Made by a program: the position numbers and the translations under genes
Notes under the pieces: model-generated
What the model saw: only the letters and a program-made list of their open reading frames with translations
What the model was told of the DNA's origin: nothing
Databases searched by the model: none
NCBI GenBank assembly: GCA_029258325.1
Contig: JARHZF010000100.1
Location: 62,001-126,000 of the forward strand
Length of the DNA: 64,000 nt
Source of the DNA: Anaerobiospirillum sp.
GTDB lineage: Bacteria; Pseudomonadota; Gammaproteobacteria; Enterobacterales; Succinivibrionaceae
Direction: 5' to 3'
Shown: piece by piece, positions 1 through 64,000 of the stretch
How positions within the stretch are numbered: the first letter of the stretch is position 1
Layout: each line of letters opens with the position of its first letter

Positions 1-28
1 AAATGTTTTATGGTTTTAAGAGGATATT

Positions 29-145
29 ATGAAAGCTTTTAAATTTGTACTTATTGCTTTATTAACTAGTTTATTTATAACTTCATGTGGAATAAAGTCA
101 GATCTTTATCTTCCAGATGAAAATGTTTCAACACAAGACAAATAG
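29..145 (+). CDS. lptM: LptM (YifL)-type small outer-membrane lipoprotein
   Basis: A 38-residue protein begins at the ATG at 29, preceded by an AGAGGA-like ribosome site. It has a short basic N-terminus, a hydrophobic stretch and a lipobox ending ITSC (Cys20), so it should be lipidated and exported. After the cysteine it reads CGIKSDLYLPDE, close to the CGLKGPLYFP start of mature E. coli LptM. In E. coli LptM stabilises the LptD/LptE lipopolysaccharide translocon. Position also supports the call: E. coli yifL lies just before dapF, and here lysA and dapF follow. The C-terminal tail is shorter than in E. coli. Confidence 0.82.
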   Translation: MKAFKFVLIALLTSLFITSCGIKSDLYLPDENVSTQDK

Positions 146-155
146 ATAAAAGATT

Positions 156-1403
156 ATGGATTACTTCAATTACAAAGATAATGAACTATATGCAGAAGAT
201 CTAAAGGTCTCTGATTTAGTAGAACAATATGGATCTCCTCTTTATATTTACTCAAAAGCAACATTAGTAAGACATATGCATGCTTTTGAAGATGCCTTAA
301 AAGATAATAGACATTTAATTTGTTATGCTGTTAAAGCAAATAGCTCTCTTGCTATCCTTAATTTAATGGCAAAGATGGGGGCAGGTTTTGATGTTGTATC
401 TAAAGGCGAACTTGCTCGTGTAATAAAAGCTCAAGGTGATCCTAAAAAAGTAATATTTTCAGGTGTAGGTAAAACTCGTGATGAGATTAAGTACGCCCTT
501 GAGTGTGATATTAAATGTATAAATATCGAATCTGAAAATGAAATAGATGCAATTGAAGAGGTTGCACAAAGTTTAAATAAAGTTGCAAATGTTGCTGTAC
601 GTGTTAATCCTAATGTTGATGCTAAAACACATCCCTCTATATCAACAGGACTTAAGAATAATAAGTTTGGTATAGCTTTTTCTCGTGCTTTAGATGTATA
701 TAAAAGAATACGTGATAGTAAATATCTAAATGCTTGTGGTATTGATTGTCATATTGGTTCACAAATGACATCAGGTGCTCCTATTTTAGAGGCTACAGAT
801 AAACTTTTAGAGCTATATCATAAGTTAAAAGATGAAAATATCTCAATTGATCATATAGATATAGGTGGTGGTCTTGGTGTTACTTATGGTGATGAGACCC
901 CTCCATCTCCATATGAATATATAAGTGCTGTTACTGCAAAATTAAAAGAGATAGATGTTGCAATCTATATTGAGCCAGGTCGTGCTATGGTTGCAAATGC
1001 TGGTGTTTTAGCTACTAAAGTTTTATATCTAAAAAACAATGAAAATAAAAACTTTGTAATTGTTGATGCTGGTATGAATGATCTAATAAGACCTGCTTTA
1101 TATGATTCATGGATGAATATAATTGAAGCTAAGAAAAACAATGATAGTAAGATTCTTTGCGATGTTGTAGGTCCTGTTTGTGAGTCTGATGATTTTTTAG
1201 GTAAAGAGAGAAAATTATCAGTAAAAGAAAATGATGTAATAGTTGTACGTGGTGCAGGTGCCTATGGTTTTTCTATGTCATCTAATTACAACTCAAGACC
1301 TTTATGTGCAGAGGTTATGGTAGATAAAGACAAAGTATCTTTAATACGTAAAAGACAAGAGATTGAAGATATGTGGGCTTTAGAAACTATCTGTGATGAT
1401 TAA
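156..1403 (+). CDS. lysA: Diaminopimelate decarboxylase
   Basis: A 415-residue PLP enzyme that decarboxylates meso-diaminopimelate to L-lysine, the last step of lysine synthesis. Visible motifs are YAVKAN with the PLP-binding lysine near residue 59, HIGSQ, the glycine-rich GGGLGV phosphate loop, EPGRA, the CESDD block carrying the active-site cysteine, and the C-terminal GAGAYGFSMSSNYNSR segment. Length is normal for LysA. It starts 10 bp after lptM and precedes dapF, whose product makes its substrate, so substrate and product steps are clustered. A hairpin terminator separates it from dapF, so dapF expression may be partly independent. Confidence 0.97.
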   Translation: MDYFNYKDNELYAEDLKVSDLVEQYGSPLYIYSKATLVRHMHAFEDALKDNRHLICYAVKANSSLAILNLMAKMGAGFDVVSKGELARVIKAQGDPKKVIFSGVGKTRDEIKYALECDIKCINIESENEIDAIEEVAQSLNKVANVAVRVNPNVDAKTHPSISTGLKNNKFGIAFSRALDVYKRIRDSKYLNACGIDCHIGSQMTSGAPILEATDKLLELYHKLKDENISIDHIDIGGGLGVTYGDETPPSPYEYISAVTAKLKEIDVAIYIEPGRAMVANAGVLATKVLYLKNNENKNFVIVDAGMNDLIRPALYDSWMNIIEAKKNNDSKILCDVVGPVCESDDFLGKERKLSVKENDVIVVRGAGAYGFSMSSNYNSRPLCAEVMVDKDKVSLIRKRQEIEDMWALETICDD

Positions 1404-1409
1404 TATAAT

Positions 1410-1439
1410 AAGGCAGTAGTTAAAGCTACTGCTTTTTTT
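1410..1439 (+). terminator. Intrinsic terminator after lysA
   Basis: GCAGTAG (1413-1419) pairs with CTACTGC (1426-1432) around a six-base loop, followed by a run of seven T. It sits only 10 bp before the dapF start, so it may attenuate rather than fully stop readthrough. Confidence 0.8.
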
Positions 1440-1449
1440 GGTTTATAAA

Positions 1450-2277
1450 ATGATTATAAAATTTACAAAAATGCATGGTCTTGGCAATGACTTTATGGTA
1501 GTTGATTGCATTAGACAAAAATTTTTTGCGAACAAAGATTTAATTAAAAAGCTTGCTGATAGGCACTTTGGTATAGGTTTTGATCAGCTTTTATTAGTAG
1601 AACCACCTTATAATCCAGATTTAGATTTTCACTATAGAATATTTAATGCAGATGGTAGTGAAGTTCAAATGTGTGGTAATGGTGCTCGTTGTTTTGTTAA
1701 ATTTGTACGTGATCATGGTCTTACAAACAAAAAAGAAGTTTTAGTAAGTACTATGTCAGGTGTGCTTACTTTAAAAGTAAATAAAGATGAAAGCATTACT
1801 GTAAATATGGGTAAGGCTAATTTTGAACCTAGTTCTTTACCTTTTATAGCAGAAAGTCAAAGTGACTTTTATGATATAAAAGTGGATAATGAAATATTAA
1901 AGGTAGGTTGTGTATCTTTAGGTAATCCTCATGTTGTTTTAAATGTTGATGATATAAATACAGCACCTGTTGATAAAATAGGTCCATTATTAGAATCACA
2001 TCAAAGATTTCCAGAGCGTGTAAATGTAGGTTTTTCACAAAAGATAGATGAACATACTATATCTTTACGTGTTTTTGAAAGAGGATGTGGTGAAACTTTT
2101 GCCTGTGGTTCTGGTGCTTGTGCAGCAGCTATTGTTGGCATAAAACAAGGTTTATTAAAATCACCTGTTGACGTAATTTTAAAAGGTGGTACTTTAAAGA
2201 TTGAATTTGATAAAGAAAACTTTGTCAAAATGACAGGTACTGCAACTACAGTTTATGAAGGTGAAATAGAGGTTTAA
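1450..2277 (+). CDS. dapF: Diaminopimelate epimerase
   Basis: A cofactor-independent epimerase converting LL-diaminopimelate to the meso form used for lysine and peptidoglycan. The protein is 275 residues from the ATG at 1450 ([15 protein letters not shown]), which matches the E. coli N-terminus. A TTG four codons earlier, inside the terminator T-run, is unlikely. Both catalytic cysteine motifs are present: MCGNGARC and the C-terminal ACGSGAC block. Gene order lysA-dapF-xerC follows the E. coli arrangement apart from lysA. Its stop is one base from the xerC start, so translation is probably coupled. Confidence 0.97.
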
Positions 2278-2278
2278 T

Positions 2279-3199
2279 ATGTCTCTTATAGATGAAATAG
2301 ATAGCTTTTTAACTTATATAAAAACAGAAAAAAGATATAGTAAGCTTACTATTGAGTCTTATGAGAGAGTTTTCAAAAAAATAAATAAAGCCTTTCATGC
2401 AAATGATATAAATATAAATTCTTTTGCAGAACTTACTGATGCTCATTTACGCCTTTTACTAAAAGAATTTAACTTTGATAATAATGCAGATAGGCTTACT
2501 AATTCCTCTGTAGCACATTCTGTATATGTTCTATCTTCATTTTTTTCTTATTTACAAAAAGAAAAAATAGTAACTAAAGATATTTTAAGTGTAATTAAAG
2601 CACCTAAAATTGAAAGAAAACTTCCAAGAGTAGTTACTCTTAATGAAATTGAAACTTTATTAGATAAAGATTGTGTTAAGAAAAATGATGTAAGAGATAG
2701 TGCTGTCATTGAACTTTTATTTTCATCGGGTCTTCGTGTATCTGAGCTTGTAAATTTAAATTTAGATGATCTTGATTTACAAAGAAAAGAAGTTAGAGTA
2801 TTAGGTAAGGGTAATAAAGAAAGAATAGTACCAGTAGGTTCAAAGGCTCTTGATGCTCTTATTTCATATTTAAAAGTAAGGGATGAATTTAAACCAAAAG
2901 ATGAAGCCTTATTTTTAAATAAATTTGGTACAAGAATAACTACACGAGCTATAGAACAAAATTTATCTAAAAGAGCTAAAGACACAGGTGTACGTGGTGG
3001 TGGCATATCACCTCACAAGTTAAGGCACTCTTTTGCAACAGAATTATTAGGTAATGGTGCTAATTTACGTGAAGTGCAAGAAATGTTAGGGCATTCATCT
3101 CTTGCTTCAACTCAAGTATATACACATATAAATTATGAAAAAATGAAAGAAATTTATAAAAATGCACATCCTAGAGCTTCTGTAAAGAAAGAGGAGTAA
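2279..3199 (+). CDS. xerC: Tyrosine recombinase XerC
   Basis: A 306-residue site-specific recombinase that acts with XerD at dif to resolve chromosome dimers at cell division. It has an N-terminal SAM-like DNA-binding domain (about 1-95) and a C-terminal catalytic domain. The full catalytic set is visible: Arg153 (SGLRVSEL), Lys177, His246 and Arg249 (HKLRH), His272 (LGHSS) and nucleophile Tyr281 (VYTHI). The XerC rather than XerD assignment rests on the dapF-xerC-yigB-uvrD neighbourhood. It starts one base after dapF. The DUF484 gene found between these two in many relatives is absent. Confidence 0.94.
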   Translation: MSLIDEIDSFLTYIKTEKRYSKLTIESYERVFKKINKAFHANDININSFAELTDAHLRLLLKEFNFDNNADRLTNSSVAHSVYVLSSFFSYLQKEKIVTKDILSVIKAPKIERKLPRVVTLNEIETLLDKDCVKKNDVRDSAVIELLFSSGLRVSELVNLNLDDLDLQRKEVRVLGKGNKERIVPVGSKALDALISYLKVRDEFKPKDEALFLNKFGTRITTRAIEQNLSKRAKDTGVRGGGISPHKLRHSFATELLGNGANLREVQEMLGHSSLASTQVYTHINYEKMKEIYKNAHPRASVKKEE

Positions 3200-3203
3200 C
3201 TAT

Positions 3204-3926
3204 ATGCGTTTTTTTAGAAAACTTCAAAAGTTTGAGCTAATGTCTTTTGATTTAGATGATACTTTATATGACAATAATCCTGTTATAGCTAAAGCTGAAG
3301 TTGAGTTTGCTAATTTTTTACAAGAGAAATATAGCCTTAAAAATGAATGTAAAGCTCTGTCTTTTTGGCAACATTATAAAAAAGAAGCTATCTTACAAGA
3401 TGAAGCTTTAAAAGATGATGTTGGTCTTGCACGTTGTCTTGGAATTAAACTAGCCTTAAAATCTCAAAATATCCTTATTGATTATGAGGAAAGTCAAAGC
3501 TTAGTAGATACTTTTATCTATATGCGATCTAAAAATATTTATGTAAGCGATAAAGTAAAAGATCTTTTAAAAAAGCTCTCTTTAAAATATAAGCTTATTG
3601 CTATATCAAATGGTAATGTTGATATTGAAATAATAGGTCTTAAAGATTATTTTATGTACGATCTAAGACCTTGTTATAAACAAAATAAAAGAAAGCCATA
3701 TAATGATCTCTTTAAAAAAGCATTAGATCTTTTTAATTTAAAACCATATGAACTTTTACATGTAGGTGATGAGCCTTATACTGATGTGCAAGGTTCTATT
3801 TATGCAAATTGTCAATGTGCATATTTAAAAAGAGGTTATGCTAAAACATCATCTGATATTTCATATCTTAAGATTTTGCCAACATTTGAAATAGATTCAA
3901 TCTTTGAATTGGAGTTATTACTTTAA
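3204..3926 (+). CDS. yigB: HAD-superfamily phosphatase, YigB type
   Basis: A 240-residue haloacid dehalogenase-like hydrolase. HAD motif I is DLDDTLYDN near the N-terminus, motif II is the ISNGN block, and motif IV is HVGDEPYTDV. In E. coli YigB dephosphorylates 5-amino-6-(5-phosphoribitylamino)uracil (riboflavin synthesis) and flavin mononucleotide. The N-terminus (MRFFRKLQKF) and the place between xerC and uvrD match E. coli YigB. It starts 4 bp after xerC and stops one base before the uvrD ATG, so it belongs to the same operon. The substrate is inferred from the family. Confidence 0.88.
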   Translation: MRFFRKLQKFELMSFDLDDTLYDNNPVIAKAEVEFANFLQEKYSLKNECKALSFWQHYKKEAILQDEALKDDVGLARCLGIKLALKSQNILIDYEESQSLVDTFIYMRSKNIYVSDKVKDLLKKLSLKYKLIAISNGNVDIEIIGLKDYFMYDLRPCYKQNKRKPYNDLFKKALDLFNLKPYELLHVGDEPYTDVQGSIYANCQCAYLKRGYAKTSSDISYLKILPTFEIDSIFELELLL

Positions 3927-3927
3927 T

Positions 3928-5985
3928 ATGTCAGATTTTTCTTTTGTAGATAATTTAAATAAAGAACAAAAAGAAGTAGTTACAAATCCACTTGAAAATA
4001 TGGTTATAGTTGCAGGTGCAGGTACAGGTAAAACTACTGTTTTAATCTCAAGAATAGCTTATCTTATAAAATATTATAATGTTAAACCTTATAATATTTT
4101 AGCAATTACTTTTACAAATAAAGCTGCAAAAGAGTTAAAAATACGTATTGCATCTACTTTAAGTAATAATGACTCTAATTCTATTTTATCTAGTACCTTT
4201 CACTCTTTTTGTCTTAGTGTTTTAAGACGTTTTTATAAAGAGGCTAATTTAGATAAAAACTTTTTAGTTCAATCTACAAAAGAACAAGAAGATATATTAA
4301 AGAATATTGTAAAAAATCTTCCTTATGGCCACATAGATTTAGAGCAAAATTATTTAGAGAATATAAAACTTTATGCAAGTGAGATTGTATCTTTAAAAGA
4401 AAAAGGTATAAGAGCAAAAGATTGTATATCAAATAATGCTTTAAAAGTACTTTATTCTCTTTATGAAGATTATTGTAATAAAAATAGTTTAGTTGATTTT
4501 TCAGAACTTATCTTAAGAACTGTAGAGCTTCTTAAGTCTAATAAAGATGTTCTTAATATCTTGCAAAATAGATTTAAACAAATCTTAGTAGATGAATTTC
4601 AAGATACATCACAATTACAATATGAACTTATTAAATTATTAGTAGGTTCTAACTCTAATTTAACTGTAGTAGGTGATGATGATCAATCTATATATGCTTG
4701 GCGAGGAGCTAAAAAAGAAAATCTAAATTTATGTCAGCAAGATTTTAATTCTAAAATTATTGCTCTTAATCGAAATTACAGATCAAATCAAGCAATCTTA
4801 GATTTTGCTAATTGCATCATCAATAAAAGTAATAGTAGATTAGTTAGTAAAAACCTATTAAGTTCTAAAGAAGAAGATGATGATAATGCTGTAACTTTTT
4901 TTAAAGCAGAAAATGTTTCTATTTTATCTACAGCTACAGTAATGGTAATAAAAGATCTATTAAAAACTAAGAAATATAACTATAAAGATATAGCTATCTT
5001 ATATAGAAAAAACTCACAATCTATACATCTTGAAAAGATTTTTACTAAAAACAATATTCCTTATAATATGTATGGTGGTATAAGTTTTTATGACAAAGAG
5101 GAAATCTTAAAATTAATCTCTTATTTAAGATTAATCCTATCTAATACTGATGATAATGCCTTATTACGTATTATAAATTTTCCTGCAAGAAAGATAGGTA
5201 AGGTTACTATAGATAATCTTATAACTTATGCAGGACAAAAAAATATTTCTTTATTTAATGCAATAGAAGATCTTTATTATTTAGAAAAAGATAAAGATAC
5301 AGATAAAAATATTTTAAAACTTGCAAAAAGCTTAACTCCTTTTTATCTATTAATTAAAAAGTTAAAAGACTCTTTTAACTCTAATAAAAGTATCTTAAGT
5401 TTAATTGTAAATATTGTAAAAGATACTAATTATCTAGCCTATTATGAGGCTAAAGATAAAAAAGAAGAGAGGGCTAGTAAAGGTTTAACTACACATGTTG
5501 ATAATATACATGAACTTATAAATCAAGCACGTGAATTTGACCTTGATAAGAGTGAAGAAAATCTTGCTATAGATGGCACTATTATTTATGAAAATCCTCT
5601 AAGTCAATTTTTATCAGAAATATCGCTTATAACTACAAGTGATAATGTAAGTATTGAAAATAACAAAGTACAACTTATGACTATACATACTGCAAAAGGT
5701 CTAGAGTTTCCTATTGTTATTTTATTTGGTTTTGAAAAGAATATTATGCCTCTTGAAAGAAAAGATATGACTATTGATTACTTAGAAGAGGAAAGACGTC
5801 TTGCTTATGTAGCTATTACACGAGCAAAAGATAAATTCTATGGTGCTTTTTCTATGTCTATGTATGATTTTAAAAAAGGTTGTGATATCAAGGTAAATCC
5901 ATCTATTTATATTCTTGAGTATATGGAAGATAGGCATAAAAAGAATAAAGGAATTAATTTCATTCTTTATTCACTTGCTAAATAA
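3928..5985 (+). CDS. uvrD: DNA helicase II (UvrD)
   Basis: A superfamily 1A 3'-5' helicase of 685 residues acting in nucleotide excision and mismatch repair. The chosen ATG at 3928 has GGAG upstream and gives MSDFSFVDNLNKEQKEVV, aligning with UvrD; a longer frame from 3904 overlaps yigB and lacks support. Walker A is AGAGTGKT, motif Ia is AITFTNKAA, motif II is VDEFQDTS, motif III is DDDQSIYAWRGA, motif IV is LNRNYRS, and motifs V and VI are TIHTAKGLEF and VAITRAK. Rep is the main alternative, but the N-terminus and the yigB-uvrD order favour UvrD. It is slightly shorter than E. coli UvrD at the C-terminus. Confidence 0.9.
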   Translation: MSDFSFVDNLNKEQKEVVTNPLENMVIVAGAGTGKTTVLISRIAYLIKYYNVKPYNILAITFTNKAAKELKIRIASTLSNNDSNSILSSTFHSFCLSVLRRFYKEANLDKNFLVQSTKEQEDILKNIVKNLPYGHIDLEQNYLENIKLYASEIVSLKEKGIRAKDCISNNALKVLYSLYEDYCNKNSLVDFSELILRTVELLKSNKDVLNILQNRFKQILVDEFQDTSQLQYELIKLLVGSNSNLTVVGDDDQSIYAWRGAKKENLNLCQQDFNSKIIALNRNYRSNQAILDFANCIINKSNSRLVSKNLLSSKEEDDDNAVTFFKAENVSILSTATVMVIKDLLKTKKYNYKDIAILYRKNSQSIHLEKIFTKNNIPYNMYGGISFYDKEEILKLISYLRLILSNTDDNALLRIINFPARKIGKVTIDNLITYAGQKNISLFNAIEDLYYLEKDKDTDKNILKLAKSLTPFYLLIKKLKDSFNSNKSILSLIVNIVKDTNYLAYYEAKDKKEERASKGLTTHVDNIHELINQAREFDLDKSEENLAIDGTIIYENPLSQFLSEISLITTSDNVSIENNKVQLMTIHTAKGLEFPIVILFGFEKNIMPLERKDMTIDYLEEERRLAYVAITRAKDKFYGAFSMSMYDFKKGCDIKVNPSIYILEYMEDRHKKNKGINFILYSLAK

Positions 5986-6190
5986 ATATAGGTGTATTTT
6001 ATTCATATTTAGGGCAATAGAAAGAAAACACTGCAAATTTTTATAAAATTTGATATCATATACAACAATAACCTTATCTGTTATTAAAACATATTGTCCT
6101 GATTTGTTTTCTTTCTATTTTTTAAAGCAGATCTAAATTAAATATATTTATAATGCCACAATCCTCTTGTGGCTTAGAAGTTTTTAACAT
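5986..6190 (+). promoter_or_regulatory. Structured leader region upstream of rho
   Basis: This 205-bp gap contains a perfect 15-bp inverted repeat (AATAGAAAGAAAACA at 6016-6030, complement at 6105-6119) that would close a 74-base internal region. Inside lie two further perfect hairpins: CAAATTTT/AAAATTTG (6034-6052) and AATAAC/GTTATT (6067-6085). After the closing stem, GCCACAA/TTGTGGC (6155-6173) forms a hairpin ending 17 bases before the rho ATG. A 13-codon reading frame (ATG at 6153) ends with its stop overlapping the rho start as ATGA, but it has no clear ribosome site. E. coli rho is autoregulated through a leader; a similar role here is inference. Part of it may also terminate uvrD transcripts. 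Confidence 0.55.
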
Positions 6191-7456
6191 ATGAATCTTA
6201 ATAAATTAAAAAATACCCCTGTTGCTCATCTTGTTGAAATGTGCGAGCAAGCAGGTATTGAAAACACAGCTCGTCTAAGTAAAAAAGAAATTATATTTCA
6301 CCTATTAAAGTCATGTGCACGTTCAGGTGAGGATATTTCTGGCGAAGGTGTAATTGAAATCTTACCAGATGGTTTTGGTTTTTTAAGAAGTGCAGATAGC
6401 TCATATTTAGCAGGTCCTGATGATATTTATGTATCACCATCGCAAGTTAGAAGATTTAATTTAAGAACTGGTGATTTAATATCTGGAAAAATTAGACCAC
6501 CAAAAGAAGGTGAAAGATATTTTGCATTATTAAAAGTAGATTATATTAATAATGGCTCTCCAGAAAGTGTAAGAAATAAAATTCTTTTTGAAAATTTAAC
6601 TCCTTTATTTGCAGATAAAAGATTAAGACTAGAATTAGGTAATGGTTCTAAAGAAGATTTAACAGCACGTATAATAGATTTAACAGCACCTATAGGTAAA
6701 GGTCAAAGAGCTCTTATCGTAGCACCTCCAAAAGCAGGTAAAACTGTTCTCCTTCAAAATATAGCTCATTCTATATCTGTAAATAATCCAGAATGTACTT
6801 TAATTGTTCTTTTAATTGATGAAAGACCAGAAGAAGTTACAGAAATGCAAAGAATGGTTAAAGGTGAAGTTGTAGCATCAACCTTTGATGAACCTGTAGC
6901 ACGTCACGTACAAGTAGCTGAAATGGTAATAGAAAAAGCAAAACGTCTTGTTGAACATAAACATGATGTTGTAATCTTAATGGACTCTATTACAAGACTT
7001 GCTCGTGCTTATAATACTGTAGTACCAGTATCAGGTAAGGTTTTAACTGGTGGTATTGATGCTAATGCACTACAAAGACCAAAGAGATTATTTGGTGCTG
7101 CTCGTAATGTAGAAGAGGGTGGTTCTTTAACAATTATTGGTACAGCTCTTGTAGATACTGGCTCTAAGATGGATGAAGTTATCTATGAAGAGTTTAAGGG
7201 TACTGGTAATATGGAATTACACTTATCTCGCAAGATTGCAGAAAAGAGAGTATATCCTGCTATTGATGTAACAAGATCAGGTACAAGACGTGAAGAGCTT
7301 TTAACAAGCCCTGAAGAGTTACAAAAGATGTGGATCTTACGTAAGTTTGTACACCCAATGGGTGAAATTGAAGCTATGGAATTTTTAATTGATAAGCTTT
7401 CAATGACAAAGACAAACGATGAATTTTTTGAAGCGATGAAGAAACAAGGTAGTTAA
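6191..7456 (+). CDS. rho: Transcription termination factor Rho
   Basis: A 421-residue hexameric RNA-dependent ATPase/translocase that ends transcription at rut sites. The N-terminal helical domain and CSD-like RNA-binding domain (about 1-130) include GFGFLRS and [13 protein letters not shown]. The Walker A motif APPKAGKT is at 178-185. The later ATPase block includes LIDERPEEV, the Walker B-like [16 protein letters not shown], and the Q/R-loop region [15 protein letters not shown]. Length is close to E. coli Rho (419). It stands alone between uvrD and convergent ddl, with its own leader and terminator. Confidence 0.98.
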
Positions 7457-7470
7457 TCTCCATATTTAAT

Positions 7471-7498
7471 AAAAAGCCTAGTGTTACTAGGCTTTTTT
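7471..7498 (+). terminator. Bidirectional terminator between rho and ddl
   Basis: AAAAAGCCTAGT pairs with ACTAGGCTTTTT around GTT. T-rich tails occur on both strands, serving rho rightward and ddl leftward. Confidence 0.9.
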
Positions 7499-7503
7499 AT
7501 TAT

Positions 7504-8505
7504 TTACTTATTATTAATAGCATCATTTAATATGTAGAGTAAGAACTCTGTCATATTATGACCATTTGCTGTTAATAATTGAGGGAATAATGAAATAGGA
7601 GTCATACCAGGGAAGGTATTAATTTCATTTACTATAATTTCATTTTCAGGTGTTAAGAAGAAATCTACACGTGATATATGACGAAGCTTCATCTTTACAA
7701 ATACTTCACGAGCAATCTCTTTGATTTTCTCTTTTATCTCATTATCTAAATTTTTAGGATCTGTTGTTGTTACAGTGCCTGATGTCTTTGAATACTTTTC
7801 TTCATATGAGTAAAAAGCATTTTCAGGAATAATAACTTCACCTGGATTTGTAACTACAATATCGCCATTAAATTCATAGGTGGCAACCTCAAGCTCTCTA
7901 TGAACAATAGTTTTTTCTAAAATTACTTCATCAGAGTAATTAAAGGCATCCTTTATATTATCTAAAAGAATATCTTTATCTTTTACATGATAACAACCAA
8001 CAGAAGAACCTTGAGATGCTGCCTTTACATAGATATCTTGATGTAAAGAGAAGAAATTTAATGCCTTTTCTTTATTTACATCATCAAATTTTGTAAGTAT
8101 GCAAAAAGGTGAATTTTTAATATTAAAAGCATCTAAATATAGTTTTGTTGTAACTTTATTAAAGCAATTTAAAGATGCCTCTTTTTTACAACCTACATAA
8201 GGAATATCTAGTATCTCTAAAAATGCTTGAATATCACCAGTTTCACCTGGAAAACCATGTATACATGGAATTACTACATCAATTTTTTTAGTACTACCAT
8301 CTTTTAATACTATTTCTTTTTTATTATTAAAATTGATTTCGCTATCATCTTCTAAAAGAAATTTACTCTCATGCATAACTACTTTTGTTACATTTACATT
8401 ATCTGTTGCATCTAATAATGATTTTAAGTAGTTTGCAGAAATAATAGATATTTGATGTTCTGAACTATCACCACCACAAAGTAGTAATACATTTAAATTA
8501 TTCAT
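7504..8505 (-). CDS. ddl: D-alanine--D-alanine ligase
   Basis: An ATP-grasp ligase of 333 residues making the D-Ala-D-Ala dipeptide for peptidoglycan. The start at 8505 (MNNLNVLLLCGG) has an AGAGAC-like site about 10 bases upstream; a longer frame adds 12 unsupported residues. Motifs include GGDSSEHQIS near the N-terminus, HGFPGETG, KAASQGSSVG in the ATP-grasp loop, the omega-loop YEEKYSKTSG whose tyrosine fits D-Ala specificity rather than D-lactate, and the Mg-binding VNEINTFPGMT. It stands outside any cell-division cluster and is convergent with rho. Confidence 0.95.
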   Translation of the reverse strand: MNNLNVLLLCGGDSSEHQISIISANYLKSLLDATDNVNVTKVVMHESKFLLEDDSEINFNNKKEIVLKDGSTKKIDVVIPCIHGFPGETGDIQAFLEILDIPYVGCKKEASLNCFNKVTTKLYLDAFNIKNSPFCILTKFDDVNKEKALNFFSLHQDIYVKAASQGSSVGCYHVKDKDILLDNIKDAFNYSDEVILEKTIVHRELEVATYEFNGDIVVTNPGEVIIPENAFYSYEEKYSKTSGTVTTTDPKNLDNEIKEKIKEIAREVFVKMKLRHISRVDFFLTPENEIIVNEINTFPGMTPISLFPQLLTANGHNMTEFLLYILNDAINNK

Positions 8506-8620
8506 AAAGCATGTCTCTAATTTAAAATAAATTAATATCACTAAATTTTAACACATGATAATTTAATAATGTTAAAGCATTTTATTAAAGACTTTATATA
8601 AGAGCTTTATAAAGGAAAAT

Positions 8621-8646
8621 AAAAAAGGACGCTTTTTTGCGTCCTT
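8621..8646 (-). terminator. Terminator after trxA
   Basis: On the minus strand AAGGACGC pairs with GCGTCCTT around a six-base loop and is followed by a run of T. It lies just past the trxA stop. Confidence 0.85.
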
Positions 8647-8660
8647 CTTATAAGATTTAA

Positions 8661-8984
8661 TTAGATGTGATTTTTAATAAAATCTTCAAGTTGAGCTTTA
8701 TCTAAATAACCAATTTGTTTTGCAACAGCTTCACCATTTACATAAAGAACAAGAGTTGGAATGCTCATAACACTAAGTCTTGATGCCCAAGCATTGTTCT
8801 CATCAATATTCACTTTGCAAACTTTAACATTATCGTATTCTTCTGCAATAGCTTCAAGATGAGGACCTAGTGATTTACAAGGACCACACCAAGGTGCCCA
8901 GAAGTCAACTAGAACAGCACCTTTTGAATTAATAACAACATCCTCATATGCCTCATCTGAAAGATGAACTATCTTATCACTCAT
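8661..8984 (-). CDS. trxA: Thioredoxin 1
   Basis: A 107-residue cytoplasmic dithiol reductant; one likely client here is the ribonucleotide reductase encoded by nrdAB in this window. The start at 8984 (MSDKIVHLSDE) has a GAGGA ribosome site and matches E. coli TrxA; an upstream extension to 9029 is not needed. The active site is WAPWCGPCK, differing from E. coli WAEWCGPCK by one residue. The cis-proline motif SIPTLVLY is present. It is monocistronic. Confidence 0.96.
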   Translation of the reverse strand: MSDKIVHLSDEAYEDVVINSKGAVLVDFWAPWCGPCKSLGPHLEAIAEEYDNVKVCKVNIDENNAWASRLSVMSIPTLVLYVNGEAVAKQIGYLDKAQLEDFIKNHI

Positions 8985-9073
8985 TATATTGTCCTCTAAA
9001 TATACTAAACTTTTTACTAATATTAGCACATATAGATTTAAAACTACATTATGCTAATTTTAATTATCATTTA

Positions 9074-9727
9074 TTATGCAATACCTAATGAATTCATTGG
9101 TCTTTTTAAGATAAACTTAGCAATTAGAGCTAATAAGATACCATAAAGAGGTACTAAGATTGCAAGACATGATGCTAGTTTTACACCATAGTCAAACCAT
9201 GCTATTTCAACCCAATGTGCTGCCATAAAAGGATCTGTTGATTTATAGAAAGCAATAGAGAAGAAAGCAAAAGTATCTAATAAATTACCAAGAATTGATG
9301 AAGCTATAGGAGCTACAAACCAAAGAGGTAGTTGACGTAATTTTGAGAATACAAAAATGTCAGTAACTTGACCTATAACATAAGCACCAAAGGATGCTGC
9401 TGCAATTCTAAATACAAATATAGAGAAAGTGCCTAAAGCTGCAAAACCTTGAAATTGACCTTGCTCAAAAATAGCACCTACTATATAAGATAAAATTAAA
9501 GCTGGTATCATTGCTTTAAAAATTACTTTTCTTGCTTTTTTAGGACCATAGATTCTTACAGTTAAATCAGTGGTAATAAAAACTAAAGGAAAGGTAAATG
9601 CACCAATTGTTGCATGAAATCCAAATACATCAACTGGAATTTGTACAGCATAATTTGATACTACAATAATTAAAATATGTAGTATAAAAAGTTTGATTAA
9701 AGGAAAGTTTAATTTTAATTCATTCAT
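9074..9727 (-). CDS. yhhQ: Queuosine precursor transporter (YhhQ family)
   Basis: A 217-residue integral membrane protein with about six hydrophobic helices, similar in length to E. coli YhhQ. Family features include the early TDLTVRIYGPKKAR loop and GNLLDTFAFF. YhhQ imports preQ0/preQ1 so that cells can make tRNA queuosine from salvaged precursors. The start at 9727 (MNELKLNF) is preferred; the longer frame adds 30 residues without a family match and no good ribosome site. An intact queH at 25864-26523 supplies the last queuosine step, so the window holds two salvage-pathway genes. Confidence 0.9.
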   Translation of the reverse strand: MNELKLNFPLIKLFILHILIIVVSNYAVQIPVDVFGFHATIGAFTFPLVFITTDLTVRIYGPKKARKVIFKAMIPALILSYIVGAIFEQGQFQGFAALGTFSIFVFRIAAASFGAYVIGQVTDIFVFSKLRQLPLWFVAPIASSILGNLLDTFAFFSIAFYKSTDPFMAAHWVEIAWFDYGVKLASCLAILVPLYGILLALIAKFILKRPMNSLGIA

Positions 9728-9861
9728 AATAATTTCAACTATATGGTTATTGTATTGATATGATTTAGACGAGTGAATTTTACAATATAAAATTGTCAAA
9801 TCAATATATTTTAGCAATAATTAAGTAATAAAAATTAGAAAATATAAAAAAGGTTTTAAAT

Positions 9862-12738
9862 ATGTCAGAAAAAAATAAGCTTCTCTTGATTGATGGTTCA
9901 TCATTTTTATATAGAGCATATTATGCTGCAAAAGGATCTTTTACTACAAAAACAGGTATACCTACAGGTGCAACTTTACTATTATCAAGAATGTTTAAGA
10001 ATTTATGTTCTGACTATAGTGACTATAAAATACTTGTAGTATTTGATGCAAAAGGTAAATCATTTAGAAATGATATCTATGCAGAATATAAAGCTAATAG
10101 ACCACCTATGCCTGATGATTTACGTGTACAAATTGAAAATATACATAAAATTGTAAAAGCAATGGGTCTACCTATAGTATCTATTGAGGGTGTAGAGGCT
10201 GATGATGTTATAGGTACTTATGCAAGACAAGCTACAGCTTTAAATATGTCTGTACTTATTGCTACTGGTGATAAGGATATGGCTCAGCTTGTAAATGATA
10301 ATATAACATTAGTAGATACTATGACTAATGTTAAATTAGATAGAAAAGGTGTTTTTGAAAAATATGGTGTAAATCCAGAACTTATAATAGATTTTCTAGC
10401 ACTAAAAGGTGATAGTTCTGATAATATTCCAGGTATGGCAGGTGTTGGTGATACTACAGCAAAAGCTCTTTTAAATGGCATAGGTGGCATTAATGATATC
10501 TATGAAAATATGGATAAGATTAAAGACTTATCTTTTAGAGGATCTAAAACATTTGCTCCTAAATATAAAGAAGCATTTGATACAGTAAAGCTATCTTATG
10601 TGCTTGCAACTATAAAAACAGATGTAGAATTACCTTTAAAAATAGAAGATATAAAGGATGATATTTCTGTTGATTATAAAGCTTTGCTAGAGCTTTATAA
10701 AACTTTAGAATTTAAAAAAATGTTCTTTGAGCTTGAAAAAGAATTACAGAAAAAACAAAATGAAAGTGATATCTTTTCAAGTTTTAATGAAGATACAAGT
10801 CCTACTTTAGCAAATGATATTACACATGAAAGTATTGATGAAATATCACCTAACTTTGATATAGATATAGGTATAAGTGATATATCTAATATAGATAAGG
10901 TATCTTCTTTTGTTTTAATAGATAGTATTGATACTTTAAAAGAGAAGTTAGATTGTGCTTTATCTTTAAAACACATAATAATTGATACAGAGACAACATC
11001 TATACGTGCAAGTGATGCAAATCTTGTTGGTATATCTTTTACTTATAATGAGGCAAAAGAATGTTTTTATGTACCAATAGCTCATATTGATACAGATAAC
11101 AATTTAGTAAAAAATCAATTACCTTTAAATGAAGTTATAGCTCTTTTTGATAAAGTATTAAATGATAATAGTGTGCTTAAAATAGGTCACAATTTAAAAT
11201 ATGATTTATTAGTACTTTTATTTAATGGCTTTAAACTTCAAGGTCCATACTTTGATACTATGATAGCTATGCATACTATTAATTCATCAGACAAGATGTC
11301 ATTAGATGCACAAGCTTTAGATAGATTTAACTACACTAAAATAAGTTATGAGTCTTTATGCAAGATAGGTTCTAAAAATGTAACTATAGATAAAATATCT
11401 ATGGAAAAAGTTAAAGACTATAGTTGTGAAGATGTATTTATAACTTATTATCTCTATACACTTGCTTTAAAATATCTAGAAAATGATGAAACATTAAAAA
11501 ATGTTTTTAATAATCAAGAAATGCCTTTAATGCAAGTTTTAATGAAAATGGAGAAAAATGGTATCTATCTTGATGGTATGGAGCTTTATCAACAAACTTT
11601 AGCTCTTACAGATGATTTAGTGGCAACTGAAAAAGAAATCTATGCTCTAGCATCATGTGAATTTAATATTGCATCTCCAAAACAATTAGGTCAAGTTTTA
11701 TTTGAAACACTAGGTATTAAGTATCCAAAGAAAGTTAAATTAGATAAAAATGGAAATAACTCTTACTCAACTGCTGAGGATATTTTAAATGAGATAGCAA
11801 AAGAGCATGAAATTGCAAAGAAGGTTTTACACTATAGAGCTATAGCTAAACTTATATCAACTTATACAGATAAATTACCATCTTTAGTATCTGAAAAAAC
11901 TGGATATTTGCATACATCATTTAATCAAGCAGGTACAGTGACAGGTCGTCTTTCATCATCAGATCCTAATTTACAAAATATTCCAAATAGATCAAAGGAA
12001 GGTCGCATGATAAGGCGTGCTTTCTGTGCAGAAGATGGCTATAAGATTTTAAGTGCTGATTATTCTCAAATTGAACTTAGATTAATAGCTCATATTGCAA
12101 ATGATCAAAGTTTAATTAATGCTTTTATTCAAGATAAAGACATTCACAAAAGCACAGCAGCTGAAGTTTTAAATATAGCTATAGATGATGTAACTGATGA
12201 GCAGAGATCACAAGCTAAAGCTACTAACTTTGGCTTAATGTATGGTATGGGTGCTCATACTTTATCTTTACAAACAGATATGTCATTTAAAGAAGCTAAA
12301 GCTTATATAGATGCCTACTTTACAAGATATCCAACTATAAAGAAATATATGGAAAATATTGTAGAAGAAGCAACAGTTAAAGGTTATGTTTCTACTATAA
12401 ATAAAAATAAGATCTATTTTGAAAATCTAGCAAGTGCTAATGCTATTCAAAGAGCTGCTATTACTCGTGCTGTAATTAATGCACCTATGCAAGGTAGTGC
12501 TGCTGATATTATTAAACTTGCCATGATAGAAATTCAAAAGTATATAGATAGTTTAGATGATAAAACTAAGATCTACATGTTATTACAAGTACATGATGAA
12601 TTAGTATTTAAAGTACGTGATGACTTTATTTCAGAGGCAACAGCACGTATTAAAGAAATTATGGAAAATGTTATTAAACTTAAAGTACCTTTAAAAGTAG
12701 GTATAGGTGTAGGTAACGATTGGGGCGAGGCTCACTAA
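9862..12738 (+). CDS. polA: DNA polymerase I
   Basis: A 958-residue three-domain repair and Okazaki-fragment polymerase. The 5'-3' nuclease domain (about 1-290) contains LLIDGSSFLYRA, EADDVIGT, TGDKDMAQLV and a GDSSDNIPG loop. The 3'-5' proofreading domain (about 355-560) keeps IIDTETTS (DxE), GHNLKYD and DVFITYYL, so proofreading looks intact. The polymerase domain carries DPNLQNIPNR, motif A SADYSQIELR, motif B KATNFGLMYG and motif C LQVHDEL. A spacer of low-complexity acidic residues (about 295-350) separates the first two domains. It is slightly longer than E. coli Pol I (928). Confidence 0.98.
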   Translation: MSEKNKLLLIDGSSFLYRAYYAAKGSFTTKTGIPTGATLLLSRMFKNLCSDYSDYKILVVFDAKGKSFRNDIYAEYKANRPPMPDDLRVQIENIHKIVKAMGLPIVSIEGVEADDVIGTYARQATALNMSVLIATGDKDMAQLVNDNITLVDTMTNVKLDRKGVFEKYGVNPELIIDFLALKGDSSDNIPGMAGVGDTTAKALLNGIGGINDIYENMDKIKDLSFRGSKTFAPKYKEAFDTVKLSYVLATIKTDVELPLKIEDIKDDISVDYKALLELYKTLEFKKMFFELEKELQKKQNESDIFSSFNEDTSPTLANDITHESIDEISPNFDIDIGISDISNIDKVSSFVLIDSIDTLKEKLDCALSLKHIIIDTETTSIRASDANLVGISFTYNEAKECFYVPIAHIDTDNNLVKNQLPLNEVIALFDKVLNDNSVLKIGHNLKYDLLVLLFNGFKLQGPYFDTMIAMHTINSSDKMSLDAQALDRFNYTKISYESLCKIGSKNVTIDKISMEKVKDYSCEDVFITYYLYTLALKYLENDETLKNVFNNQEMPLMQVLMKMEKNGIYLDGMELYQQTLALTDDLVATEKEIYALASCEFNIASPKQLGQVLFETLGIKYPKKVKLDKNGNNSYSTAEDILNEIAKEHEIAKKVLHYRAIAKLISTYTDKLPSLVSEKTGYLHTSFNQAGTVTGRLSSSDPNLQNIPNRSKEGRMIRRAFCAEDGYKILSADYSQIELRLIAHIANDQSLINAFIQDKDIHKSTAAEVLNIAIDDVTDEQRSQAKATNFGLMYGMGAHTLSLQTDMSFKEAKAYIDAYFTRYPTIKKYMENIVEEATVKGYVSTINKNKIYFENLASANAIQRAAITRAVINAPMQGSAADIIKLAMIEIQKYIDSLDDKTKIYMLLQVHDELVFKVRDDFISEATARIKEIMENVIKLKVPLKVGIGVGNDWGEAH

Positions 12739-12742
12739 GTAT

Positions 12743-12772
12743 AAAAAAGCAAAGGGTATCCCTTTGCTTTTT
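12743..12772 (+). terminator. Bidirectional terminator between polA and lpxH
   Basis: GCAAAGGG pairs with CCCTTTGC around TAT, flanked by A-run and T-run. It serves polA rightward, and its end overlaps the lpxH stop codon on the other strand. Confidence 0.9.
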
Positions 12773-13514
12773 ACTTTATAAGTTTATCTATACTTTCTTC
12801 TTTGAAGGTTATCATATCTAAACCTACCTTTATATAGGAGTAATTCTTATCCCAAGCACCTAAAGATATACGTTTTTTTAAATTTAAAACCTCATCTTTA
12901 TATTCTTTAAAAATATGTATATGTCCATGTAATAGGGTATCAACCTTATACTCTTTAACTAAATTATTAAGTCCATCTAAGGTAATATTGTACTTTTCCA
13001 TATCTTGTTTTGAGAAAGTACGTTTAGTATTTTTACTTTTGTTGCGTATAGAGTTTGCTAATTTTTTCTTTAAAAAGAAAGGGAATAAAGCAAAGATACA
13101 TCTTGAAATAGGAAGATCTACTATCTTTCTATACTTTATATAAGATATATCCTTAGTACATAATTTATCTCCATGAGTAATAGCTATATTTGCATAGGAG
13201 GTATTTATTATGTGTATGTCATCTAAAAGCTCCATATTAAAGTATAAAGCTTCCTTTTTTGACATAAGAAAATCTCTATTTCCTCTTATAAAGAAAGTTT
13301 TAATATGTCTCTCTTTAAAAGCATTATTTAAACTTTCTTTAACAAGATTTTGTGCCTTATCTTGTTTATCTATACCAATATAATAGTCAAATAGATCACC
13401 TATTATGATTAAATTTGTATTATATGGTATAGATAATAGAAAATTTTTAAAAGCTAAAAGGAGATCTTCTCTTTTATCTGATAAATGTAAATCAGATATA
13501 AAGATAGTTTCCAT
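12771..13514 (-). CDS. lpxH: UDP-2,3-diacylglucosamine diphosphatase
   Basis: A 247-residue calcineurin-like metallophosphoesterase that cleaves UDP-2,3-diacylglucosamine to lipid X in lipid A synthesis, acting at the inner face of the cytoplasmic membrane. Metal-binding motifs are FISDLHLS, GDLFDYYIG, GNRDFL, THGDKLCTKD and the C-terminal HGHIH. The middle ANSIRNKSKN block matches LpxH of E. coli. It begins 8 bp after ppiB and is therefore in one operon with it, the same ppiB-lpxH pair as in E. coli. Confidence 0.95.
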   Translation of the reverse strand: METIFISDLHLSDKREDLLLAFKNFLLSIPYNTNLIIIGDLFDYYIGIDKQDKAQNLVKESLNNAFKERHIKTFFIRGNRDFLMSKKEALYFNMELLDDIHIINTSYANIAITHGDKLCTKDISYIKYRKIVDLPISRCIFALFPFFLKKKLANSIRNKSKNTKRTFSKQDMEKYNITLDGLNNLVKEYKVDTLLHGHIHIFKEYKDEVLNLKKRISLGAWDKNYSYIKVGLDMITFKEESIDKLIK

Positions 13515-13522
13515 AAAACTTT

Positions 13523-14020
13523 TTATTCTTCAATAATGGTACAAGACTCAATAATAATATCTTCTTTTGGTACGTCTCTGTACATATCACGTGTTTCTGT
13601 TTTTGCTTTTTCAATTTCAAAAACAACATCCATACCTTCAACAACTTTACCAAAAACGCAATAGCCCCAACCTGACATTGTCTTTGATTTAAAGTTTAAG
13701 AAATCATTATCAACAGTGTTTATAAAAAATTGTGTAGTAGCTGAATGTGGATCGTTAGTACGAGCAAGAGCAACAGAACCTACTTCATTTTTTAGACCAT
13801 TATCTGCTTCATTTTCGATAGGATCACGTGTTTCTTTATGTTCAAACTCAGGAGTAAAACCACCACCTTGAATCATAAAGCCTTTTATAACACGATGGAA
13901 AATTGTATTATCATAATGACCATCTTTTACATATTGTTCAAAGTTTGCACATGATTTAGGTGCTTTTTCATGATTTAATTCAATCTTGATATCACCCTTA
14001 TTAGTTTTCATTAAAATCAT
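13523..14020 (-). CDS. ppiB: Peptidyl-prolyl cis-trans isomerase B (cyclophilin)
   Basis: A 165-residue cytoplasmic cyclophilin. It has no signal peptide. Signature blocks are FHRVIKGFMIQGGG with the catalytic arginine, then NTDPHSATTQFFIN-like ARTNDPHSATTQFFI, and VFGKVVEGMDV. Length and N-terminus (MILMKTNKGDI) match E. coli PpiB. It is divergent from cysS across a short AT-rich region and is followed 8 bp later by lpxH. Confidence 0.96.
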   Translation of the reverse strand: MILMKTNKGDIKIELNHEKAPKSCANFEQYVKDGHYDNTIFHRVIKGFMIQGGGFTPEFEHKETRDPIENEADNGLKNEVGSVALARTNDPHSATTQFFINTVDNDFLNFKSKTMSGWGYCVFGKVVEGMDVVFEIEKAKTETRDMYRDVPKEDIIIESCTIIEE

Positions 14021-14136
14021 AGTTTTAACCTCAAAATATTAAATGTTTTTCTATTATATAGATATATTTTAGTAATTCAAAAAGATAAATACTTAATTGA
14101 AAATTTGTTTTAAAAATTTTATCTAATATTTTTAAA

Positions 14137-14165
14137 TTTAGTTTTCTATAAATATATACTATAAT
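14137..14165 (+). promoter_or_regulatory. Candidate cysS promoter
   Basis: A perfect -10 hexamer TATAAT (14160-14165) lies 17 bp after a weak -35-like TTTAGT (14137-14142). It is placed about 50 bp before the cysS start. Confidence 0.4.
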
Positions 14166-14216
14166 TTGCAAATTATATTTTTTTTAATATCTATTTATAT
14201 AAGAAGAGAGATTTAT

Positions 14217-15593
14217 ATGCTACAGATACATAACAGTCTAACAAAACAAAAAGAAGAGTTTAAGCCTATTAAAGATGGTGAAATAGGTATGTATGTTTGT
14301 GGTGTGACTGTATACGATCTTTGTCATATAGGTCATGCAAGAACATTTGTAAACTTTGATATGATTGTCAGATATTTAAGATACAAAGGTTACAAAGTAA
14401 ATTATGTAAGAAATATTACAGATATTGATGACAAGATTATAAATAGAGCTAATGAGCGTAATATAGATGCAAAAGAGCTTGCTAATCATTTTATTGATGA
14501 GATGCACAAAGACTTTGATGCTTTAAATATTATGCGTCCTGATATTGAGCCTAAAGCTACTGATAATATACAAGAGATTATAGAGATTTGCCAAAAGTTA
14601 ATTGATAAGGGACATGCTTATATTGCAGATAATAAAGATGTTATGTTCTCTATTGATAGTTTTAAAAAGTATGGCAAATTATCAGGTCAAAATTTAGATG
14701 AACTAAATGCAGGATCTCGTGTTCAAGTTGAAGTAACAAAGAGAAATCCTTTTGACTTTGTATTATGGAAGCAATCTAAAGAAAATGAACCTAAGTGGGA
14801 TTCTCCATTTGGAGCAGGTAGACCTGGTTGGCATATTGAATGTTCTGCTATGAATAGTAAGTATTTAGGTGTGAACTTTGATATTCATGGTGGTGGTTCT
14901 GATCTTATTTTCCCTCACCATGAAAATGAGATAGCTCAATCTTGCTGTGCTTTTGATAGTAAATATGTAAATTATTGGATGCACTCTGGCATGGTAATGA
15001 TAAATCATGAAAAGATGTCTAAATCTTTAAATAACTTCTTTACTATACGTGATGTATTAGAGCACTATGATGCAGAGACTATTAGATTCTTCTTATTATC
15101 AGGTCAGTATAGAAGTCAATTAAACTATTCACAAGAAAACCTAGAAAAAGCAAAATCTGCTTTAGATAGATTATATACATCTATACGTGATGTTGAAATT
15201 AAAGGTGACTTTGATAAAGACAATGAGTATGTAAAACGTTTTGAAGAGTATATGGATGATGATTTCAATACTCCAGCTGCAATTTCTGTTTTATTTGATC
15301 TTGTAAAAGTTATAAACAAAGAAAGCGATGATAAAAAATCATATTATGCAAAAATCTTAAAAGAGCTAGCTTCTATTTTAGGTATCTTATATCAAGATCC
15401 ATCTCAATTTTTAAAAGGAATAGGTGGAATTGAAGATAACGAAACTGTTATAATTGAGGAGCTAGTAAGAATCAGAAATGAGTCTCGTGCACAAAAAGAC
15501 TTTAAAAAAGCGGATGAGGCAAGAGACAAACTTACAGCTATGGGTATCATTTTAGAAGATACAGCAAATGGTACTATTTGGCGTAGAAAGTAA
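14217..15593 (+). CDS. cysS: Cysteinyl-tRNA synthetase
   Basis: A class I aminoacyl-tRNA synthetase of 458 residues charging tRNA-Cys. The ATG at 14217 ([10 protein letters not shown]) follows AAGAAGAGAG; the upstream 17 codons have no family match. Motifs are the HIGH-type CHIGHARTF, the zinc-ligand cysteine of [16 protein letters not shown] with a second zinc cysteine, [11 protein letters not shown] and the KMSKS loop. Length is nearly that of E. coli CysS (461). The divergent ppiB-lpxH pair reproduces the E. coli arrangement. Confidence 0.98.
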
Positions 15594-15636
15594 TCATTTT
15601 CAGGTTCTATTGCAAATAAAAAGTAAGAAATAATTT

Positions 15637-15671
15637 AAACCCACAGTATTAAAAATATTGTGGGTTTTTTA
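15637..15671 (+). terminator. Terminator after cysS
   Basis: AAACCCACAGTATT (15637-15650) pairs with AATATTGTGGGTTT (15654-15667) around AAA with one G-T pair, followed by T's. Confidence 0.9.
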
Positions 15672-15790
15672 TTTTAAGTAAAAGCTCACAATGTAAAAAG
15701 AAACTTTTTTAAATTTAAAGTACATATACTATATTTAATATATATCTATGTAAGTTTTGCTATATAAAATAAGCAAATAAGAGAGTTTCT

Positions 15791-17629
15791 ATGTATTTAA
15801 GTAAAGTTGTAATAGATAATTTTAGAGGTCTTCGTCACTTAGAATTAGACTTTAATTTTGATAATACAGTGTTAATAGGTGAGAATACCTGGGGTAAGTC
15901 ATCCTTATTTAGAGTACTATGGGTACTTCTTGGTAAGGGAGAGCAACTTTATCAATTTCAAAAAGAAGATCTTTATATACCTGTTGTTTTAAATTTTCAA
16001 GAAAATATAGAAGATAGTGCTAATAATGAAATTTTAATTAATGACTCATTATTTCTATCACATAGTGAGGACAATTATTTAAAATATTCACAAAAAGACA
16101 AAGACTTTTTTGAAAATGATATTTATAAAGAGTCTTCAAATAAGATAGAAATTTCACTTTTTTTTAAAGAGCATACTTATGGTTTAGTTAATAAATCATC
16201 ACGTTTACAAAGATTATCTAAAGCATGGGTGCTTGGTGATGATGGTCTTTATTTTATCCATTGGAATATAAAAGCTTTTTATAAAGATGAAAACTTTATT
16301 ACAGAACATTATCTTTTAAATAATGCTAATAAAGAAATAGATTGTGATAAAGAGAGCATTATAAAATTATTAATTTCCATGAATCCTCTTATTAGGGTTA
16401 GAGATGGTCGTTACTTTGTAAGTGAAAATGAAGATGATACTAATCTTTCAAAGAGTTTAAATAATTGTAAAAGTTATATTTGCGAAGATAATGAAAGGCA
16501 TTTAAAGTCTTTAGCAGAAGATATTTTAAAGTTACAATCAGACGACTCTAATGCAGCTGAGATAATGCAAAGTTTAGAGCTTATAAACTCATTATCACAA
16601 AAATATTTAGGTAATTATGAACAAAGAGGATTTAGACAAAGGAATAGAAAGAATGTAAACAGTATTAAAGATATGGTTACAAAACCTGTATCTATAGAAA
16701 GTCTATCTAATATTAAAGAGCAATTAAATAGTAAAACTTTTAATTTAGATAAGATCTTATCTTATTGTCTAATCTCAAGTTTAGTAATGGCAAAAGGAGA
16801 TAGGGTAATAGATAAGCAAGCTAAACCTATTTTAGTTTTAGAAGATGTAGAAAGTAGATTTCACCCATCTCTTCTTCTTAGTTTTTGGTCTATTATATCT
16901 AATATGCCATTACAAAAAATTATGAGTACAAACTCAGGTGATTTTTTAACAGCAACTAAGATTTCAGATATAAGGCGTCTTTCAAGAAAATATTATGATA
17001 CTAGATGTTATCGTGTAATTGAAAATAATTTTAGTGCAGATGAGTTAAGGCGTATAGCTTTTCATGTAAGAATGAATAGACCTATGTCATTTTTTGCAAG
17101 AGTGTGGTTATTAGTAGAAGGTGAGACTGAAGTTTGGATGTTAAATCAAATGGCTCAACTTTTAGGCATAAGACTTTTATGTATAGGTGTACGTTCTATT
17201 GAATTTGCTCAATGTGGTTTACATCCTCTTATGCATTTAGCAAGTGAGCTTGGTATATCATTTTATGTTTTAACAGATGGTGATGAAGCAGGTAAAAAAT
17301 ATGCTTCATCTGTTATATCTTATGTTGGTCGTAAAAATCTACATAAACACTTAACTTTATTACCACAAAAGGATATAGAACACTTCTTTTATCATAATGG
17401 TTTTGCTGACATATACAATAAAGAAGCTAATATTCAATTTAAAAAACAAAAGCAAATATCTGTAGATAAGATAATTGAGATAGCTATTAAAAGAAAGAGT
17501 AAACCAGGACTTGCTCTTGCTGTATGTGAAGCTATGTATGAAAGAGGAGGTAAATCAGTACCTAAACTATTTAGAATTTTGTTTAAAAACTTAGAGAATC
17601 TAAGTAGAAATAATATGTTTACTGACTAA
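15791..17629 (+). CDS. ybjD: OLD-family ATP-dependent endonuclease, YbjD type
   Basis: A 612-residue protein combining an SMC-like ATPase and a TOPRIM nuclease domain. The N-terminal block VVIDNFRGLRHLELDF and Walker A GENTWGKSS are ATPase features. The ABC-type block LEDVESRFHP and the adjacent TNSGDFL (around 350-380) complete the ATPase. TOPRIM motifs are LLVEGETEVW and LTDGDEAGKKY. The blocks RLHP-like RFHPSLLLSFW, LVEGETE-W and IEFAQ-G-L-PL line up with E. coli YbjD. OLD proteins are nucleases; the role of YbjD itself is not settled. It is monocistronic, flanked by terminators, with no defence partner (no gajB-like helicase) next to it. Confidence 0.87.
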   Translation: MYLSKVVIDNFRGLRHLELDFNFDNTVLIGENTWGKSSLFRVLWVLLGKGEQLYQFQKEDLYIPVVLNFQENIEDSANNEILINDSLFLSHSEDNYLKYSQKDKDFFENDIYKESSNKIEISLFFKEHTYGLVNKSSRLQRLSKAWVLGDDGLYFIHWNIKAFYKDENFITEHYLLNNANKEIDCDKESIIKLLISMNPLIRVRDGRYFVSENEDDTNLSKSLNNCKSYICEDNERHLKSLAEDILKLQSDDSNAAEIMQSLELINSLSQKYLGNYEQRGFRQRNRKNVNSIKDMVTKPVSIESLSNIKEQLNSKTFNLDKILSYCLISSLVMAKGDRVIDKQAKPILVLEDVESRFHPSLLLSFWSIISNMPLQKIMSTNSGDFLTATKISDIRRLSRKYYDTRCYRVIENNFSADELRRIAFHVRMNRPMSFFARVWLLVEGETEVWMLNQMAQLLGIRLLCIGVRSIEFAQCGLHPLMHLASELGISFYVLTDGDEAGKKYASSVISYVGRKNLHKHLTLLPQKDIEHFFYHNGFADIYNKEANIQFKKQKQISVDKIIEIAIKRKSKPGLALAVCEAMYERGGKSVPKLFRILFKNLENLSRNNMFTD

Positions 17630-17635
17630 AAGCTT

Positions 17636-17666
17636 AAACTCCATCGTAAAAGATGGAGTTTTTTTT
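17636..17666 (+). terminator. Terminator after ybjD
   Basis: AAACTCCATC pairs with GATGGAGTTT around GTAAAA, followed by T's. Its last bases overlap the stop codon of convergent yicC. Confidence 0.88.
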
Positions 17667-18528
17667 ACTCAAGATTTTGTACTTGTTCTCTTATCTGTTC
17701 AATTAATACTTTTAGTTCAATAGCTACTCTTGTTATATCAAGATTAGATGCTTTTGCAGCTATAGTATTTGCTTCACGATAAAATTCTTGCATCATAAAG
17801 TCTAAACGCTTACCACAAAGACCACCTGTTGTAATAATTTCACGTGTAGTCTTTATATGTGAATTTATTCTGTCATACTCTTCTGCAATATCACTTTTTT
17901 GAGCAAGTAGAGCTATTTCAAATTCAAGCCTCTCTGTATTTATGCTGTTAATCATAAGTTTATCAAGCTTTTCTTGAATTTTAGCTCTTTCTTTTTCAAT
18001 AAGACCATCAAGATTATCCTTTATGACTAAAAGACAATCTTCAATATTGTTTAACTTGTCTTCAATACAAACTATAAGTTTACTCCCCTCTTGTAGTCTA
18101 TACTTATTTAAAGTATCAACAAGGTTAGTAAAACTAGTTTTAATATCAAAAGCTAAATCTTTAAAGTCATGATTATTAATCATAACACCTGGAAAATTTA
18201 GAATATCTATAGCAGATGTAGATATATTAGGAACACTTTCAGTAATTTTAGTTATTTGATTTTTTAAATTATGTAAAAGATTTGTGTTTATATGAAAATT
18301 AAATTTATCATTCTTTTCTAAAGAAATAGAACACTCAACTTTACCACGAGTAACATGCTCTTTTAAGATATGAGTTAAGTCAGACTCAATAAAGTAGAGA
18401 TTTTCAGGTAATTTAAAAGTGATATCTAAAAATCTTGAGTTAACAGTTTTTAGATCAATATTAAAGTTACATATTGATGATTTGCCTTTAGTAGAAGCAA
18501 ATGCAGTCATGCTTTTTATATTAGACAT
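17665..18528 (-). CDS. yicC: YicC-family endoribonuclease
   Basis: A 287-residue protein, the same length as E. coli YicC. Conserved features are the N-terminal IKSMTAFAS, the VNSRFLDI block, the RGKVECSI segment, and the C-terminal GGLCGKRLDFMMQEFYREANTIAAKA. YicC is a divalent-metal-dependent endoribonuclease implicated in degrading small RNAs such as RyhB. The start at 18528 (MSNIKSMTAF) is chosen over a longer frame to 18579 that runs into the nrdB terminator. It lies downstream of nrdAB on the same strand but is separated by that terminator. Confidence 0.93.
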   Translation of the reverse strand: MSNIKSMTAFASTKGKSSICNFNIDLKTVNSRFLDITFKLPENLYFIESDLTHILKEHVTRGKVECSISLEKNDKFNFHINTNLLHNLKNQITKITESVPNISTSAIDILNFPGVMINNHDFKDLAFDIKTSFTNLVDTLNKYRLQEGSKLIVCIEDKLNNIEDCLLVIKDNLDGLIEKERAKIQEKLDKLMINSINTERLEFEIALLAQKSDIAEEYDRINSHIKTTREIITTGGLCGKRLDFMMQEFYREANTIAAKASNLDITRVAIELKVLIEQIREQVQNLE

Positions 18529-18555
18529 AATAGTAGATATAAAAATGTTGAGGTT

Positions 18556-18587
18556 AAAAATAAACCATCTCAAAAACAAGATGGTTT
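18556..18587 (-). terminator. Terminator of the nrdAB operon
   Basis: On the minus strand AAACCATCT pairs with AGATGGTTT around an eight-base loop and is followed by ATTTTT. It lies between nrdB and yicC. Confidence 0.85.
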
Positions 18588-18619
18588 ATAACTATTATAA
18601 TCAATATAATTAAAAAAAA

Positions 18620-19663
18620 TTATAGATCATCTATTAAAGCAGTGCTTTTTGCATATGCAGTGCTTCTAGCTTCAAAGAAATCAGTTTTTACCATGTTAGC
18701 ATTAGAGTATTGAGACACCCAAGACATAGATTCAGGTTCATTTTCATATTGTGAGTCATATGAATTAAAGCCAAGACCCATCCATCTTAAATTACCTAAA
18801 TAATTTATGTAATCGCTAATCATGTCTTCATTAAGACCTTTGATTTTATTACCTATAACATATTTACCCCAAGCAATTTCTTGTCTAACACCTTCTTGCA
18901 TCATAGATTTTAATTCTTCAATCATAGTGCGAGTAAATAATTCAGGATTTTCTTTTTGAAGCTCTTTTATCATATTTCTAAATAACCATAAATGAGTGTT
19001 TTCATCACGGTTAATATAGCGAATTTCTTGAGCAGAACCAGGCATCTTACCATTTCTAGCAAGGTTATAGAAAAAAGCAAAACCACTATAGAAGTAAACA
19101 CCCTCAAGAATATAGTTTGCCATTAAAACTTTTAAGAAAGTTTTAGCATCTTGATTTTCTTGAAATTCATTATATAAGTTACCAATAAATTGATTACGTC
19201 TAAGTAGATGTTCATCACTTTTCCATTGGTATAGAATTTTATTTCTTTCCTCAGCAGAGCATATACTATCTAACATATAGCTATAGCTTTGAGAGTGAAT
19301 ACACTCTTGGAATGTTTGAATTGATAAACATAAATTTATTTCACTTACAGTAATATATTCTGCAATACGAGGTAAATTTGCTGTTTGAATTGAGTCTAAA
19401 AAGACTAAGAAACTAATAATTTTATTATATGCATTTCTTTCATCTTCATCTAAGTTTGGATAGTCTTTAACATCCTGACTTAAATTGATTTCCTCTGGAA
19501 TCCAGAAATTATTCATAGCTTGACGATACCAATCTGATGCCCATGAATATTTCATATTATTAAAATCATTTAAATTGGTGGTATTACCACCAATCATTTT
19601 CCACTGTAAGACATCAGTATCACCATTTGGATTAAATAGTTTCTTCTTTTCAAGCTTTGCCAT
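18620..19663 (-). CDS. nrdB: Class I ribonucleotide reductase small subunit
   Basis: A 347-residue ferritin-like R2 subunit that carries the di-iron/tyrosyl radical cofactor. Iron ligands and radical tyrosine are visible: Asp in FLDSIQ, ECIHSQSY (Glu, His and the radical Tyr, matching ETIHSRSY of E. coli), ILEGVYFY, and DENTHL. It needs oxygen or another oxidant to form the radical. It follows nrdA by 43 bp. No nrdI or nrdH lies nearby, which favours class Ia over Ib. Low overall similarity to E. coli NrdB outside the motifs suggests the diverged NrdB branch common in other phyla. Confidence 0.95.
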   Translation of the reverse strand: MAKLEKKKLFNPNGDTDVLQWKMIGGNTTNLNDFNNMKYSWASDWYRQAMNNFWIPEEINLSQDVKDYPNLDEDERNAYNKIISFLVFLDSIQTANLPRIAEYITVSEINLCLSIQTFQECIHSQSYSYMLDSICSAEERNKILYQWKSDEHLLRRNQFIGNLYNEFQENQDAKTFLKVLMANYILEGVYFYSGFAFFYNLARNGKMPGSAQEIRYINRDENTHLWLFRNMIKELQKENPELFTRTMIEELKSMMQEGVRQEIAWGKYVIGNKIKGLNEDMISDYINYLGNLRWMGLGFNSYDSQYENEPESMSWVSQYSNANMVKTDFFEARSTAYAKSTALIDDL

Positions 19664-19706
19664 TTAATTTACCTCAATAACCTATATATTTACACTTTAT
19701 AAAATT

Positions 19707-22223
19707 TTATGCAGAACATGATTCACATTCTTCAACTTCTAAAGATTTACTTCTTACATAATAGATAGTTTTTACACCGCATTCATAAGCTTTAATATAT
19801 AAGTTTAAAACTTGTCTCATAGTGTAATCATTAGTTATGTATAAGTTCATACTTTGAGCTTGGTCAATATGTCTTTGACGAATACCTGCAGCTTTAACTG
19901 AATACATTTGATCAATAGTATGAGCACTTTTATAAATCCACCAAGTATCTTGAGATAGATCAGGAGCTACTCTTGGTAATAGACCACTTTTCTTTTCTTC
20001 AAGGAAGTATTTATTCATAATAGGATCAACACCTGCTGTTGTGCCTGCTAAAATACTTGTAGATGAAGTAGGAGCTGTAGCTAATAAGTAGCCATTACGC
20101 ATACCTTGACGCTTTACAGTTTTAGCTAAATTTGTCCATTCAGGAGATAAGTATTTACGTTTAGTAAAATATTGACCTGTATGCCAATCTGAATTTTCAA
20201 ATAGTTCATAAGATCCTTTTTCAGCAGCAAGATCTGTACTTGCACTAATAGCTGCCATATTAATACGTTCAAAGATCTTATCAACATAAGTTAAATGCTC
20301 TTCACTCTCCCATTTTATTTTACGAGTTGCAAGCATATGATGATAACCACTAATACCAAGACCTACAGCTCTATATTTATGATTTGTTATTTGAGCATAA
20401 GGAGTAGGGTAGAAGTTTAAATCAATAACATTGTCTAAAGCTCTAATAGCTGTTGCAACAATATCTTTTAAATATTCTTCATTATCAACATTAATTCTAC
20501 CAAGAACTAATGAAGCTAAATTACATACAACTAAATCACCAGGTTCTGTAATTGTAACAACTTGAACCTTACCATCTTCTGTAACAATTTCTTTTGATAC
20601 AGTTTTAATAGGTGACATATTTTGAGCAATTTCAGTACATAGATTAGATGAGTAAATGCAACCAGCATGTCCATTTGGATTTGCTTCATTTACTATATCT
20701 CTATTAAATATAAAAGGTGTACCTGTTTCAACTGCTGATTTTAAGATTAATCTTACTAAGTCTTTTATAGCAATTTGGCGTTTAGATATTCTACTATCAT
20801 GGACACAATCTAGATATTTAGATTCCCAGTCATTACCATAATAATCTTCTAAATGATAACCTTTAATCTTATGAATTTCATAAGGACACATTAGATACCA
20901 TGTGCCTTCAATATTTTCTTTTACTTGGCGCCAGAAGAAGTTAGGTATACAAATAGCAGGGAAGACATCATGAGCTTTCATTCTATCATCACCATTATTT
21001 GTTCTTAATTGTAAGAACTCTGGCATATCTCTGTGCCAAATATCAAGATAAACAGCAACTGCACCTTGTCTTACACCTAATTGATCAACAGCTACAGCTG
21101 TATCATTAACTAACTTAATCCAACGAACAACACCACCTGCAGCACCTTCAAAACCACGAATTGCACTACCCATAGCACGTACTTTACCAAAGTACATACC
21201 CATGCCACCACCAAACTTACTTACTTGAGCGAAGTTATCTAAGCATCTATAAATACCAGTTAAGCTATCTGGAACTGTATCTATAAAGCAAGATGATAAT
21301 TGATGATATGGTTTTCTTGCATTAGCTAAGGTTGGAGTTGCCATAGTAACTTCCATCTTAGATAGCATGTTATAGAATTTTTCAACCCAAACCATTCTAT
21401 TAGTTTTCTCATTCATAGCAAGGTGAAGAGAAATACCTAAAAACATTTCTTGTGGTGTTTCAAGAGGTATGTGTTGATGGGTAGATATTACATATCTTTT
21501 TAAAAGTAAATCTAAACCTGCATAGGTAAACAAGAAATCTCTTTCTGGTTTTATAAATGATTGAGCTTGATTAATTTCATCTTTGGTGTAGTTCTTTAAA
21601 ATATAGTCACCATATAAACCTTCTTGGGTTAAATATGAGATCTTATCAAATAAGGTCTTTATATTTAACTTTTCTATTTCTTTATTTAAGTTTAAATGGA
21701 ACTTATGAGATAAAAGTCTACCTGCAATCATTTCAAACTTAGGAGCACTTTGTGTTGTAAGTTCAACAGCTGCCTTTATAAGAGATGAAAGTTGATCATT
21801 TACAGATGATGAAGGTTTTGAAATAGATATAAATTTAGAGCTTAATACTGTAAGTGAGTATTCAGGCTCTGTAAAATCTTTTTGAATACCTTCAAGTGTT
21901 GTTTTTAAAGTTTTATCACCTGTAGCATTTTCTAATGTTGTACGAATAGTACGAAGTTCAGTTCTTTTTTGTCTATATAAAATAAAGCTCTTAGCTACTG
22001 TGAAGTAATTTTTTTGCATTAAAAATTCTTCAACAGTATCTTGTATAGATTCTACTGTATTAATAGTAGATGATTCTAATCTTCTTATAATAGATGCTAG
22101 AAGATCATCAAATTCTCTATCTAAAATTGAGGTACCAACACTTTCAAATGATTTTCTAAGTGCTTTTTCTATTTTTTTAGGATCAAATTCTTCATATTGT
22201 CCTGAACGTTTGATAATCTTCAT
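19707..22223 (-). CDS. nrdA: Class I ribonucleotide reductase large subunit
   Basis: An 838-residue catalytic R1 subunit reducing ribonucleoside diphosphates. The N-terminal ATP-cone (MKIIKRSGQYEEFDPKKI, residues 1-90) indicates dATP overall-activity control. The barrel holds the redox cysteine in LSSCFIDT, the active-site NLCTEI block with its radical cysteine, and the TAPTSSTSIL loop. The C-terminal CESCSA pair is the thioredoxin-reduced dithiol. It is the first gene of nrdAB. The upstream 327 bp carries an inverted repeat and a direct repeat that may be operator sites. Confidence 0.97.
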   Translation of the reverse strand: MKIIKRSGQYEEFDPKKIEKALRKSFESVGTSILDREFDDLLASIIRRLESSTINTVESIQDTVEEFLMQKNYFTVAKSFILYRQKRTELRTIRTTLENATGDKTLKTTLEGIQKDFTEPEYSLTVLSSKFISISKPSSSVNDQLSSLIKAAVELTTQSAPKFEMIAGRLLSHKFHLNLNKEIEKLNIKTLFDKISYLTQEGLYGDYILKNYTKDEINQAQSFIKPERDFLFTYAGLDLLLKRYVISTHQHIPLETPQEMFLGISLHLAMNEKTNRMVWVEKFYNMLSKMEVTMATPTLANARKPYHQLSSCFIDTVPDSLTGIYRCLDNFAQVSKFGGGMGMYFGKVRAMGSAIRGFEGAAGGVVRWIKLVNDTAVAVDQLGVRQGAVAVYLDIWHRDMPEFLQLRTNNGDDRMKAHDVFPAICIPNFFWRQVKENIEGTWYLMCPYEIHKIKGYHLEDYYGNDWESKYLDCVHDSRISKRQIAIKDLVRLILKSAVETGTPFIFNRDIVNEANPNGHAGCIYSSNLCTEIAQNMSPIKTVSKEIVTEDGKVQVVTITEPGDLVVCNLASLVLGRINVDNEEYLKDIVATAIRALDNVIDLNFYPTPYAQITNHKYRAVGLGISGYHHMLATRKIKWESEEHLTYVDKIFERINMAAISASTDLAAEKGSYELFENSDWHTGQYFTKRKYLSPEWTNLAKTVKRQGMRNGYLLATAPTSSTSILAGTTAGVDPIMNKYFLEEKKSGLLPRVAPDLSQDTWWIYKSAHTIDQMYSVKAAGIRQRHIDQAQSMNLYITNDYTMRQVLNLYIKAYECGVKTIYYVRSKSLEVEECESCSA

Positions 22224-22269
22224 AGTGTGACACTGACTCTTTAGATTGCTAGTTTAATAATAAAAATCT

Positions 22270-22295
22270 ACTATTTTATTTATTTATAAAATAGT
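22270..22295. repeat. Perfect inverted repeat upstream of nrdA
   Basis: ACTATTTTAT (22270-22279) and ATAAAATAGT (22286-22295) are exact complements separated by six bases. The site is about 50-70 bp before the nrdA start. It may be a repressor operator or an mRNA leader hairpin. Confidence 0.6.
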
Positions 22296-22306
22296 GAGGT
22301 GCAATT

Positions 22307-22356
22307 ATAATATATTTTCTTTTATAAATAATGATAATATATTTTGTTTTATAAAT
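22307..22356. repeat. Direct repeat pair upstream of nrdA
   Basis: Two 23-bp copies (22307-22329 and 22334-22356) begin ATAATATATTTT, end TTTTATAAAT, and differ at one base. The copy-to-copy period is 27 bp. NrdR is the usual regulator of nrd operons and binds paired boxes, but these repeats do not match its consensus well, so the binding factor is unknown. Confidence 0.6.
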
Positions 22357-22550
22357 TTATCCTTTTATATATAAAATGCTTCTAGTAATTTCCTTTGTTT
22401 AAAAAAGTATCTTTAAATTTTTCTATATTATTTTATATTTCTAAAATAAATAAGTGTATTTTTTTATAGTTTACATTTAATATATAAATAATAAATAATA
22501 ATTACTTATTGTTTTGTATAAATTTCTCACTTAAATAAATAGAGGTCCAT

Positions 22551-23192
22551 ATGCAAGATTATCAAAAAAAATTTATTGATCTATCACTAGAAAAGGGTGT
22601 TCTTAAGTTTGGTAGTTTTGTTTTAAAATCTGGTAGAACCAGTCCATATTTCTTTAATGCAGGTTTATTCTGTACAGGTCAAGATTTAGCGACTTTAGGA
22701 TCATGCTATGCTCAGGCAATTATAAATGCAAAATTAGATTTTGATATTGTTTTTGGACCTGCATATAAAGGTATTCCTTTAGCGACTGCAACAGCTATGG
22801 CATTATCTTCTGAACATGGTATAAATGTGCCTTGGTGCTTTAATAGAAAAGAAGCAAAAGATCATGGTGAAGGTGGTAATCTTGTAGGTGCAAAACTTAC
22901 AGGTGATGTTCTTTTAATTGATGATGTGATTACAGCAGGTACTGCTATTAGAGAAGCAGCTAATATCATTAAGAGTACAAATTCAAACTTTAAAGCAGCA
23001 GTTATTGCTTTAAATAGAATGGAAAAAGGTCAAGGCGATATAAGTGCTATTGATGAAGTTAAAAAGAATTTAGGTATTGAAGTAATATCTATTATTAACT
23101 TTGATGATTTATTAACTTATATTGAACAAGATGAAGAGTTAAGTCGCTTTAAAGATGCAATGGAAAGATATAGAGAGTGCTACGGTGCTTAA
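22551..23192 (+). CDS. pyrE: Orotate phosphoribosyltransferase
   Basis: A 213-residue enzyme, the same length as E. coli PyrE, that joins orotate to PRPP to make OMP in pyrimidine synthesis. Motifs are FVLKSGRTSPYFFNAG, the catalytic loop RKEAKDHGEGG, and the PRPP-binding VLLIDDVITAGTA. An AGAGGTCC site lies 4-10 bases before the ATG. It stands alone, divergent from nrdA. Both nrdAB and pyrE act in nucleotide supply. Confidence 0.97.
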   Translation: MQDYQKKFIDLSLEKGVLKFGSFVLKSGRTSPYFFNAGLFCTGQDLATLGSCYAQAIINAKLDFDIVFGPAYKGIPLATATAMALSSEHGINVPWCFNRKEAKDHGEGGNLVGAKLTGDVLLIDDVITAGTAIREAANIIKSTNSNFKAAVIALNRMEKGQGDISAIDEVKKNLGIEVISIINFDDLLTYIEQDEELSRFKDAMERYRECYGA

Positions 23193-23199
23193 TATAGCT

Positions 23200-23236
23200 T
23201 AAAAAAAGCCTCACTAACTATAATAGTAGTGAGGCT
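23200..23236 (-). terminator. Minus-strand terminator between pyrE and the queH relic
   Basis: AGCCTCACTA (23207-23216) pairs with TAGTGAGGCT (23227-23236). The A-run at 23200-23207 becomes a T tail only on the minus strand; on the plus strand the stem is followed by AAAATC. It therefore looks built for leftward transcription, perhaps left from the decayed gene at 23354-23440, though it may still help end pyrE mRNA. Confidence 0.65.
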
Positions 23237-23353
23237 AAAATCACAACAAAAGAAAAAATCTATTAATATAACGGTAGTTTGTTTATTTTATTAATAGTCA
23301 ATTTTGATAATTAATTGAATTTTTTAAGAAACTGATCAATAGTATTGTTATTT

Positions 23354-23440
23354 TAGAAGTTAAATTCTTTTACAAGCTTATAATGTCTACAAACTAAACA
23401 CTCTTTTTTAATTTTGATATTAATATAGTTACTTCTTACA
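23354..23440 (-). pseudogene. Decayed C-terminal fragment of a queH-like gene
   Basis: On the minus strand this reads KKECLVCRHYKLVKEFNF then a stop, against RKEGLVGRRYELVKEFNF in the intact QueH at 25864-26523. DNA similarity is also obvious (for example TTGTAAAAGAATTTAAC in both). At the point where intact QueH has a tyrosine TAT codon the relic has TAA, and upstream similarity fades with further stops. No open frame of useful length remains. It lies in the 359-bp gap (23193-23551) that otherwise holds two terminator hairpins and AT-rich sequence. It is most simply a degraded duplicate of queH. Confidence 0.75.
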
Positions 23441-23500
23441 TAACTTTCATAAAACTTGCCCTATATTTTCTAGTAGGGATAGTGTTTTTATTTATAGACA

Positions 23501-23536
23501 CTAAAAAATAAAGGTGCCATGTAGACACCTTTTTTA
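23501..23536 (-). terminator. Terminator of the ascorbate-type PTS operon
   Basis: AAAGGTG (23510-23516) pairs with CACCTTT (23526-23532), with T-rich tails on both strands. It lies just past the stop of the EIIC gene. Confidence 0.8.
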
Positions 23537-23551
23537 TTTATAAAAGTAATT

Positions 23552-24808
23552 CTATCTTACTATAAGACCTAAAAGAATACCTACAAAACCAAAATCAGCA
23601 TCTGAGAAGGTTGTATTTTGATATCCAAGATCACCTAAAACAGGAAGTAAGAATACAGGTAGGAATGTAATTAACAGACCTTGAGCAAATGCTCCTAAAA
23701 TAGCACCTCTCTTACCGCCTGTAGCATTACCAAACACGCCAGCTGCTGCTCCTACGAAGAAGTGTGGAACTACACCTGGAATGATAATGGTAAGATTAAA
23801 TATATAAAGTAAGAACATGCCAACAAGACCTGCACAGAAACTAGATAGAAAACCTACAAGCACGGCATTTGGTGCATATGGGAATACTACAGGGCAGTCA
23901 AGGGCAGGTTTAGCATTAGGAACTAATTTATCTGAAATACCTTTAAAAGCAGGGACAATTTCAGAAATAATCATTCTCACAGCTTGTAAAATAATGTATA
24001 CACCACCTGCAAAAGTAATGGATTGAATTAATGCAAACATTATCCAATGTTTACCATTACTTACAGTATTAACATACTCACCACCAGCTACAGCACAAGT
24101 TACTAAGAAGATAATACCCATAGTAAATGATATAGCAACAGGTGTGTCACGTAAGAAAAGTAAAGCTTTTGGAACATTCATATCTTCAGTTGAGCTCTCT
24201 TTATTACCAAGCTTACTACCTATAAAGCCAGCAAGTAGATAGGATAAAGTGGAGAAATGTCCTATAGCAACGTCATCTGAACCTGTAACCTTTTTCATAT
24301 AAGGATGAGCAAGTGCAGGGAAGAGTACCATTAATGTACCTACAATAATAGAACCTGTAGCAATTAATGTAACTCCAGATAGACCTTTTGTAGATAAAAT
24401 AGCTGCAACCATCATTGACATGAAAAGTGTATGATGACCTGTTAAGAAAATGAACTTCCATGGAGTAAATCGTGCAATTAAGATATTTACAACCATAGCA
24501 AAGAACATGATCATGGCCATTTCTTTACCAAATGTTTTTTGAGCAATAGATACAATAGCTTCATTATTAGGAACAACACCAGTAATTCCAAATGCGTGTT
24601 GGAATATATCTGAGAATGTGCCTAAAGAAGATATTACAAGTGTTGCACCTGCACCTAATAAGATAAAACCTAAAATTGTTTTAACAGTGCCAGTAATACA
24701 CTCAGTTACACTTTTCTTTTGAGCTATAAGTCCTACTAATGCTATTAAACCCACTAGTACTGATGGTTCTGATAACACATCAGTCATCAGAAATTTAAAA
24801 AATTCCAT
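23552..24808 (-). CDS. ulaA: PTS ascorbate-type transporter subunit IIC
   Basis: A 418-residue polytopic membrane protein of the UlaA/SgaT family, the permease of an L-ascorbate-type phosphotransferase system. It has about ten hydrophobic segments. Family blocks include GFILLGAGATLV, ARFTPWKFIFLTGHH, and the C-terminal VPHFFVGAAAGVFGNATGG. A GAGGTAAAG ribosome site precedes the ATG. It is the last gene of a IIA-IIB-IIC operon. The usual catabolic partners (ulaD, ulaE, ulaF, ulaG) are absent from the window, so ascorbate as substrate is inferred only from the family. Confidence 0.88.
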   Translation of the reverse strand: MEFFKFLMTDVLSEPSVLVGLIALVGLIAQKKSVTECITGTVKTILGFILLGAGATLVISSLGTFSDIFQHAFGITGVVPNNEAIVSIAQKTFGKEMAMIMFFAMVVNILIARFTPWKFIFLTGHHTLFMSMMVAAILSTKGLSGVTLIATGSIIVGTLMVLFPALAHPYMKKVTGSDDVAIGHFSTLSYLLAGFIGSKLGNKESSTEDMNVPKALLFLRDTPVAISFTMGIIFLVTCAVAGGEYVNTVSNGKHWIMFALIQSITFAGGVYIILQAVRMIISEIVPAFKGISDKLVPNAKPALDCPVVFPYAPNAVLVGFLSSFCAGLVGMFLLYIFNLTIIIPGVVPHFFVGAAAGVFGNATGGKRGAILGAFAQGLLITFLPVFLLPVLGDLGYQNTTFSDADFGFVGILLGLIVR

Positions 24809-24879
24809 TTACTTTACCTCTCAAGACTTTACTATACCGTGATTATGTTATAGACCTCTTAGGTATTACTCTAATTATT

Positions 24880-25167
24880 CTATAGAGCTCCTAATTGTTT
24901 TAAAGCCTCTGAGAGACGTTCTTTCATTGCAACTTTGTCTACCATATTATCCAAACTTACAATAATTCCTTTTACGCCTTGACTTTGGATTTGAGTAGAA
25001 ATATCACGAGTTCCTACATAGATATCACTAGATGAACCAGCAACTGATCCTAAATCCATGTGTTCAACAGTAGCATCAACACCAAGATCTTTGATAATAC
25101 CTTTTAGAGCAACTTCCATCATTAAAGATGTGCCTAAACCATTACCACAAACTACAGAAATTTTCAT
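24880..25167 (-). CDS. ulaB: PTS ascorbate-type subunit IIB
   Basis: A 95-residue soluble IIB protein. The start at 25167 (MKISVVCGNGLGTS) follows a GGAGGC ribosome site; a longer frame adds six unsupported residues. The cysteine in VCGNGLGTS is the phosphorylated residue that receives phosphate from IIA and passes it to the sugar in IIC. Length and motif fit the UlaB/SgaB family. It lies 24 bp after the IIA gene and 71 bp before the IIC gene. Confidence 0.9.
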   Translation of the reverse strand: MKISVVCGNGLGTSLMMEVALKGIIKDLGVDATVEHMDLGSVAGSSSDIYVGTRDISTQIQSQGVKGIIVSLDNMVDKVAMKERLSEALKQLGAL

Positions 25168-25191
25168 ATTAGCCTCCAATGCCAATTTATA

Positions 25192-25635
25192 TTAATATTT
25201 TTTAATAATTGAAAGAATTTGATCTACATTATCAGAGTTAATTACACTATTAACATCTTCTTCACACATAAAGAAATCAGCAAGTTTACCCATGATTTCA
25301 ACATGAGAGTTGTTATCTGTTGCAGCTAAGATAACAACTAATTTAACAGGATCGTTACCATCTGAATTGTAATTAACACCATTTTTTATAACTAATAGAG
25401 ATAAAGCAATTTTATTTACGCCACTATCAGGTGATGCGTGAGGCATTGCCATATGTGGACCTACTACATAGTAAGGACCAATTTCATTTGTAATTTTTAT
25501 AATGGCATCAATATAGGATGGTTCAACTGATTTATTATCAACAAGAGCTTTACATGCTATTTTTATAGAATCTTCCCAACTATCTGCACTATCTACAATT
25601 AACACAGTGTCTTTAGTAAGTAGTGTATCTAACAT
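25192..25635 (-). CDS. ulaC: PTS ascorbate/mannitol-type subunit IIA
   Basis: A 147-residue EIIA type 2 domain protein. The phosphorylated histidine is in VGPHMAMPHASPDSGV, the motif typical of the fructose-mannitol/ascorbate EIIA fold. It accepts phosphate from HPr. It is first in the IIA-IIB-IIC operon, the reverse of the E. coli ulaABC order. The 228-bp upstream gap (25636-25863) is AT-rich and contains no recognised operator. Confidence 0.87.
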   Translation of the reverse strand: MLDTLLTKDTVLIVDSADSWEDSIKIACKALVDNKSVEPSYIDAIIKITNEIGPYYVVGPHMAMPHASPDSGVNKIALSLLVIKNGVNYNSDGNDPVKLVVILAATDNNSHVEIMGKLADFFMCEEDVNSVINSDNVDQILSIIKKY

Positions 25636-25807
25636 TGATTAGACCTCGCTTAACTAGATAAGATATTGTTTTATATTCAAATAAAAGATAACAATATGAT
25701 GTATTAAGGTCAATAAGGAAAATAGTAAAAGGAAGTAGTTTTAGGCATTATATTGCATATAATTTTACAGATTTGTTACATACAACATATTTTTAAGGAT
25801 AAAAATA

Positions 25808-25849
25808 TAATTACTATATTAAATAAATAAGTATAAAATATAGTAATTA
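25808..25849 (-). terminator. AT-rich terminator after queH
   Basis: TAATTACTATATT (25808-25820) is the exact complement of AATATAGTAATTA (25837-25849). On the minus strand it follows queH and is trailed by ATATTTTTATCC. The stem has few G-C pairs, so efficiency is uncertain. Confidence 0.55.
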
Positions 25850-25863
25850 AAATTAAAATAAGA

Positions 25864-26523
25864 CTATTTATCACATGGTGTGTTTGAAACTAATACATTT
25901 TTTACGTATTGAGTTCCTTCTTGTGAATATACACAACCACAATATTGTTGATTATAAAAGTTAAATTCTTTTACAAGTTCATAACGACGACCTACAAGAC
26001 CTTCTTTTCTCCAATCTTGATCCCAGTAAAAAGCACCTTCTACATTTTTCTCAGCTCTATAACCTGCCTCATCAACTTGTTTTTTATTTTTCCAGCGTGA
26101 GGTAGCTAAAGTTGAAGTAAAGTGAGAGATATTATTTTCTTTTGCAAACAAAGCAGTAGCAGTAAGACGCATTTCAAAGCATACTGAGCAGCGTAGACCT
26201 CTTTCAGGTTCTTTTTCAAGTCCTTTAATTTTTTTAAACCAATTAGGAGCATCGTAGTCACCTATTACATAATCTAGGTTTAAAAGTTTAGCAAGAGATA
26301 CTAATTCATCTCTTCTAACTTCATATTCTCTTGCAGGATGAATATTAGGGTTATAGAAAAATATAATAGGTTTTATACCATTTTGTACAAAACACTCAAA
26401 CATAGCACCTGCACAAGGAGCACAACAACAATGAATTACAACACCATTTGCGTTTTCTGGGATTTTTAAATTATTTTTAGGAGTATTACCAAAATCATCT
26501 GGTAGTTTATCAATAATAGCCAT
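25864..26523 (-). CDS. queH: Epoxyqueuosine reductase QueH
   Basis: A 219-residue iron-sulfur enzyme of the DUF208/QueH family, which reduces epoxyqueuosine to queuosine in tRNA wobble position 34 without the B12 used by QueG. Cysteine motifs are HCCCAPC near residue 32, RCSVCFEMRL mid-protein and YCGCVYS near the C-terminus. Other conserved blocks are FFYNPNIHP, FTSTLATSRWKN and FYWDQDWRKEG. It is divergent from the S10 operon. With YhhQ it indicates tRNA queuosine salvage. A degraded copy lies about 2.4 kb away. Confidence 0.95.
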   Translation of the reverse strand: MAIIDKLPDDFGNTPKNNLKIPENANGVVIHCCCAPCAGAMFECFVQNGIKPIIFFYNPNIHPAREYEVRRDELVSLAKLLNLDYVIGDYDAPNWFKKIKGLEKEPERGLRCSVCFEMRLTATALFAKENNISHFTSTLATSRWKNKKQVDEAGYRAEKNVEGAFYWDQDWRKEGLVGRRYELVKEFNFYNQQYCGCVYSQEGTQYVKNVLVSNTPCDK

Positions 26524-26581
26524 GATTTTTCTCTGAAAAAAAAGACACTTACGTATAATACATAAAAAATAAAAAAAATGC

Positions 26582-26610
26582 TTTAAAAGTCACATTTTTT
26601 GATATATAAT
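26582..26610 (+). promoter_or_regulatory. Candidate S10 operon promoter
   Basis: TTTAAA (26582-26587) and a perfect TATAAT (26605-26610) are spaced by 17 bp. Transcription from here would give a leader of about 165 bases before rpsJ. Confidence 0.6.
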
Positions 26611-26616
26611 ATCGAC

Positions 26617-27094
<478 letters not shown>

Positions 27095-27111
27095 ACGATA
27101 GGGGAATTACA

Positions 27112-27750
27112 ATGTCAATCGGTTTAATCGGTCGTAAACTTGGAATGACCCGAGTATTTAACGAGGACGGCAAGTCAGTTCCAGTAACTGTCATTCAAGT
27201 TGAAGCTAATCGCGTAACACAAGTTAAGAATTTAGATACTGATGGCTACACAGCTATTCAAGTAACAACAGGTGAGCGCAAATCATCACGCATGACAAAA
27301 GCTGAAATCGGTCATTTTTCAAAGACTGGTGTAACAGCAGGTCGTGGTCTATGGGAGTTCCGTCTAACAGAAGACGAGCTTGCTGCATATTCAGTAGGTA
27401 CTGAGATCAAAGTTGATGCTTTCCAAGATGTTAAGAAAGTAGACGTAACTGGTCAATCAAAAGGTAAAGGTACAGCTGGTACAGTTAAGCGTTATAACTT
27501 CCGTACTCAAGACTTTACTCACGGTAACTCACGTTCACATCGTGTTCCTGGTTCAACAGGTCAAAACCAAACTCCTGGTCGTGTATTTAAGGGCAAGAAG
27601 ATGGTTGGTCGTATGGGCGGCGAGAAAGTTACAGTTCAAAGCTTAGATCTAGTTCGTATTGATGCAGAACGTAACTTATTACTTGTTAAAGGTGCCGTTC
27701 CTGGTGCTAACAATGGCGACGTTATCGTTAGACCAAGTGTTAAAGCTTAA
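27112..27750 (+). CDS. rplC: 50S ribosomal protein L3
   Basis: A 212-residue primary 23S rRNA-binding protein reaching toward the peptidyl-transferase centre. It starts [16 protein letters not shown] with AGGGGA upstream. The extended loop [20 protein letters not shown] contains the conserved glutamine (GQNQ) methylated by PrmB in E. coli. Length is close to E. coli L3 (209). It is second in the S10 operon, 17 bp after rpsJ. Confidence 0.98.
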
Positions 27751-27766
27751 CCTGAGGTAAAGGAAC

Positions 27767-28378
27767 ATGGAATTAAAGATGATTGGCGCTGAAAACGCAC
27801 TAGAGGTATCAGAGAATACCTTCGGTCGCGAGTTCAATGAGGCGCTGGTACATCAGGTAGTTGTAGCTTACCTAAGTACCGCTCGCGCTGGAACTAAAGC
27901 GCAAAAGACACGTGCTGAAGTTTCTGGTGGTGGCAAGAAACCTTTCCGCCAAAAAGGCACAGGTCGTGCACGTGCTGGTTCAACACGTTCACCATTATGG
28001 CGTGCTGGTGGCACTGTATTCGCAGCTAAGCCACAAGACTGGTCACAAAAAGTTAACCGTAAGATGTATCGCGTAGCAATGCGTAGCATTTTATCTGAGT
28101 TAGTTCGTCAAGATCGTCTAGTTGTTGTAGATGACATCAAGTTAGATGATTGCAAGACTAAATCTCTAGTTGCAAAACTAAAAGAATTAGACTTAAAGAG
28201 AGTATTAATTGTAAATGGTCAATTTGATGAGAATTTATTCTTAGCATCACGTAACATTTACAAAGTTGAAGTATGTCAACCAGGTACAGCTCAATTCAAT
28301 CCTGTAAATTTAGTTGGCTTCGATAAAGTCCTAATGACTAAAGCAGCTGTTCAACAAGTAGAGGAGATGCTTAAATAA
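27767..28378 (+). CDS. rplD: 50S ribosomal protein L4
   Basis: A 203-residue protein lining the exit tunnel through its long loop ([23 protein letters not shown]). In E. coli it also represses its own operon through the S10 leader, and a candidate leader is present here. Length is near E. coli L4 (201). Its stop overlaps the first base of the rplW start (TAATG), so translation is coupled. Confidence 0.98.
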
Positions 28379-28710
28379 TGAAGCACGTAGCTCGTTTAAT
28401 GAGTATTCTTCGCTCTGTAGTTAGTACTGAAAAGACAACTATACTTCGCGAAAAGAGTGATACTCTTGTATTCAAAGTTGTACCAAATGCAACTAAGAAA
28501 GAAATTAAAACTGCAGTAGAGACTCTTTTAAATGTTAAAGTTGAATCAGTTCATACTTTAAATATGAAAGGTAAGTCTCGTCGTACCGCTCATGGCATCG
28601 GCCGTCGTTCAGATTGGAAGAAGGCATATGTTAAGTTAGCAGAAGGCTTAGGTCAAAATCTAGATTTAGTACCTGATGCAACTGTAGATGCTGAGAAGGA
28701 GACTAATTAA
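28378..28710 (+). CDS. rplW: 50S ribosomal protein L23
   Basis: A 110-residue protein at the tunnel exit that docks trigger factor and SRP. The block [18 protein letters not shown] is diagnostic. It is about ten residues longer than E. coli L23, with an acidic C-terminal end. The start at 28378 overlaps the rplD stop by one base; an internal methionine seven codons on is an alternative. Its stop also overlaps the rplB ATG. Confidence 0.96.
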
Positions 28711-29525
28711 TGGCTATTATTAAGGCAAAGCCAACCTCCGCAGGTCGCCGTCATGTGATTCAAATTAAGAATCCAGATTTATGGAAAGGCAGCCCATATG
28801 CTCCTCTAGTTGTTGAGAAGCGTAAGACTGGTGGTCGTGACAACTATGGTCACATTTCTACCCGTCATATTGGTGGTGGTCACAAGCAACGTTATCGTTT
28901 AATTGACTTTAAGCGTCAAAAAGATGGTATTGAGGCACGTGTTGAGCGTCTAGAATATGATCCAAACCGTTCTGCAAATATTGCATTAGTTCTATATGCA
29001 GATGGTGAGCGTCGTTATATCCTTGCACCAAAAGGTTTACAAGTAGGCGATAAGATCATTTCTGGTGATTCAGCACCTATCAAAGTAGGTAACTGTCTAC
29101 CAATGAGAAATATTCCATTAGGTACTACAGTTCACGCTGTTGAGATCATGCCTGGTGCTGGTGCTAAGTTTGCTCGTTCAGCAGGTTCATTCTGTCAGAT
29201 CCTAGCTCGTGATGGTGATTACATTACATTACGTATGAGATCAGGAGAAATGCGTCGAGTATTAGCAACATCTCGTGCAACAATTGGTGAAGTTGGTAAT
29301 GCAGAGCACATGTTACGTCAATTAGGTAAAGCAGGTGCTAACCGTTGGCGTGGTGTTCGTCCTACCGTTCGCGGTATGTCAATGAACCCAATTGATCACC
29401 CTCATGGTGGTGGTGAAGGCCGTAACAAGGGTATTCAACAACGTTCACCTTGGGGTACTCCATGTAAGGGTTATAAGACCCGTAAGAACAAGCGTACTGA
29501 TAAGTACATAGTTCGCCATCGCTAA
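28710..29525 (+). CDS. rplB: 50S ribosomal protein L2
   Basis: A 271-residue core protein needed for subunit association and peptidyl-transferase assembly. Conserved blocks are [20 protein letters not shown], the RSANIALV segment, and [13 protein letters not shown] around the histidine near the catalytic centre. Length is close to E. coli L2 (273). It overlaps rplW by one base and precedes rpsS by 19 bp. Confidence 0.98.
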
Positions 29526-29544
29526 GAAGAGTTGAGGATAAAAC

Positions 29545-29820
29545 ATGCCACGTTCTCTTAAGAAGGGCCCATTTATTGATGAGCACCTACTCAAGAAAGT
29601 TGAGAAGGCGTTACAGGATGGCGATAAAAAGCCAATTAAGACCTGGTCACGTCGCTCAATGATCATACCTACAATGATTGGTATGACAATCGCTGTTCAC
29701 AATGGTCGTCAACATGTGCCAGTTTTCGTTTCTGATGAAATGGTTGGTCACAAGTTGGGTGAATTTGCACCAACACGTACTTATCGCGGTCACGTTGCTG
29801 CAGATAAGAAGTCTAAATAG
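29545..29820 (+). CDS. rpsS: 30S ribosomal protein S19
   Basis: A 91-residue 30S head protein forming a complex with S13. It reads [19 protein letters not shown] and ends with [15 protein letters not shown], as in enterobacterial S19. A GAGGA ribosome site precedes the ATG. Member of the S10 operon between L2 and L22. Confidence 0.98.
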
Positions 29821-29834
29821 TAGGAGTATGCAAA

Positions 29835-30170
29835 ATGCAAGAAATTAAAGCATCTCATCGCAATGCACGCTCTTCAGCTCAAAAAGCTAGACTAGTTGCT
29901 GATCAAGTTCGCGGAATGCCTGTTAGTAAGGCTCTAGACCTTTTAAAATTTAGCCCAAGAAAGGCTGCTAAATTAATTTATAAGGTATTATTCTCTGCAG
30001 TAAGTAACGCAGAGAACAACAATTCATTAGACGTAGATCGTTTAGTGGTTTCAAGAATTATGGTTGATGAAGGTCCTTCATTAAAGCGTATTATGCCACG
30101 TGCTAAAGGCCGTGCAGATCGTATTGTGAAGCGCACTTCTCACATTACAGTTTATGTAGCAGAGCGTTAA
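29835..30170 (+). CDS. rplV: 50S ribosomal protein L22
   Basis: A 111-residue protein whose hairpin loop lines the exit tunnel and helps form macrolide-binding surroundings. Conserved segments are [29 protein letters not shown] and the loop [18 protein letters not shown]. Length is the same class as E. coli L22 (110). It starts 14 bp after rpsS. Confidence 0.98.
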
Positions 30171-30182
30171 CAGGAGTTTAAG

Positions 30183-30995
30183 ATGGGTCAAAAAGTTAAT
30201 CCCATTGGAATAAGACTTGGCATTACTAAGCCTTATTCATCGGTCTGGTACGCATCAACTGCGAATTTCCCAGCCAATTTAAAAAGTGACTTTGCAGTTC
30301 GTAAATACTTAACAGAAGAATTAAAGAATGCTTCTGTATCAAAGATTGTTATTGATCGTCCTGCTAAGAGCATTCGTGTAACTATTCACACAGCTCGTCC
30401 TGGTATTGTTATTGGCAAGAAAGGCGAAGATGTTGAGAAGCTACGTAAGAAGATTTCAGATATTGCTGGTGTTCCTGCACAAGTTAATATTAGTGAAGTA
30501 CGTAAGCCAGACTTAGATGCTAAGTTAGTTGCTGATTCAATTGCAAGCCAATTAGAGCGTCGTGTAATGTTCCGTCGTGCTATGAAGAAGGCTATCCAAA
30601 ATGCAATGCGTGTTGGTGCTAAGGGTATCAAGGTTGAAGTTTCAGGTCGTTTAGGCGGTGCTGAAATCGCTCGTTCAGAGTGGTTACGTGAAGGTCGTGT
30701 ACCTCTTCACACTCTACGTGCTGATATCGATTATGCTTTATCAGAGGCTGTAACAACATACGGTGTTATTGGTGTTAAAGTTTGGATCTTCAAGGGTGAA
30801 GTACTAGGTGACTTACCTCTAATGCAAGAAGAAGCAGACGATCGTAACAATCAACCTGCTCCAGCTAAGAGAAATCGTCGTGGTCGTGATGACAACGGTG
30901 CAAGAGCTGGCAGACGTGGTCGTGGTGGCGATAAGAAGGCTGCTAACAAGCAAGCATCAGAATCTGCACCAGCAGAAGCAAAAGCTGCTGAGTAA
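30183..30995 (+). CDS. rpsC: 30S ribosomal protein S3 with basic C-terminal extension
   Basis: A 270-residue 30S head protein at the mRNA entry site with helicase-associated function. The KH domain ([17 protein letters not shown]) and the C-terminal S3 domain ([14 protein letters not shown]) are intact. E. coli S3 has 233 residues; here about 40 extra residues form an Arg/Gly/Lys/Ala-rich tail beginning after LPLMQEE. The tail is probably disordered and RNA-binding. It follows rplV by 12 bp. Confidence 0.97.
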
Positions 30996-31010
30996 CGGAG
31001 GAAAGATTAA

Positions 31011-31424
31011 ATGTTACAACCAAAACGTACTAAATATCGTAAGACTCAAAAAGGTCGTAACGAAGGTTTAGCTTACACTGGTAATGAAGTTTCATTTGGT
31101 GAGTTTGGTTTAAAAGCTACTTCTCGTGGTCAAATCACAGCTCGTGAAATAGAAGCTGCACGTCGTGCGTTCACTCGTGAGATGAAGCGTGTTGGTAAAG
31201 TTTGGATTCGTGTATTCCCAGACAAGCCAATTACTCAAAAAGCTCTAGGTGTTCGTATGGGTAAAGGTAAGGGTGCTGTTGAATATTGGGTATGCCCAAT
31301 TCAACCTGGTAAGGTTCTATTCGAGCTTGCTGGTATTCCTGAGTCTGTTGCTCGTGAGGCTTTCCGCCTTGCTTCAGCAAAACTCTCTGTTACTACAACT
31401 TTTGTTCGTAAGGTGGCAATCTAA
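31011..31424 (+). CDS. rplP: 50S ribosomal protein L16
   Basis: A 137-residue protein that positions the A-site tRNA. Motifs are the N-terminal [18 protein letters not shown], the conserved [18 protein letters not shown] block carrying the hydroxylated arginine in E. coli, and the [19 protein letters not shown] block. The stop overlaps the rpmC start (ATGA-type junction at 31424). A GGAGG ribosome site precedes the ATG. Confidence 0.98.
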
Positions 31425-31612
31425 TGAAAGCTTTAGAATTACGTGAAAAGTCTGTTGAAGATCTAAATAAAGAGCTTGTTGAGCTTTACCAAGAGAAATT
31501 TGTTTTACGTTTCCAAGGTACTCAATCAACTGCTAAAATTAAGATGGTACGTCGTGATATAGCACGTATTAAAACAGTACTAGCTGAGAAAACTCGCGAA
31601 GGCGCTAAATAG
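31424..31612 (+). CDS. rpmC: 50S ribosomal protein L29
   Basis: A 62-residue two-helix protein near the exit tunnel. It reads [18 protein letters not shown] and ends with the [14 protein letters not shown] helix typical of L29. Length fits E. coli L29 (63). It overlaps rplP by one base and precedes rpsQ by 11 bp. Confidence 0.97.
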
Positions 31613-31623
31613 GAGCTTGCGTA

Positions 31624-31890
31624 ATGACTGATACAAAGAAAGTACAACGCACTCTACGTGGTCGTGTTGTTAGTGATAAGATGCAAAAAGCTTGTGTTGT
31701 TGCTGTAGAGCGTCGTATTAAGCATCCTATTTATGGTAAGATCTTAAAACGTACTACTAAGTTCCACGTACAAGATACAGAGAACTTAGCACATACAGGT
31801 GATTTTGTAGAAATTAGAGAATGCCGTCCTATTTCAAAGACAATAGCATGGACTCTAGTTCAAATAGTTGAAAAAGCTCAAAAAGCTTAG
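31624..31890 (+). CDS. rpsQ: 30S ribosomal protein S17
   Basis: An 88-residue OB-fold primary 16S rRNA-binding protein. Conserved segments are [36 protein letters not shown] and [15 protein letters not shown]. It closes the S10 operon: a terminator and a new promoter follow immediately, as in E. coli where the spc operon starts with rplN. Confidence 0.98.
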
Positions 31891-31918
31891 TAAAATCAAC
31901 TAAGATCACAAAAATTTT

Positions 31919-31953
31919 GACCGCAATATTGATTAATACTTGCGGTCTTTATT
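31919..31953 (+). terminator. S10 operon terminator
   Basis: GACCGCAA (31919-31926) pairs with TTGCGGTC (31940-31947), with an inner TATT/AATA pairing, followed by TTTATTT. Its descending arm doubles as the -35 of the next promoter. Confidence 0.82.
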
Positions 31954-31968
31954 TATAATTGTTATAAT
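31940..31968 (+). promoter_or_regulatory. Candidate spc operon promoter
   Basis: TTGCGG (31940-31945) and TATAAT (31963-31968) are spaced by exactly 17 bp. The -35 lies inside the preceding terminator stem, a compact terminator-promoter overlap between rpsQ and rplN. The expected start site is near 31975. Confidence 0.7.
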
Positions 31969-31975
31969 TTATCGC

Positions 31976-32011
31976 CTTCTTAATCTATAGTGGGTTAAGA
32001 AGTTTTGTTTT
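31976..32011 (+). promoter_or_regulatory. Terminator-like hairpin in the spc leader
   Basis: CTTCTTAA (31976-31983) is the exact complement of TTAAGAAG (31995-32002), followed by TTTTGTTTT, about 20 bases before rplN. It would form at the very 5' end of the spc transcript. It could attenuate transcription or protect the 5' end. Confidence 0.5.
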
Positions 32012-32030
32012 ATAATAACGGAGCATGTAA

Positions 32031-32399
32031 ATGATCCAGATGCAAAGCATGCTTGACGTTGCAGATAACTCAGGCGCTCGCCGTGTAATGTGCATTAAAG
32101 TCCTAGGTGGCTCACATCGCCGTTACGCTGGCATTGGTGACATTATTAAAGTGTCAGTAAAAGAAGCAATACCTCGTGGCAAGGTCAAGAAAGGTGATGT
32201 TGTGAACGCTGTTGTTGTACGTACAAAGAAAGGTGTACGTCGTCCAGATGGTTCATTAATTCGCTTTGATAGTAATGCTGCAGTTCTATTGAATGCGCAG
32301 CAAGATCCAATTGGCACTCGTATTTTTGGACCAGTTACTCGTGAACTACGTACCGAAAAGTTTATGAAGATTGTGTCATTGGCACCAGAAGTACTCTAA
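32031..32399 (+). CDS. rplN: 50S ribosomal protein L14
   Basis: A 122-residue intersubunit protein. It reads [27 protein letters not shown] and includes the [19 protein letters not shown] and [11 protein letters not shown]-type blocks. An ACGGAG ribosome site precedes the ATG. It opens the spc operon (L14, L24, L5, S14, S8, L6, L18, S5, L30, L15, SecY, L36) behind its own candidate promoter. Confidence 0.98.
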
Positions 32400-32420
32400 T
32401 ATCAAAGAGGGTATTAAAAA

Positions 32421-32753
32421 ATGGCAGCGAAAATCCGCCGCAACGATGAAGTAATCGTAATTGCTGGTAAAGATAAGGGTAAGACAGGTACTGTTTTACA
32501 AGTATTAACTAGCGATAATAAAGTCTTAGTTAAAGGTTTAAAACTTCATACTAAGCACGTAAAGCCAAATCCTCAAGCTGGTATTGAGGGTGGTAAGCAA
32601 CAAAAAGAAACTCCAATTCATGTTTCAAATGTTGCTTTATATAATCCAGAAACTAAGAAGGCTGACAAAGTTGGTTTCAGAATTGAAGATGGTAAGAAAG
32701 TTCGTTTCTTCAAATCAACAAACACAACAGTTCCTTCTACTACTAATAAATAG
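32421..32753 (+). CDS. rplX: 50S ribosomal protein L24
   Basis: A 110-residue assembly-initiator protein with a KOW motif: [19 protein letters not shown]. The block [14 protein letters not shown] is conserved. It is slightly longer than E. coli L24 (104), ending in a Thr/Ser-rich tail. It follows rplN by 21 bp. Confidence 0.97.
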
Positions 32754-32776
32754 CAGTTTTAATCAGGAGAAAAACG

Positions 32777-33328
32777 ATGGCGAAACTGCATGATCTTTAC
32801 AAGCAGGAAGTAATCAAGTCATTAACTGAAAAGTTTGGTTACAAGACAGTCATGCAAGTCCCTCGGATTGTGAAAATCACCCTAAATATGGGTGTTGGTG
32901 AAGCTGTTGCAGACAAGAAAGTTCTTGAAAATGCTGCACGCGATATGGCTGCAATAGCAGGTCAAAAGCCATTAATCACCAAAGTTCGCAAATCTGTAGC
33001 GGGCTTCCATATTCGTGATGGTTACCCAATTGGTTGTAAGGTAACATTACGTGGTGAGCGTATGTGGGAATTCCTTGAGCGCTTAATTGTGATCTCTATT
33101 CCACGTATCCGTGATTTCCGTGGTCTAAATGCAAAGTCATTTGACGGTAGAGGAAATTATTCAATGGGTGTACGTGAGCAGATCATATTCCCTGAGATTG
33201 ATTATGACAAGGTTGATACAATTCGTGGCCTTGATATTACAATCACAACAACAGCGAATACAGATGAAGAAGGCCGTGCTCTATTAGAGGCATTTAACTT
33301 CCCATTCCGCAGTACTCAGGCTAAGTAA
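32777..33328 (+). CDS. rplE: 50S ribosomal protein L5
   Basis: A 183-residue 5S rRNA-binding protein of the central protuberance. Diagnostic blocks are [43 protein letters not shown] (start of block) and [19 protein letters not shown]. Length is near E. coli L5 (179). It follows rplX by 23 bp with an AGGAG site. Confidence 0.98.
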
Positions 33329-33345
33329 CGAGGACGATCCTAAAA

Positions 33346-33651
33346 ATGGCTAAGACATCAATGAAAAACCGTGAGCTCAAAAGAGAGCGTCTTTGCGATA
33401 AATATTTTGCAAAGCGTCAAGAGCTTAAGAAGATTATTTCAAGTGTATCATCCTCTGATGAAGAGCGTTGGGCTGCAGTACAAAAATTAGCTGCACTTCC
33501 ACGTGATTCAAGTCCATCTCGCCAACGCAATCGTTGTGCAGAGACAGGTCGTCCACATGGTTACTTACGCAAATTTGGTCTATGCCGCATTAAGTTACGC
33601 GAGCATATGATGCGTGGTGAAATTCCAGGTCTACGCAAGGCCAGCTGGTAA
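33346..33651 (+). CDS. rpsN: 30S ribosomal protein S14 (zinc-free type)
   Basis: A 101-residue protein of the 30S head, the long form without CxxC zinc motifs as in E. coli. It reads [16 protein letters not shown] and ends [25 protein letters not shown]. Of the usual zinc cysteines only isolated Cys residues remain. It is fourth in the spc operon. Confidence 0.98.
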
Positions 33652-33669
33652 AAGAGAGAGGGAATACAT

Positions 33670-34062
33670 ATGAGCATGCAAGATCCGATAGCGGATTTGC
33701 TAACCCGCATCCGTAACGGCCAAGCTTCTGGCAAAGTTATGGTTTCAATGCCTTCCTCAAAACAAAAGATGGCAATTGCTAATCTACTTCACAAGGAAGG
33801 TTATGTTGCATCAGTTAAAGAAACTGGTGATGTTAAGAAGGTTTTAGAGATCGAATTAAAATACTACGAAGGCAAACCAGTAGTAGAAATGATTCAAAGA
33901 GTATCTCGTCCTGGCCTAAGAATTTATAAGAAGTGCCGTGACCTTCCACGTATTATGAATGGCCTTGGTATTGCTGTTATTTCAACATCAAAAGGCTTAA
34001 TGACCGATCGTGCTGCCCGTAAGGACGGTTTAGGCGGCGAAGTTATTTGCTACGTCGCATAA
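33670..34062 (+). CDS. rpsH: 30S ribosomal protein S8
   Basis: A 130-residue 16S rRNA-binding protein; in E. coli it is the translational repressor of the spc operon, binding near the rplE start. It reads [18 protein letters not shown] and ends with [20 protein letters not shown] plus EVICYVA. Whether an S8-binding site exists at rplE here was not resolved. Confidence 0.98.
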
Positions 34063-34071
34063 GGAGGAAAC

Positions 34072-34605
34072 ATGTCACGTATTGCTAAGGAACCAGTAGT
34101 AGTTCCTACAGGCGTTGAGGTTTCTATCGACGGCCAAAAATTAACATTAAAGTCCAAGAAAGGACAGCTTGTTTTAGATGTTCACCCAACTGTTGAAGTT
34201 AAGTTTGAAAACAATCAACTAACAGTTGTTCAAAAGGTTGAGTCTAAAGAAGCAAATATGCAATCAGGCACAACACGTGCTTTAATGTATAACATGGTAC
34301 AAGGTCTAGATAAGGGCTTTGAGAAGAAGTTACAATTAGTTGGTGTTGGTTATCGTGCACAAGCTAAAGGTAACGTATTAAATCTTGCATTAGGTTTCTC
34401 TCACCCAATTGATCACGTTTTACCTGAAGGTATCACTTGTGAAACTCCTTCACAAACAGAGATCATTTTAAAGGGCTTTGATAAAGCTTTATTAGGCCAA
34501 GTTGCAGCTGATATTCGTAAGTATCGTCAACCAGAACCTTACAAGGGTAAGGGTGTACGTTACTCTACTGAAGTTGTACGTATCAAAGAAGCTAAGAAGA
34601 AATAG
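34072..34605 (+). CDS. rplF: 50S ribosomal protein L6
   Basis: A 177-residue protein near the factor-binding site with two similar domains. Conserved blocks are [19 protein letters not shown] in the N-terminal half and the C-terminal [17 protein letters not shown]. Length matches E. coli L6 (177). It follows rpsH by 9 bp with a strong AAGGAGG site. Confidence 0.98.
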
Positions 34606-34623
34606 GAATCGGGGTAACATACC

Positions 34624-34977
34624 ATGTTTGATAAGAAACAATCTCGCATCCGTCGTGCTACTAAGGCACGTTCTAAGATGCATGAATTGGGAGTCACACG
34701 CCTTGTCGTTACCCGTACTCCTCGTCATATTTATGCTCAGATCATCACAAAAGACAGCAAGGTATTAGCTGCTGCTTCAACTCTTGAGAAGGATCTAGCA
34801 AAGGATCTTAAAGTTACTGGTAATGTAGAAGCTGCTAAAGTAATTGGTAAAGCAATTGCTGAGCGTGCTATCGCAAAGAATGTTACAGAAGTAGCTTTTG
34901 ATCGTTCAGGTTACAAGTATCACGGTCGTGTTGCTGCATTAGCTGACGCTGCTCGTGAAGCTGGACTTAAGTTCTAG
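34624..34977 (+). CDS. rplR: 50S ribosomal protein L18
   Basis: A 117-residue 5S rRNA-binding protein. It reads [23 protein letters not shown] and contains [12 protein letters not shown] and the C-terminal [21 protein letters not shown] region (parts quoted separately in the chain). Length matches E. coli L18 (117). The ATG at 34624 follows GGGG about ten bases upstream. A 9-bp gap separates it from rpsE. Confidence 0.98.
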
Positions 34978-34986
34978 GAGTAGGCA

Positions 34987-35493
34987 ATGCAACACAAAGA
35001 TGAATCCCAAGTAGGAGAACTTCAAGAGAAGTTAGTTGCTGTTAATCGTGTAGCTAAAGTAGTTAAAGGTGGTCGTATTTTCTCATTCACAGCTTTAACT
35101 GTTGTAGGCGATGGTAATGGTCGCGTTGGCTATGGTTATGGCAAAGCTGGTGAAGTTCCTGCAGCTATTCAAAAAGCGATTGAGCAAGCTCGTCGTAATG
35201 TAAACTCTTCAATTGCGTTAAATGATGGTACATTATTCCACGCAGTTAAGGGTGAGCACTCAGGTTCTATGGTGTACATGCAACCAGCTTCTGAAGGTAC
35301 CGGTATTATTGCTGGCGGTGCTATGCGTGCTGTTTTAGAAGTTGCTGGTGTACGTAACGTTCTTGCAAAGGCATATGGTTCAACAAACCCAATTAACGTA
35401 GTTCGTGCTACTGTTAAGGCACTTGCATCTATGCGCACTCCTGAAGCTGTTGCTGCTAAGCGCGGTCTTTCAGTAAAAGAGATCATGGAGTAA
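34987..35493 (+). CDS. rpsE: 30S ribosomal protein S5
   Basis: A 168-residue protein of the decoding-fidelity region. The dsRNA-binding-like N-domain contains [20 protein letters not shown] and the conserved [19 protein letters not shown]; the C-domain contains [19 protein letters not shown]. Length is nearly E. coli S5 (167). A TAGGAG site precedes the ATG; 3 bp separate it from rpmD. Confidence 0.98.
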
Positions 35494-35496
35494 GAA

Positions 35497-35682
35497 ATGT
35501 CTGAGAAGAAAACCATTAAGGTTACACAGCTTAAATCAATTATTGGTCGTAAGCCAGATCACGTTGCAACAATCCGTGGTTTAGGTCTACGTCGCATTCG
35601 CCATACTGTGATTCTTGAAGATACTCCTTCAATTCGCGGTATGATCAATAAAGTAAGCTACATGATTAAGGTTGAGGAGTAA
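35497..35682 (+). CDS. rpmD: 50S ribosomal protein L30
   Basis: A 61-residue protein reading [27 protein letters not shown] in sequence (two conserved halves), then [14 protein letters not shown]. Length is close to E. coli L30 (59). It lies 3 bp after rpsE. The rplO ribosome site GAGGAG is inside its last codons. Confidence 0.97.
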
Positions 35683-35686
35683 TACG

Positions 35687-36307
35687 ATGTTTCTAAATAC
35701 TCTAAAGCCAGCTAAAGGTTCACATCGTCGTAGTGTACGTGTAGGTCGTGGTATTGGTTCAGGCCTAGGCAAGACATGTGGTCGTGGTGTTAAAGGTTCA
35801 GGTGCTCGTAAGAGTCCTAATGTACGCCCAGGTTTCGAAGGCGGTCAAATGCCTTTAAAGATTCGTCTACCTAAATTTGGTTTCTGGTCACCTAAGAAAC
35901 AAATTACTTGTGAAGTATCATTAAATGATCTAAACAAGGTAGAAGGCGATTTAATTAATAGAGAGACCTTATTAGCTGCTAAGTTAATAACTCAAAAAAT
36001 TAAGTTTGTTAAGATTGTTTTATCTCACAAACCAAACTTTACACGTAAAGTAGAGGTTGTTGGTCTTGGTGTAACTAAGGGTGCACGTGCTGCAATTGAA
36101 GCAGCTGGTGGTTCAATCCAAGTTGCAGATTACTCAACAAAAGCTGCAGAGCGTCGTGAGTTATCAGCAAAGCGTCGTAGTGCTAAAGTTAAGAGACTAC
36201 AAGACAAGCTTGCTGCAGAAGGTATTCAAAAGCCAGCTAAGAAAGAGAAGGCTGTAAAGGCTGATCTTGCTGCTGGTGGTAAGAAAACTGCTGCTAAAAA
36301 GAAATAA
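35687..36307 (+). CDS. rplO: 50S ribosomal protein L15 with long C-terminal extension
   Basis: A 206-residue protein starting at the ATG at 35687 ([16 protein letters not shown]) behind GAGGAG; a start five codons earlier overlaps rpmD and is not favoured. The glycine/arginine-rich N-terminal domain [16 protein letters not shown] and the C-domain [19 protein letters not shown] are normal. E. coli L15 ends about there at 144 residues; here about 60 residues of Ala/Lys/Arg-rich tail follow, ending in AAKKK. The tail is probably flexible and rRNA-binding. Confidence 0.96.
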
Positions 36308-36312
36308 TCGCT

Positions 36313-36333
36313 GGGGCGCCTAGAGCGCCCTTT
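36313..36333 (+). promoter_or_regulatory. GC-rich hairpin between rplO and secY
   Basis: GGGCGC (36314-36319) pairs with GCGCCC (36325-36330) around CTAGA, then TTT and the secY ribosome site GGGAG. It stands out in AT-rich DNA. It is too short in T's for a strong terminator and may instead tune secY relative to upstream ribosomal genes. Confidence 0.5.
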
Positions 36334-36344
36334 GGGAGATTTAA

Positions 36345-37691
36345 ATGGCTAGAAAGTCGCTCTTAGAAAAAGGACGAGAAGTTTCACAACAATCTTCAAG
36401 AGGTTCTTCAGAACTTACTTCAAGATTGTTATTTGTTGTATTTGGCTTAATTATGTTCAGACTTGGATCTTATATTCCAGTTCCTGGCGTAAATGCTGAA
36501 ATTCTTCAACGTCTATTTGATGATCAGAGCGGAACCATTATAGGTATGTTCAATATGTTTTCAGGTGGTGCGTTAGAACGTGCATCTGTTTTAGCATTAG
36601 GTATCATGCCTTATATCTCAGCGTCCATTATTATTCAGTTGTTGGCAGTAATTAATCCTACCTTAGCTGAACTTCGTAAAGAAGGTGAATCTGGTAGAAG
36701 AAAGATTACACAATATACACGTGTTTCAACATTATTCTTAGCAACAATTCAAGCAATAGGTATTGCTACAGGTATTCCAAATATGATGCCTGGTCTTGTT
36801 GATAACCCAAGCTTCGGTTTTTATTTTGTAACTACTGTAAGTTTAGTTTCTGGTACTATGTTCCTAATGTGGTTAGGTGAACAAATTACAGAACGTGGTA
36901 TAGGTAATGGTATCTCATTGATTATTTTTGCAGGTATTGTTGCAGGTTTACCAGCAGCTATTGCAAAAACATTTGAGCAAGCACGTCAAGGTGATCTTTC
37001 TACAATAGCACTATTACTAATAGGTGTGGTTGTTATTTTAGTTACATTCTTCGTTGTCTATGTTGAGCGTGGTCAAAGACGTATTGTTATTGAGTACGCA
37101 AAAAGACAAATGGGAAATAGAATTTATTCACAACCACGTTCTAGCTTGCCACTAAAGATTAATATGTCTGGTGTTATTCCTGCAATTTTTGCATCATCAA
37201 TCATATTATTCCCAGGTACAATCGTTTCATGGTTTGGTCAAGGTGATAATGTTGTAGCTAATGTTCTACAAGAAATATCACTATTACTACAACCTGGTCA
37301 ACCTTTATATGAGTTACTTTACGCAGGTGCTATAGTATTCTTTACATTCTTCTATACTGCTCTTGTATTTAATCCAAGAGAAGTTGCTGAAAATTTAAAG
37401 AAGAGTGGTGCTTTTATTCCTGGTATTAGACCAGGTGAGCAAACTGCTCGCTTTATTGATAAAGTATTGACTAGATTAACCTTAAGTGGTTCCTTCTACA
37501 TGGTTTTAGTTTGCTTGATACCACAACTACTAATGAATTGGTTCAATGTACAATTCTATTTTGGTGGTACATCATTACTAATTATTGTTGTTGTAATTAT
37601 GGATTTTGTGGCTCAATTACAAAGTCATATGATGAACCAACAATATGGTGATATAATGAAGAAAGCTAATCTAAGGAATTACGGACGTTAA
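36345..37691 (+). CDS. secY: Preprotein translocase subunit SecY
   Basis: A 448-residue channel protein of the Sec translocon with ten predicted membrane helices. Motifs are [11 protein letters not shown] in the first periplasmic region, [16 protein letters not shown] around helix 2, GERGIGNG-like [17 protein letters not shown], and [15 protein letters not shown] in the cytoplasmic loop. Length is near E. coli SecY (443). It lies in the spc operon between L15 and L36, as usual. Confidence 0.98.
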
Positions 37692-37716
37692 TAACCTATT
37701 TATGTTGGAGTAGAAA

Positions 37717-37830
37717 ATGAAAGTAGGTGCTTCAGTTAAAAAGATCTGTCGTAACTGCAAAGTGGTACGTCGTCACGGTGTGGTTCGTATTATCTGTGAA
37801 AATCCAAAACATAAGCAACGTCAAGGCTAA
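37717..37830 (+). CDS. rpmJ: 50S ribosomal protein L36
   Basis: A 37-residue protein starting at the ATG at 37717 with a GGAG site upstream. It reads [20 protein letters not shown] and ends [10 protein letters not shown]. The zinc ligands are present: CRNC, a third cysteine (IICE) and a histidine near the C-terminus. It is the last gene of the spc operon, 25 bp after secY and before a strong terminator. Confidence 0.97.
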
Positions 37831-37842
37831 TGTTTAGAATTC

Positions 37843-37876
37843 AAAAAAAAGGCAGGGTATACCCCTGCTTTTTTTT
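37843..37876 (+). terminator. spc operon terminator
   Basis: GCAGGG (37852-37857) pairs with CCCTGC (37863-37868), flanked by eight A's and followed by eight T's. Confidence 0.92.
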
Positions 37877-37909
37877 ACTTTAAAATAATTAAAAAATAAT
37901 TTATTTTTC

Positions 37910-37938
37910 TTGATCAAAATCTAATTTTCAAATATAAT
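37910..37938 (+). promoter_or_regulatory. Candidate alpha operon promoter
   Basis: TTGATC (37910-37915) and TATAAT (37933-37938) are spaced by 17 bp in the 241-bp gap before rpsM. It separates the alpha operon from the spc operon; a strong terminator precedes it. Confidence 0.7.
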
Positions 37939-37945
37939 TTAGTGA

Positions 37946-38090
37946 TCGAGAAATTGAGACAAATTTCTCTGCCTTTTAATTTTTCAAAATAAATGGCACT
38001 AAATGGTCGTCACGTATCCTAACGGGCTTTGTGACGGCTGAATGTTAAACCGACCTTTTAGGAGATCAATAGTGGCCCGTATTGCTGGCA
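37946..38090 (+). promoter_or_regulatory. Alpha operon leader, S4-binding type (Alpha_RBS)
   Basis: The leader contains GTATCCT followed by ACGGGCTTT, close to GTATCCTGAAAACGGGCTTT at the corresponding place in the E. coli alpha mRNA leader. CGTCAC (38008-38013) and GTGACG (38031-38036) form a stem around this loop. CGACC (38051-38055) can pair with GGTCG (38005-38009), giving a competing or nested pairing. The GTG start of rpsM and its AGGAG site lie directly after. In E. coli ribosomal protein S4 traps this pseudoknot and represses the operon; the same control is inferred here. Confidence 0.75.
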
Positions 38091-38428
38091 TTAATGTGCC
38101 TGATCAAAAGATAGCCTTGATTGCTCTACAATCAATTTTTGGCATCGGCCCTACTCGCGCAAAAATCATTTGCGAAGCTTGTGGAGTAGATCCATCTACT
38201 AAGTTTAAGGATCTTGACGACTCAACTGTAGAAAAAATCCGTTCAGAAGTAGCTAAGTTTACTGTTGAAGGTGATCTACGTCGTGAGATCAGCATGAACA
38301 TCAAGCGCCTTATGGACCTTGGTGCATATCGTGGCTTACGCCATCGTCGTGGACTACCTGTTCGCGGTCAACGTACTAAGACTAATGCACGTACCCGTAA
38401 GGGCCCACGTAAGAGCATTAAGAAGTAA
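38072..38428 (+). CDS. rpsM: 30S ribosomal protein S13
   Basis: A 118-residue 30S head protein contacting the P-site tRNA and the 50S bridge. The start is GTG at 38072, seven bases after AGGAG, giving [13 protein letters not shown] (Met in vivo); E. coli S13 also starts with GTG. The C-terminal [19 protein letters not shown] is diagnostic. An upstream ATG frame from 38042 runs through the S4-binding leader and is rejected. It is first in the alpha operon. Confidence 0.97.
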
Positions 38429-38439
38429 GGGATTAGAGA

Positions 38440-38931
38440 ATGGCTGAAGAAATTACTGCAAAAGAGACAGCAACTGCTGCAGCAACTCCTGCACCAGCTC
38501 CTGTAGCTCCTGCAACAACAACTACTACTGCTACAAAGACTGCAACTGCACCTAAAGCACGTGGCGGTAAGCGTTCAAAGAAACAGATTGCTGATGGTGT
38601 TGCACACATTCACGCATCTTTCAATAACACTATCGTAACCATTTCAGATCGTCAAGGTAATGCTCTAGCATGGGCAACTGCTGGTGGTTCTGGTTTCCGT
38701 GGTTCACGTAAGTCAACTCCTTATGCTGCTCAAGTTGCTGCTGAAAGAGCAGGCGAAGCTGCAAAAGAGTATGGTGTTAAGAACCTTGAAGTTTTAGTAA
38801 AGGGTCCTGGCCCTGGTCGCGAATCATCAATTCGTGCACTTAATGCAATTGGATATAAGATCACTAATATTACTGATGTTACTCCAATTCCTCACAATGG
38901 TTGCCGTCCGCCTAAAAAGCGCCGCGTATAA
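38440..38931 (+). CDS. rpsK: 30S ribosomal protein S11 with N-terminal extension
   Basis: A 163-residue platform protein. From about residue 38 it matches S11 ([20 protein letters not shown], ending [13 protein letters not shown]). E. coli S11 is 129 residues; here about 35 extra N-terminal residues are rich in Ala, Thr and Pro. No internal start with a good ribosome site precedes the conserved part, and AGAGA lies before the first ATG, so the extension is probably translated. The extension is likely disordered. It follows rpsM by 11 bp. Confidence 0.96.
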
Positions 38932-38961
38932 CCTGAAACTAGAATTTCTGGAGAAAGATAA

Positions 38962-39585
38962 ATGGCAAAATACACAGGCCCAGCCCTAAAATTAAGCCGT
39001 CGTGAAGGCGTTGACTTATTTTTAAAGTCTGGTGTTCGTGCAATTGAGACAAAGTGCAAATTAGATACTGCACCAGGTCAGCACGGCGCTAATAAAGCTC
39101 GCTTATCAGACTATGGTATGCAATTACGTGAAAAGCAAAAAGTACGTAGAATTTATGGTGTACTAGAGCGTCAATTCCGTAATTACTATGCTAAAGCTGC
39201 AAGCATGCCAGGTAACACTGGTGAAAACTTACTACAATTATTAGAAGGTCGTTTAGACAATGTAGTATATCGTATGGGCTTTGGTTCAACTCGCATGGAA
39301 TCACGTCAATTAGTAAGCCACAAGGCAATTACTATTAATGATCGTGTTGTAAACATTCCTTCATACCAAGTACAACCTAATGATGTTATTGCTGTACGTG
39401 AAAAGGCTAAGAAGCAATTACGTATTAAGGCAGCAATTGATCTATCAGGTCAACGTGGCACTAAGCCAACTTGGATTGATGTTGATCATGATGCAATGAA
39501 AGGTACTTTCAAGAGCAAACCAGAGCGTTCAGAGCTTCCTTCTGATATCAAGGAACAGCTCATTGTTGAATTGTACTCTAAGTAA
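38962..39585 (+). CDS. rpsD: 30S ribosomal protein S4
   Basis: A 207-residue assembly and fidelity protein and, in E. coli, the repressor of the alpha operon. Blocks are [45 protein letters not shown], the S4 RNA-binding domain [15 protein letters not shown], and the C-terminus [10 protein letters not shown]. Length is almost that of E. coli S4 (206). A candidate S4-binding leader precedes rpsM. Confidence 0.98.
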
Positions 39586-39632
39586 TAACGGCAACTTTGC
39601 CAGCACCTCTTTATTAATGTGGGGTATCTATA

Positions 39633-40619
39633 GTGTCAGTATGTGAACTGCTAAAACCAAAACCAGTAGGATTTACTGAAATAGGTCCTAACTCAGCTAA
39701 AATTGTGCTAGAACCATTAGAGCGTGGTTTTGGTAACACCTTAGGTGTAGCGTTAAGCGGTATTTTACTAAAGACCCTTCCAGGTTATGCAGTAGATGCA
39801 TTCCATATCGATGGAGTTGTTGACACAAATAGCATGAAGGATGACATAGAGGAATCTATTATTGAAGTTATAATGAATTTAAAAGCTCTAGCTATAAATT
39901 CAGACTCTAGTCATACTTCACCTGTTTGGTTATCAATTGAAAAAAGTGGAGAAGGTTTAGTAACCGCTGCGGACATTGACTGTCCTCCACATATTACAAT
40001 TATTGATCCAACAGCTCGCATCTGCACCCTTAAGGGTGCCAAGGCTTCGTTGTCAATGAAACTTCGAGTTGTTGCTGGACGTGGATATATTCCTGCAAGT
40101 TCAGAGGAACATATTCCACCAAGAGAGAATGAGATCTTAATTGATGCTGCATTCTGTCCAGTACGAAGATTTGTCTATGAGGTTGAATCTGCTCGTGTTG
40201 AGCAAAGAACAGATTTAGATCGTCTTGTAATTGAGATTGAAACTAATGGTGTAATCCAGCCAGATGAGGCTCTAATGCAGGGTGCTCAATTAATATCTCA
40301 ACAAGTTGATGTATTGGTAGATAAAGAAGATGTTTCAGAGTTTACTGTAACTCCTGCAGCACCTCCATTACCAGATCCAACTTTATTACAACCAGTTGAT
40401 GATCTTGAGTTAACTGTTCGCTCAGCAAATTGCTTAAAGGCTGAACAAGTTCAATATATAGGCGACTTAGTACAACGTACTGAAGTTGAGTTGTTAAAGA
40501 CACCAAATCTTGGTAAGAAGTCATTAACTGAAATTAAAGACGTTCTTGCTCAAAGAGGATTATCTTTAGGTATGCGTATTGCAAATTGGCCACCGCCACA
40601 TTTACGTACACCTAGATAA
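39633..40619 (+). CDS. rpoA: RNA polymerase alpha subunit, copy 1 (beta-prime-side type)
   Basis: A 328-residue alpha subunit in the usual alpha-operon place between rpsD and rplQ; GTG start. The C-terminal domain keeps the DNA/activator surface ([29 protein letters not shown]). In the N-terminal domain the near-universal Arg44-Arg45 pair of E. coli is replaced by Ser42-Gly43 (codons 39756-39761, AGC GGT), and the region matching E. coli 60-76 ([17 protein letters not shown]) has diverged to [18 protein letters not shown]. The segment matching E. coli 189-199 is fully kept ([13 protein letters not shown]). Published E. coli mapping assigns the first region to beta contact and the second to beta-prime contact, so this copy probably fills the beta-prime-side position. 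Confidence 0.93.
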
Positions 40620-40645
40620 ATAACTGTAACAGGAAGGAATTTGAT

Positions 40646-41032
40646 ATGCGTCATCGTTTAAGCGGCCGTCACTTAGGTCGTACCTCTGCACACCGCGCTG
40701 CGCTATATCGCAATCTTGCAAATGCACTAGTTACTCATGAGTGCATTAAAACAACTTTGCCAAAGGCAAAGGAATTACGTCGCTTTGTTGAGCGTTTAAT
40801 TACTATCGCTAAAGTAGACACAACTGCAAATCGTCGTTTAGCATTTGCACGTCTTCGTGATAAAGCTGTAGTTGAAAAACTATTTGATCAAATAGGTAAA
40901 TTATCTGCAAATCGTAATGGTGGTTACACACGTATTCTAAAGTGTGGTTTCCGTTCAGGCGATCAAGCACCTATGGCTTACATCATGTTAGTTGATCGTC
41001 CAGAAAAACAAGACGATCAAGAAGCTAAGTAA
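40646..41032 (+). CDS. rplQ: 50S ribosomal protein L17
   Basis: A 128-residue protein near the tunnel exit. It reads [20 protein letters not shown] and contains [19 protein letters not shown] and [20 protein letters not shown]. Length matches E. coli L17 (127). It normally ends the alpha operon; here a palindromic hairpin and then a second rpoA follow. An AGGAAGG site precedes the ATG. Confidence 0.98.
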
Positions 41033-41051
41033 TTTATAATATAGTTTATAT

Positions 41052-41074
41052 GGGTACTACTAGTAGTACCCTTT
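41052..41074 (+). terminator. Palindromic hairpin between rplQ and second rpoA
   Basis: GGGTACTA pairs with TAGTACCC around CTAG, a perfect 20-bp palindrome (41052-41071), followed by only TTTAACTATTT. The weak T tail suggests a leaky terminator or processing site that would lower the second rpoA relative to the upstream operon. Confidence 0.6.
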
Positions 41075-41115
41075 AACTATTTATATCTATTAAGAATTTT
41101 TAAGAGGGTGACATC

Positions 41116-42105
41116 TTGGATCAACTAACCGATTTTCAAACACCAAATATCAAAGAAGTAATACCTCTAGGTCAAAATTCATCAAGAGTTATTTTAGAGC
41201 CTTTTAATCAACATTATGCTCAAGTACTAGGAACTGCATTACGTAGAATTTTATTATCTTCAATTCCTGGCTATGCTGTAACTCAAGTTGAAATTGATGG
41301 TGCTGTTCATGAGTATTGTGCTATTGAAGGTGTTCAAGAAGATATTCTTTTAATTTTAATGAACATCAAAGAAATAGCTGTATATTCTGAATCATATCAA
41401 CAACATGAAGTTGTTCTAGAAATAAATAAAACTGGTGTAGGTCCTGTTGTAGCAGGTGACATTATATGCCCTTCTGGTATAGAAATTAAGAATCCTGACT
41501 TAGTTTTATGCCATGTAACTGATCCAAAGATTACTTTTAAGGTGCGTCTACATATTACTCGTGGTAGAGGATATGTTCCAGCTTCAAGTAGTGCTTATAT
41601 TGAAGGTGTAAATGATAGATATATTGGTCGTCTACAATTAGATGCTTCTTATTGTCCTATTTTAAATGTAGCTGTAAGAACTGAAGCAATTAACTCTGAA
41701 ACAGAGAGATTAATGCTAGATATTGTTACAAATGGAACAATATCTCCATCAGATGCTGTAAAAAATGCAGCAACAATTTTTGCAGATCAATTAAATTCAT
41801 TTATGGATATAAAGAACTCTGTTGCACCTTCTGATGATTCTGCTTTCAGACCTTTAATTGATCCTAAGTTAATTTGTCCTGTTGAAGATTTAGATCTAAC
41901 TGTTCGTTCAGCAAATTGCTTGAAGACAGAGGGAATTAAATTTATTGGAGACCTAGTTCAAAAGACTGAAGTTGAACTATTAAAGACTCCAAACTTAGGT
42001 AAGAAATCATTAACAGAAATTAAAGATGTTCTTGCAGAAAGAGGTCTAACTCTAGGTATGAGACTTGAGCATTGGCCACCAACTGATTTAGATATATCTA
42101 ATTAA
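41116..42105 (+). CDS. rpoA: RNA polymerase alpha subunit, copy 2 (beta-side type)
   Basis: A second full-length alpha subunit of 329 residues, 84 bp after rplQ. The start is TTG at 41116, seven bases after AGAGGG. The C-terminal domain is intact ([26 protein letters not shown]). The N-terminal domain keeps [15 protein letters not shown] with both arginines and [18 protein letters not shown], the regions mapped to beta contact in E. coli. The block matching E. coli 189-199 ([11 protein letters not shown]) is replaced by [11 protein letters not shown], and PLERGFG by PFNQHYA. The pattern is the reverse of copy 1, so the two probably form a heterodimer with this copy on the beta side. Confidence 0.93.
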
Positions 42106-42113
42106 TTTTTTAT

Positions 42114-42144
42114 AAAAGAGGTCATATAATGTGACCTCTTTTTA
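42114..42144 (+). terminator. Terminator after second rpoA
   Basis: AGAGGTCA (42117-42124) pairs with TGACCTCT (42132-42139) around TATAATG, with an A-run before and TTTTT after. Confidence 0.9.
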
Positions 42145-42161
42145 TTTGTAATGAGGTTTTT

Positions 42162-42560
42162 ATGTATACTCCATATGACTTAGAAAATATGAGTGATGAA
42201 GAGTTTGATCAATTATCTGATGAAGTTCTTGATATAATAAAAGAAACAATGACAATTGAAGTTTCAGAAGACTTTATTGAAAGATATAATTTTTTATATG
42301 AACAAGGTAAAGAATTTATAACTTCTTTTGCTAAAGTTGATAAAAATCTTTGGGAAGATTTTTTTCTTTCTATTGATCTAGATGAAGGTCAGACAATAGA
42401 AAATGATTTTATTCAAGCTACTTATTTCGCTTGTATGACTGATGTAAATGAAATAGTTGATTTTAATGATACTAATAATGATTTATTAGCTATTGCATAC
42501 GTGTTAATATGTAAATCAGATAAATCAAAATGTTCAATTATTTATTGTGATATCTCTTAA
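42162..42560 (+). CDS. Small acidic protein of unknown function
   Basis: A 132-residue protein with no family recognised. It is strongly acidic throughout (many Asp/Glu, for example NMSDEEFDQLSDEVLDII near the N-terminus), has no signal peptide or membrane segment, and contains a short hydrophobic C-terminal stretch (LLAIAYVLICK) with two cysteines. A TGAGG site lies 5-9 bases before the ATG. It ends 9 bp before the giant acidic gene, so the two are probably co-transcribed. The pairing suggests a shared role, but no function can be read from the sequence. Confidence 0.75.
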   Translation: MYTPYDLENMSDEEFDQLSDEVLDIIKETMTIEVSEDFIERYNFLYEQGKEFITSFAKVDKNLWEDFFLSIDLDEGQTIENDFIQATYFACMTDVNEIVDFNDTNNDLLAIAYVLICKSDKSKCSIIYCDIS

Positions 42561-42569
42561 GGCATACTT

Positions 42570-45500
42570 ATGATTTTGGAACCTCCTTTTGAATTACCAC
42601 CTTTGTTAGTTAATAAAAGCCAAAAAGGTGTTTATCATGTGTATAGATATAAGAATAAATGGAATTCTGAAAAACAACGCTCCCAAAGAGTAAGTTCTAA
42701 ACTTGTAGGTCATATAACAGGTGGAGCAAAAGAAGGTTTAGTTGAATTTACCGATGATTTTATAAACGAATTTCCTCAACTTAAGGATTATGATGTTTAT
42801 AAAAAAGGTAGAAAATTCTTATTTGATAAAAAAGTCAAAGATGAAGTTTCTATTGATGTAAATATAGATAATATAAAACACTTTGGTGCGTATTACGCTA
42901 TTAAGACCTCTCTTTTAAAAAGTAATATTAATAAGATTTTAAAAGAGAAGTTTGCTAAAGATAATAATTATTTATTTACCATTATTTTCTATCTTATTAT
43001 GTCAAAGGATAGCAATATTGATTTTGCAACTTTTGCAAAAGAAAATTGCCCTATTAATTCTTATGACTTGTCTGATAATTATCTAAACACTCTTCTTGAA
43101 TCTTTACAAGATACAACAATTGAAGATTTCTTCAATTCTCTTGAGGAAAGTCTCTACTCATCTAAAGATGAAACAAAAGAACAAATTCTTCAGGATATGA
43201 TTGATAAAGTTACTAGTCTAGAAATCGATACAAAAGAAATCGATGACTTTATTAATGACAAACAACCTAAAGAACAAAAAGAACAATCAAATGAAGATCA
43301 AGAGGAGAATAAACATCAAGAAGATCTCTTATCACCTGATTTAGTAGATAAAAATATTTCTACTATGGCTGAGATTAAAGATCATATAGATGAAGACAAT
43401 GATCTTGAAGTAAATACTATTTTTCCAAACTTTTCACACAATAGTAATAATAATTCTTCTTCAAATAATGTCATTATGTCAGATGATGTTATTAAAAAAG
43501 AATTATTAAATGAATTTGTGTCTAATGATGATGAATTCTTTTTAACTTCAGATATAGTTTCATCTAATCCAACTACAATAACTAAAGATGAAGTTTTAGC
43601 TATTCAAAAAAATAAAGAGTTAGAAAAACAAAATCTTGATCCTGAAAATAAAGTTTCTTCTTTATATGATGTTAGTTCAGAAATAAATAAATCATCTAAT
43701 GAAAATGATTTATTTGAGATCCCTCCAATGCCTTTAACTAATGATTTAGAAGATATAAATAATAATGTTGATGATATTATGTCTTCTTTATCAAGTGATA
43801 TCGAAGAACATTTATCTTCTGTTGATAATATTGAAGATTTATTGCTAGAGAATAATTCTGAAAGTGATGCTGTTAAACAGCAAAACATCGCTAATAATAA
43901 GTCAGATGATTTATTTACAGCTCAAGAAAATTTAGAAAAAACATCTATTTTAGATGAACAAAAAATAGATAATTCTACTGATTTAAAAATAGATCAGTCT
44001 TTAGATAATATATCTAGTTTAGATGATAAAGATGCTTTATTAAATGAAGAAAAAGATGGTATACATCTATCTTCTTTAACTGATAACTCTGTAGATACAC
44101 CTATAGATGATTTATTTACAGTAAATGATAATGTAAATAATTTATCTATATTAGATGAAGATAAATTAGATGTAGACAAAACAATAAAAGAAGAATACTT
44201 AGTAGAAGAAACTCCATCAAAAGTATTAGCAGATGAACTACTATCATCATTAGAAGCATCACAAGAAGAGGCTAAAGGTAATCTATTAGAACCTACAGAA
44301 GAAGTAGCAGAAGATGTATCTTTAGTTGAGGAAGTTCCAAAAGAAGAATCACTAGATGAACTACTATCAACATTAGATTCAACACAAGAGGAAGCTAAAG
44401 ATAATCTACTAGATGCAGTAGAAGAAGTGGCTCCAATTGAATCTTTAGTAGAAGAATCAGCAAAAGAACCACTATCAGCATTAGAAACAGAAGAAACTGC
44501 AGAAGATCTATTCAAAGCAGAAGAAGTAGCTAAAGATAATGCTGTAGTTGATGAAGCTCCAAAAGAAGATTCAGTAGATGAACTGCTATCAACATTAGAC
44601 TCAACACAAGAAGAGACTAAAGATAATCAATTAGATGCTGTAGAAGAAGTTGCTCCAGTTGAATCTTTAGTAGAAGAATCAGTAAAAGAACCATTATCAT
44701 CATTAGAAACAGAAGAAGCTGCAGAAGATCTATTCAAAGCAGAAGAAGTGGTTGAAGATAATGCTGTAGTTGATGAAACTCCAAAAGATGAGTTAGTAGA
44801 AGAAGTACTACCATCATTAGACTCAACACAAGATGAAGCTAAAGACAATCTATTAGATGCTGTAGAAGAAGTCACTCAAGATGAATATCATATTGAGGAA
44901 ACTCCATCAAAAGTATTAGCAGATGAGCTTTTATCAGCATTAGAAGCATCACAAGAAAGATCTAATGGAGATCTATTAGACACTACAGAGAAAGTATCTC
45001 AAGATGAACATATAGCTACAGATGATTTATTAAATTCAAATGAAGATGAAAAATCTGAAACTGAATCTGCATCAAATATAGCTATTCAAGATATTTCAAT
45101 GGAAGATTCTAATAGTGCAAATACAGATTTATTAGAATCAACAGAAAATGTTGAAAATTCTTCTAAAGAAGATTTACAAAATGAAGATCTTTCTTATTTA
45201 ACTGCAGAAAATGATCTAACTAAAGAAAATACTTTAGTTTCTAACGAAAATGTTTCTTTGGAGAATGATTCATTAAATAATAGTTTATATATAGATACCA
45301 ATGAAGATAATGGTGTTGATTTAATATCTAATCATTTAGATGATGAAATTAAACAAATAAAAGAAACTGAAGAACCTGAAAACTCTTCTATCTTTATTCC
45401 AAAAAATAATGAATCAGATGAAGAAGATCTATCTAATAATATAGAAAAATTATCTAATGATGAACACTCTATCAATATCTTAGGAGTTGATGATGTAAAT

Positions 45501-46499
45501 AGATCATCTTTAGTTATTAATGAGGCTATATCTGAAGTTGAAGATACAAATGCTAATGTACCAAAATTAGATAAGTCAAATGTAAAATACAATATCTATG
45601 AATTTAGAGTTGAACCTAAGAATTTATTAAATATAAATAATAGATATGGTACACGCTCTAGATTATTCTTTGCTATTGCTGTAAATAGAGAAACAAATTC
45701 TATAGATGCAATGCTCTCTTATAAGGGTAGAGATCTTAATAATGTAGTTGAAAAATTTTCAGATATGTTAATGGTATCTAGTGAAAATATTAACTATATT
45801 TTAGATGATGTAAGTACATGGTCTGAAGTTGAAAATCTTTGTAGAAATAGCAAAGTTAACTTTATAGTTCCTATGTATAAATTTAGTAAGGAAGAAATTT
45901 CAAATACAGATTTAATTAACTATCTTGAATCTGATTCTTGTTTTAAAAAGGATATTAATAAAAATGTTTTAACCTTTACTCAAGAGTTAGATAGTTCTAA
46001 TTCTAACTTTATACATAAAGATTTAATCTATTATTATATTTATGATAAAGATTCATATAATACTTATAAAGAACTATTTTCAGATGATGAATCTTTAAGT
46101 ATTGCAAAAGCATCTTATAAGATATTAAGTTCTTATGAGCAAGATTATAAATCTGTCATAAAACTTATAGAAGATAAAGACTTTATGAAAGAATTTGTTA
46201 ATAAATCATTTAATACTCTAAATGATGTTACTGACAATTTAAAAAATCTAAATGCTAAATTCTTTATAATTTACTTAGCTTTATCTCTTATATTATTTAT
46301 GAAAGATAGATTTGTAAGTAATGAATTATTTAATAAGATTAATACTAAAAATAAATCAGACTTTAAGATTCTTTTAGACTCTTTATTATCACTTAACTCT
46401 ATTTATACAAGTGATGTAAATGGTTCAAAACAAATCTTAAATAAGACATCAGTAGATGAACTTATTATAAAGATTTTTGATTTACATATTTTTAAGTAA
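42570..46499 (+). CDS. Giant acidic protein built on a split, probably inactive transposase
   Basis: 1309 residues in three parts. Residues 1-200 resemble the N-terminal region of IS4/IS1634-type transposases: YHVYRYKNKWNSEKQRSQR, KLVGHITGG, then a helical block HFGAYYAIKTSLLKSNI, TIIFYLIMSKDSN, LSDNYLNTLLESL, IEDFFNSLEESL. Residues about 200-1000 are an acidic, low-complexity insert (Asp/Glu/Ser/Asn/Leu) with 74-residue repeats. Residues 1004-1309 resemble the RNase H-like transposase core: VKYNIYEF where active enzymes have a YDxT motif with catalytic Asp, then YG, IAVNRETNSIDAMLSYKG, YILDDVSTWSEVENL, and a hydrophobic FFIIYLALSLILF near the end. The first catalytic Asp appears to be Asn, so transposition activity is doubtful. 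No flanking terminal inverted repeats were found. Confidence 0.7.
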   Translation: MILEPPFELPPLLVNKSQKGVYHVYRYKNKWNSEKQRSQRVSSKLVGHITGGAKEGLVEFTDDFINEFPQLKDYDVYKKGRKFLFDKKVKDEVSIDVNIDNIKHFGAYYAIKTSLLKSNINKILKEKFAKDNNYLFTIIFYLIMSKDSNIDFATFAKENCPINSYDLSDNYLNTLLESLQDTTIEDFFNSLEESLYSSKDETKEQILQDMIDKVTSLEIDTKEIDDFINDKQPKEQKEQSNEDQEENKHQEDLLSPDLVDKNISTMAEIKDHIDEDNDLEVNTIFPNFSHNSNNNSSSNNVIMSDDVIKKELLNEFVSNDDEFFLTSDIVSSNPTTITKDEVLAIQKNKELEKQNLDPENKVSSLYDVSSEINKSSNENDLFEIPPMPLTNDLEDINNNVDDIMSSLSSDIEEHLSSVDNIEDLLLENNSESDAVKQQNIANNKSDDLFTAQENLEKTSILDEQKIDNSTDLKIDQSLDNISSLDDKDALLNEEKDGIHLSSLTDNSVDTPIDDLFTVNDNVNNLSILDEDKLDVDKTIKEEYLVEETPSKVLADELLSSLEASQEEAKGNLLEPTEEVAEDVSLVEEVPKEESLDELLSTLDSTQEEAKDNLLDAVEEVAPIESLVEESAKEPLSALETEETAEDLFKAEEVAKDNAVVDEAPKEDSVDELLSTLDSTQEETKDNQLDAVEEVAPVESLVEESVKEPLSSLETEEAAEDLFKAEEVVEDNAVVDETPKDELVEEVLPSLDSTQDEAKDNLLDAVEEVTQDEYHIEETPSKVLADELLSALEASQERSNGDLLDTTEKVSQDEHIATDDLLNSNEDEKSETESASNIAIQDISMEDSNSANTDLLESTENVENSSKEDLQNEDLSYLTAENDLTKENTLVSNENVSLENDSLNNSLYIDTNEDNGVDLISNHLDDEIKQIKETEEPENSSIFIPKNNESDEEDLSNNIEKLSNDEHSINILGVDDVNRSSLVINEAISEVEDTNANVPKLDKSNVKYNIYEFRVEPKNLLNINNRYGTRSRLFFAIAVNRETNSIDAMLSYKGRDLNNVVEKFSDMLMVSSENINYILDDVSTWSEVENLCRNSKVNFIVPMYKFSKEEISNTDLINYLESDSCFKKDINKNVLTFTQELDSSNSNFIHKDLIYYYIYDKDSYNTYKELFSDDESLSIAKASYKILSSYEQDYKSVIKLIEDKDFMKEFVNKSFNTLNDVTDNLKNLNAKFFIIYLALSLILFMKDRFVSNELFNKINTKNKSDFKILLDSLLSLNSIYTSDVNGSKQILNKTSVDELIIKIFDLHIFK
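44355..44888 (+). repeat. In-frame 222-bp (74-residue) tandem repeats
   Basis: Repeat units begin at 44355, 44577 and 44799, an exact 222-bp period; the third is partial. Each carries DELLSTLDSTQEE, AKDNLLDAVEEV, VEES-KEPLS-LETEE and AEDLFKAEEV in order with few changes. A related outer unit, EETPSKVLADELLS-LEASQE, flanks the array at about 44206 and 44895. Near-identity at DNA level suggests recent expansion or copy-number change. Confidence 0.85.
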
Positions 46500-46521
46500 A
46501 AAATTCAAATTACTAGAAAGT

Positions 46522-46554
46522 AAAAAAGCATAACTTCTACAGTTATGCTTTTTT
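46522..46554 (+). terminator. Bidirectional terminator between the giant gene and L,D-transpeptidase
   Basis: GCATAACT (46528-46535) pairs with AGTTATGC (46541-46548) around TCTAC, with A-run and T-run on either side. Confidence 0.9.
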
Positions 46555-46557
46555 CTT

Positions 46558-47187
46558 TTAAGGATTTATTGTTATTGGTGTACCAGGATCAACTAAAGAA
46601 ATTATTTCATCCATCTCATTATTTAAAACAGCAATACATCCATTAGTCCAATTACTTCTTTGCACAGAATCATGATATTCACTATTATTTGGTGGTTGAC
46701 CATGAATCATAATTAATCCACCAGGTCTTTTACCTAATCTTCTTGCATTTATAATATCTTGCTCATTTGGATAGGAAATATGAAAAGCTCTATAATAAAA
46801 AGAATTTTCTTTTATATAGTCTAAGGTATAAGTTCCTTCAGGAGTTCTTTTATCACCTTCATATTGTTTATGTCCCAAAGGTCTATCAGAGAGGGCTATC
46901 CAATATTTTCTAACAACTTTACCATTTTTTAATAAAATCATTTGATAATGAGATTTATTTACAATCACATGATCTACTAGTTTTTTAGGTAGAGTATAAC
47001 CTCTTTGAAAGATAGGTAAATTGGTAAATTTGCCTAATTTTTTATAATCAAACTCAGGGTCATATGTAACATTTTCAATAATGGCATTATTTAATAATGT
47101 TTGATAATCTTGAGATATATTTTTTGACCATGAAAGAGAAGAAAAAGAGAATATTATTAAAAATAATAAAAAATTAAATATTTTCAT
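46558..47187 (-). CDS. L,D-transpeptidase (YkuD domain)
   Basis: A 209-residue secreted enzyme. The start at 47187 gives a clear signal peptide (MKIFNFLLFLIIFSF.., ending near SLSWSK); a longer frame adds 19 residues before it. The YkuD domain holds HVIVNKSHYQMILLKNGK, RTPEGTYTL, the IMIHGQPP histidine (His162) and the catalytic cysteine Cys184 in WTNGCIAV. This variant of the S/T-x-GC-x-R motif, with Ala in place of Arg, occurs in part of the family. It probably crosslinks peptidoglycan or attaches or removes envelope lipoproteins. It is divergent from parC. Confidence 0.88.
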   Translation of the reverse strand: MKIFNFLLFLIIFSFSSLSWSKNISQDYQTLLNNAIIENVTYDPEFDYKKLGKFTNLPIFQRGYTLPKKLVDHVIVNKSHYQMILLKNGKVVRKYWIALSDRPLGHKQYEGDKRTPEGTYTLDYIKENSFYYRAFHISYPNEQDIINARRLGKRPGGLIMIHGQPPNNSEYHDSVQRSNWTNGCIAVLNNEMDEIISLVDPGTPITINP

Positions 47188-47281
47188 TTTTTTCCATTTA
47201 AAAGAAATGTATAAAAATAATGTTAAAATAACATGTATAAACACTATTATATATCAAGTTAAAGTATAGTATCTTAAAAGT

Positions 47282-49588
47282 ATGAATAACGATAATAAAA
47301 ATTTAAGTTTAGAGGGCATTGAGCAAATGCCTTTATTTAATTATGCAGAGTCTGCATATTTAAATTATTCAATGAATGTAATAAGAGATAGAGCCTTACC
47401 TTCAGTAACAGATGGATTAAAACCTGTACAAAGAAGAATTGTTTATGCAATGGCTAAACTTGGAATTACGCCAAAATCAAAACATGTAAAATCAGCAAGA
47501 ACAGTAGGTGAGGTTTTAGGTAAATTTCACCCTCATGGTGATAGTGCTTGTTATGAAGCTATGGTTTTAATGGCACAGCCTTTTTCTTATAGATATCCTT
47601 TAATTGATGGTCAGGGAAATTGGGGTGATGTTGAAGAACCAAAGTCTTATGCTGCTATGCGTTATACAGAATCAAGACTTGCTAGTTTTTCAGATGTAAT
47701 TTTAGAAGATTTAAACACAGGATGTGTTGAATATATTCCAAATTTTGATGGTACAACTGTAGAACCTATAGCATTACCTGCACGTCTTCCTACTATTTTA
47801 TTAAATGGTACAACAGGTATTGCTGTTGGTATGGCAACAGATATTCCTCCTCATAATTTAAAAGAGGTAGGACTTGCAGCTATTAAACTTATAGAAAATA
47901 AAGATACAACTGTAAAAGAGTTAATGGAAATAGTACAAGGACCTGATTATCCTTGTGGTGCAGAAATTATTACTCCAAAAGATGATCTTTTAAAAATCTA
48001 TGAAACAGGTAGGGGTATTATTAGACAAAGAGCTGTCTATGAAGTCGAAAAAGATGGTATTGTAATTAAAGCTTTACCGTATCAAGTATCTTGTGGAAGT
48101 ATTGAAAAACAAATTTCTGATTTAATTTCAAAGAAAAAACTTCCTATGGTATCTGATTTAATTAATGCATCTGACCATAAAAATCTTTGTAGATTAATTA
48201 TTGTTCCAAAATCAAATAGAGTTGATATTGATTCTTTAATGAGTCACTTATTTGCTTTAACTGATTTAGAAAAGACTTATAAAGTAAATTTAAATATCCT
48301 AGGTTTAGATGGAAAACCTCAAGTAAAAGATCTCCGTACAATTTTACTTGAATGGATAGAATTTAGAGTTAATACTGTAAAAAGACGTTTAAATTATAGA
48401 TTAGATGCTGTTAATAAACGTTTACATCTTTTAGATGGTCTTTTAATAGCTTTTTTAAATTTAGATGAAGTTATTAGAATAATTAGAGAAGAAGACGATC
48501 CTAAAAAGATTTTACAAGAAAAGTTTGATTTATCTGATTTACAAGTTGACTATATTTTAGAAACAAAACTTCGTCAATTAGCAAGACTTGAAGAAATTAA
48601 GATAAAAGATGAACAAAAGAAACTCTTAACTGAAAAAGGTAAGCTTGAGGGCTTATTAGGTTCTGATTTAAAGTTAAAGAACTTTATTAAAAAGGAAATT
48701 AATACAGATATATCATCTTATGAAGATGAAAGACACTGTAGCATTATTGAAAGAGAAGAAGCTAAAGAGATATCTGAAGATAGTTTAGTTCCAAGTACTA
48801 CTATGACCATTATCTTATCTAAGATGGGTTGGGTACGTGCAGCAACAGGTGCTGATATTGATGCTAAAGCTATGACTTATAGAAGTGGTGATGATTTCTT
48901 ATCTCAAGCTACAGGAAAATCTAATGGTCAGGCTGTATTTATCACAAATTTAGGTCGAGCCTATACTGTAGATGTTAAAGATTTACCATCAGCTCGTGGT
49001 CAAGGTGAACCTTTAACTTCAAAAGCTGCTCTATCAGCAGGAGAATATGCTCAATATGTATTATGTGGTAATGAAAATGATCATTTCCTTATGCATACAT
49101 CAAAGGCAGTAGGTTTTATTTGTAAGTATACAGATTTAATAAGTCGTAATAAGTCAGGACGTGCTGTAGTAACTTTAGATGATGATGCTACTATTTTAAA
49201 ACCAATATTAATCAATAATATTGAAGAGGATTTAATAGCTGTTGTTTCAAAACAAGGTAAGTTATTAATTTATAATCTAAATGAGTTACCTGTATTAGTA
49301 AAGGGTAAGGGTGTTAAGATGATAAATATAGCATCCTCAAAACTTATTATAGGTTTAGATGCTCTAGCTTGTGCTGCTATTCTTCCTAAAAATAGTAAGA
49401 TTATTATACATGCAGGTAAGAGAATCTTTAATATAAATAAAGACGATATATTAAATAATGTTCAAACAAGAACAAGATGTGGTACTACATTACCTCAAGG
49501 TCTACAAAAGGTAGATTTTATTGAGGTTGTTACTGATAAAAAAGAAGAAATTGAAGATAACTCTATAAATGATTTTGTTTTAGAGTAA
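47282..49588 (+). CDS. parC: DNA topoisomerase IV subunit A
   Basis: A 768-residue type IIA topoisomerase breakage-reunion subunit for chromosome decatenation. The N-terminal blocks ([29 protein letters not shown]) and the catalytic tyrosine in AAMRYTESR are intact. The quinolone-region sequence [12 protein letters not shown] keeps Ser and Glu as in susceptible E. coli. The ParC assignment over GyrA rests on length, the [19 protein letters not shown] match, and a C-terminus with fewer GyrA-box features. No ribosome site is obvious before the ATG. parE is not adjacent. Confidence 0.94.
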
Positions 49589-49603
49589 AAATTTTAACTT
49601 ATT

Positions 49604-49640
49604 CTTAATAAAGAAAGGACCTTTTTAGGTCTTTTCTTTT
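49604..49640 (+). terminator. Terminator after parC
   Basis: GAAAGGACC pairs with GGTCTTTTC around TTTTTA with one G-T pair, followed by T's. The rest of the 363-bp gap 49589-49951 is very AT-rich, with no gene seen and no convincing promoter pair; AGGAG at 49940-49944 is the ribosome site of the next gene. Confidence 0.75.
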
Positions 49641-49951
49641 ATAAGAGAAAATACTTTTACATACATATATAAAAATTTGTATTTTATTTTTATTTTTCTT
49701 AATTTTAAAACAAATATTTAAAAAAATAATTTTTGTACAGAAAATCATACTTTATTGTTTATTATGAATTTCAAGTATTTTATTTCAATATAAGATATTT
49801 TTTATTTTAAATTAGTTAATTAACTTTACTAATAAGTATGTAATATTTGTGCTTTCTTTTAATCTAAATAAGAAAATTGTCTATTTATTTTATTAGAAAT
49901 ACTGTTTTGTGTTATATTTATATTAACATTATGATCTACTAGGAGATTTTT

Positions 49952-50767
49952 ATGTTTTCTTTGTTTTCACTAAAAAAATATTTAATACTGTGTACCTCTA
50001 TTTTTATTATGACAAATACAGCTTTTAGTTATGATGATACATATATTAGAGATTATTCATATAAGGATGCTTTAAAAGGTGTAACTTTAAAAATAGGAGC
50101 ATCTTCTTTCCCTCCTTTTGTTATAGTAGATGAGGAAAAATATACACATCCATCAGGTCTTGAAATAGATATTTTAAATGAAGTACAAAAAAGATTAGGT
50201 TATACACTTCATAATAATAGATATATTTTTTCTTCTTCTGATTTTCTTTTAAAATCATGTGCATCTGGTGAAACAGATATTATTATTGCTGGATTTTCTT
50301 TAACTAAAGAAAGATTAAAAAACTTTCAATTTTCTCCATCTTTTTATCAATCATCACAAGCTGTGGTAACAAAAGATATAAATAAAGATAAAGTAAAATC
50401 ATTTAAAGATTTAAATAATAAGACTTTATCTGCAGAACTTGGTTTAGATATAGCTTCTTGGTTTAAAGATGAGGGCATATCTGTAAAAGTAAAAGAATAT
50501 GAAACAAACTTTATGTCTTATTATGGTATAGCTAAAGATGAGGCTTTTGCTACTGTTATAGATACTCCAAATGCTTTATATTATATAAAACAATGGCCTC
50601 AATCTAATTTAGCTATAGCTTTTACTACTAATGAAGATAATGAAGAATCAAAAATAGGCTTTCTTTATAAAAAAGATTTTAAATATGCACCATATTTTAA
50701 TCTAGCAATAAATGATATGTTAAAAGATGGAACTATAGATAAAATTATTGATAAATACTTAAAATAA
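49952..50767 (+). CDS. Periplasmic amino-acid-type solute-binding protein (SBP family 3), first of tandem pair
   Basis: A 271-residue exported protein with a signal peptide ending near AFSYDD. Family 3 solute-binding motifs include KIGASSFPPFVI, GLEIDILNEVQKRLG (G-x-DxD-type), and FSLTKERLKNFQFSPS, where the arginine normally binds the ligand carboxylate. A late IDTPNALYY block supplies the aspartate that normally binds the amino group. No ABC permease or ATPase is beside it. It is a paralogue of the next gene, separated by a strong terminator. Ligand unknown; amino acid or a derivative is likely from the binding residues. Confidence 0.87.
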   Translation: MFSLFSLKKYLILCTSIFIMTNTAFSYDDTYIRDYSYKDALKGVTLKIGASSFPPFVIVDEEKYTHPSGLEIDILNEVQKRLGYTLHNNRYIFSSSDFLLKSCASGETDIIIAGFSLTKERLKNFQFSPSFYQSSQAVVTKDINKDKVKSFKDLNNKTLSAELGLDIASWFKDEGISVKVKEYETNFMSYYGIAKDEAFATVIDTPNALYYIKQWPQSNLAIAFTTNEDNEESKIGFLYKKDFKYAPYFNLAINDMLKDGTIDKIIDKYLK

Positions 50768-50800
50768 CATTAACTTCATATATAAAAAAACATCATAAAT

Positions 50801-50858
50801 TATTACACAAATCTCTTTTATAAATATCTTTTTATAAAAGATCTTTGTGTAATTTTTT
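50801..50858 (+). terminator. Long-stem terminator between the tandem binding-protein genes
   Basis: ATTACACAAA (50801-50810) pairs with TTTGTGTAAT (50843-50852); inside, TCTTTTATAA pairs with TTATAAAAGA. Seven T's follow. Each binding-protein gene therefore probably has its own transcript. Confidence 0.9.
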
Positions 50859-51041
50859 TATAAAAAAAAACAATAAATATAATCCTTATATAAGAATATT
50901 TATTTGTAAATTAATGTTTTTATAAAATCTACAATAGCTCTTTTATAGAAAAATATGCTAAAAACTATTAATAAATACATATATTAAAAAAACAAGAGAG
51001 TATAATTTCAAAAGATTAAAATTATTATTTAGGGGTTTACA

Positions 51042-51875
51042 ATGTTAAATTTAACCAAAAAAATTAAGTTAGCTTTTACATTATTTGTTTTTTATCTGAC
51101 ACCAAATCTTGCATTTAGTGATGAATTTAGCTCTGTAGATAATAGTAGCTATACTAATGTAGATTATAAAAATGCACTAAAGGGTGTAGTTTTAAAAATA
51201 GGTGCAGCACCTTTTCCTCCTTTTGTTACTGTAAGTGAAGGTGCATATAAGGATCCTTGTGGTATTGAAATTGAAATATTAAACGAATTACAAAAGAGAT
51301 TAGGATATTCTCTTGATAAAAATAAGTACATTTTTGCACCATCTGATTTTGTTCTTAGTGCAGGTCATAATGGAACTATAGATATTATGTTAGGTGGTTT
51401 ATCCTTAACTAAAGAAAGATTAAAAATATATCCAACATCACCTGCTTATTATCAATCATCACAAGCTATTGTAACTAGAGCATCTGATGCTGATCATATT
51501 AAAAGTTTTGATGATTTAAATGGTAAAACTTTAGCTACAGAAATGGGTATTGATATTAGAAGTTGGCTTGATGGTTCTAATGCTCATGTAAAAATAAAAG
51601 AGTATGCAACTAACTTTATGACTTATTATGCCATATCAAAAGGCGATGCTGATGCTACTATTATTGATACACCAAATGCTCTTTTTTACTCTAATAAATG
51701 GGATTTTGGTAATTTAAAAATAGCATTTATAACTAATGTAGGTAATGAAGATTCTAATGTTGGATTAATTTATAAAAGAGGCTTTAAATATACAAAGTAT
51801 TTTAATGCAGCTCTTAAAGATATGTTAGCAGATGGTACTGTACAAAAAATTATAGATAAATATACCAAAGATTAA
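51042..51875 (+). CDS. Periplasmic amino-acid-type solute-binding protein (SBP family 3), second of tandem pair
   Basis: A 277-residue exported protein with a signal peptide (hydrophobic LAFTLFVFYLTPNLAFSDE). It parallels the previous gene throughout: DYKNALKGVVLKIGAAPFPP, GIEIEILNELQKRLGY, LSLTKERLKIYPTSPAYYQS, IIDTPNALFYSNKW. Ligand-contact arginine and aspartate are kept. Divergence is high enough that the duplication is not recent. No transporter partner is adjacent. It could feed a permease elsewhere or act as a sensor. Confidence 0.87.
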   Translation: MLNLTKKIKLAFTLFVFYLTPNLAFSDEFSSVDNSSYTNVDYKNALKGVVLKIGAAPFPPFVTVSEGAYKDPCGIEIEILNELQKRLGYSLDKNKYIFAPSDFVLSAGHNGTIDIMLGGLSLTKERLKIYPTSPAYYQSSQAIVTRASDADHIKSFDDLNGKTLATEMGIDIRSWLDGSNAHVKIKEYATNFMTYYAISKGDADATIIDTPNALFYSNKWDFGNLKIAFITNVGNEDSNVGLIYKRGFKYTKYFNAALKDMLADGTVQKIIDKYTKD

Positions 51876-51900
51876 TTAGATCTTTTAAATATTTTCTAAT

Positions 51901-51935
51901 ATTAAAGTAGTGAGCTTTAGCCCCACTACTTTAAT
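51901..51935. terminator. Bidirectional terminator after the tandem binding-protein genes
   Basis: ATTAAAGTAGTG (51901-51912) is the exact complement of CACTACTTTAAT (51924-51935). It lies between convergent genes; T tails are short and mixed on both sides. Confidence 0.75.
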
Positions 51936-51946
51936 TATAAATTTAC

Positions 51947-52810
51947 TTATTTACTACTAAGATTTGCTTCATTTAAATTATTTCTATGCCAATTTTCAAG
52001 AACCTCAAAATGTTGAGTTTTTTTAATAATATTCTTAATTAAAATATCCAGATCTTTATTTTCAGAATAATCAGCACAAGCAAAATATCTAATTCTTTCT
52101 TCCTTTATCATCTTAAATACTTTTTCTGTATTATTATGTTCAGGATTATAAACTCCAATAGAGTGTCCACCATGTGAATTAACAAGTTTCATACATGGTA
52201 TGTCTGTTTCACTATCTCCTATATAAACTATATTTCTAAAAGGAGCATGAAAATCACCTTTTGGGAAATACTCATTTACTTTTTTATCATTAACACCTAA
52301 TGTTCCTTTTTCAACTCTAAATAAAAATTGAGTTTTATTAGTGTAATTTATAGCTTGAGCTGGCCATATAGCAATACCATTGTCATCATATAAAAAGGAA
52401 CTTGCATAAATGGCTTTAAAGACATGAGATATGGAACTACCTTCTATCATTTCTTTAAGTCCTGATGAAATAATGTAATGCTCAACTGTCACACCATGTT
52501 CTTTACCATAAGCATTAATTCTATCAAACCAAGTTTCAACACCTTTAAATAGGGTAATTTTTGAGCCATATTCTTTAAGCTTATCTTTGCTTACAAAAAA
52601 CTTACCATAAGCTTTTTTTACCATAAGATACATATAAGCTAGATTTGTATCCATGTCATTTTCATTTGCAAGTATATTTGCCTCTTCCCAAAAAGCATTA
52701 ACATTATTTTCACCTAAAGATTGTATATATCCTTGTGCCTGCATATCATCAGGAGTTAATGTTTTATCAAAGTCATAACAAATAGCAAGAATTGGATTTG
52801 TATCTTCCAT
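51947..52810 (-). CDS. HAD-superfamily phosphatase of unknown substrate
   Basis: A 287-residue cytoplasmic haloacid dehalogenase-like hydrolase. Motif I is CYDFDKTLTPDD, motif II is HYIISSGLKEMI, and motif IV is VYIGDSETDIPCM. The long insertion between motifs I and II (about 20-105) is the probable cap domain. The overall layout resembles phosphoserine-phosphatase-like HAD proteins, but the substrate cannot be told. It lies downstream of yggS-proC-yggT on the same strand, but a terminator separates it. Confidence 0.85.
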   Translation of the reverse strand: MEDTNPILAICYDFDKTLTPDDMQAQGYIQSLGENNVNAFWEEANILANENDMDTNLAYMYLMVKKAYGKFFVSKDKLKEYGSKITLFKGVETWFDRINAYGKEHGVTVEHYIISSGLKEMIEGSSISHVFKAIYASSFLYDDNGIAIWPAQAINYTNKTQFLFRVEKGTLGVNDKKVNEYFPKGDFHAPFRNIVYIGDSETDIPCMKLVNSHGGHSIGVYNPEHNNTEKVFKMIKEERIRYFACADYSENKDLDILIKNIIKKTQHFEVLENWHRNNLNEANLSSK

Positions 52811-52832
52811 AATATCCTAAACCTTTTAATAT

Positions 52833-52860
52833 AAAAAAAGCACCTTAAAAAGTGCTTTTT
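52833..52860 (-). terminator. Terminator after yggT
   Basis: AAAAAGCAC (52835-52843) pairs with GTGCTTTTT (52852-52860) around CTTAAAAA; A- and T-runs give tails on both strands. On the minus strand it ends the yggS-proC-yggT transcript. Confidence 0.85.
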
Positions 52861-52868
52861 AATATATA

Positions 52869-53423
52869 TTAAATAATTATCCAAAATAGAGTAAATATGT
52901 TTCTAAAAAGACTATCTAAAGCATAAAGAGCTAATAGTACAATCATTAAAGAAATATCTATCATACCAATAGGTGGAATAATTCTTTGCACAGGACCTAT
53001 TATAGGTTGAGTTAGTGTTGATGTGTAATAACTAATCTCACGTGTTGCAGGTAACCATGAACATAAAGCTTGAATTAACATTAATGTCACAAGTAAGTAA
53101 CCAAAACACTTAACTGCCATTAAAAAGCCCTCTAAAATACCAAAGGCAATTTGATTACCAACACCTATAGGGGCTAATAATAAAAATCCTACCCAAAAGA
53201 CAATAGATATAATTAAAGCTACAAAAATAGGAGCTAGATTTACACTCTTTATCTTAACTGCATTAATGCCTGGAATGTTATAGATAAAGTTAGTAAAAGA
53301 TCTCACACCATTTGAAAAAGGATGGTAGCTATAATTGCTAGAAAGATCTATTAAAAATCTAAGTAAAAAGAGAATAACAACTGCTTCTGCTAAATAAATA
53401 AAAAGACTTAATGTGCCTAACAT
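52869..53423 (-). CDS. yggT: YggT-family membrane protein
   Basis: A 184-residue integral membrane protein with two YggT repeats: an N-terminal hydrophobic pair (about 1-85) and a C-terminal pair (about 95-184). The conserved block TQPIIGPVQRIIPPIGMID is near the C-terminus, with a degenerate counterpart (NFIYNIPGINAVK) in the first half. Function is not firmly known; the family is linked to osmotic tolerance and envelope or division complexes. It is last of the yggS-proC-yggT cluster, 26 bp after proC. Confidence 0.92.
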   Translation of the reverse strand: MLGTLSLFIYLAEAVVILFLLRFLIDLSSNYSYHPFSNGVRSFTNFIYNIPGINAVKIKSVNLAPIFVALIISIVFWVGFLLLAPIGVGNQIAFGILEGFLMAVKCFGYLLVTLMLIQALCSWLPATREISYYTSTLTQPIIGPVQRIIPPIGMIDISLMIVLLALYALDSLFRNIFTLFWIII

Positions 53424-53449
53424 AAAATATATCCTAAAAATCCTAGAAA

Positions 53450-54265
53450 TTAACTTCTAAACATTTGTTCAATTTCATTTGTTCTTTTTAATGTTGCCTC
53501 TATAGTTTTATCAACCATAGTTTCAAAATTAAACTCAGTCATAATATTAAGACCTGCCTGAGTAGTACCACCTTTTGAGGTTACTTCCTCTCTTAATTTA
53601 GAAATTGGTGTGTCTTGATTTTGAATTACCATAGATGTAGTTCCAAGCATAACTTGTTCTACCATCTTACGTGCTTGCTCTTCACTAAAACCATATTTTA
53701 CAGCTTGATCAGAGAGAGCTTCCATAAATCTATAAATAAATGCAGGTGCAGAGCCACAAACACCTGCAATAACATTAATATCTTGTTCTTTTTGCAAGAA
53801 TATATTGTTACCAAGAGGAGATAATATATTAGTTATAATTTCTTTATCACAAGATGTTGCACCTTCATATAAGAAAATACCACAAGTGCCTAAACCAATT
53901 TTAGCAGGGGTATTTGGCATGATACGTATAATTCTATTATTTTGAAGATATTTCTCTATCTCCTTACAAGAAAATGCAGCAGCCATAGATACAATTAAGC
54001 ATTTCTTTGCATTTTCAGAACCTTGTGATAATTCTGTTAATACATCAGGTAGTACTTGAGGTTTTACACCTAAAAATAAAACATCACAATTTTCTGCAAC
54101 TTCAATATTATTTGTACATAAAGTATGACAAACATCTTTAAATTGCTCACATTTAATAGGGTGAGGAGTTGCAATTAAAATCTCTAAGTCTTTATTATTT
54201 GTAGATAAAATGCCATTTATTATGCAAGATGACATATTACCACCACCAATAAAACCAATTTTCAT
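53450..54265 (-). CDS. proC: Pyrroline-5-carboxylate reductase
   Basis: A 271-residue NAD(P)H enzyme making L-proline from pyrroline-5-carboxylate. The N-terminal dinucleotide fold begins MKIGFIGGGNMSSCI. Conserved blocks are IRIMPNTPAKIGLGTCG, CGSAPAFIYRFMEAL and the C-terminal EVTSKGGTTQAGL. Length matches E. coli ProC (269). It lies 6 bp after yggS and 26 bp before yggT, a common association. Confidence 0.97.
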   Translation of the reverse strand: MKIGFIGGGNMSSCIINGILSTNNKDLEILIATPHPIKCEQFKDVCHTLCTNNIEVAENCDVLFLGVKPQVLPDVLTELSQGSENAKKCLIVSMAAAFSCKEIEKYLQNNRIIRIMPNTPAKIGLGTCGIFLYEGATSCDKEIITNILSPLGNNIFLQKEQDINVIAGVCGSAPAFIYRFMEALSDQAVKYGFSEEQARKMVEQVMLGTTSMVIQNQDTPISKLREEVTSKGGTTQAGLNIMTEFNFETMVDKTIEATLKRTNEIEQMFRS

Positions 54266-54271
54266 ATATAT

Positions 54272-54976
54272 TTAATCCCTCTTATATTCTCTTTGACCAA
54301 AAATTGCAGTACCAATTCTTACTTCTGTACTACCATTTTCTATTGCGATGTCCATATCATGAGTCATACCAAGTGATAATATATTAAAATCTTTTATATT
54401 GCTTGAATATAAGTCAAAAACACGTTTAAATTTAGAAAATTCTTCTTTTAATATAAATTCATCACTTGTATTTAAACCAATGGCCATAAGACCACGTAAT
54501 CTTAAATTTTTAAGTTTTAAGATCTCATTTATAAGTGCATCTATATCTTCGTAACTACAACCTGATTTTTGCTCTTCATTTGATATATTAACCTGAATTA
54601 ATACATCAAGAGCTCCAAGTTTTGTATCCCTTAATTCATTTAGCTTTATAGCTGTCTTTATTTTATCAATAGATTCTACCATTGACGCAGAATTTGCTAT
54701 TAATTTTATTTTATTGCTTTGAATTGGTCCTATAAAATGCCAAATTATATCTTTATAGCCTTTAGCATTTAATAATTCAACTTTATCAAACATTTCTTTA
54801 GCGTAATTTTCGCCAAAATGTCTTTGACCATTATCATAAGCTTCAATAATAGCCTCTATTGGTTTAGTTTTAGAAACACATAAAAGATTAATATTATCAT
54901 CTCTTTTATATTGTTCCTTTAAATCAGCTATCTTCCTTAAGATAGTATTAATATTGTTAGATATATTAGTATCCAT
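54272..54976 (-). CDS. yggS: PLP homeostasis protein (YggS/PLPBP)
   Basis: A 234-residue single-domain PLP-binding protein of the alanine-racemase fold with no known catalytic activity; it buffers pyridoxal phosphate. The PLP lysine is in LLCVSKTKPIEAI. Other blocks are RHFGENYAKEM, WHFIGPIQSNK and GMTHDMDIAIENGSTEVRIG. Length equals E. coli YggS (234). It is first of the yggS-proC-yggT operon and divergent from the ferredoxin gene. Confidence 0.95.
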   Translation of the reverse strand: MDTNISNNINTILRKIADLKEQYKRDDNINLLCVSKTKPIEAIIEAYDNGQRHFGENYAKEMFDKVELLNAKGYKDIIWHFIGPIQSNKIKLIANSASMVESIDKIKTAIKLNELRDTKLGALDVLIQVNISNEEQKSGCSYEDIDALINEILKLKNLRLRGLMAIGLNTSDEFILKEEFSKFKRVFDLYSSNIKDFNILSLGMTHDMDIAIENGSTEVRIGTAIFGQREYKRD

Positions 54977-55058
54977 GATAAAAATTGTCTTAAAAAAAAT
55001 CTATAATATGAAGTATTATAACGTTTATTTTGTAATTTAGTTAATTGTAGGATATTTC

Positions 55059-55265
55059 ATGTTTGCAATAGATCCAAAAGATTGTACAAATTGTGGTGAA
55101 TGTGTAAAGGCATGTCCTTGCGATGCAATTGTTGAAGAAAATGGAACACATAAAATTATTGACTCATTATGTGTAGAATGTGGTGGTTGTCTTGATGTTT
55201 GTGAGTTTGGTGCAGTCTTTGAAGGAACTTTAGAAGAGATAAAAAATGTTATTTATGTTGAATAA
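55059..55265 (+). CDS. 2[4Fe-4S] ferredoxin
   Basis: A 68-residue bacterial-type ferredoxin. The first cluster motif is CTNCGECVKACPCDAI (CxxCxxCxxxCP) and the second is CVECGGCLDVCEFGAV, where the usual proline after the fourth cysteine is Glu. An acidic C-terminal extension follows the second motif. It is a small soluble electron carrier; its partner enzyme is not evident. It is monocistronic, convergent with the mechanosensitive channel gene. Confidence 0.92.
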   Translation: MFAIDPKDCTNCGECVKACPCDAIVEENGTHKIIDSLCVECGGCLDVCEFGAVFEGTLEEIKNVIYVE

Positions 55266-55296
55266 ATAATTTCTTATTTTTACAAAACATCAAAAT

Positions 55297-55335
55297 AAAA
55301 ACTCCATTAACTTTTGATAATTAATGGAGTTTTGT
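55297..55335. terminator. Bidirectional terminator between ferredoxin and mscK-like genes
   Basis: AAAACTCCATTAA (55298-55310) is the exact complement of TTAATGGAGTTTT (55321-55333), with A- and T-rich flanks. Confidence 0.9.
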
Positions 55336-55338
55336 TTT

Positions 55339-58300
55339 TTACTTAACAGTTAGAACATCACCTGTATCTAAATTTTTTATCTTCACATCTAATTGATTAA
55401 ATGGAATTTCTATATTTTCTTTAGCAAAGCGTTTTAATGTCTGTTCACTTAGGTAATCAAAAGTATTTTTTCTATTACCAATTTCATTTACAAACACTTC
55501 ACACATAATAGTTACACTACTTGCATCTAAACTCTTTATATATATGCGAGGTGGTTTATCATGACTTAGATATTTACAGCTTTTTACAATTGATTTTAAG
55601 ATACCCTTAGCTTTAGTTGGATCTGCATCATAGGCAATACCTACAGCAAATTCAATCATAGTAATAGTATTAGATAAAGACCAATTAGTTAAAGCTGAAG
55701 TAATAAATTCCTTATTTGGAATTACAACTTCCTTATTATCAAAAGATACAATATTTGTAGCTCTAATTCTTATCTTATTTACTGTACCTGAAAGACCATT
55801 TAAAGTAACTATATCACCTACACGAATTTGTCTTTCAAATAAAATAATAAGACCTGATACAAAGTTTGCAAATATTTCTTGTAAACCAAAACCAAGACCT
55901 ACAGATAAAGCAGCTACAAGCCATTGTAAATTATCCCAACTAATACCAAGAGCACTAGCAGAGAAGATAACACCTAGAGCTGTAATTATATAAGATGAGA
56001 TAATTCTTACTGTATAACTTGTACTCTTATGTCCTACAGAAAATCTTAATAGGAATAAACGTTCTAAAAGAGCAGGCAAGTTTTTATTTAAAATTACAGA
56101 TATACTAAAGATGATAATAGCAGTAGATAGATCTGCTAAAGTTAGCATACTTGTTATTTCATAATTACCATTTACCAATGTCTTTGAAGACCAAATTATA
56201 ATGGTATCTAAATAAGATAGAACGCTAGCTAAATCTGACCATTGAATATAGAGTAAATAAGCAATAGCACAAAGAAGCATGATATTGATTAATTTAAAAG
56301 CTTTAGTATTAATTAGATCAAATTTCACGCTTTCATTCTTATTGTAATTATCGCTATTATCTTTTTTTACAATTAAATCTAAACCTTGTGATCTTAATTT
56401 ATTAGAATCTTCAGCTTCTTTTTCAAGAATAGCAAGGGCTTTAAATTTAGATGTCTTTAATAATCTAATTTCAGCTACATAAAGCTCACGTTTAATTAAG
56501 TTTGAAAGTAAAACATAGAGCATACATATATAGAATGAATATGCAATTCTATTAATTAGTTTAATAGCTGTATAGTAGTAACCTAAAGATAACATTACAA
56601 TTAAGGTTAAAGGTACAGCTATAGCACATAAAAGCTTTATGTAATCTATAAATAATATTTCTTCTGAATAAAACTTTTGTTTAAATGTTTTGTAAATAAT
56701 ACAAGTTAGATAAATACAGCAAATAAAGACAATAGTGTAACCTATATTATCTGTAGATATATATATAGGTTCTATCTCTCTAATATTTGCTATAGATAAA
56801 ACAGGAATAACAGCAAACCATACTTTATCTATAAAGCTTCTTTGCATCTTTACAACAGATGGAGGTGTAGCAAAGTGTCTTTGTGATAAAGAGTTAACTT
56901 TAAATATTTCAAGGAAGTATAAAAAGACAATAACATGCAATGCAAGCATTGACATAACAATATAGTGGTTTGCTGGATTTTCAAGCACTATATATATAAT
57001 AATTGAACCAAGACCTATGATGACAAAAGCTTTTGGCAATATGTAAAAGAACTTTATAAGTAGAGCAAGAGGTGTTACAAAAAATCCATCTGACACCTTA
57101 TCTATACGCATAGCAAGTTTATTATCTATTCTATTTAAAGTAGGGGATAGAGAATAAAGTAACCAACCTAGTAATAAACAAGGTATAAAAAAAGGCATTA
57201 AGAATTGAGATGTTCTTATATAAAAACCTTCTGTGCCTATAGTAGAGAAGAAACTTGTTAATTGATTTTGCACTATTGGTATATAGTTTTTAACAAAATC
57301 AATACCTAAAGGTAAATTACTTGATAACCAAAATAAATGTTCATTAATTAAAGATGTAACTTTAGCTTTAATAGTTTGATATTCAGAGTATTTAAGTTTT
57401 AAATTAATAGCTAAATTTTGAGACTCTGATAAACCTAAATAAAGTTGATCATATAACTCTTTTCTATGTTTAATAATAGATATAAGTTCTTCTCTATGAG
57501 GTTTAAGATTAGGATTCTTTTTTATATAGTTATCAATATAAAGATTTACATCAAAAATAGCATCTCTATAACTTCTAAGATCATACATCCATATATTTAA
57601 ATTAGGGATGAGCTCATCTAAGTTAAATGAAATAGCAACAGATGGAATCTCACTTTGTTGTCTATTTAAAAGACGAGATAAAATCAAACTTCCTTTTAAT
57701 TGAGTTAGTTGATCAGATAAGTTTTTTTCAATTTGCTTTACAGAAGAGAGGGCATTTTCAACCTCTAATACTTCTTGAGACATTCTGCTATTTCTTTTTA
57801 GGTTATTGTCAATATTAGCAATAATCTCTTTATTTTTTTTGATCTCTTTTTCAAGCTCAGGAATTTCTTTAACCTTACTATTTGATAAGTTGACATCAAT
57901 TTCAAGTTTTGATGCTACTTTTTCATTTAAATAAGATTGTATTTTTCTTATATATTCATTAAGCCATCTAGTTTCAAGTGTATAGATCTTGACCTTGTAA
58001 TTAGCAATATCAGATATAGAATTTTGATGATTTAATTGTTCTTTTAAATATTGATTTTCAAGTTCATATCTATAGTATGAAACCTTTTGTAAAAGCATAT
58101 CTATACTATCATTAGTTGAGTTTATATTTGTTATTTGTAATGATAGATTATTTATAGCTGTAGTATTTTTAGATATAGTAGCTTGAGCTCTTGTAGGTAA
58201 AGATTGAATATTTACAAATTCAGCATTAGCTTTAGATAAGTTTTCTTGAGCTAATTGTTGTGAAGATGTAAGATCTGATAGTTTTTGTTTTATTTCATTA

Positions 58301-58710
58301 TCAGAATAATCTTTAATTTCAGGTATATTATTTATATCAAACTTTGTATTAGCTTCAGTTAATTTCTTTTCAAGTATAGGGAATAAAGATGGAGCTTCTA
58401 AAACCATCTTCTCAAAGTTCTTTTTTTCATTACTTATATTATCTATTTCATTTAAAAGAGAACTTATCTGACCAATTTTATTTAACTCATTCTTTTTATC
58501 TTCATCAGATAAAGATATAGAGTCATTAATAGCTTTAACTTTATCTTTTAAATCTGTTTCTACAGATTTAACATTTATATTAAAAGTATTGTTGTTTATA
58601 AAATCTGTAGCACTTGTATCGCTTACAATATCAAGAGCAAATGCTCTATTTATAAAAATAAAAAGAAAAAATATATAGGAAAAAGAAAATATAAAGCTTA
58701 ATTTTTTCAT
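55339..58710 (-). CDS. Large mechanosensitive channel, MscK/MscM type
   Basis: A 1123-residue MscS-superfamily channel, close in size to E. coli MscK (1120) and MscM/YjeP (1107). It has a signal peptide (AFA-LDIV), then a periplasmic coiled-coil-rich domain (about 25-480) full of Lys/Glu/Leu. About ten membrane helices follow (500-930). The C-terminal MscS core reads ALSVGLGFGLQEIFANFVSG (pore helix), LFERQIRVGDIV, VVIPNKEFITSALTNWS and the mixed C-terminal domain. It should release solutes on membrane tension at downshock. MscK versus MscM cannot be decided from sequence alone. It is monocistronic. Confidence 0.9.
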   Translation of the reverse strand: MKKLSFIFSFSYIFFLFIFINRAFALDIVSDTSATDFINNNTFNINVKSVETDLKDKVKAINDSISLSDEDKKNELNKIGQISSLLNEIDNISNEKKNFEKMVLEAPSLFPILEKKLTEANTKFDINNIPEIKDYSDNEIKQKLSDLTSSQQLAQENLSKANAEFVNIQSLPTRAQATISKNTTAINNLSLQITNINSTNDSIDMLLQKVSYYRYELENQYLKEQLNHQNSISDIANYKVKIYTLETRWLNEYIRKIQSYLNEKVASKLEIDVNLSNSKVKEIPELEKEIKKNKEIIANIDNNLKRNSRMSQEVLEVENALSSVKQIEKNLSDQLTQLKGSLILSRLLNRQQSEIPSVAISFNLDELIPNLNIWMYDLRSYRDAIFDVNLYIDNYIKKNPNLKPHREELISIIKHRKELYDQLYLGLSESQNLAINLKLKYSEYQTIKAKVTSLINEHLFWLSSNLPLGIDFVKNYIPIVQNQLTSFFSTIGTEGFYIRTSQFLMPFFIPCLLLGWLLYSLSPTLNRIDNKLAMRIDKVSDGFFVTPLALLIKFFYILPKAFVIIGLGSIIIYIVLENPANHYIVMSMLALHVIVFLYFLEIFKVNSLSQRHFATPPSVVKMQRSFIDKVWFAVIPVLSIANIREIEPIYISTDNIGYTIVFICCIYLTCIIYKTFKQKFYSEEILFIDYIKLLCAIAVPLTLIVMLSLGYYYTAIKLINRIAYSFYICMLYVLLSNLIKRELYVAEIRLLKTSKFKALAILEKEAEDSNKLRSQGLDLIVKKDNSDNYNKNESVKFDLINTKAFKLINIMLLCAIAYLLYIQWSDLASVLSYLDTIIIWSSKTLVNGNYEITSMLTLADLSTAIIIFSISVILNKNLPALLERLFLLRFSVGHKSTSYTVRIISSYIITALGVIFSASALGISWDNLQWLVAALSVGLGFGLQEIFANFVSGLIILFERQIRVGDIVTLNGLSGTVNKIRIRATNIVSFDNKEVVIPNKEFITSALTNWSLSNTITMIEFAVGIAYDADPTKAKGILKSIVKSCKYLSHDKPPRIYIKSLDASSVTIMCEVFVNEIGNRKNTFDYLSEQTLKRFAKENIEIPFNQLDVKIKNLDTGDVLTVK

Positions 58711-58979
58711 AATAAAAACCTATAACAATATGCTCAATTAATAAAATTATAGGTAGAAAGATTTATTTTGTAAAATTTCAAATATAAGTTATTAAATTAT
58801 ATATTAATTTTTATTAAATAATGTTAAACAACAACATAGAAAAAAGATCAATAAATGTGCAAATATGTTAAGTGAAATAAAATATTTTTTTATTAAAATG
58901 ATATTTAATAGCAAGTGTTATTATTTATATTTTATATAAACAATATAATTTTATTTTTACACAAAAAGGAACAATAAAA
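58711..58979. other. AT-rich intergenic region before bioB
   Basis: A 269-bp divergent region between the channel gene and bioB. It is almost pure A/T, with many possible -10 hexamers. No BirA-type operator (dyad of TTGTAAACC) is visible, so the biotin control mode is unresolved. AAAAAGGAA before the GTG of bioB is its ribosome site. Confidence 0.4.
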
Positions 58980-59954
58980 GTGTCAAAACAATTACAAGAT
59001 ATTAAAAATAAAATATTAAATGGTGGATTTATAAGTAGAGATGAAGTAAATCAAATTAGAGATTTACCTTTAGATTTACTTAAAGAAAGTGCAAAAGAAA
59101 TAACTAAAAAATTTTTTAGTGATAAATTTGAGCTTTGCTCTATATCTAATGGAAAATGTGGTCGTTGCACTGAAAATTGTAAGTTTTGTGCTCAAAGTAA
59201 AGCATTTAAAACAGATGTAGAGGTAACACCTTTAAAAGATGTTGATACTTTCTTAGAAGAAGCATCTTATAATGCAACACGTGGAGTACATAGATTTTCT
59301 ATAGTAACATCAGGTAGAAGATTAAGTGAAAAAGATGTTGATGCTGTATGTTTAGCCTATGCTGCCATTAAAAAAACTCATAATATTGAACTTTGTGCAT
59401 CTCATGGTCTTCTTAAATATGAGGATTTTGTGAAATTAAAAGAGTCTGGTGTTACTCGTATTCATAATAATTTAGAAACATCAAGAAATTTCTTTCCTAA
59501 TGTTTGTACTACACATACCTTTGATGAAAAAATTGAGTCTATAAAAGCCGCTCAAAAAGCTAATCTTGATGTATGTTCAGGTGGTATTTTTGGTATGGGT
59601 GAGAGCTTTGACGATAGAATTGATATGGCATTTACCTTACAAGAATTAAATATAAAATCAGTACCTATAAATATCTTAAATCCAATTAAAGGAACTCCTT
59701 TTGAAAATCTTGATATCTTAAAAGAAGATGAGATTAAAAGAATTGTAGCAATTTATAGACATATTTTGCCAAAATCAGTTTTAAGATTAGCAGGAGGTCG
59801 CATTTTAATAAAAGATTTTGCAAATAGCTTGTATGATTATGGTATAAATGCCATGATTACAGGTGATATGCTTACAACATGTGGTCTTAGCATTCAAAGT
59901 GATATAAGCTCTGTTATTCAAAATGAAAGAAAATTATCTATTATAGATAAGTAG
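58980..59954 (+). CDS. bioB: Biotin synthase
   Basis: A 324-residue radical-SAM enzyme inserting sulfur into dethiobiotin. The start is GTG at 58980 behind AAAAAGGAA. The radical-SAM cysteine motif is CTENCKFCAQS (CxxxCxxC). Other blocks are ELCASHGLL, RIHNNLETSRNFFP, CSGGIFGMGES, NPIKGTPFE and LAGGR, where the arginine that ligates the second Fe-S cluster normally sits. The second-cluster cysteines (LCASHG and CSGG) are kept. It is not clustered with bioA/F/C/D; a solute-binding protein gene follows after 28 bp. Confidence 0.96.
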   Translation: MSKQLQDIKNKILNGGFISRDEVNQIRDLPLDLLKESAKEITKKFFSDKFELCSISNGKCGRCTENCKFCAQSKAFKTDVEVTPLKDVDTFLEEASYNATRGVHRFSIVTSGRRLSEKDVDAVCLAYAAIKKTHNIELCASHGLLKYEDFVKLKESGVTRIHNNLETSRNFFPNVCTTHTFDEKIESIKAAQKANLDVCSGGIFGMGESFDDRIDMAFTLQELNIKSVPINILNPIKGTPFENLDILKEDEIKRIVAIYRHILPKSVLRLAGGRILIKDFANSLYDYGINAMITGDMLTTCGLSIQSDISSVIQNERKLSIIDK

Positions 59955-59982
59955 TTTTATCGAATAGATTAAGGAGTGTCTT

Positions 59983-60735
59983 ATGGGGTCTAAATTAAAG
60001 GAAGTTATTAAATATTTTTTTCTTATGTTTATAACTTTTAGCTCTTTTTCAGCTCTAGCTACAAATGAAATTTATCATATTGGATGTGATATTGATTATA
60101 AGCCTTTTTCATGGTACGAAGATGGTGAATGTAAAGGTATAGAAGTTGATATCCTTAAAAATATAGCAAGAGAAGAAAATATTTCCTTTGTTTTAGTCCC
60201 TTTAAATTTTGGTGAGATTATGTCAAAACTTATTGAAAAGGAAATAGATGGAGCTATTGCCGGAATTAATCTTACAGAAGAAAGAAAACATTTCTTCGAT
60301 TTTTCAGTAGGTTATTATGAATCAGGTTTATCTCTTATTATAAGAGAAGATGAAATAGTACGAAGATTAGATTCTTTGTATGGAAAACGTGCTGTTGTAA
60401 AAAAAGGTTCAACAGGTGCTTTATTTGTTGAAGATCATCTTGATGTTTTAGGTTCTAAAATTTTATATGTAACATCAAGTAGTGAAATATTTGATGCTAT
60501 TAGAAATCATAAAGCAGATTACACTATAGATGATTATCCTGTTGTTAATTATCAAATTACAAATGGTATACAAAAAGGTGTAAAAATAGCTATTAAAAGT
60601 ATAGCAGGATCACCTAAACATGGTTTTACTGTTTTAAAAGGAACACATAAGGAATTAATTAGATTATTTGATGAGGGACTTTATAAGATTAAAGATAATG
60701 GTATTTATGATTTAATTTTGAAAAAATATCAATAA
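59983..60735 (+). CDS. Periplasmic amino-acid-type solute-binding protein (SBP family 3)
   Basis: A 250-residue exported protein with a signal peptide ending near SALATNE. Family 3 features are GCDIDYKPFSWYEDGECKG then IEVDILKNIA, GINLTEERKHFFDFSVGYYE with ligand-contact arginine, and DYTIDDYPVV late in the second lobe. It starts 28 bp after bioB with AAGGAG, so the two may share a transcript. No permease is adjacent. It is less similar to the tandem pair at 49952-51875 than those are to each other. Ligand unknown. Confidence 0.87.
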   Translation: MGSKLKEVIKYFFLMFITFSSFSALATNEIYHIGCDIDYKPFSWYEDGECKGIEVDILKNIAREENISFVLVPLNFGEIMSKLIEKEIDGAIAGINLTEERKHFFDFSVGYYESGLSLIIREDEIVRRLDSLYGKRAVVKKGSTGALFVEDHLDVLGSKILYVTSSSEIFDAIRNHKADYTIDDYPVVNYQITNGIQKGVKIAIKSIAGSPKHGFTVLKGTHKELIRLFDEGLYKIKDNGIYDLILKKYQ

Positions 60736-60744
60736 TATCTAAGT

Positions 60745-60779
60745 AAAAAAGATAAATAGATTTTGCTTTATCTCTTTTA
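60745..60779 (+). terminator. Weak terminator after the third binding-protein gene
   Basis: GATAAA (60751-60756) pairs with TTTATC (60767-60772) with A-run before and TCTTTTATT after. The stem is short and AT-rich. Confidence 0.5.
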
Positions 60780-60789
60780 TTAGATACTA

Positions 60790-61914
60790 TTAATCAATAT
60801 TAGCTTTATCTTCAACTACAGTTATAGAAACATAAAAAGGTTTTGATATTTTCTTATCATCATTTTTATCAACACGTACAAGTTTAAGATCAAGTGCTGT
60901 ATTAGGTGGAGTTGAGGATATAATATCAATAAGAGATCTTAAATTTATAATCTTCTTACCATTAACACCAATAATAATATCACCTACTTGTAAATCAGAG
61001 TTAGCTGCAGGACCTAGAGGATCTATATAGCCTATCTTTACACCTACAATTTTATTAGGTAGATTATGTGTGCCATCATCTGATATACCTAAGTAACCAC
61101 GTATAACACGACCTTGCTTTATAATTTCATTTACTACATATACAACAAGTTTTGTAGGTACTGAAAAACCTATACCATAGATACCTGTTACATCATCATT
61201 AAAAGATGCTGTATTTACTCCAACTAAATTACCTCTAGTATTAACTAAAGCACCACCTGAATTACCTTTATTAATAGGAGCATCTGTTTGTATTAGATCT
61301 TGTAATCCCTCTCTAATATCCATTTGCTCACGTGTAAGTAAACCAGAGCCTGTTCTTGCTGTAGCTGAGATAATGCCATGTGTTACTGTTTGACCTAAAT
61401 TATTAGGATTACCTATAGCTAAAACAACATCACCTACTTGTGGTACTTCATTTAAATTAATAGATATAGCTTGAAGATTGGTTGCATCTATTTTTAAAAC
61501 AGCTATATCTGTTCTTCTATCATAACCAATTACAAAAGCCTGAAAGGTTTGTCCATCTTGAGCTTGTACCCAAATAGCTGTATTAGGTTCATTTACAGAT
61601 GGTATAACGTGGTAATTAGTAACTATATAACCATCAGATGAAATAACCACACCTGATGCTGATGTTACTATGGATTTTATATCTCTTTTTCCAGATGAGT
61701 AATCATTATTTAGTCTTTGTACATATATATTTACAACACTAGGTGCTGCCTTTGCTACAGCATAGGAGTAACTTTGTAAATCAAAGTTTTTTGCATAAAT
61801 ACTTTCACCTATAGATTCACCTATATTAGGATTCAAAGCTAAAGCTGAGATACCTGCAATAATACCAGTAGCTAAAGGTGGTAATACATAGAGTAAGATT
61901 TTTCTTTTCAACAT
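60790..61914 (-). CDS. degS: DegS-type membrane-anchored serine protease
   Basis: A 374-residue HtrA-family protease with an N-terminal hydrophobic anchor (YVLPPLATGIIAGISALAL). The catalytic triad is His102 (TNYHVI), Asp136 (RRTDIAVL) and Ser219 (KGNSGGAL). A single PDZ domain occupies about 270-355. DegS cleaves anti-sigma factor RseA on outer-membrane-protein stress in E. coli; that role is inferred from the anchor, single PDZ and degQ-degS order. It lies 284 bp downstream of degQ, with a terminator between. Confidence 0.92.
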   Translation of the reverse strand: MLKRKILLYVLPPLATGIIAGISALALNPNIGESIGESIYAKNFDLQSYSYAVAKAAPSVVNIYVQRLNNDYSSGKRDIKSIVTSASGVVISSDGYIVTNYHVIPSVNEPNTAIWVQAQDGQTFQAFVIGYDRRTDIAVLKIDATNLQAISINLNEVPQVGDVVLAIGNPNNLGQTVTHGIISATARTGSGLLTREQMDIREGLQDLIQTDAPINKGNSGGALVNTRGNLVGVNTASFNDDVTGIYGIGFSVPTKLVVYVVNEIIKQGRVIRGYLGISDDGTHNLPNKIVGVKIGYIDPLGPAANSDLQVGDIIIGVNGKKIINLRSLIDIISSTPPNTALDLKLVRVDKNDDKKISKPFYVSITVVEDKANID

Positions 61915-62145
61915 AGAAAACTCATTTGCAAAAAGTAAGAATATAATCTTAAAAGACAGTTTTTAAAAGATCATAAAAATCACACTTAAGTATAAAGCAG
62001 AATCTTTAAATTTTTCTATTACTTAAAAATAAAAATTGAAAAGTATTTATAATTTATCTATAAAAAGTTATAAATTTAAGAACAATTGTTTTATTATAGT
62101 AAATTTAATTTATTGTTATTGTTTATATTTTTACAAAATAAATAT

Positions 62146-62181
62146 AAAAAGCATGGCTTGAGTTTTAACCATGCTTTTTTT
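62146..62181 (-). terminator. Terminator after degQ
   Basis: GCATGG (62151-62156) pairs with CCATGC (62169-62174), flanked by A's and T's for both strands. The rest of the 284-bp gap 61915-62198 is AT-rich, with no gene seen; a promoter for degS is expected there. Confidence 0.82.
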
Positions 62182-62198
62182 ACCTTCGTTAATAAAAA

Positions 62199-63578
62199 TT
62201 ATCTAACAGTTATAAATAAGGTTGAGTTGCCTCTTTGAATTAAGATAGCGTTAAGTTTGCCATTTGAATCTTTTAGATATTTTTGTAAATCATTTAAAGT
62301 TTTAATATTATTTCTATTAACACCTTTAATGATATCGCCTTCACGAAGACCAAATCTAGCTGCATTTGAGTTTTTATCTAGTTTTGTAATTTCAACACCT
62401 TGATCGGTATTTGAAAGTTCAGCACCTTCAAAGTATTTTGATAAAGACTTAGAGCTTTCTGCTGTTATTTGCTCTGATGCATCTAATTTAACTTTTACAT
62501 TTAATTCTTTACCATCTCTAAAGATACCAAGAGTTATCTCTTTACCTACAGCTTGTGTTGCAATCTTTGCACGAAGTTCGCCAAAAGAGTTTATTTTCTT
62601 ACCATCTATAGATGTAATAATATCACCTGGTTTAATACCCGCTTTTTGAGCTGCACTCTTATCTAAAACTTCATTAACAAAAGCACCTGCTGTTTGATTG
62701 TAACCAAAGTTTTTAGCTAAATCAGCAGTTAAAGCAGAGCCTGTAATACCAAGTTGACCACGTTTTACCTCACCAAATTCTTGAATTTGAGAGATAACAT
62801 TTTTAACCATATTAACAGGTATAGCAAAACCAATACCTATATTGCCACCATTAGGACCTAATATAGCTGTATTAATACCAATTAATTTACCATTAAAATC
62901 TATTAATGCACCACCTGAGTTACCAGAGTTAATTGCTGCATCTGTTTGAATAAAGTTTTCAATATTTTCTATATTTAAACCTGATCTACCAAGACCTGAA
63001 ATAATACCTGATGTTACAGTTTGACCTAGACCAAAAGGATTACCAATAGCTATTGCAAAATCACCAACTTCTATATTATCTGAGTCTGAAAATTCAATTG
63101 CGACCAAATCAGAGAAATCTTTTAATTGAATTAAAGCAAGGTCAGTATGTTCATCACCACCAATTACTTTACCTTCAAATTCACGGCCATCTGATAGTGC
63201 TACACGTATATCATCAGCACCATCTACTACGTGATAATTAGTAACTATATAACCTTTTTTAGCATCAACAATAACACCTGATCCTAATGCTCTAAATTCT
63301 CTTTGACGAGGCATAGAATTAAACTCAGGGAACATGAATTTAAATTCTTCAGGAATGTTAAAACTAGGACCTGCAACCTCTTTTTTACCTTTAATAGATA
63401 TGTTTACAACACTAGGTAATACTTGTTTTAACATTGGAGCTAAAGATGGAACTTTACCATCTTGGCTTGCTGCAGCTATTAAAGCTGGATTTACATCAGC
63501 AATAGCTGTTTGAGCAAATAATCCTGATACAGATAAAGCAAGTGCCATTGCAGTTAGTTTAAATTTTTTAATTGTCAT
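62199..63578 (-). CDS. degQ: Periplasmic serine endoprotease DegQ/DegP
   Basis: A 459-residue HtrA protease-chaperone with a signal peptide (LALSVSGLFAQTAIAD). Catalytic triad: His116 (TNYHVVDG), Asp146 (EHTDLALI), Ser221 (NSGNSGGAL). Two PDZ domains follow (about 265-350 and 370-455), as in DegP/DegQ. The DegQ call rests on the place before degS and the short LA-loop region. It starts 11 bp after the acidic zapG-like gene, so the two are probably co-transcribed. It degrades or refolds misfolded envelope proteins. Confidence 0.95.
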   Translation of the reverse strand: MTIKKFKLTAMALALSVSGLFAQTAIADVNPALIAAASQDGKVPSLAPMLKQVLPSVVNISIKGKKEVAGPSFNIPEEFKFMFPEFNSMPRQREFRALGSGVIVDAKKGYIVTNYHVVDGADDIRVALSDGREFEGKVIGGDEHTDLALIQLKDFSDLVAIEFSDSDNIEVGDFAIAIGNPFGLGQTVTSGIISGLGRSGLNIENIENFIQTDAAINSGNSGGALIDFNGKLIGINTAILGPNGGNIGIGFAIPVNMVKNVISQIQEFGEVKRGQLGITGSALTADLAKNFGYNQTAGAFVNEVLDKSAAQKAGIKPGDIITSIDGKKINSFGELRAKIATQAVGKEITLGIFRDGKELNVKVKLDASEQITAESSKSLSKYFEGAELSNTDQGVEITKLDKNSNAARFGLREGDIIKGVNRNNIKTLNDLQKYLKDSNGKLNAILIQRGNSTLFITVR

Positions 63579-63589
63579 AGTTTATTCCT

Positions 63590-64000
63590 TTATATTTCAG
63601 ATTGTACTTTTTTAACTTCTTCTTTTTTCTCTAAAATAGTTTTATCTTCTTCTTCCTTTAAAGATGTATCTAATTCTTCTTTTTCAAAAGAAGTAGTTGT
63701 TTCAATTTCTTGTTTAATATCTTCCTTTTCTTTTTCTAACTCCTCCTCTTTAACCAAATTATCTTTATTGTCTAAATTGTCCTTATCATCTAAAACATCT
63801 TGTTCTTCTTTTTCTTTTATATCATTAACAATGGTATTTTTTCTTAAGTCCTTTACGTTTACTTCAATATCATCATTATTTTCTTCAATAAAAGATTTTT
63901 TCTTACTATCTAAAGAATCAAGATTAGATAAATCATAGAAAATATCATCTGTATCTGTTTGACTAAATCTTTTAGAGCTATTTTGCATAAATTTTGCGTA
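63590..64000 (-). CDS. Acidic protein, probably the C-terminal part of ZapG (YhcB), cut by the window edge
   Basis: The frame is open to the window end (YAKF precedes the first in-window methionine at 63988), so the gene probably starts outside. The visible 136 residues are hydrophilic and mostly Glu/Asp/Lys in a low-complexity tail (EEELEKEKEDIKQEIE-like). YAKFMQNSSKRF resembles the YQHMAKSSSSLL segment near the C-terminal part of E. coli ZapG, and zapG directly precedes degQ-degS in E. coli. If so, it has an unusually long acidic tail. The alternative is a complete 132-residue protein of unknown function. Confidence 0.5.
   Translation of the reverse strand, partial: YAKFMQNSSKRFSQTDTDDIFYDLSNLDSLDSKKKSFIEENNDDIEVNVKDLRKNTIVNDIKEKEEQDVLDDKDNLDNKDNLVKEEELEKEKEDIKQEIETTTSFEKEELDTSLKEEEDKTILEKKEEVKKVQSEI

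Follow-up and report, generated by a model that had tools for sequence, protein, structure and literature searches.

A likely exapted IS1634-type transposase gene with a large acidic insert in a genome of the Succinivibrionaceae

The locus and its reading frame

The window, i.e., the whole stretch of 64,000 nucleotides that was analyzed, originates from a 2.6-Mb draft genome of a gut bacterium of the Succinivibrionaceae (Aeromonadales) and contains a transposase-derived ORF at positions 42570 to 46499 of the plus strand. As the sequence-only reading had claimed, this ORF represents one intact frame of 3.9 kb: at about 26% GC, its 1309 codons contain no stop codon and no frameshift. A strong codon-position bias was observed in all three segments of the ORF, i.e., an N-terminal half, an insert, and a C-terminal half, and the GC contents of the first, second, and third codon positions were.39/.25/.18,.51/.25/.08, and.29/.23/.13, respectively. 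The frame is coding, the insert included.

The ORF is preceded by rpoA1-rplQ-rpoA2 and by a gene for a small acidic protein (42162 to 42560, plus strand), and it is followed by ykuD, which faces it, and by parC. A terminator-like hairpin is present after rpoA2 (42114 to 42142, plus strand), and a second one separates the ORF from ykuD, which is convergent to it (46522 to 46554, no strand assigned). The small acidic protein gene ends 9 bp upstream of the start codon of the ORF, and its stop codon is overlapped by an AAGG motif (42559 to 42562, plus strand) that, judged by its sequence, likely is a ribosome-binding site. The two genes are probably co-transcribed; the small gene is conserved family-wide and is not specific to the ORF. 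Searches with the full 1309-aa protein against Pfam, NCBIfam, PADLOC, and PHROGs yielded no match above the cut-off, and the IS1634 transposase model (NF033559) was not matched along its whole length.

Two transposase halves and the segment between them

Residues 1 to 205 (42570 to 43184, plus strand) comprise an IS1634-type N-terminal domain and the helical region that follows it. Residues 8 to 205 aligned to positions 7 to 219 of a profile built from 11 intact transposases that are encoded by members of the same bacterial family, with a score of 118 bits (E 3e-37). Because members of this profile (L004, L005, L011, and L015) reach 175 to 225 bits on the NCBI IS1634 model, for which the cut-off is 100, the assignment to the IS1634 family is right. 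The domain itself, which comprises approximately the first 95 residues, is basic, with a net charge of +5. When a solved homologue of the N domain was sought by a PDB sequence search, only chance-level matches were retrieved. The nearest intact transposase, with 35% identity, belongs to an insertion sequence of the one further genome that represents the genus, in which three copies that are about 99% identical carry the ends CCCATAAAGTGCG and CGCACTTTATGGG. The genome that harbors the 1309-codon ORF also encodes an intact IS1634 transposase (L004), which is about 31% identical to the protein in the N half.

The terminal repeat CCCATAAAGTGCG had no match near the 1309-codon gene, in agreement with the earlier claim that flanking terminal inverted repeats are missing. 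A search for inverted repeats flanking the gene gave only weak AT-rich matches, and a target duplication was likewise not detected. Multiple identical copies with terminal repeats, which would have indicated an active element, were not found either; the gene is immobile, is present in a single copy, and has no close paralogue in its own genome. Neutral decay was simulated in 600 runs, in which the gene of the sister insertion sequence was mutated to the observed identity. The N half acquired 10 stop codons on average (minimum 3) and the C half 21 (minimum 10), and none of the 600 runs remained stop-free. These frame statistics argue that the frame has been held open by selection. The selected new function proposed by the sequence-only reading is thus in keeping with a retained, apparently dead transposase that probably keeps its fold and has an open frame, the DNA-mimic-like or scaffold role named as an example being conjectural; selection on the gene had to be judged from the frame and not from dN/dS, because none of the 57 genomes of the family contains an orthologue.

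Residues 1005 to 1309 (45582 to 46496, plus strand) likely form a transposase core with an RNase H fold. The best HMMER domain of this region reached 7.2 bits, a value that was equalled by 3 of 1000 shuffles, and an hhalign comparison with the nearest profile gave 29.8, while all of 200 shuffles stayed below, with a maximum of 24.1. The match is collinear: NRETNSIDAMLSYKGR aligns with DQKTGIPLYYRAYNG, ILDD with VMDK, VNFIVP with VSFVAN, NKNVLTF with KQNIFTV, and FFIIYLALSL with IFTQFIATSI. Sequence similarity of the C half by itself was rejected as a proof of homology and was kept as weak support. An AlphaFold2 model of the region, for which an alignment with transposases served as a guide (pLDDT 68, pTM 0.68), displays a Tn5-like core fold. 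Its best structural matches were the Tn5 inhibitor (1b7e; Z 13.4 over 248 residues) and the Tn5 transposase (Z 12.4 to 12.6), and the six top chains were all Tn5 inhibitor or transposase (Z 11.7 to 13.4, 220 to 248 residues), the next kind of protein having a Z of 8.9. With Foldseek, endonuclease V and the Tn5 transposase ranked close to one another for the alignment-guided model (E about 1e-3), and the finer aligner separated Tn5. Single-sequence AlphaFold yielded a model with a pLDDT of 41, which had no significant match in the PDB; its best part shows a similar order of strands and helices. Taken together, the two collinear halves of one IS4/IS1634-type transposase that had been read from the sequence are well founded for the N half, where the relatives also pass the IS1634 model, and are likely for the C half, for which the profile search was marginal and the structure search of the alignment-guided model pointed to the expected fold.

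The first core strand in the model is YNIYEFRV (residues 1007 to 1014), which lies in the segment VKYNIYEF (45582 to 45605, plus strand) at the place of the first catalytic Asp; the DxT motif is missing. The sequence-only reading had named an Asn as the replacement for this Asp. N1008 is indeed a possible candidate, but if N-I-Y-E is paired with Y-A-L-D, E1011 is no less likely. MAFFT alone would pair the first Asp with D1001, a residue that precedes the strand in a part where the prediction is poor. The second Asp has been retained as D1079 in ILDD (45804 to 45806, plus strand), and the loop after it differs from that of transposases, as had been noticed before. If no gaps are allowed in the alignment of the YREK helix, D1204, K1207, N1211, and N1218 occur in it, N1211 (46200 to 46202, plus strand) takes the place of the catalytic Glu, and the Glu is absent. 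Only the second Asp of the DDE triad would thus remain, on the basis of a C-half alignment that is moderately secure. With both the DxT motif and the catalytic Glu apparently lost, the protein is most probably catalytically dead.

The two halves are separated by an acidic low-complexity segment (residues 206 to 1004; 43185 to 45581, plus strand). This agrees with the giant acidic insert of about 800 residues that had been claimed to precede the first catalytic Asp, since the segment is placed just before the first core strand. Residues 206 to 1003 contain 28% Asp and Glu and 7% Lys and Arg and have a net charge of -173. The 798 codons do not include a single stop codon, whereas Markov controls of equal composition had at most 106 open codons. 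The motif [DE][DEN]L[LF] occurs 13 times in the insert, compared with an expectation of 1.2, which is partly due to repeats. In-frame tandem repeats with periods of 222 bp (74 aa) and 123 bp (41 aa) are located at positions 44173 to 44961 (plus strand), and the 74-residue repeats, whose copies now diverge almost freely, enlarged part of the insert. For copies 1 and 2, dN was 0.098 and dS 0.217 (dN/dS 0.45), and the other pairs had a ratio of about 1:1; constraint on the exact sequence of the insert is therefore not indicated. The insert is probably disordered.

Conservation of the locus and related derivatives in the family

Syntenic loci were gathered by an alignment scan with YkuD, and rpoA2, the small gene, ykuD, and parC follow one another in this order in several genera, with named records from Succinatimonas hippei and Anaerobiospirillum sp. 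NML120449. At one locus (L093), the small gene and ykuD are only 2 bp apart and the site is empty, and it is also empty at others. The orthologues beside rpoA and parC for which the sequence-only reading had suggested a search did not turn up: the flanking order is conserved, but the gene was found in this genome only, and it is therefore lineage-specific. A 507-aa ORF between ykuD and parC of the sister genome was considered as the same gene and was rejected, having reached only 2 to 3 bits against the transposase profile.

Orthologues at a fixed place do exist for another group of transposase derivatives. One giant insert-bearing derivative of 896 to 1406 aa is encoded in each of nine out of ten Anaerobiospirillum genomes, and these nine proteins form one clade with a support of 100/100. 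Their genes mostly adjoin polA, with yhhQ or rho near by. In four of the nine proteins, Gln or Glu stands in place of the first Asp, and in those that were inspected, other sequence occupies the regions of the second Asp and the Glu. The dN/dS values of the giants were 0.08 to 0.12 for the N part, 0.04 to 0.16 for the C part, and 0.19 to 0.27 for the middle. For the pair G060/G063, the respective values were 0.077, 0.036, and 0.19, and three further pairs were similar. The Anaerobiospirillum giants are clearly under purifying selection, and this strengthens the view that such proteins have been exapted. A description of this set was not found in searches of the literature.

The giants resemble the 1309-aa protein in that a dead IS1634 core, an intact N region, and large low-complexity inserts are combined in a single-copy gene. 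In contrast, they belong to a separate clade, lie beside polA in most genomes, and have their inserts at other places, i.e., after the first hairpin and between the second Asp and the Glu, whereas the insert of the 1309-aa protein is situated before the first strand. Their middle parts are also far less acidic, with 9 to 17% Asp and Glu. The 1309-aa protein, which is on a long branch of the tree, groups with the insertion sequence L005, with the derivatives L003 and L139a of its own genome, and with short proteins (91/87). Because the inserts are elsewhere and the tree separates the two, the giants probably represent an independent, parallel case. A common origin is disfavored by the tree and the insert places, although the AU test of a common clade, with a p of 0.07, falls short of a formal rejection.

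The short proteins consist of a single N domain and have 137 to 175 aa. In comparisons between six genomes, dN was far below dS, and in most genomes the genes are beside a transporter gene and a gene for a small secreted protein. Further sets exist that contain two or three N domains or other inserts. The N domain has been kept in nearly every derivative, and the giants, the proteins with only an N domain, and those with several of them therefore suggest that this domain is the working part.

Exaptation as a general phenomenon in the Succinivibrionaceae is well supported by these results, and they suggest that transposases became host proteins in this lineage. Tentatively, and with a little less than an even chance in our estimation, this may have happened repeatedly with IS1634 transposases in the family and have given rise to several orthologous sets of dead, often giant derivatives and to proteins of one to three N domains, such that large acidic or low-complexity inserts were gained independently and at different sites in the same fold, the N domain became a lineage-specific nucleic-acid-binding module, and a new class of chromosome- or transcription-associated proteins arose. 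If this is true, several conserved non-catalytic DDE-transposase proteins within one bacterial lineage would be a tractable system for the change from a transposase to a host protein, and it could be asked for what reason acidic or low-complexity segments come in on every occasion. Owing to the conserved Anaerobiospirillum set, this question is accessible to evolutionary as well as to bench methods. Eukaryotes are well known to have domesticated DDE transposases. For prokaryotes, a review of exaptation treats transposases mainly as the ancestors of Cas1 and Cas9 (PMC8987985).

A possible DNA-binding role and competing explanations

The 1309-codon gene itself has likely been exapted. In the reading that we prefer, and to which we would assign an even chance as a whole, the product binds DNA without catalysis and has an acidic tail for interactions. 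An IS1634-family transposase would have been immobilized between ykuD and the small gene after rpoA2, would then have been left without catalytic residues and terminal repeats, and would have been kept as a host protein. In IS1634-type transposases, the N domain is expected to contact the ends of the insertion sequence; the basic N-terminal domain of the 1309-aa protein may still bind DNA, the dead core could serve as a dimerization or docking body, and the acidic insert with its [DE][DEN]L[LF] repeats might recruit a partner or tune DNA binding. The protein would thereby regulate related insertion sequences or else host genes. TldR proteins, which are TnpB-derived, RNA-guided transcription factors (PMC13418256), are likewise bacterial transposon-derived proteins turned regulators, a role that is a proposal for the 1309-aa protein; in contrast, TnpB is RNA-guided and is not a DDE transposase.

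A special case of this regulator reading is a dominant-negative inhibition of related IS1634 elements, whose transposition the protein would block either by binding to their ends with its N domain or by pairing with an active transposase through the dead core, as the Tn5 inhibitor (Inh) does for Tn5. The Tn5 inhibitor is the top fold match and is likewise incapable of transposition, an intact IS1634 transposase is encoded in the same genome, the closest subfamily includes the active-looking copies of the sister genome, and relatives that consist of the N domain only would suit end binding. However, the fold match reflects the common transposase core and not function, the identity of the N half to the intact transposase of the own genome is low, and an acidic insert is unnecessary for such a role. 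Inh comes from a live transposon and is truncated at its N terminus, whereas in the 1309-aa protein the N region has been kept, the active site is altered, and no transposon surrounds the gene. We regard this special case as unlikely.

Alternatively, the ORF could belong to an insertion sequence that is decaying into a pseudogene, has no host function, and contains a segment that was expanded by repeats. The occurrence in one genome only, the ease with which repeats expand, the loss of the terminal repeats, and the long branch would fit with this. Yet the frame is open over its full length, the neutral simulations of both halves never reached the observed identity stop-free, the codon-position bias extends over all segments, and a likely ribosome-binding site as well as a terminator are present, and decay therefore appears quite improbable.

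Very improbable, in our view, is a DNA mimic or nucleic-acid antagonist, in which the acidic stretch would imitate DNA and thus titrate a DNA-binding protein and the transposase halves would provide a platform. This idea is based on charge alone, i.e., on the strongly acidic insert with its few basic residues. The DNA mimics that are known fold compactly and have a fixed charge geometry; such a compact, DNA-phosphate-like arrangement is unlikely for the insert, as far as the sequence can tell, because it is repetitive and of low complexity. In addition, its sequence varies freely between repeat copies, and the middle parts of the Anaerobiospirillum proteins are much less acidic.

The last explanation, a still-active transposase with an unusual inserted domain, has next to no probability: the gene is a single copy without the ends of an insertion sequence, and the protein, although it shares the N-terminal region, the order of the halves, the RNase H core, and the second Asp with the IS4-related IS1634 transposases, which are known for long spacers between their catalytic residues (PMC2266710), differs from them by the missing DxT motif and catalytic Glu and by the 800-residue acidic insert.

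Transposase-derived ORFs in the own genome and in Anaerobiospirillum

Elsewhere in the genome from which the window originates, two further IS1634-derived degenerate ORFs of 579 and 500 aa are arranged in tandem on contig C147 (L139:1322-4718). They are located between rplK and nusG-secE, in the opposite orientation to these genes, and the second Asp is missing from the first ORF. A 263-aa protein encoded on contig C213 of this genome (L141:5471-6262, which is the same gene as L003:1498-2289) consists of a transposase N domain, without the DDE core, and a fused basic tail, which contains the AT-hook-like sequence KRGRKPKN. In Anaerobiospirillum, the ORFs that derive from transposases make up at least five sets (L143-L150, L108 and L233-L248), several of which are conserved across species. 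Some of the ORFs are arranged in tandem (L236), and in some the N domain occurs two or three times (L240, L237).

Transposase-like frames in the sister genome

In the sister genome, a 507-aa ORF is located between ykuD and parC (L091:3017-4540). It looks like another kind of transposase, and like an insertion at nearly the same site that is unrelated to the window gene. Furthermore, a degenerate transposase frame of 414 codons adjoins one of the IS copies (L020, + strand) and matches positions 108-338 of the transposase profile with 102 bits.

Other genes in the window

Upstream of the transposase-derived gene, rplQ is flanked by two different rpoA genes (39633-40619 and 41116-42105), which are about 44% identical to each other. 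The rpoA pair was found in most of the family; in the genomes of two genera (g5 and g10), only one rpoA was found. The small acidic protein encoded at 42162-42560, for which Pfam yielded no family above the cut-off, follows rpoA2 family-wide and has 120-180 aa. The similar secreted proteins encoded by a tandem gene pair at 49952-50767 and 51042-51875 resemble the solute-binding components of amino-acid transporters.
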